From a virus, in IMG/VR virus record IMGVR_UViG_3300029893_000085, positions 1 to 20,376 of that record: DNA of 20,376 bases, one strand, 5' to 3'. The position numbers and the translations under genes are program-made. The notes under the pieces were generated by a model that saw only the letters and a list, made by a program, of their open reading frames with translations, was not told the DNA's origin and searched no databases. Of this stretch, positions 1 to 20,376 are shown piece by piece (the first letter of the stretch is position 1; every line of letters begins with the position of its first letter).

Positions 1-244
1 CGCGTTCCTTGCTGACTTGGTCGCATCGGAACGGCTTGCCGTTGACCAGAATGCCAGACGAAATGCGGCGCTCGGCTTCGGCTCTGACCGCAGCCACGCT
101 CGGCGGAACGGGTGTCGCGAGGAAAACGATCAGGTCCGGGTTCGTGCTGTCTACCGCCTCTGTCGTCTCGCGGTTAGGCGTGGGGTTCGCGTAGACGATC
201 TTGCTCGTGCTGTCGCGCTTCACGTACCAGATGCCATTAGCCAT
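1..244 (-). CDS. DUF4376-like phage tail-associated protein (partial, 3' end outside window)
   Basis: Reading leftward from the ATG at 244, 81 codons are open to the window edge, so the C-terminus is missing. The start is fixed by a strong Shine-Dalgarno (AGGAGG) about 5 nt upstream, which overlaps the TAG stop of the preceding LamG gene. The protein starts MANGIWYVKR. Residues 51-80 carry an alpha-helical Arg/Glu/Ala stretch followed by ISSGILVNGKPFRCDQ, which resembles the start of DUF4376-type domains found near phage tail fibre genes. Its position directly after two adhesion-type genes suggests a tail fibre accessory, assembly or tip role, but the function is inferred from context. The small N-terminal part (residues 1-50) is not recognised. 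Confidence 0.75.
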   Translation of the reverse strand, partial: MANGIWYVKRDSTSKIVYANPTPNRETTEAVDSTNPDLIVFLATPVPPSVAAVRAEAERRISSGILVNGKPFRCDQVSKER

Positions 245-252
245 GGTGCCTC

Positions 253-1053
253 CTAGCCATTCGGGAACGCCTTCTTCGGCACTGTGATCTTACGAGCTAC
301 ACCCTTGGTGATGCGCATGTCGTCTATCCATCCGTTGAAATACGCCCCACCGACAACGTAGACGTTCGTGTCCTCGCCGCCGATGAAGAGGGACGGGGCG
401 ATGTCCGGCATCGCGTCGCTGTCGGTCGCGGATGCGACCGCGACGCCGTCCCGGTATATCCTGAAATCGTCGCCCTTGCGTACGCATGCGACGTGGTACC
501 AGGTGTCGATCGCCCATCCGGTCAGCGCGCCTTGGCTGAAATTCACCAGTGTTACGCTGTTCTCTCGGGCGATGAACGTGGGGCCGGTGCCCTCGGTGAG
601 AGTGTTGTCCCAGTTCCAGTAAAGCCCCCATCTGTTTGCGTTTCCCGACATCTGGCCGACCAGCCAGGCTAGCTGATTGATCGTGGAGTTGAAGCGCAGC
701 CAGAACTCGATGGTGAAGTCTTTGCTGCCGAAGTGCCAATCGGCGCTGTCGGGCGTCGTGATGAAGTCGCCCGTCCCGTCGAACAGGGCCGCCGCGCCGC
801 CGAACTTGAATTGAGCCGTGTCGATCTGGGCGTTCCCGTTGGCGGTAAGCGCGTGCTTCTTTTTGTCCACGAACGTCGTGGAACCGTCGTCGCCGTCCAT
901 GTGGGCGAGAAGCACAACCTTGTTCCAAAAAGGATCGCCGGCCAATACGCGCCGTGGCCGATCGAGCACGCGGCCGAAGCGCGACTCTCCCACCGACCGG
1001 ATGAGCCCCGGCCGATTGCGTCGGATCAGACCCGGCGAGCGCGCGACGATCAT
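253..1053 (-). CDS. LamG/concanavalin A-like lectin domain protein, probable tail adhesin
   Basis: This 266-aa protein has a basic, Arg-rich N-terminal stretch (about residues 1-40). From about residue 44 it carries a LamG-3/ConA-like jelly-roll domain. Visible hallmarks are VVLLAHMDGDDGSTTFVD, the FDGTGDFITTP strand, FTIEFWLRF, a WYHVACVRKGDDFRIYRDG core and FNGWIDDMRITKGVAR near the end. Such domains bind carbohydrate or other surface ligands and are common on phage tail tips, so a receptor-binding role is the best inference. The ATG is supported by GGAGGG about 4-5 nt upstream. It lies 31 nt after the preceding gene and 8 nt before the next. An alternative is a non-adhesive virion decoration lectin. 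Confidence 0.88.
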   Translation of the reverse strand: MIVARSPGLIRRNRPGLIRSVGESRFGRVLDRPRRVLAGDPFWNKVVLLAHMDGDDGSTTFVDKKKHALTANGNAQIDTAQFKFGGAAALFDGTGDFITTPDSADWHFGSKDFTIEFWLRFNSTINQLAWLVGQMSGNANRWGLYWNWDNTLTEGTGPTFIARENSVTLVNFSQGALTGWAIDTWYHVACVRKGDDFRIYRDGVAVASATDSDAMPDIAPSLFIGGEDTNVYVVGGAYFNGWIDDMRITKGVARKITVPKKAFPNG

Positions 1054-1084
1054 CTTGCCCTCCGAAGCCTTGGCGAAGGAGCGG

Positions 1085-1495
1085 TCACGACAAATCCTGA
1101 TACTCGGCGGTGAACACGACCGCCTCGGCGACCATGATGGTGACGCCGATCTTGGCGCTCGCTGGCAGAATGATTGCGGCGTTGGGGTCGGCCTTGTCCA
1201 CGAACGTCACCGGCGTCTGCACGGTGGTGTCGGCGACCGTGTAGGCGGCCATGAGTTGGCTCTCGTGCAGCTTCCAGGTCGTGCCGCCGTCGGTCGAGAC
1301 GAACACGTTGCAGCGCTTGGCGGTGCCGGTCGCGGTAGCCCAGCACTTGAGCGAGGTCACGATCGCGCCGTCGGCCCCGGCGGTCAAAAGCGTCGTAATA
1401 GTGCCGGTGCCGTCCAGGTTCGTGTTGGCGGCGCTGACGGCAGCGGCGGCATGCTTGGGGGTCTTGCCGAAGACCGGATCGTTGTTGACAGCCAT
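1085..1495 (-). CDS. Small virion-associated protein of the tail-fibre region (136 aa)
   Basis: The 136-aa protein starts MAVNNDPVFGKTPKHA and is rich in Ala, Thr, Val and Gly, as beta-rich phage structural proteins often are. It resembles a recurrent family of small phage virion proteins with an N-terminal NDP-(V/I)-F-x-KTPK motif, an AANTNLDGTGT segment and a beta-sandwich-like remainder (a FVSTDGGTTWKLHE strand pair near the middle). No enzymatic motif is visible. The start is set by AGGAGA 8-9 nt upstream, which overlaps the TAG stop of the tail-fibre gene. Its place between the fibre and the LamG protein suggests a tail tip, fibre-associated or head decoration component; the exact location is unknown. 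Confidence 0.8.
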   Translation of the reverse strand: MAVNNDPVFGKTPKHAAAAVSAANTNLDGTGTITTLLTAGADGAIVTSLKCWATATGTAKRCNVFVSTDGGTTWKLHESQLMAAYTVADTTVQTPVTFVDKADPNAAIILPASAKIGVTIMVAEAVVFTAEYQDLS

Positions 1496-1506
1496 GGGTC
1501 AATCTC

Positions 1507-2247
1507 CTAGCGGGCGAGGTTAAAGAGGGCGAGGCGGCTGGCGTTCTTCACGCGCGCCGGGGTGGTCGAGAAGGCGAGCAGCGCGCTCGCGTCGAGCGTC
1601 GGCACGCCGCCCGCGGCATCGACGTTCTTGGTCGCGGCGGTGCCGAGGCCGAGCGTGGCGCGCGCGGTCTGAGCGTCGGCGTCGTCCAGGAGCGTGTTGA
1701 TATAGGCCGACACCGGCCCCAGGTTGGCGGACGTGCCGGCGGCGGCGATCGGCTCGCCGTTGGCGTCGAAGCCCAGGAACGTGCTGGCCCTGGCCGCCTT
1801 GTTGGGCAACGCGCCGATGGTCTGGGTATCGTCGTCGGGCTGCCGGAGCGCGCGCGTGGACTTCAATTTGAACTGCTGCATCAGCACATAGGCCTTGTCG
1901 ATATCGGTATTCAAATCCTCGATGCTGATGGAGCCGGCGGGATAGGGGAAATCCGTCGCCCGTTCCACGGGAACGTCAAGGATAAGGTGGATGGTGTTTG
2001 CAGTAGAAGCCGCCCCAAGAACGATGTTCCCGCCCTGGAACCCCCCATCGACGGCGATGCCGGAAGTTGCAAACTGAGTCGAGCTTGTCGGCGAGGCTGC
2101 ATAGGAGAGCGCCGTCGTGCCCGAATAAACCGTGATGTCGGACGACGCGAAGAAGCCCCACGTCGCGGGGATGGTGTACGAGGTCCCCGTGGTCGGGCTG
2201 TAGCTCACCCGAGGGGTGATGTTGTTGACGACGACGTGCGGCGGCAA
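1507..2247 (-). CDS. Short tail fibre / fibre anchor protein
   Basis: The protein has about 246 aa. The N-terminal half has the usual layout of a T7-supergroup fibre anchor: beta-rich start with NNITPRVSYSPTTGTSY and TVYSGTTALSY, then LDVPVERATDFPYPAGSIS and the helix IEDLNTDIDKAYVLMQQFKL. This matches the typical P-x-x-R-x-T-D-(F/Y)-x-x-G segment and the conserved helix of tail fibre N-terminal domains that dock on the tail tube. The C-terminal half is short and Ala-rich (LGLGTAATKNVDAAGGVP) and carries no visible receptor domain. I prefer a TTG start at 2247 because a GGGGGAG ribosome site lies 6 nt upstream; a GTG at 2265 is the alternative and adds six residues. A copy of the four-copy junction motif precedes the gene. 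Confidence 0.8.
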   Translation of the reverse strand: MPPHVVVNNITPRVSYSPTTGTSYTIPATWGFFASSDITVYSGTTALSYAASPTSSTQFATSGIAVDGGFQGGNIVLGAASTANTIHLILDVPVERATDFPYPAGSISIEDLNTDIDKAYVLMQQFKLKSTRALRQPDDDTQTIGALPNKAARASTFLGFDANGEPIAAAGTSANLGPVSAYINTLLDDADAQTARATLGLGTAATKNVDAAGGVPTLDASALLAFSTTPARVKNASRLALFNLAR

Positions 2248-2317
2248 AGTTATCTCCCCCCGCACCCGCTATTAGGTTCTGGTACAATCTTTTCAATGAA
2301 GCGTTCTGGTAGCGGCA

Positions 2318-2337
2318 TGGGGCTGATTTTGGCCCCA
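2318..2337 (-). other. Stem-loop in the leader of the tail-fibre gene
   Basis: A 6-bp GC-rich stem (GGGGCA/TGCCCC type, arms at 2318-2323 and 2332-2337) encloses an 8-nt loop. It begins 14 nt downstream of the junction motif at 2352-2364. No T-run follows on the minus strand, so it does not look like an intrinsic terminator. It could be a 5'-end stabilising hairpin or a processing site in the mRNA leader. Confidence 0.4.
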
Positions 2338-2351
2338 ATCGCCTATTCATA

Positions 2352-2364
2352 CACAGGCCATGAC
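2352..2364 (-). promoter_or_regulatory. Four-copy junction motif, copy 1 (candidate phage promoter)
   Basis: The minus strand reads GTCATGGCCTGTG, identical to three other copies in the window. It starts at the stop codon of the large ejection protein gene (TAG directly followed by the motif) and lies about 105 nt upstream of the tail-fibre start. Copy, strand and junction position are seen directly. A promoter role, for example for a phage-encoded single-subunit RNA polymerase, is inferred. Confidence 0.6.
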
Positions 2365-4728
2365 CTAGGGGAGCGCCGGCCCCCTTGAGGGTTCTAGGTC
2401 TCCGGGCCGCCACCAGAACTCTTGTCCGTACTCCCTTCTGGCCCGGCTTTCCATTCTGGCAAATCTTTGGGCATATTGCGGGTCAAGGGCCATCTGAAGC
2501 TGATCGAACAGCAGCCGGTCGGTGGCGAGCCTGGAATACCAGAGGGTTGTGCCGGGAGTGTTCCGTCTCGCAAACCGCACCGCTTCGGCGGCGAAGTTGG
2601 ATTCCTTGCCCTCGGCTTCCTGAGCGATGTTCCCGAGGGTCAATCGGTAAAGATCGTCCGCGAGCCCGACCGTGGGTCCCAACAAACTCTGTCCGAGGGA
2701 CTGGTCGTATCTTGCCAGGGGAGCATAAAGGAAATCTCCCAGGATACCGGCCCCACCTCCCTGGACAAAGGCCGCACCCCAAAACTTCGGGTCTGTCATA
2801 TCTCTGGGGTCTTTTCCTTGAGCGATGGCTTTCATCTGCACCGCAAGCGCCCCCATGACGGTCATGCCGATGCTGATTGAGGCCATATATCTCCCATAGT
2901 CCCCCCCCTGAATTTCCGAGAGACCGCGCATCAGATGATGGGTGATGACCGTCACCGGAAACGTCTTGTACTGCGCCGTGGCTCGCAGAAGCTCTCCCGC
3001 GAGAGTCCCCGGTTTGGTTTTCCCCAACAACAGGGAACGATCAAAAGCGCCCGGAGAGGGAATGGCGAAGTCCATTTCCGTATCGACCAAGTCCATCAGC
3101 TTGATCGCGGCGTCAAGATTCCCTTCCTTGGCCAGCTTTTCCGGCCACAGGAATTTCACGCCGTCCTGGGAAAACTTGGCCCCCGAGCGGATGGAATCCC
3201 AATCCGCTTCCGTGATCCCGTGTCTTGCGAAGGCTTTCTGGGTCGGCTCGGGAAGGGACGCGAGTTTCTTTCCTGAGTGATCGGCAAGGTAAGCAAGATA
3301 TTCCATGCCAAAAGCCATTTTCCCGGCGTCGGTATGGGGACTCAGTCCCGAGGCTCGCATGACGAACTCGGCGACGCGCCCCGCCAACTCGGGACCGACG
3401 ATCTCGGCTTGGTCTCTTGTCGCTCCGGCGGCCCGGCGGACCCAGGATTCCGCGACCAATCCTGTCCGCGCCGCCGCGTGCCTGTGCTCGGGATTGGCGG
3501 GGTTGAGCAACGAAGCATACCGAGCAATGACTTTCGTCGCTTCCAAGCCATTGAAGGCCGACGTCTGTCGGAGAGTCGCGAAGTCGGAGACGGACGACAG
3601 CATGGCCGTACCAAGCTGAGCCGAGGTCAGCCATTCCCGCACGGAACGGAACGTGTTGGCCCAGAACTCGGACACGGGAGACATGGCTTTCCCCGAAACG
3701 TGCTCGTAAAGGGCCTCCAAGAGATAGGCTTTCCCCTTGCTCACGCCGTTCTTGAGGGCGTGATCGACCAGAAACCTTGCGGTGGAATCGGGGTCGGGTC
3801 CCATGACTCGAAGCAAAGCAATGTCTCTCGCGAGAGAGACGATATGTCCCGTGATCAAAGCATAGATATGAGCCCTTCCCACCCCGAAGGTGTCGTTGAA
3901 CTCCAACCACGCATCCGCCGAGGTCCACTCGAACGCGCGCCGTTCGATCCGGGAATTGGCAAGCTTGACGTGCTTCGGGACTCCGGGATCAAGGTCGCTC
4001 ATGCCGTCGCTGACGATCCGTTTATAGGCGTTTCTTATGATCTCAGCGGCGCGCTCGTCGTTTACTGGAAGCCCGGTTCTCCAATCAACGATACTCAGTT
4101 TTCCGCTGTTTCTTCGCTCCCACATCCAGTCGAAGAATTTCTGCTCTCCCGCTTGAGCTACAAGCCTTCTGGACCAGTGTTGGGGGATTCGCCACGTCTC
4201 TCTCCGGGGCAGGACTCCGCCTGCTTCTTTAAAGGACTTGGCCAGCCAATCGGTTGTCTGCTCCCAGGCTTTCGTGAGCGCGTCGGGATTTTCCCCATAA
4301 AGAGAGCGTACGAATCTCTCGGCCGCGAGCGTTTCCTGTTTCAACCCCGCTGCCTTGGGTCGGAGTCTATCCAGCAATTCCGCAATCCCCCCATAAGCGA
4401 ACGCCCGGAAAGCGTGATACTGTCCTTCCACGCTCTCATGCCCGGCCTTGCCCCACGGGTCTCGGGCAAAAACCGCCCTCACGCCTGCGTTCCAGCCCTT
4501 CTCATGGGTCTGCGCCCACTGTAGAACCCGGTCCTGGGCGATGATCTGGCGGACCTTCTGCACGGCCCGTCTTTCGGCCGCTTCTTTCAAATGGGCCGCC
4601 GCTCTTTCGACCGCGTTCCCCTCGCCCTGGCGCTCAAATTCCTTGATCAGATTCAGGGCTTCCTGGGCCTGTTCGCGCGTGATCCGGCCGGCAAGGACCT
4701 TTTCATCGAGGCATTTTTCGATGGTCAT
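2365..4728 (-). CDS. Large internal virion / DNA-ejection protein (T7 gp16 position)
   Basis: This 787-aa protein is the last of the ejection-module genes. It starts MTIEKCLDEKVLAGRITREQ with a charged helical N-terminus. Most of the protein is predicted helical. Near residues 620-690 there is a Gly/Ala-rich hydrophobic stretch (MASISIGMTVMGALAVQ, FVQGGGAGILGDFLYAP) that could insert in a membrane. The C-terminal segment RRNTPGTTLWYSRLATDRL is a recurring signature of the very large podovirus internal proteins. Unlike T7 gp16, no lytic transglycosylase domain is apparent at the N-terminus. The ATG overlaps the previous stop as ATGA. The expected role is to be carried in the capsid and ejected with the DNA to form a trans-envelope conduit; this is inferred from family and position. 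Confidence 0.8.
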   Translation of the reverse strand: MTIEKCLDEKVLAGRITREQAQEALNLIKEFERQGEGNAVERAAAHLKEAAERRAVQKVRQIIAQDRVLQWAQTHEKGWNAGVRAVFARDPWGKAGHESVEGQYHAFRAFAYGGIAELLDRLRPKAAGLKQETLAAERFVRSLYGENPDALTKAWEQTTDWLAKSFKEAGGVLPRRETWRIPQHWSRRLVAQAGEQKFFDWMWERRNSGKLSIVDWRTGLPVNDERAAEIIRNAYKRIVSDGMSDLDPGVPKHVKLANSRIERRAFEWTSADAWLEFNDTFGVGRAHIYALITGHIVSLARDIALLRVMGPDPDSTARFLVDHALKNGVSKGKAYLLEALYEHVSGKAMSPVSEFWANTFRSVREWLTSAQLGTAMLSSVSDFATLRQTSAFNGLEATKVIARYASLLNPANPEHRHAAARTGLVAESWVRRAAGATRDQAEIVGPELAGRVAEFVMRASGLSPHTDAGKMAFGMEYLAYLADHSGKKLASLPEPTQKAFARHGITEADWDSIRSGAKFSQDGVKFLWPEKLAKEGNLDAAIKLMDLVDTEMDFAIPSPGAFDRSLLLGKTKPGTLAGELLRATAQYKTFPVTVITHHLMRGLSEIQGGDYGRYMASISIGMTVMGALAVQMKAIAQGKDPRDMTDPKFWGAAFVQGGGAGILGDFLYAPLARYDQSLGQSLLGPTVGLADDLYRLTLGNIAQEAEGKESNFAAEAVRFARRNTPGTTLWYSRLATDRLLFDQLQMALDPQYAQRFARMESRARREYGQEFWWRPGDLEPSRGPALP

Positions 4729-6284
4729 TTGAGCCCCATGCAGGCGTCGGCGATCTCTTTCGCCACGCGCTGTTCCTCGGTGATCTGTTCGAGAAGATCG
4801 GACGCTTTCACGGAACGGTCCTCATAGACAACGGTGGGGTCCCTCAAAGCCGCGATTCTCTGGGCCTCGATCAAATCGACGGAATGGACCTCGGGTGTAT
4901 CCAGAGTGTCGGCGGCGGCGATCTTCTCGGCGGCGATCTTGCGGATGGCCGCGCGGCGAGCAACGGGGCCGGGAGTGAACCCCGGATCGAGCGCCCGCGC
5001 CGTGTCGATCCGGTCCAATTCGGCGGCGATGTTCGAGCGTTCCCGCGCGATGATGCTCAATTCCCGGCGCTGTTCCAAAGCCGAGCGCATAGTCTCGGGG
5101 ACGGGGGTATCAGCCAGGAGTTCGTCGCGCCGCCTCAAAAGCGCCCGCCGTTCCGGCAAGGTCAGGTTCGGATTGGCAAGCTCCGATTCGATCACGTCAA
5201 GACGAGCTATAACCCCGGCGAACTCGTCCAGTTTTCCCTCTGTGAACTGCGGGATGATCAGTCTTTCGCGCGCCGCGAGATCAAGGTCCCGCGCCCTCAA
5301 ATCCCCTTCCATGATGTCAAGCGCATCAACGAACGGGCGGCGGACAAGAGAGAACGCCCCGCCGGGAACGATGGGTTCCATCTTGGCCACGGCCGCATAG
5401 GCCGCGTTGAGGGCATCCAGATGGGCCTCGACGCTGACTCCCTTGGGCGCCGATTCCACATCCAAAGCATATCTCTGGGCGACAACGGCCGAGTCCAATT
5501 CATCGAGAGTCAATCCTAGTCCGCTCGCCACCCGCGCCCGCATCGCCTCCCCGATGCCCCGGACGGCGCCACCCAACACGCCGCCGCCGATGCCGGCCGC
5601 AAGAATGTTGACAAGGGACTGCTGCTCTATATCGGCCTTCTTGCGGAGGGGCGCGGTTTTCAGTTCGATGAGGGCTTGAGTCCCGGCAGCAATGGCTCCC
5701 TCCTGCCCCATCGCTTGCAGGATTCTCATGGCCACGGTGCCGGAAAGTCGCGCCGACGCCCCAAAGGGCAAGGCGGCAAGGTTGACCGGATCGCTCAAGG
5801 CCCCCGCCATCACGCCAAGAAACGCCATCGGCCCGGTCCAGGGATTCGAGACCAGCCCCGCGTTGAACGCGAGGTCATGGGCCTCCTTCGCTCTCCGGTA
5901 GGCTTCGGTCTCCAAGGTCGCGGGATCGGGAACTTCGATGTTCCCCTGGTCGCGGGCTTCCTGGAGGGCCTTGCGGAACTGCGTCAACGCCTCGGTGCGC
6001 GTCGGTTGCCCGGCCCCCACGACGAACATCCCCGCTTCCGGGTCTACGCTCTGCTCGGGGAACAGCATCGGGTTGGGAAGTCTTTTCCCAGTGGAACGGA
6101 ACAGCTTCTCGTTGGCGTCCTCGTAAGCCTCATAAAGAAGCCTTTCCTCGGAAAAAAACTGCTCCGCTCTAGAGAAGGCATCCTTCTCTATGTCGAAACG
6201 CTCTTCGCCCGTGCGCGGATTCGTCGGCGTGAACCCGCTGAAAGGCAATCGGGAATCGGGGATGCGCTCAAGGGCTAACAACAT
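4725..6284 (-). CDS. Internal virion / ejection protein with coiled-coil C-terminal half
   Basis: The protein has 519 aa from the ATG at 6284 (MLLALERIPDSRLPFSGF). That start has a GGGGA ribosome site 6 nt upstream and overlaps the previous gene by 17 nt. A longer TTG version from 6317 is less likely. The middle holds two hydrophobic Gly/Ala-rich segments, GPMAFLGVMAGALSDPVNLA and ILAAGIGGGVLGGAVRGIG. The C-terminal half is strongly helical and charged, with repeated Arg/Glu/Ala heptad-like runs such as LPERRALLRRRDELLAD and IARERSNIAAELDRID. The mix of membrane-seeking segments and coiled coil, and the position between two large ejection-type genes, indicate a component of the podovirus ejectosome. 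It may correspond functionally to part of T7 gp15 or gp16. No catalytic motif is visible. Confidence 0.78.
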   Translation of the reverse strand: MLLALERIPDSRLPFSGFTPTNPRTGEERFDIEKDAFSRAEQFFSEERLLYEAYEDANEKLFRSTGKRLPNPMLFPEQSVDPEAGMFVVGAGQPTRTEALTQFRKALQEARDQGNIEVPDPATLETEAYRRAKEAHDLAFNAGLVSNPWTGPMAFLGVMAGALSDPVNLAALPFGASARLSGTVAMRILQAMGQEGAIAAGTQALIELKTAPLRKKADIEQQSLVNILAAGIGGGVLGGAVRGIGEAMRARVASGLGLTLDELDSAVVAQRYALDVESAPKGVSVEAHLDALNAAYAAVAKMEPIVPGGAFSLVRRPFVDALDIMEGDLRARDLDLAARERLIIPQFTEGKLDEFAGVIARLDVIESELANPNLTLPERRALLRRRDELLADTPVPETMRSALEQRRELSIIARERSNIAAELDRIDTARALDPGFTPGPVARRAAIRKIAAEKIAAADTLDTPEVHSVDLIEAQRIAALRDPTVVYEDRSVKASDLLEQITEEQRVAKEIADACMGLK

Positions 6285-8403
6285 TGGGGGTCCCCACCGG
6301 GGCAACTGTTCTTGCAACGACGCCCCTCAGATTGAGCCGCCACGGCTTGTTGGTTTCCGGGATTCTCGCCGCGAGCCCGTTGAACCGGACCTCGTATATA
6401 CCTTGACCGACGGACCAGAGAGTGCCGTTGCGCCGGATGTCCTCGGCCGTCACCTTCTTCCCGTCGCCGTGAACTCCCGGACCCGACGCGATCAGGTCAT
6501 CATCGGTCAAACCGCTCATCAGGGAATCAAACTCTCCCTGTTTCATGAATCGTTGAGGCGGGACGAGTTTTCTTCCACGATACTTGACGGTCCCCCCAAG
6601 GACCATATCCACGGCTTTATCAAGACGGGAAGCGTCGAGTTTTCCGGTCACGTCCCCCGCGAGACCCGCATCCGCGGCGTAGAGGGCGAGGCTCATTTCC
6701 TCCACGAGTCCTCGGGTTTCCGGCATCAGGGCAAGGGCATCCCCGACCTTTCTGTTGACCAGATCGCGTCTTGCCAAATCGTTTTCGGGTATTACTTTGG
6801 GATTCGCCTTCATGGTCTGCTCGCCCAGGAATCCCATTCTCGCCACGTCCGGGGCCTCCAGAGCGAGCATCGCGAAGCCGGCAAACAACCGGGCCGATTG
6901 GTCTTTCTTGATAAGCTCGTTTGAAACTCTTGAAAGATGTTCCGGTCCCATCCCGTCCGCCAGCATGGCCGCGAATTGGGCTTTGTCCTTTTCCGGCATT
7001 GCAGAGATGGCCCCCGAAAGCCGGCCGATCTCGTCCTTGGTCAGCGGCAGAACAGGGACTCTTTCGACGGCCGACAGGTTCTCGGCTGCGGCTACTCTTT
7101 GCCTGAGAGCTTGTCTCGGGTCCTTGGTCCAGTCAATCGGAGCGAGAGGAACGTTGTGGATCGAGGCAAGAGTCCCCAAAGCATCGTTCTTGATCGCGTT
7201 GGCCTTGGCAGCATGGGCTTTTTGCAGGGCCTCGAATCGCAACGCCCCCATCGCCCCCGAAGAAGGATCGGCAGCCTGTTTCCCGGCGTCCGCCAGAACC
7301 GCCGCTTGTATGTCAAGCGGAAGTTTGGAAAACGCGGACACGTCCCGCTGCAATTGGATTCCGTCCGTGAGCCGGCGGGAAAGCTCCGGGTCGCCCGCCG
7401 CTCTCGCTCTCCGGGCCAGGGCCAGGGTTTTCACCTCGTCCACCGGCCGCCCGAGACTTAAACGAATCATATCTTCCGCCGCCTCGGCGCGGATGTCGGA
7501 CAGTTCCTTGCCCCGAATGGATTCCAGGTTATGGACCTCCTTGCGCGCGTGCGTGATCAGTCTCTCGCGCCGCCCGCTGTCCAATTTCAAGTCCGGGTCG
7601 TCGCGAAATTTGTTCAGAACGTCCTCGGCCGCTTGTAGACCGGCGGCCCCACCGCCCGCCTTACGATAGGCTTCGATGGCCGATCGTGCAACCGAGTGTC
7701 CCTCTCCGGTTTCAGCCAAACGGTCCCGATAGTTGTTGGCGATCTCTTCATCGATCAGTCCGGCTTCCATGCCCCTCCGAAGTTGCACTTCCACTTCGGC
7801 AATGGCTTTCCCGTATGCCTCGCTCCCGAAGTGTCCTCCTGCGGCAAGGGCGTCGGCATCCTGCATGTGCTTTTCGAGGGTGGACTTGTAGGCGACGGCC
7901 GCCAAGGCATCATCCCGCGCCTGTCTCTGGGTGAGGACGTGGGTATACCCCTGCCTCCCGTACTTGTTGACGATGGTCGCCGCCGAACCTCTCAGAGCGT
8001 CTGGGACGTTCTGTAGGACTCCAGCGCTGTAGCCTTCCAAGGCCTGCTGGAACCCCTCGGGGTCGTTCTTATGCCCGACCTGGATTTCCGAGACGTGACG
8101 TTGAACGTCGATCTCAAGCTCGGCGAGGTATCTCTGGAATTGGGCTTTCTGTCTCGCCCTTCCCGCCGGCCCGGACGTATCGACCTGAACCATGCGAAGG
8201 TTGCCGAACTCGTCGCGTGTGACGGCGTTGTTGCCCTCGATCTCAGCCTGAGCGACGGCTTCCTTTTCCGCCTCGCGGGAAATGTCCTGACCAATAGCGG
8301 CCAGCCCAAGCCCAAGCGTTCTCAACCCCGCGCCCGCGTCCCCGGCGCGGATGACGCCGACGTTCTGCAGAACCTCTTGCGCTCGGATGGTGGGAAGGGC
8401 CAT
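6268..8403 (-). CDS. Large internal virion protein (T7 gp15 position)
   Basis: This 711-aa protein starts MALPTIRAQEVLQNVGVIRA, then a short Gly/Ala segment (GLRTLGLGLAAIGQDIS) leads into a long, almost entirely helical body with many Ala, Glu, Arg and Gln residues. The body includes repeated segments of the type EAYGKAIAEVEVQLRRGMEA and AGLIDEEIANNYRDRL, also found in large podovirus core and ejection proteins. Near the C-terminus a beta segment, GTLWSVGQGIYEVRFNG, is visible. The start shares one base with the previous stop (TGATG), so translation is probably coupled. The inferred role is as an internal core protein ejected into the periplasm. It has no transmembrane helix of normal length and no enzyme motif I can see. 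Confidence 0.8.
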   Translation of the reverse strand: MALPTIRAQEVLQNVGVIRAGDAGAGLRTLGLGLAAIGQDISREAEKEAVAQAEIEGNNAVTRDEFGNLRMVQVDTSGPAGRARQKAQFQRYLAELEIDVQRHVSEIQVGHKNDPEGFQQALEGYSAGVLQNVPDALRGSAATIVNKYGRQGYTHVLTQRQARDDALAAVAYKSTLEKHMQDADALAAGGHFGSEAYGKAIAEVEVQLRRGMEAGLIDEEIANNYRDRLAETGEGHSVARSAIEAYRKAGGGAAGLQAAEDVLNKFRDDPDLKLDSGRRERLITHARKEVHNLESIRGKELSDIRAEAAEDMIRLSLGRPVDEVKTLALARRARAAGDPELSRRLTDGIQLQRDVSAFSKLPLDIQAAVLADAGKQAADPSSGAMGALRFEALQKAHAAKANAIKNDALGTLASIHNVPLAPIDWTKDPRQALRQRVAAAENLSAVERVPVLPLTKDEIGRLSGAISAMPEKDKAQFAAMLADGMGPEHLSRVSNELIKKDQSARLFAGFAMLALEAPDVARMGFLGEQTMKANPKVIPENDLARRDLVNRKVGDALALMPETRGLVEEMSLALYAADAGLAGDVTGKLDASRLDKAVDMVLGGTVKYRGRKLVPPQRFMKQGEFDSLMSGLTDDDLIASGPGVHGDGKKVTAEDIRRNGTLWSVGQGIYEVRFNGLAARIPETNKPWRLNLRGVVARTVAPVGTPNVVSP

Positions 8404-9050
8404 CAGCTTCTCGTCCCTTTTGCAAAAGCCGTGGCCGCCGTGCCCACGCCCCCGAGAATGGCGCTCCGCCCTCTCGATTCGGCTTCCGCCGCCGCGAGGC
8501 TGAACCTGCGAGAGCGACTGAGGGCGTTGAGTTTCGCGGTTGTGATATCTTCCTCGGCCTCTGAAATGGTCCGTTTTCGGATCGCTTCAAACGACCCGCT
8601 GCCGAACAACTCCACCCCTCTCCCCGCTCGTATCGCCGTTTGCGCGGCAAGGGTAGCCCTAAGCTGTCTCCGCCTCTGCACTTCCTCTTGCTCGGCGGCA
8701 ACCCTTGCGATCTCCATCTCTTCGCGGAACTGGGCCGCCTCGAATTCGGCCGCTTGCGCTCCCCTGAACCCGCCGGCCAGCGCAGAGACGGCCCCGAGGG
8801 TGGCAAGACCGGAGCCGATCGGGTCGTCCACGAACTTCTGGCCGAATTTCGTGAACGCCCCGCCGATGAAATCCCCCGCATCGGCGAGAAGCCCGCCGCC
8901 AGCTTCGGGCACGAACGCCTCCGCGCCGCCGACGAGGGCGCCCGCAAGCCCGCCGGAAGGAATCAGGGAGCCCTCCATTATGCCAATGGAGCCAAGTTCC
9001 GCAAAAGCGGCGGCGGAAAAAGGATCGGGGGCGCCAAAGAGAAAGCCCAT
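8403..9050 (-). CDS. Internal virion protein, T7 gp14-like position
   Basis: The 215-aa protein has two parts. The first ~95 residues are hydrophobic and rich in Gly and Ala (MGFLFGAPDPFSAAAF, GLAGALVGGAEAFV, SGLATLGAVSALAGGF). The rest is a long amphipathic helix with Arg/Glu/Ala/Gln repeats, including RRQLRATLAAQTAIRAGRG and a serine-rich SGSFEAIRKR turn. This hydrophobic head followed by a helical tail with the G-x-x-L-x-GSGS-type turn is typical of podovirus gp14-like proteins, which form the outer-membrane part of the ejection conduit. The ATG follows the tail tubular protein B stop by 1 nt. TAGGAGA, 6 nt upstream, lies inside the end of that gene. Confidence 0.8.
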   Translation of the reverse strand: MGFLFGAPDPFSAAAFAELGSIGIMEGSLIPSGGLAGALVGGAEAFVPEAGGGLLADAGDFIGGAFTKFGQKFVDDPIGSGLATLGAVSALAGGFRGAQAAEFEAAQFREEMEIARVAAEQEEVQRRRQLRATLAAQTAIRAGRGVELFGSGSFEAIRKRTISEAEEDITTAKLNALSRSRRFSLAAAEAESRGRSAILGGVGTAATAFAKGTRS

Positions 9051-9051
9051 C

Positions 9052-11025
9052 TCAGTCTCCTATCTCCACTTCCCGCGTCAATCCGAGGATCGTCACCTTG
9101 GCCGGGTTGTTGACGCTGATCGTCAGTTGAGCGTCCGCATCGAACCCGAGGAAATACACGTCCGCCGTTCCTGTTCTCGTCGGGGCGGGTGAGTCGAAAT
9201 CATCCCCCGCTTGATCGGGGTAGATATCCGTTCCCCCGACAGAGAACGGATGGGACCGATCCATCTGGATGTGCGCTCGCGCGAGGCCCAAAATCCTGCC
9301 CTTGCTCACGCCGTCCGGCAAATCGAACGCGGCGGGCATGGGGATGATCTGTTGCGTGAACCTGAACCCAACGCTGATTCCCGTGGTCGCGGGAGCATTC
9401 GCGGGAAGGGTGATTCCCCCCGTCGAGTTCATGTTCGTGGTGCCGAGGAAGTGTCCGTTGGAAACGATATACACCGCTTCCCCGGCGAACTGCGTCGCGC
9501 CGGAGAAAGTGACGGTGGCCGTGCTCGTTCCCGCGTTCAACGCGATTTGGCAATCCAGCGCTTCCCCGGTGTCGGAGAACTTCTCCAGGGTCAGGACGGT
9601 CCCGGTATCGAGGACTCTTTCAACGGCAAGAAACACCTCGGTATCGACATCGGCTAGAGATCGGACCGTGCCGGCGGTCTGCCACGGGACCCACGCTGCG
9701 ATCTTTTCATCCCTGACGGAATGAAAGACCGAAATCTGACCAGAGGAAGTCAGCAGCAATGCGTACTGTTCGGGGAACCCCGTCCTTCCGTAAAGCACCG
9801 AAAGAGCCGTCGGTGCCGAGTAGGTAGACCCGCCGATGATCAGGTGGGGAGCCAGCAGAGACACGGGATTCGCGGTGTACGCCTGTAGAGTGTCCTCCCA
9901 CAGCGCCTCTCTGACAACCGACCCGGTGTGTTGGACGAACACAAACGCCTCGTCGAACAGTCTCGGCTTGACTTGAGCGCACCCGTAGGGCTGCTGTTTT
10001 TCGACCCGGAAATTCCCTGGCGTCAGAGGATTGGAGGCCGAAGTCGGGACGTAGTAGAATTCCCTTTCGGCGAAGAGGGTCAAAAATCTTCCGCCGACGG
10101 CGTATCTTGCGTTCGCTCCGGCGACGCCCTCCCAGATCGCCTCGTCGTCCAGCCCCGTCCCAACGTCGAAGTTGTAATAGAGTCCGACCTTGCTCATCCA
10201 CAAACCGGAGGGTCTCGACTTGGCGCCGAAGAAAACCAGCCGATCGGGAAAGAACTCGACCGAAATGGGCCATCCCCGATAAGCGGAAAAAGCCTGCTCT
10301 TCCCAATCGTCCGTCGAGTTGGTCGAAGAAAGGGCTTCCCGAACGATCCCCGAGGCGGAAGTGGCGGAAGCAACGGCGGTGATGGAGACCTGTTTCCCCC
10401 TGATCCGAATGATGTCGTTCACCTGCTGAGTTGAGAACGCGGCATCCGACGCCGTTATGGTTATCGTTGACCCGGCGTTGATGGTCGAAGCCTCAACCGT
10501 CACCGAGGACGAGACGTATTTATAGAATGGCTGCCACACCGGATACCCCGTCACGGCTCCGGTGGTCTGACTCGCGAACGGGAAGTTCTCGGTGGTGAAA
10601 GTCGTGGTCCCCGTTCTCAGTATCCTCTGCGGTCTCAGGTCCTCATGGCACAGAATCAACGTGTCATAGGATTGCGCCCAAGTCAGCTTTCCGTCCGTCA
10701 CCATCCCCGAAGTCAGGGTGGAAAGGGTGAGCGTGTTCAACAACTGTCCGGTGGTGCCATAGATATCAATGGCTCCTGTCCGGTAGTGGAACACATACCT
10801 TTGGGTCGGGTTGAACACGAACGACCCCAGGACTCCGTAAGTGGACCCGAGGGTGTTGAGGTAAAGAGTGCCGGGACGAGTTCTTACCCCACCCTGAGCC
10901 AGGGGCGCGAAGTTCAGGAGGGACTCGGCCCCGTTGGTGGTGAAGGTCTTGTCAAACCTCGCCGCCATCAGCGGGGACATTTCCCCGTGATGGAAAGACG
11001 TTTGGGCCTGTCGGAACTTGGCCAT
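9052..11025 (-). CDS. Tail tubular protein B / tail nozzle (T7 gp12-like)
   Basis: This 657-aa protein begins MAKFRQAQTSFHHGEMSPLM. It shows the family signature of an F-x-x-GE(L/M)SP segment, a D-containing loop, and then LLNFAPLAQGGVRTRPGTLY at about residues 35-55. The rest is beta-rich, with multiple blades such as FHYRTGAIDIYG, TWAQSYDTLILCHEDLRPQR and ISVEFFPDRLVFFGAKSRPSGLWMS in two parts. This is the tail nozzle or tubular B protein that extends the tail tube and, with gp11-type rings, anchors fibres. Start and stop are 1-2 nt from its neighbours (TGAGATG upstream). The size is somewhat smaller than T7 gp12, as is common in non-T7 podoviruses. Confidence 0.9.
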   Translation of the reverse strand: MAKFRQAQTSFHHGEMSPLMAARFDKTFTTNGAESLLNFAPLAQGGVRTRPGTLYLNTLGSTYGVLGSFVFNPTQRYVFHYRTGAIDIYGTTGQLLNTLTLSTLTSGMVTDGKLTWAQSYDTLILCHEDLRPQRILRTGTTTFTTENFPFASQTTGAVTGYPVWQPFYKYVSSSVTVEASTINAGSTITITASDAAFSTQQVNDIIRIRGKQVSITAVASATSASGIVREALSSTNSTDDWEEQAFSAYRGWPISVEFFPDRLVFFGAKSRPSGLWMSKVGLYYNFDVGTGLDDEAIWEGVAGANARYAVGGRFLTLFAEREFYYVPTSASNPLTPGNFRVEKQQPYGCAQVKPRLFDEAFVFVQHTGSVVREALWEDTLQAYTANPVSLLAPHLIIGGSTYSAPTALSVLYGRTGFPEQYALLLTSSGQISVFHSVRDEKIAAWVPWQTAGTVRSLADVDTEVFLAVERVLDTGTVLTLEKFSDTGEALDCQIALNAGTSTATVTFSGATQFAGEAVYIVSNGHFLGTTNMNSTGGITLPANAPATTGISVGFRFTQQIIPMPAAFDLPDGVSKGRILGLARAHIQMDRSHPFSVGGTDIYPDQAGDDFDSPAPTRTGTADVYFLGFDADAQLTISVNNPAKVTILGLTREVEIGD

Positions 11026-11026
11026 C

Positions 11027-11623
11027 TCAGTTCCGAATCGCTACCAGACGGGAGCGCGGGAACTTACGCGAGGTCTGCTGCTGGCTGTCCCGGTTCCGGG
11101 CTATGGGTTTCGTCACCCTCTCCCAGTGTTCCTTGATCTCCTCCGCCAGCTTGCGGTCCCGCTTCAACGCCCCGGTGAATACAGCTTCCAGCCCCTCGGT
11201 GACGAGATCGACGAAATAGGGCGGCCACAGGGTCTCGGGCACCTTGTAGACGTACCTTGCGTAGAGTTCGTGGGTTTCGTCGTAGTCCGTGGCGACCTTG
11301 TCCTCCAATCTCTCGTAAGGAATGGGGATGTCGTCGCCGTCGGACTCGTAGAGGAAGATTCCGTGCAGGTCTAAGATATCGGACGGAAGCTGCCACAGTT
11401 CTTTGAATTTCAGCCGCGCGGGCGTGGTGACATGGACCAGCTTTGCGTCCTTGGTGGCGAATTTCCAGGGATGCTCGGTCAAAACCCCCTCGATGAAGGG
11501 GTCCCACTCCCTTCCCGCTACCCTGGATTCGGTCTGGGCGGCTGAATCGTCGAACGAGGCTATCGGGTTCGCCCCGATCCGGGTGAGCGCCCGCGAGCAA
11601 ATCTGGAATTTGGTATAGGCCAT
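11027..11623 (-). CDS. Tail tubular protein A / head-tail adaptor (T7 gp11 / P22 gp4-like)
   Basis: The 198-aa protein starts MAYTKFQICSRALTRIGANP and continues with IASFDDSAAQTESRV. This is the conserved beginning of the gp11/gp4 adaptor family (ICSRAL-x-x-IGA-x-x-I-x-SF-x-D). The HPWKFATKDAKL segment and LWQLPSDILDLHG are also typical. It should form the ring between portal and tail nozzle and act before tail assembly. The ATG directly abuts a 15-bp palindrome, and a normal Shine-Dalgarno at proper distance is not obvious; only a GGGG lies immediately before the start. The gene opens the tail block and follows a copy of the four-copy junction motif by 31 nt. Confidence 0.9.
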   Translation of the reverse strand: MAYTKFQICSRALTRIGANPIASFDDSAAQTESRVAGREWDPFIEGVLTEHPWKFATKDAKLVHVTTPARLKFKELWQLPSDILDLHGIFLYESDGDDIPIPYERLEDKVATDYDETHELYARYVYKVPETLWPPYFVDLVTEGLEAVFTGALKRDRKLAEEIKEHWERVTKPIARNRDSQQQTSRKFPRSRLVAIRN

Positions 11624-11638
11624 GCCCCATTATGGGGC
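11624..11638. repeat. Perfect 15-bp palindrome abutting the tail tubular A start codon
   Basis: GCCCCAT-T-ATGGGGC is a perfect 7-bp inverted repeat around a single central base, ending at the base before the ATG at 11623. The centre is too small for an intramolecular hairpin with the full stem, so it may be an operator-like dyad or a translation-modulating structure with a shortened stem. It lies 16 nt downstream of a junction motif copy. Confidence 0.5.
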
Positions 11639-11643
11639 GGGGT

Positions 11644-12006
11644 CTACGCGGCGGCACAGGCCATGACTTGCGCCTCTTTGATCCTTGCCTCCAATTCCGC
11701 CCGGCTCATGTTGAAGCTGTTGATGCCCAATTCCTTGGCCTTCTTCCTGAGATCGTTGATGCTGAACTTCCGGTATCGGACAAAGAGGGGCGCGGTGTAA
11801 ATCTGGTCGTCCTTGTCGCAGACAACCAAACCCAGAAAGGCGTCCTGGGTCCGAACCAGGATCACGTCGTCCAATCTCAGATGGCGGGCGGCGTTGAAAT
11901 ACCCGTCTTTCAAGACCTCTTCGGCCAGATCGTCGGTCTTGTAGGAGTAGAGGCACAGGGCCTCGCTGTCGCTCATGCACGCCAGAGCGGATTTCTTGAT
12001 GAACAT
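11644..12006 (-). CDS. Small virion-region protein with Rho-N/SAP-like C-terminus
   Basis: The 120-aa protein starts MFIKKSALACMSDSEALCLY. The middle (KDGYFNAARHLRLDDVILVR and VVCDKDDQIYTAPL) looks like a small beta domain seen in many phages next to capsid genes. The end, INDLRKKAKELGINSFNMSR followed by AELEARIKEA, has the helix-extended-helix pattern of Rho N-terminal/SAP-like nucleic-acid-binding motifs. The last codons (VMACAAA) contain a copy of the four-copy junction motif. The start is 1 nt after the preceding stop, with GGAG 6 nt before the ATG. It may be a minor head or head-tail completion protein; a DNA-binding role is inferred from the tail motif alone. Confidence 0.75.
   Translation of the reverse strand: MFIKKSALACMSDSEALCLYSYKTDDLAEEVLKDGYFNAARHLRLDDVILVRTQDAFLGLVVCDKDDQIYTAPLFVRYRKFSINDLRKKAKELGINSFNMSRAELEARIKEAQVMACAAA
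11655..11667 (-). promoter_or_regulatory. Four-copy junction motif, copy 2 (candidate phage promoter)
   Basis: The minus strand reads GTCATGGCCTGTG inside the last codons of the 120-aa gene, 31 nt upstream of the tail tubular protein A start. The flanks differ from the other copies (AA before and CCGC after), so the shared core is not part of a longer duplication. The regulatory role is inferred. Confidence 0.6.
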
Positions 12007-12007
12007 A

Positions 12008-12781
12008 TCAGACTCCGAATTTCATCTTCTTGAACCAGTCCAGGGTCTCGATGGCGCCCATGAAATGAGCCGACCTGAGTTGTCCCTGTTGCGTCTGCTG
12101 CTGATGAACCCCCAATTGGTGAACCAGGGCTCTCCGATGGGCCGTGAGTTTCCGGTATTCCGGGTTCTCCACGCACTCGGGGTAGGTCCACTGCCCGGCC
12201 ATGAACAGGTCCGACTCGGGCGGAACCGAGACTTTGATCCCCCGGTACTTCTCGAACTCGCGCTTGAGGTAGAGGATGGCCTGTCTCTGATATCCGTACT
12301 CTTCGTTGAGGGCCATATCGACCCCCCACAGCCAGATATCCTTATACCCTTCAAGAGCCGCGTGGCACATCATCCAGGCTATAGTAGAGGTCAGGCATTC
12401 GGACCCGAACTCCTTCTCGATTTCCTCCCTTGGAATGACCTTTGCCTTCGGGATGAATTGATCGGGTTGGATCAGCCACACCGCCCCGCCCTGGTTTGCC
12501 ACCTCCGCAAGCCAGTGAACGTGCCTTATGTTGTCCAGCTGGAAATCGGGATTGTTGTGGCGGTCCAGAAGATAGGGAAGGGAGTGAAGCTCGTACCAGC
12601 GATGGAAATGAGGGGTGATCCTCATCGGATCGAGTCCGACGCACCATATCTCTCCATCTTCTCCGGGGGGCTTTGCAAACAGGGGGAAGGGGGCCGCGTG
12701 TCTCGACGACGGGGCCGTTCCCACGATGTTCACCCTGCGAGGAAGGGGGCTTTCGCCCCCTTCCCAAGTCATGTTGTTCAT
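12008..12781 (-). CDS. Rossmann-like phage protein with GTAPSS motif (putative glycosyltransferase/MptE-like fold)
   Basis: The protein has 257 aa from an ATG at 12781 that overlaps the previous stop (ATGA); a second ATG three codons on is possible. Residues 15-27 (RRVNIVGTAPSSR) form a beta-strand plus glycine/proline/serine loop at the start of a Rossmann-like fold. EIWCVGLDP and HRWYELHSLPYL follow. The second half has STIAWMMCHAALEGYKDIWL, WGVDMALNEEYGYQR and KVSVPPESDLF. I recognise this combination (G-x-APS-S, W-x-ELH, T-S-(S/T)-IAWM, GVDM-x-x-x-EEYGYQR, PPESDL) as a widespread uncharacterised phage family. It resembles nucleotide-sugar or pterin-linked Rossmann enzymes, so a transferase role is possible but unproven. 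It sits between the capsid and tail genes. The C-terminal 40 residues are Gln-rich. Confidence 0.8.
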   Translation of the reverse strand: MNNMTWEGGESPLPRRVNIVGTAPSSRHAAPFPLFAKPPGEDGEIWCVGLDPMRITPHFHRWYELHSLPYLLDRHNNPDFQLDNIRHVHWLAEVANQGGAVWLIQPDQFIPKAKVIPREEIEKEFGSECLTSTIAWMMCHAALEGYKDIWLWGVDMALNEEYGYQRQAILYLKREFEKYRGIKVSVPPESDLFMAGQWTYPECVENPEYRKLTAHRRALVHQLGVHQQQTQQGQLRSAHFMGAIETLDWFKKMKFGV

Positions 12782-13356
12782 GACGTGGCGTGCAGGACCG
12801 TGGAGGTGTTGGTCGTGCCGACCGTGACGCCCGCGACCGCGACCTGTAGCCATTTGGTCGTGTTGAGGGCGAACAGGGTTGCGCTCTCGCCGTCGCCGTC
12901 CAGGGTGAGGACGGTGTCGGTGTCCGCCGACACGCCGCCCGTGGACGTGATGGTGATGGAAGTGGACCCGGAGTTCTGCAGGATACGGACCATCTGCCCC
13001 GCGACCAACGGCTGAGTCAGCGTGAAGTTCACGTTGCCCGTGGCCGTGATCACGTTGACGCCCCACGGGTTCAGCGCGCCCGAGGAAGCCTGGGTCGTGA
13101 CGGTATCGATCCAGCCCACCGGGATCAACGCGCCCCCGGTAGTCCCGTTCGAACCGACGCGGAATTGCCCCTCGCCGTCGGACGCATAGATGTAGATGCG
13201 ATCCGAAGAGGCCAGCATGTCGGAGACATAGCTGGTCGAGGGGAAGTAGTTGGCCGCGACGATGGTGGCCATCGCCTCGCCGGTCGAGGTATAGACGAAC
13301 TCCTTGTAAACGCCGTGATACGGCTTCTGATGGAGCCCGGATGCAGTAAACGGCAT
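12778..13356 (-). CDS. Probable capsid decoration / minor head protein
   Basis: The 192-aa protein starts MPFTASGLHQKPYHGVYKEF and directly follows the capsid gene. An AAGGAGG ribosome site 6 nt upstream overlaps the capsid TAA stop. The N-terminal ~75 residues (ATIVAANYFPSTSYVSDMLA, then SSDRIYIYASDGEGQFRVG) match a recurrent phage virion type that combines the A-x-YF segment with a short beta domain. The rest is Thr/Val/Gly/Ser-rich with beta-sandwich-like strands (VNFTLTQPLVAGQMVRILQN, STSITITSTGGV). The lack of charge and the capsid-adjacent position favour a decoration or head-fibre protein. I see no catalytic motif. Confidence 0.78.
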   Translation of the reverse strand: MPFTASGLHQKPYHGVYKEFVYTSTGEAMATIVAANYFPSTSYVSDMLASSDRIYIYASDGEGQFRVGSNGTTGGALIPVGWIDTVTTQASSGALNPWGVNVITATGNVNFTLTQPLVAGQMVRILQNSGSTSITITSTGGVSADTDTVLTLDGDGESATLFALNTTKWLQVAVAGVTVGTTNTSTVLHATS

Positions 13357-13366
13357 CGTAGCCTCC

Positions 13367-14221
13367 TTATGCGCCTTCGTTGACCAGCAATTGCTGGACG
13401 CCGTCGGGTTCGATCACGACGGAGCCGGCGCTGATCATCGAGTTGAAGAACCACGCGGCGCGATCGCCGTGCCACGTCATGTCGGTCTGGATTCCCGTTC
13501 CGACGCCCTTGCCCACGGCGTTCTTGTGCCAGGTCAGGATATACCGGGATGTGCCGGAGAGAGTCAGGCCGGTGTGGTTGAACCAGTTCACGCCCAACCA
13601 ACGCCGCATCCGCCAGGGGTTCTCCGAGTAGGGAGTCATCCCGACGTACTCGGCCCGGGCGAATTGGTCGTGGGTCAGCATGTATTCCCACACCTGCATG
13701 GAGACGGCGGAGAACACGTTGCCGTCGTCCAGGGGAACGTCCCGACGCCCCAGAGCGCCGACGTGAGTGGCGAATATCTGGATCACCGTGCCCGCCGTCG
13801 CGGTCGAAGAGAGGGCGGTCAGGTTGCGAGCCGTGCTCTGGTTGGTGGTGGCCGCTTCCAACACGTCGATGGTGAGCTTGTCCTCCTGCCGGCCAAGAGC
13901 CGCAACGGCGGTCTGCTGGACGGCGGCGCGCTCGTCGTGGCGGATTTTCAGGAGGTCGAGCTTGTCGATCCACTGGCCGGCGTAGAAGTCGCTCATGGTG
14001 GCGGACGCCGTCTCGTGGCTCGGGTTCATCGGCGTGACTTGGGAGTTCCGGCCCTTGGTGGAAGCCGTGCCCGTGCCGAGGCGCTGGAAGGTGATGGTGT
14101 TGCCTTCGACCCCGTCAACGGTGCGGACGGTGCCGTTGAGCTTGGCCCCCATCCGCTGGTAACGCAGGGTGATCTCGCGATCGTACTGCGTTACGAAAGC
14201 ATCATCGATATCGTTGGCCAT
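13367..14221 (-). CDS. Major capsid protein
   Basis: The protein has 284 aa from the ATG at 14221 (MANDIDDAFVTQYD). That start has AAAGGG about 9-10 nt upstream; the longer frame from 14245 lacks one. The sequence is that of the podovirus capsid family with N-terminal QYDREITLRYQRMGAKLNGT, TVDGVEGNTITFQRLGTGTA and HETASATMSDFYAGQWIDKL, then LGRQEDKLTIDVLEAATT. The C-terminal part holds RADEYVGMTPYSENPW-type and WFFNSMISAGSVVIEPDG segments (the latter at about residues 258-275). It assembles the HK97-fold shell around the scaffold encoded just upstream. A 130-nt leader with hairpins and a junction motif separates it from the small OB-fold-like gene, which would allow capsid expression to be set independently. 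Confidence 0.92.
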   Translation of the reverse strand: MANDIDDAFVTQYDREITLRYQRMGAKLNGTVRTVDGVEGNTITFQRLGTGTASTKGRNSQVTPMNPSHETASATMSDFYAGQWIDKLDLLKIRHDERAAVQQTAVAALGRQEDKLTIDVLEAATTNQSTARNLTALSSTATAGTVIQIFATHVGALGRRDVPLDDGNVFSAVSMQVWEYMLTHDQFARAEYVGMTPYSENPWRMRRWLGVNWFNHTGLTLSGTSRYILTWHKNAVGKGVGTGIQTDMTWHGDRAAWFFNSMISAGSVVIEPDGVQQLLVNEGA

Positions 14222-14238
14222 AGGAGTACCCTTTCGTT

Positions 14239-14252
14239 CCAACAACGGTTGG
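14239..14252 (-). other. Small hairpin just upstream of the capsid ribosome-binding site
   Basis: Arms CCAAC and GTTGG (14239-14243 and 14248-14252) pair around a 4-nt loop. The structure ends a few bases before the AAAGGG of the capsid gene and could influence ribosome access or mRNA stability. The effect is inferred. Confidence 0.35.
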
Positions 14253-14315
14253 CGCGTCCGGGTGTCCGTCCCTTGGCCTTGCCGAGTGTCCTTTCGGGTC
14301 GGAAGGTTACGTTCA

Positions 14316-14361
14316 GGGCCTTATGCGTCTATTGTCGCTATAGAGCATTTTTTGAAGGCCC
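14316..14361. other. Extended inverted repeat in the capsid leader (5'-leader stem-loop; plus-strand terminator-like)
   Basis: Outer arms GGGCCTT (14316-14322) and AAGGCCC (14355-14361) enclose an inner stem, ATGC-g-TCTAT against ATAGAGCAT (14323-14332 and 14340-14348), with a 7-nt loop. On the minus strand this forms a long leader hairpin that begins 1 nt after the junction motif at 14363. On the plus strand the inner stem is followed by six T residues, so it could also stop antisense transcription. T7 gene 10 mRNA likewise begins with a stem-loop; that comparison is an analogy only. Confidence 0.5.
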
Positions 14362-14362
14362 G

Positions 14363-14375
14363 CACAGGCCATGAC
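14363..14375 (-). promoter_or_regulatory. Four-copy junction motif, copy 3 (candidate phage promoter before the capsid gene)
   Basis: The minus strand reads GTCATGGCCTGTG directly after the TAG stop of the 99-aa gene and 141 nt upstream of the capsid ATG. The stop plus motif reads TAGGTCATGGCCTGTG, as at 2352-2367. It lies in the only sizeable gap of the head module, which makes a transcription start for the most abundant virion protein plausible. Confidence 0.65.
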
Positions 14376-14675
14376 CTACACGATCAGCTTTTTCGGTTTG
14401 GGCAGGTATTGGGCCAGCAGGCTTTTCGAGGGCTTAGGGTCGAGCACAACCACGTTTTCAGCCCCCTTCCCCGTGGGATCGAACTTGACCAAAGCCCCCT
14501 TGATAAATCCAAGTTTGTAGAGGTCCGTGGGGTCTCTTCCGTCGTATCCCCTTATCTCTTTGGGCAGAAAGGGCCTTGCGTTGCCTTCCTGGTCCCTCAG
14601 GATGCAACAGCCCGAGCGGTCCACCACCTCCAGTATTCCGGTGGCGGTGCCCTGCCAGCGTGCTTTCGGGGTCAT
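14376..14675 (-). CDS. Small OB-fold / cold-shock-domain-like protein
   Basis: The 99-aa protein starts MTPKARWQGTATGILEVVDR. The pattern G-T-x-x-G-I-L-x-V-x-D-R followed by GCCILRDQEGNARPFLPKEI, LGFIKGALVKFDPTGKGAEN and VVVL resembles a cold-shock-like five-stranded OB fold, including the final G-x-x-V-x-FD-x-x-x-x-KG-x-x-A-x-NV strand pair. Canonical RNA-binding aromatic motifs (RNP1-type KGFGF) are not present, so RNA binding is uncertain. It overlaps the scaffold stop as ATGA. The position between scaffold and capsid could mean a virion assembly or RNA-level role; neither is shown. Confidence 0.65.
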   Translation of the reverse strand: MTPKARWQGTATGILEVVDRSGCCILRDQEGNARPFLPKEIRGYDGRDPTDLYKLGFIKGALVKFDPTGKGAENVVVLDPKPSKSLLAQYLPKPKKLIV

Positions 14676-15568
14676 TTCCTCATGGTGCCGGCGCCGACCG
14701 TGCCGGCCCGGAGGCTCGATTTGCCCGGAGAGAGTTGACGGGAGATTTCGGCAACCCGCGCCTGTTTCCTCTTGTCGGAGTAGTAATCCGGCGAAACGAT
14801 GAGATCGTCCATCTCCTTCTGAAGCGCGTCCTTGTCGATCTTCGCCTGCGAGGCCGCGCCTTCGGGTGAGAACCTGGGCTCGCCCATCTTCTCGATCATC
14901 TTTTCCAGCGTCTCGATTCTTCCCGCAGTGGCGTAATCGATATCCATGTGCTGAATGGCCTCGTCCCCGAACATGGCCTTGAGCTTGCCCTTGACGTAAT
15001 CGATGCGCTTGTCCGCGTGCTCGCCGAGGCGCTTGCGATTCTCCGCAAGGGCTGCGGCGAATTCCTGTTGTTTCGCCGCTTCCTTCTTGGCCTCGATCTC
15101 GGCAAAACGGTAAGCCAAGTCCATGAACTCGTCGTTGGACATGCCCGACCTGTAGGCCACCTCCCGTCCCAGTTTGAAGGTATCCCCGTCCTTGTTGAGA
15201 ACGTAATAGACCTTGCCCTGTTCGGGCTTGAAGTCCTGTCCAGGCTTCTCTCCAAGAAGGACAAGGTTGGACTTGGCCAGCTTCTCCGCGAGAGGACCGG
15301 ACTTAGGAAGCTCGAACTTGTACCCGTCCGGGCTCGGGGGCCTCTTGCCGAACAGTTCCCTTTCGACCTCGGAGCGGATTTCCGGGACGAGAGCTTCCTT
15401 CCCCTTCGCGAACCGGGTGGAAAGCTCGGTATAAGCCGAGGCCATCCCTTGAATATCGACCTCGTTCTTCTGGGTGTTCCAGAACTTGTCCGGCACCCAC
15501 TCGGGACGAGGGGCGCTAGGCGCTGGGCTTGGATTCGGGTTGGGCGTTCCGCCGTCGGTTTCGGCCAT
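14672..15568 (-). CDS. Capsid scaffolding/assembly protein
   Basis: The 298-aa protein starts MAETDGGTPNPNPSPAPSAP, a Pro/Asn/Ser-rich disordered N-terminus. A PEWVPDKFWNTQKNEVDIQG segment follows, typical of phage capsid assembly proteins (the WVPDKFW motif at about residues 24-30). Then come SPDGYKFELP, a central acidic/basic helical region (ALAENRKRLGEHADKRIDYV) and a low-complexity C-terminus (PGKSSLRAGTVGAGTMRK). Position just before the capsid gene fits a scaffold that directs shell assembly and leaves before packaging. The start is set by AAAGGAG 8 nt upstream. The first 53 nt overlap the end of the previous gene in another frame. Confidence 0.9.
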   Translation of the reverse strand: MAETDGGTPNPNPSPAPSAPRPEWVPDKFWNTQKNEVDIQGMASAYTELSTRFAKGKEALVPEIRSEVERELFGKRPPSPDGYKFELPKSGPLAEKLAKSNLVLLGEKPGQDFKPEQGKVYYVLNKDGDTFKLGREVAYRSGMSNDEFMDLAYRFAEIEAKKEAAKQQEFAAALAENRKRLGEHADKRIDYVKGKLKAMFGDEAIQHMDIDYATAGRIETLEKMIEKMGEPRFSPEGAASQAKIDKDALQKEMDDLIVSPDYYSDKRKQARVAEISRQLSPGKSSLRAGTVGAGTMRK

Positions 15569-15833
15569 TCTCGACTCTCCTTTCGATGATCGCGACCAGA
15601 TACCTCTGGCCTTCCATGTGCCTCAATTCGTCGTTCGATGCTCCGGGTCCCATCAAGTTGTGAATGGTGATGGATTTCAGATAGGCCAGGACCTTCTGCG
15701 GTCCCTCTTCCCTAAAGGTCTGCGCGAACAACTCGTTCAGTTCGTCGTCCTCTTGAACGGTCCTTCGTATTCCGTCCGGCCCAATCCGCATGTTGGCGGC
15801 GGCTAAGACTCTGTCCCTGACCCGCTGCATCAT
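15516..15833 (-). CDS. Bbp19-like small phage protein
   Basis: The 105-aa protein starts MMQRVRDRVLAAANMRIGPD. The core VLAYLKSITIHNLMGPGASN followed by DELRHMEGQRYLVAIIERRV resembles the Bbp19-like family of small proteins found beside capsid genes of BPP-1-type phages (family signature: YL-x-SITI, GP-x-x-x-x-x-LRH-x-EGQR-x-L-x-x-I). The C-terminal 22 residues are basic and overlap the scaffold start by 53 nt in another frame. The start overlaps the previous stop as ATGA. The function is unknown; it is likely a head assembly or packaging accessory. Confidence 0.75.
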   Translation of the reverse strand: MMQRVRDRVLAAANMRIGPDGIRRTVQEDDELNELFAQTFREEGPQKVLAYLKSITIHNLMGPGASNDELRHMEGQRYLVAIIERRVENGRNRRRNAQPESKPSA

Positions 15834-16195
15834 TTGGGGGCGAGCCTCATCATTCCCACGACGTTGAATCTCTCGGACGGATGAACCGAGACGATCTCCA
15901 TGCGGAGGAACGTTTTCTTCTCGGGCAGGGCCACAACTTGCGGCATCATGGTGTCTTTCAGGATGAAGTCAGCCCCGCCCTGGAATCTCGCGGTGGCAAC
16001 GCGGGCGTGCCATTTCCAATCCCGCTTGTCCGAGAACTCGCAAAAGCCGTTGACGATTTCCACGGCTTCCACGGGTTCCTCGAACTCGACCCCGATCCAG
16101 GCGTTCAAATCGTTGACATCGGACAGCCACCCTCGCCCGTCTTGCAGACGGTCCGGGCCGAAGTCCCTGTACTGAGAGGAAGCGGTGTAGATCAT
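15830..16195 (-). CDS. Discoidin/NADase-type glycan-binding-like domain protein
   Basis: The 121-aa protein starts at the ATG at 16195, which overlaps the preceding stop as ATGA; longer upstream versions of the frame lack support. Nearly the whole protein is one galactose-binding-like beta-sandwich: TASSQYRDFG (residues 4-13), LQDGRGW (17-23), NAWIGVEFEEPVEAVEIVNG (31-50), a hydrophobic core in the middle, then FLRMEIVSVHPSERFNVVGM near the end. The DG-x-x-x-W, W-I-x-(V/I)-x-F-x-x-P-V and ING(Y/F)-like features, with IVSVHP near the end, match F5/8 type C and especially NADase-type glycan-binding domains. No catalytic domain accompanies it. A virion decoration or surface-glycan binding role is inferred. 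Confidence 0.75.
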   Translation of the reverse strand: MIYTASSQYRDFGPDRLQDGRGWLSDVNDLNAWIGVEFEEPVEAVEIVNGFCEFSDKRDWKWHARVATARFQGGADFILKDTMMPQVVALPEKKTFLRMEIVSVHPSERFNVVGMMRLAPK

Positions 16196-16314
16196 GCCGG
16201 ATATCGACGCTTCATCGTTTTCCGGTGCCGGCGCCAATCGACGATCATTTGTGCCGTCGCAAGAACGAAGCCGCCCAACACGCCGATCAAAAATGCGACG
16301 ATGGCCTCGGTCAC
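16192..16314 (-). CDS. 40-aa single-helix membrane protein with basic tail
   Basis: I use a GTG start at 16314 because it forms a GTGA overlap with the portal stop; the stop forms an ATGA overlap with the next gene. The product is 40 aa: a short acidic N-terminus, one hydrophobic segment (AIVAFLIGVLGGFVLATAQM, about residues 4-23) and a strongly basic tail (WRRHRKTMKRRYPA). The size and the N-out or N-in single-helix layout would fit a small holin- or spanin-accessory-type protein, but this position in the head module is unusual for lysis genes, so a membrane role in assembly or ejection is equally possible. The coding status depends on the neat overlaps. Confidence 0.6.
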   Translation of the reverse strand: MTEAIVAFLIGVLGGFVLATAQMIVDWRRHRKTMKRRYPA

Positions 16315-17885
16315 GCGGCCCCCTGAGCGGCGGCGACGGCGGACATGGCGGCAATGGCCTGCTCGATCTGTTTCGATTCGAGCCGGGTCCTGACCAGCTT
16401 GGGCTCGATGCCCATCTTCTGAGCCAACCATCTCCCGTATTCCCCGGAATTGATGATGATGGCGGTCTGTTGCGGACCTTGAGTGGCGAGCATCATTTCC
16501 ATGTATCGCTGGTGTCTCAGGATTTCATCCTGCGCCTGCGCCCGGGTGATGGGAGCCAGCGGTTTGATGCGGATGATCCGGCCATCGATGGCGGGGAGCT
16601 TGAACGCGCCTTGCTTCACCCGGATGTAGGCGACCCTCTTGACGACTTGGAACAGAAGCTCGTTGACCAATCGGTTGTACGGCCCCGCGCGTCTCCGGGC
16701 GCGGTTGGCCGTCCTTTCCAAGACCTCGGTCGCGCTCATGGGGGTCTTGTCGGGCGTCCCCAAGTCATCGCCGAAGAAAATCTGTTTGATGGACTGTTGC
16801 AGGTCGGCAATCACGATCTCAGCGATATTGAATCCGGCGTCTTTGATGTCGAGTCGTTCGAGTCCCTTGGACCCCGGAGCTTTCGGGATGATGGTCCGGG
16901 GCTCGATCCGCACGGTGTCGAGATTGAGAACCCCGTCGTCCTCGGCCTGCCACACGCCGGAGATTGCAAGGTCGGCGTTCTCCAACACGAACTGTTTCGT
17001 GAGGTTCAGGGTCTTGATGTCCGGGAGAGCAATCATCGCCGGGCCTCTTCCGAGTACTTCCCCCGCGACCCGTGTGAACGAGAAGTCGATGTACGGCTTC
17101 GACCCGTCGCCGGTGTATCGCCCGGATTTGATCTTCTGCTTTTCCTTGGGAGCGAATACGCAGTAGTCCCAGGTCTCCGTACCCCTCTCTTCCCAATTCC
17201 TCTGCACGCCCTCCACGACCTCGATCTTCTTTTCGGGGTAGTCCGCGATGCAGTCGGAGAGTTCCTTGCCGAAGGTCCCGTCGGGCCAGATGACGGGAAG
17301 GTCCCCTGCCCTCACTGTCCTCGGACGGAAGATGGCATCGATAGTGTCGTGGGGGCCGGTGTCGGGGCAGATTTCCGGTAACGGAACGGCCCGGAACCTG
17401 ACGGGCTCCAAGGCGTCCCCCTCTTCGGGGAGAAGGAACCCGGTTCCGATCCCCCAGTCCATCAGAGCCTCATGAGCTTCGTTTCTGAAATTCGAGTTAT
17501 TGACCGTCGTGATGATATCTTCGGTGATCGGAGATAGAAGTCGATTCAGGTCCTCTTTCTGGTTCTCCGGGAATTCAGGACCGGCCGTCAATTCAAACGG
17601 CTTCGCGTCCACCGGCCACACGTCATCGAGCATTTGAGAAGCAAGGTCTTGAAGCGCGGCGGGAGCGGTGGAATCGAACAGGTTGTCGGTGTCGGGCCTT
17701 TCGGTTCCCCGCGAGGAATAGGGCCTCTCCCTCAGGGGGAGGACGTACTCATAACACTCGTCGATGATCGGCTCGGCCAATTGTCTCCGGTCCTTCGCCC
17801 GCTTGTAGCGGCGAAGAAAGGCGTCAAGCTCCTTGTCGTCCGAGAAGGAGCCCGGAGACTCGACCGTGTTGCCGTATTCGGCCAT
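16311..17885 (-). CDS. Portal (head-tail connector) protein
   Basis: The 524-aa protein starts MAEYGNTVESPGSFSDDKEL. It shows the features of the podovirus head-to-tail connecting family: a conserved helix with RRYKRAKDRRQLAEPIIDEC, then YEYVLPLRERPY, DNLFDSTAPAALQDLASQML, an aspartate-rich LLSPITEDIITTVNNSNFRN and DWGIGTGFLLPEEGD. The C-terminal region holds RTANRARRRAGPYNRLVNEL and a Gln/Ala-rich tail. The 12-fold ring forms the DNA entry gate and docks the terminase. The ATG overlaps the stop of an 11-codon micro-ORF (TGATG), and GAGG lies 5 nt upstream within that micro-ORF. Length is in the usual range. Confidence 0.92.
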   Translation of the reverse strand: MAEYGNTVESPGSFSDDKELDAFLRRYKRAKDRRQLAEPIIDECYEYVLPLRERPYSSRGTERPDTDNLFDSTAPAALQDLASQMLDDVWPVDAKPFELTAGPEFPENQKEDLNRLLSPITEDIITTVNNSNFRNEAHEALMDWGIGTGFLLPEEGDALEPVRFRAVPLPEICPDTGPHDTIDAIFRPRTVRAGDLPVIWPDGTFGKELSDCIADYPEKKIEVVEGVQRNWEERGTETWDYCVFAPKEKQKIKSGRYTGDGSKPYIDFSFTRVAGEVLGRGPAMIALPDIKTLNLTKQFVLENADLAISGVWQAEDDGVLNLDTVRIEPRTIIPKAPGSKGLERLDIKDAGFNIAEIVIADLQQSIKQIFFGDDLGTPDKTPMSATEVLERTANRARRRAGPYNRLVNELLFQVVKRVAYIRVKQGAFKLPAIDGRIIRIKPLAPITRAQAQDEILRHQRYMEMMLATQGPQQTAIIINSGEYGRWLAQKMGIEPKLVRTRLESKQIEQAIAAMSAVAAAQGAA

Positions 17886-17920
17886 CAGTACCTCTTGATG
17901 GGTTTCTTTTTCTTCGGCAT
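17885..17920 (-). CDS. 11-codon basic micro-ORF MPKKKKPIKRY between the 57-aa gene and portal
   Basis: The product is MPKKKKPIKRY. The start overlaps the previous stop by one base (TGATG), and the stop overlaps the portal ATG by one base (TGATG). The last codons supply the portal ribosome-binding site (GAGG, 5 nt before the ATG). This could be a coupling relay that carries ribosomes into the portal gene, or a real micropeptide. I cannot decide between these from the sequence. Confidence 0.4.
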   Translation of the reverse strand: MPKKKKPIKRY

Positions 17921-18093
17921 CAGTGGACCATCAGAATGACTTCGCCCTTCTCGTCGATCGTGAAGGGGAACCCGTAGGGAATGAGCCACACGCCCGCTTT
18001 GGTGATCACGCGCAGGTGATCCTGCTGCGGAGCCACGACCGCCGTGCGGTTGGTCGGTAAAGCGGGATAGGCGGCGAGTTTCTGGAAGTTCAT
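17920..18093 (-). CDS. Small hypothetical phage protein (57 aa)
   Basis: The 57-aa product, too short for common ORF cut-offs, starts MNFQKLAAYPALPTNRTAVV and ends IDEKGEVILMVH. The start overlaps the previous stop as ATGA, and the stop overlaps the next micro-ORF (TGATG). The second half, HLRVITKAGVWLIPYGFPFT, is beta-strand rich and looks like a compact folded unit. No enzymatic motif is visible. The location between the large terminase and the portal and the perfect overlap chain support coding; it may be a minor packaging or portal-associated protein. Confidence 0.65.
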   Translation of the reverse strand: MNFQKLAAYPALPTNRTAVVAPQQDHLRVITKAGVWLIPYGFPFTIDEKGEVILMVH

Positions 18094-18317
18094 CCGCCCA
18101 ACAGCGAGGGGAATCCCAACTCGCTTCCTTCCGGGGCTATGAGAGAACGGATGCCCCTTCGGCCCCGACGAATGGCGGCTTCCTCTTCGGCCTGCTGGGC
18201 CTTCAACTTCTCTTGCTCGGCTTTGGCATTGGCCTCGATCGCCGACCGATCCGGCATCGGCGGCGGCTTGGGTGGCCCGGGAGGCCCGGAGAAGATGGCT
18301 TTGAATACTCTGCCCAT
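18090..18317 (-). CDS. Small proline/charged phage protein between terminase and portal
   Basis: The 75-aa product starts MGRVFKAIFSGPPGPPKPPP, followed by a charged helical segment (AIEANAKAEQEKLKAQQAEE) and an RRGRRGIRSLIAPEGSE turn. A Gly/Pro-rich N-terminus, an Ala/Gln/Glu coiled stretch and a basic RGRRG motif are the usual traits of a small protein family in the same slot of many podovirus genomes. The function is unknown. The gene lies 14 nt after the large terminase stop and about 33 nt downstream of a junction motif, so it may open the portal transcription unit. No clear Shine-Dalgarno is seen before the ATG. Confidence 0.75.
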   Translation of the reverse strand: MGRVFKAIFSGPPGPPKPPPMPDRSAIEANAKAEQEKLKAQQAEEEAAIRRGRRGIRSLIAPEGSELGFPSLLGG

Positions 18318-18331
18318 TGGCCGAGATTAGG

Positions 18332-19843
18332 TTAGCCCCTCGCTTTCCGCACAGGCCATGACCGCCGCTTGAACACCGAAGGGGGCGGGGGCGCTTGACG
18401 GACCTTCGGAGGTTTGACCCCCCGGTTCAAAAGGGACCGCCCCTCTCCCCCGCCGATCATGAGGTATTGAAGGGCGTCGGCAATATGGGAGAACCGGTCC
18501 TTTTCCGGCGTGTCGGAATACCTTTCCCCCGAGACATGCAACCTCCGATATCGGTATCCACCCCCCAAGGCCGCTTTCAGCATGGTGCAGGACTGAGAAA
18601 CCAGTATCCTCGGTTTCCCGTCCGCCATCTGTGAGAGGGCTTCCTTGACGGCGTTAATACGAACACTGACATCGTTCGTGGGCGCGGGCAGAATCATCAA
18701 TCCCTCGGCGCGGACCATCAGGAACGGCGAGATATCGTCGGCTTCGGCCAAGTGTTCCCCCGCGGGGTCTCCGAAGATGGCGAACTTGTGTCCTGGGAAT
18801 GTAGAAGCAAGGTGGGTCTTGAGCAGTCTTGAGAATGCTCTGGCCCCCATGTCGTTGGCGATCAATTCCGAAAGGATCAGCCAGCGCCCGAAAACATGCT
18901 GTCCAAAAACCGCCGCGGGACTTCTTCCGAAGTCCAGCCCCACCATGATCGCAATTCCGGGCACGGGCTCTAAGACCGATTTCGCCGCATGGACCTCGTC
19001 CCGGTACTCCGGGAACACGGGCTTTCCTGCCGACAACTGGCCGGGCTTGTTGAGGACATTGACCCGTATCCACGACAGGGATTTGCCCCCGACAAGATTC
19101 TCGTAATACCCATCGGGGAGCCACTTGATGTTCTCGGCCCGAGGATTGGGAACGTAGCTTCCCACGTTCCCTTGGCTGTCCCGGACCTCGAACATGGCCG
19201 GCGGCTGCATGAAAAATTTCCAGCTATCGGGCTTCGTCAGCCTTCTCCGTTCATCCTCCGTGATTCCATCGGGCATGGGAGCTTGACCCGACATGATTGC
19301 AATCCAGTGCGCCTCCGAGGGCGCATTCGTGTCCAGGATCATCATGGGGACCGTGCAGCCCCCGTCTTTCTTGGCCGGGTATCTTCCCAGCCGCCCGTCC
19401 GCATCGTCCACGATGTCCCTGAGTATCTCCCGCCCCTCGTTGAACCAGATGTCCGAGATTTCGGCACTCAACAGCTTCTTGCGGTCGTTCTCGTCGTCCA
19501 GGGCCAGAAAGACAACTTCCCAGTCCAGGCCGGGCTTGACGATCCGGTGCTCCAGGGGACGGGACCTCTTGATGGTCCCGAACTCGTTCTCGGGGAAAAC
19601 CCGCTCCCAGGTTTTGAGTGTGGTCCGAATCAAATCGTCATAGGTATTCCGAACCACGTAAGTCCGCCGTCTCCGAACCCCATCCGGTCCCGGTTTCTGA
19701 ATTTGCGCGGCGTTGAGGATCAACTTGATGCAGCAGCAATGCGACTTCCCCGACCCCCACGGACCCTGGATGACGTTCACCCGCGCCCGGCTCATCAGGA
19801 AATTGTAGAGAACAGCCCCATCCGGCTCGTAGTCGATCTTCAC
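18332..19843 (-). CDS. terL: Terminase large subunit
   Basis: The protein has 503 aa from a GTG start at 19843; the codon overlaps the stop of a micro-ORF as GTGA. Residues 27-34 (GPWGSGKS) form the Walker A motif of the packaging ATPase. IWFNEG (132-137) is a Walker B variant in which Asn replaces the usual Asp before the catalytic Glu, as seen in related podovirus terminases. The C-terminal half has an RNase H-like nuclease with aspartates in VGLDFG (near residue 300), FGDPAG and SHIADALQY. It cuts concatemers and drives DNA into the prohead through the portal encoded downstream. The C-terminal codons contain a junction motif copy (RSWPVRK). Confidence 0.95.
   Translation of the reverse strand: MKIDYEPDGAVLYNFLMSRARVNVIQGPWGSGKSHCCCIKLILNAAQIQKPGPDGVRRRRTYVVRNTYDDLIRTTLKTWERVFPENEFGTIKRSRPLEHRIVKPGLDWEVVFLALDDENDRKKLLSAEISDIWFNEGREILRDIVDDADGRLGRYPAKKDGGCTVPMMILDTNAPSEAHWIAIMSGQAPMPDGITEDERRRLTKPDSWKFFMQPPAMFEVRDSQGNVGSYVPNPRAENIKWLPDGYYENLVGGKSLSWIRVNVLNKPGQLSAGKPVFPEYRDEVHAAKSVLEPVPGIAIMVGLDFGRSPAAVFGQHVFGRWLILSELIANDMGARAFSRLLKTHLASTFPGHKFAIFGDPAGEHLAEADDISPFLMVRAEGLMILPAPTNDVSVRINAVKEALSQMADGKPRILVSQSCTMLKAALGGGYRYRRLHVSGERYSDTPEKDRFSHIADALQYLMIGGGEGRSLLNRGVKPPKVRQAPPPPSVFKRRSWPVRKARG
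18350..18362 (-). promoter_or_regulatory. Four-copy junction motif, copy 4 (candidate phage promoter before the portal module)
   Basis: The minus strand reads GTCATGGCCTGTG within the last codons of the large terminase gene, about 33 nt upstream of the 75-aa gene ATG. The three bases after the core (CGG) match copy 3. The location is at the junction between the packaging and portal modules. A promoter role is inferred. Confidence 0.6.
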
Positions 19844-19893
19844 TTCTTCGGCATCTCCGCGTGCTTGAAAAATCCATCAATGTGCTTCTTCAT
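19840..19893 (-). CDS. 17-codon micro-ORF coupled to the large terminase
   Basis: The product is 17 aa and starts MKKHIDGFFKHAE. Its start overlaps the stop of an upstream 106-aa ORF as ATGA and its stop overlaps the terminase GTG as GTGA. GGAG lies inside it about 11 nt before the terminase start. It may serve only to deliver ribosomes to the GTG start, since that start has no well-spaced site of its own. It is low confidence as a functional peptide. Confidence 0.35.
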   Translation of the reverse strand: MKKHIDGFFKHAEMPKK

Positions 19894-20210
19894 CGTGCGC
19901 CCGGCTCTTGATGCCTCGCCCCCACCGTCACCCGCAAAACCGGTTCGTCGTAATTTTCTTCCCACGCCTCGGCCCCATCAATCAGACGGTACCGAACCCA
20001 CCGCACCCCCGGCGCCCTAAAATTTTTTGATGCCCCGAACACATTCTCACCAGCGAAACAATCCCAGGCGCAGGCGCGACACCTAAAATAAAACCCCGCG
20101 CGCCAAAGGGGACGCGAGCGCGCCCGTTCTCGTTTTTTAACCCCACCCCCTCGTTTCCGCTCGTCCCGATTTTCGCCGCGCCATTTTCCATAATGTCTAT
20201 TATGCGACAT
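19890..20210 (-). CDS. Doubtful 106-aa ORF in the spacer between the terminase genes
   Basis: The frame starts MSHNRHYGKWRGENRDERKR at 20210, 6 nt after the stop of the probable small terminase, and ends in an ATGA overlap with the 17-codon ORF. It is basic at the N-terminus, has a CRACAWDC cysteine cluster and ends with YRLIDGAEAWEENYDEPVLR. I do not recognise it. Evidence against coding: hairpins with T-runs on both strands lie across the middle, the base composition is patchy with A/T tracts, and another frame is open over the same stretch. The cysteine cluster and the overlaps keep it as a possibility. If it is not a gene, this is a ~320-nt spacer. Confidence 0.35.
   Translation of the reverse strand: MSHNRHYGKWRGENRDERKRGGGVKKRERARSRPLWRAGFYFRCRACAWDCFAGENVFGASKNFRAPGVRWVRYRLIDGAEAWEENYDEPVLRVTVGARHQEPGAR
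20084..20138. terminator. Bidirectional terminator-like hairpins in the terminase spacer
   Basis: On the minus strand, GCGCGC arms (20098-20103 and 20118-20123) surround a 14-nt loop and are followed by GGGG and then TTTTATTTTA. On the plus strand, GCGAG (20114-20118) can pair with CTCGT (20129-20133, one G-T pair) around a 10-nt loop, followed by a run of T to 20138. Both are modest hairpins with T-rich tails. They could mark a transcript end between the small and large terminase genes, or be chance features of a GC-rich sequence. Confidence 0.3.
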
Positions 20211-20216
20211 CGTATC

Positions 20217-20376
20217 TCATTGATTCGATTGAGTATCGTCGCTCTTGACATCGATGGTAACTGGCTGCGCAGCGCTATCCGCTTCACGGCTAGGAGCGAT
20301 GATATTGATCTGAATGCCGGATGCAGCGCCGCGCGCACCGTCGCCGGCGGGCTTAACCCCGTGCACAGCTAGAATG
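20217..20376 (-). CDS. C-terminus of probable terminase small subunit (partial, 5' end outside window)
   Basis: The last 52 codons of a gene that enters from the right edge are visible, ending in TGA at 20217. The sequence HGVKPAGDGARGAASGIQIN followed by IIAPSREADSAAQPVTID resembles the C-terminal tails of phage small terminase subunits, which often carry a G-(V/I)-Q-I-N-I segment used in contacting the large subunit or portal. The DNA-binding N-terminal domain is outside the window, so the call rests on the tail and on the place just before the large terminase. An alternative is another packaging-module protein. Confidence 0.55.
   Translation of the reverse strand, partial: ILAVHGVKPAGDGARGAASGIQINIIAPSREADSAAQPVTIDVKSDDTQSNQ

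Follow-up and report, generated by a model that had tools for sequence, protein, structure and literature searches.

A conserved two-block DNA element after the small terminase gene and a likely packaging initiation site in the terminase spacer of a 20,376-bp virus record

The window, by which the whole 20,376-bp virus record is meant throughout, carries its late genes on the − strand. They include the end of terS, terL, a T7-type head-tail connector (PF12236) and a capsid protein (PF19821), and tail and other virion proteins are also encoded among them. The features in and around the spacer between the two terminase genes are as follows.

20217..20375, − strand: C-terminal part of terS, 52 codons, frame open to the end of the record
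20216..19844, − strand: TerS-TerL spacer, 373 nt
20132..20151, − strand: E1, a pair of G-runs and then an A-run at 20138..20133
20077..20102, − strand: E2, diverged in sequence, 36 nt from the start of the A-run
19890..20006, − strand: probable small gene of 38 codons with a GTG start, the 3′ part of a 106-aa frame (+7.5 bits)
19840..19893, − strand: 17-codon ORF, coding-like (+8.1 bits, a score attained by 0.24% of the off-frame stretches)
18332..19843, − strand: terL, GTG start, matching PHROG phrog_2, terminase large subunit (3e-17)

The terS gene is 5′-truncated by the end of the record. Its remaining part is similar to the TerS of L011, the nearest relative, with agreement in both frame and place (E=8e-4 and 0.0033), and PHROG phrog_2538 (terminase small subunit) is matched by the TerS proteins of L011, L204, L215 and Pelagibacter phage EXVC031P (OQ414635). 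The window TerL shares 56% identity with its L011 counterpart and 48% with that of EXVC031P. A preliminary description of this DNA had pointed out a spacer of about 320 nt: the spacer is real, but its length is 373 nt, and 323 nt is the distance to the 17-codon ORF. The A/T tracts mentioned there are present, and so are the overlaps of the 17-codon ORF with the 38-codon gene (ATGA at 19893..19890) and with terL (GTGA at 19843..19840). The GTG start of terL also agrees with the homologues, which start within a few residues of it; as for the ribosome site, said to be poorly placed, a GGAG occurs 11 nt upstream. Just 3′ of terS, at 20189-20204, there is a perfect palindrome with 6-bp arms, CATAAT-GTCT-ATTATG; arms of a similar kind are also present downstream of terS in L002 and L204 (CATAAT/ATTAT) and in L027 (CCATAA/TTATGG).

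The 106-aa frame, regarded as doubtful from the beginning, occupies 20210..19890 on the − strand. It does exist as an open frame, but scored as a whole (107 codons) it gives −11 bits, as compared with at least +29 bits in all 177 real 107-codon stretches. Codons 1-68 have a negative coding score throughout, whereas codons 69-106 reach +7.5 bits, a value that none of the off-frame 38-codon stretches taken from the late genes attains; only 2% of real 38-codon stretches score as low. These split scores indicate that the frame is composed of a non-coding 5′ part joined to a probable 38-codon gene. Conservation of the 106-aa product at the amino-acid level was looked for, and no homologue was found; with non-coding statistics and only the last 38 codons coding-like, the 106-aa protein as a single gene was rejected. 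It was also found that the + strand of the window (1-20376) has many long open frames, the longest of 415 aa, running opposite the genes, so that an open frame of 106 aa is unremarkable in this sequence. The 38-codon gene and the 17-codon ORF, which form a chain into terL by their overlaps, can be regarded as ordinary small genes.

The spacer had further been supposed to carry terminator-like hairpins on both strands and to be possibly a device that limits terminase output. Hairpin-plus-T signals, however, number three in 2.9 kb versus 3.0 expected from shuffled sequence, and only one of them lies inside the spacer, on the + strand; an intrinsic terminator pair in the spacer was rejected because the signals are at chance level. 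The limiting device receives no positive support from these terminators, nor from the stop/start overlap before terL, since an upstream gene whose stop overlaps the terL start is common among the annotated relatives.

A different result was obtained by comparing the regions that follow terS among the relatives, where a G-run plus an A-run (E1) recurs. E1 was found within 170 nt after terS in 31 of the 39 TerL-derived loci with a clear TerS, as against 7 of 1430 same-strand and 7 of 1508 other-strand control windows; in resampled sequence, a mean of 1.9 of the 39 loci (at most 7) carried it. Among the 78 TerS-derived loci, 51 have the strict E1 pattern, and in several others a near variant is seen by eye. 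From 120 TerS loci, 110 passed the requirement for flank length and a tolerant E1 rule, and these reduced to 58 non-redundant sequences, one of which was too short for the next search. Motif discovery in the 100 nt after E1 of the remaining 57 yielded a second block, E2 (consensus CacaCAtTattntcnnaaAAgGtt), with a log-likelihood of 447 (55-62 in shuffles). E2 exceeds 8 bits in 51 of the 57 sequences, and its distance from the start of the A-run is nearly invariable (median 36 nt, sd 0.75 nt), while the linker between the two blocks is hardly conserved. In 34 loci, the element occurs at a median of 40 nt after terS despite a median terS-terL gap of 1715 nt, which ties the element to terS. EXVC031P is the best cultured relative; its complete genome carries the pair once, after its TerS, at 11,622..11,561 of the record on the − strand, unannotated there, and, unlike in the window, several small genes lie between its terS and terL. 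The element is thus a single-copy (in EXVC031P), non-coding stretch of cis DNA conserved among relatives, and this comparison of the spacer in related phages brought out a fixed-spacing element beside terS.

Some variation exists around the two blocks. In a marine subgroup (L156, L157, L160, L168, L171, L172, L182 and L015), a matching C-run follows E1 and a conserved CTCGACCCCGCCC stretch precedes E2. In L108-L111, L114 and L117, a C-run (CCCCACCCCCAAAAACTA) replaces the G-run of E1 at the same distance to E2.

For the window itself, a model built from 51 marine sequences was used, which leaves out the window, L011, L002, L093, L052, L156 and L174; in leave-one-out trials within the marine set, the exact place was ranked first in only 34 of 51. 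The best match of this model over both strands of the 20 kb falls inside the spacer, at 20151..20075, with a score of 8.8 versus 3.6 for the next separate place. The window A-run starts at 20138, 78 nt after terS. E1 is clear by eye, and the best-scoring place of E2 is also at 36 nt, but with a low score (−5.1). When soil sequences were added to the model, the site was still first (11.8 versus 8.9), while under a soil-only model it was not. As the simple E1 pattern alone has a 21% chance of occurring in such spacers, we relied on the composite model only. A second, simpler G-run/A-run, GGGGCATCAAAAAA, is present in the same spacer at 20036-20023 (− strand) and is followed by TTTTAGGGCGCC.

The weak E2, the modest margin and the frequency expected of the simple pattern leave some room for a chance match, the family having the element and this phage having its copy elsewhere or having lost it. 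We regard this as improbable: when the spacer was resampled 2000 times by a Markov model, only 18 resamples reached the window score (about 1% by chance), the match has the place, the strand and the terS distance that would be expected, and the relatives L011 and L204 carry the element at the expected place.

A search with closer TerL proteins added loci from soil, temperate and MAG sources. Applied to both strands of whole loci, the marine model, built without the window, gave the post-terS site its top rank in 14 of 20 soil/temperate loci, the window included; it does not rank the element first in L012, L216, L224 and L242, and in L002 its top match is elsewhere in the spacer. After soil sequences were added, leave-one-out trials ranked the element first in all 13 loci chosen, with scores from 6.0 to 31.3. 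These 13 positions came from 19 soil/temperate loci with TerS, minus L002, L012, L216, L224, L242 and L244, the last being a near-copy of L215; the near-copies L215/L244 and L212/L213 were never used for each other. Because the positions had been pre-chosen as the best marine-model match after terS, this trial is partly circular for the place, though not for the rank in the whole locus. By eye, the soil/temperate relatives L211, L214, L220 and L005 show a third recurring block (~GAATTTTTTCTGrTnCTGGAAAAT) about 65-100 nt after the E1 A-run, and a loose counterpart of it is seen in the window near 20060-20030.

The 17 loci without the detected TerS family gave no clear match, with no score above 4.8 on the gene strand or above 9.6 on the opposite one; in L212, which has the TerS, the opposite strand scores 13.5, so that a score of about 10 leaves some doubt when taken alone. 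These 17 were named by hand among loci whose upstream sequence was long enough. BcepC6B (L004) and Pseudoalteromonas phage Y3 (L009) are among them, although their TerS proteins match the marine TerS profile (8.6e-31 and 1.8e-4); "without" refers to a second profile, which did not test them. BcepC6B has a related TerS and yet no element after terS, which counts against a TerS site. In MEP301, which has another TerS and no gap after terS, the element was not found adjoining terS, and the best marine-model match (15.4) is at 1894 on the + strand, away from terS. Over the loci as a whole, the element is associated with its cognate TerS, as an association by inheritance only.

A terminase recognition site would be expected to have just these properties: conserved, single-copy and non-coding, with a fixed spacing and inheritance together with terS. 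We therefore consider it likely that the spacer carries a packaging initiation site recognised by TerS, and the earlier guess of a cos/pac-like site gains support from the conserved element, present beside terS and in this spacer as well. TerS is known to bind pac or cos sites (PMC7672466). In the proposed mechanism, E1 and E2, 36 bp apart, would be bound as double-stranded DNA by a TerS oligomer; TerS, encoded immediately upstream of the element, would bring TerL, which would cut near the candidate site and then package. It is from the sequences that we infer TerS binding, cutting near the element, the packaging direction and a preference for pac over cos.

Other functions can be assigned to such an element. 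A transcription signal for the genes after terS, be it a late promoter or a regulatory site, would suit an intergenic position upstream of late genes, and some E2 variants are A/T-rich. The rigid 36-nt spacing and the G-run are, however, unlike the sigma-70 pattern, the element is single-copy in EXVC031P and lies within a co-directional gene row, and the only site in a promoter scan of 17500-20376 was outside the spacer and at chance level; a transcription signal is accordingly quite improbable. A replication origin, or another single-copy site standing beside terS by coincidence, would likewise fit the single copy, the A/T tracts and the intergenic position. Over many gene orders, however, the element stays with terS and the TerS family and not with replication genes, which makes this reading very unlikely. 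The least credible explanation is a structured RNA or cruciform acting at the element. A stem around E1 appears convincing by eye in several relatives, with paired arms in, for example, L049 and L029, but the mean z over the 58 sequences is 0.2, only 7 of the 58 are below p 0.05, the window gives p 0.29, and no Rfam match was found in the window or in 20 relatives; the explanation is thereby largely refuted. An attachment site is not suggested by the isolate-derived records L213 and L241, which carry the element inside the contig and not at its end.

Within the packaging-site reading, a pac (headful) mode is somewhat favoured over cos, though not firmly. At least 5 of the 10 near-complete contigs examined have directly overlapping ends (23-127 nt) away from the element, and four more near-complete contigs have 20-mers common to both ends. 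These ends and the circular EXVC031P record lean towards headful packaging; circular assemblies fit permuted, terminally redundant DNA, but also joined ends. The genome of MEP301, a relative with another TerS, was also reported to assemble as a circle, and its authors considered it to be circularly permuted or to have terminal repeats (PMC8024684). The alternative form differs in the cut: staggered nicks would be made at E1, and the virion would have cohesive ends there. Contig starts do cluster close to the element: 6 of 55 fall in the 80 nt upstream of E2, and the 200 nt beyond have none. L069 starts inside E1, L178 ends at the terS stop, and to the eye E1 is similar to the G4A3 in the cohesive end of P2. 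Such starts do not prove cos, because contigs break elsewhere too; moreover, their position varies between 11 and 77 nt before E2, the near-complete contigs close up away from the element, EXVC031P is recorded as circular, and the marine model does not pick the annotated cos sites of P2 and HP1. A cos site is regarded as the less likely of the two.

The annotated pac of Salmonella phage P22 is not picked by the marine model, either. It is a short and asymmetric stretch of DNA, linked to terS, at which packaging starts (PMC9611059), as is proposed for the present element, but it is 22 bp long and located in terS (PMC9611059; 4-25 in the record annotation), whereas the present element is about 80 bp, has two blocks and lies outside terS. 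The P2 cohesive end shares with E1 a G-run followed by A's. The cos sites of P2, HP1 and PaP3 are terminase-recognised, but they lack an E2 at 36 nt; the PaP3 TerS is described as binding its cos DNA (PMC7672466), and in the PaP3 record, which has no annotated cos, the best marine-model match is 11.2 at 1342. The pac region of SPP1, where several contact points are described as flanking the cut (PMC9611059), is comparable by this description.

A packaging signal of a new layout can be put forward tentatively. A TerS ring may recognise, from a single face of the DNA, two blocks whose A-tracts are ~52-54 bp (five helical turns) apart. The signal and terS may be inherited together as one movable cassette among ocean, soil and temperate podophages, whatever the position of terL. 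No earlier description of the element was found in the literature searched, which comprised titles and the starts of abstracts and covered few subscription papers. For most phages, the way in which TerS recognises its DNA is not yet clear (PMC9611059). With a sharply delimited candidate site and its natural variants in dozens of phages, including a cultured one, both TerS-DNA recognition and the mode of packaging in a group of marine phages could be tested directly.
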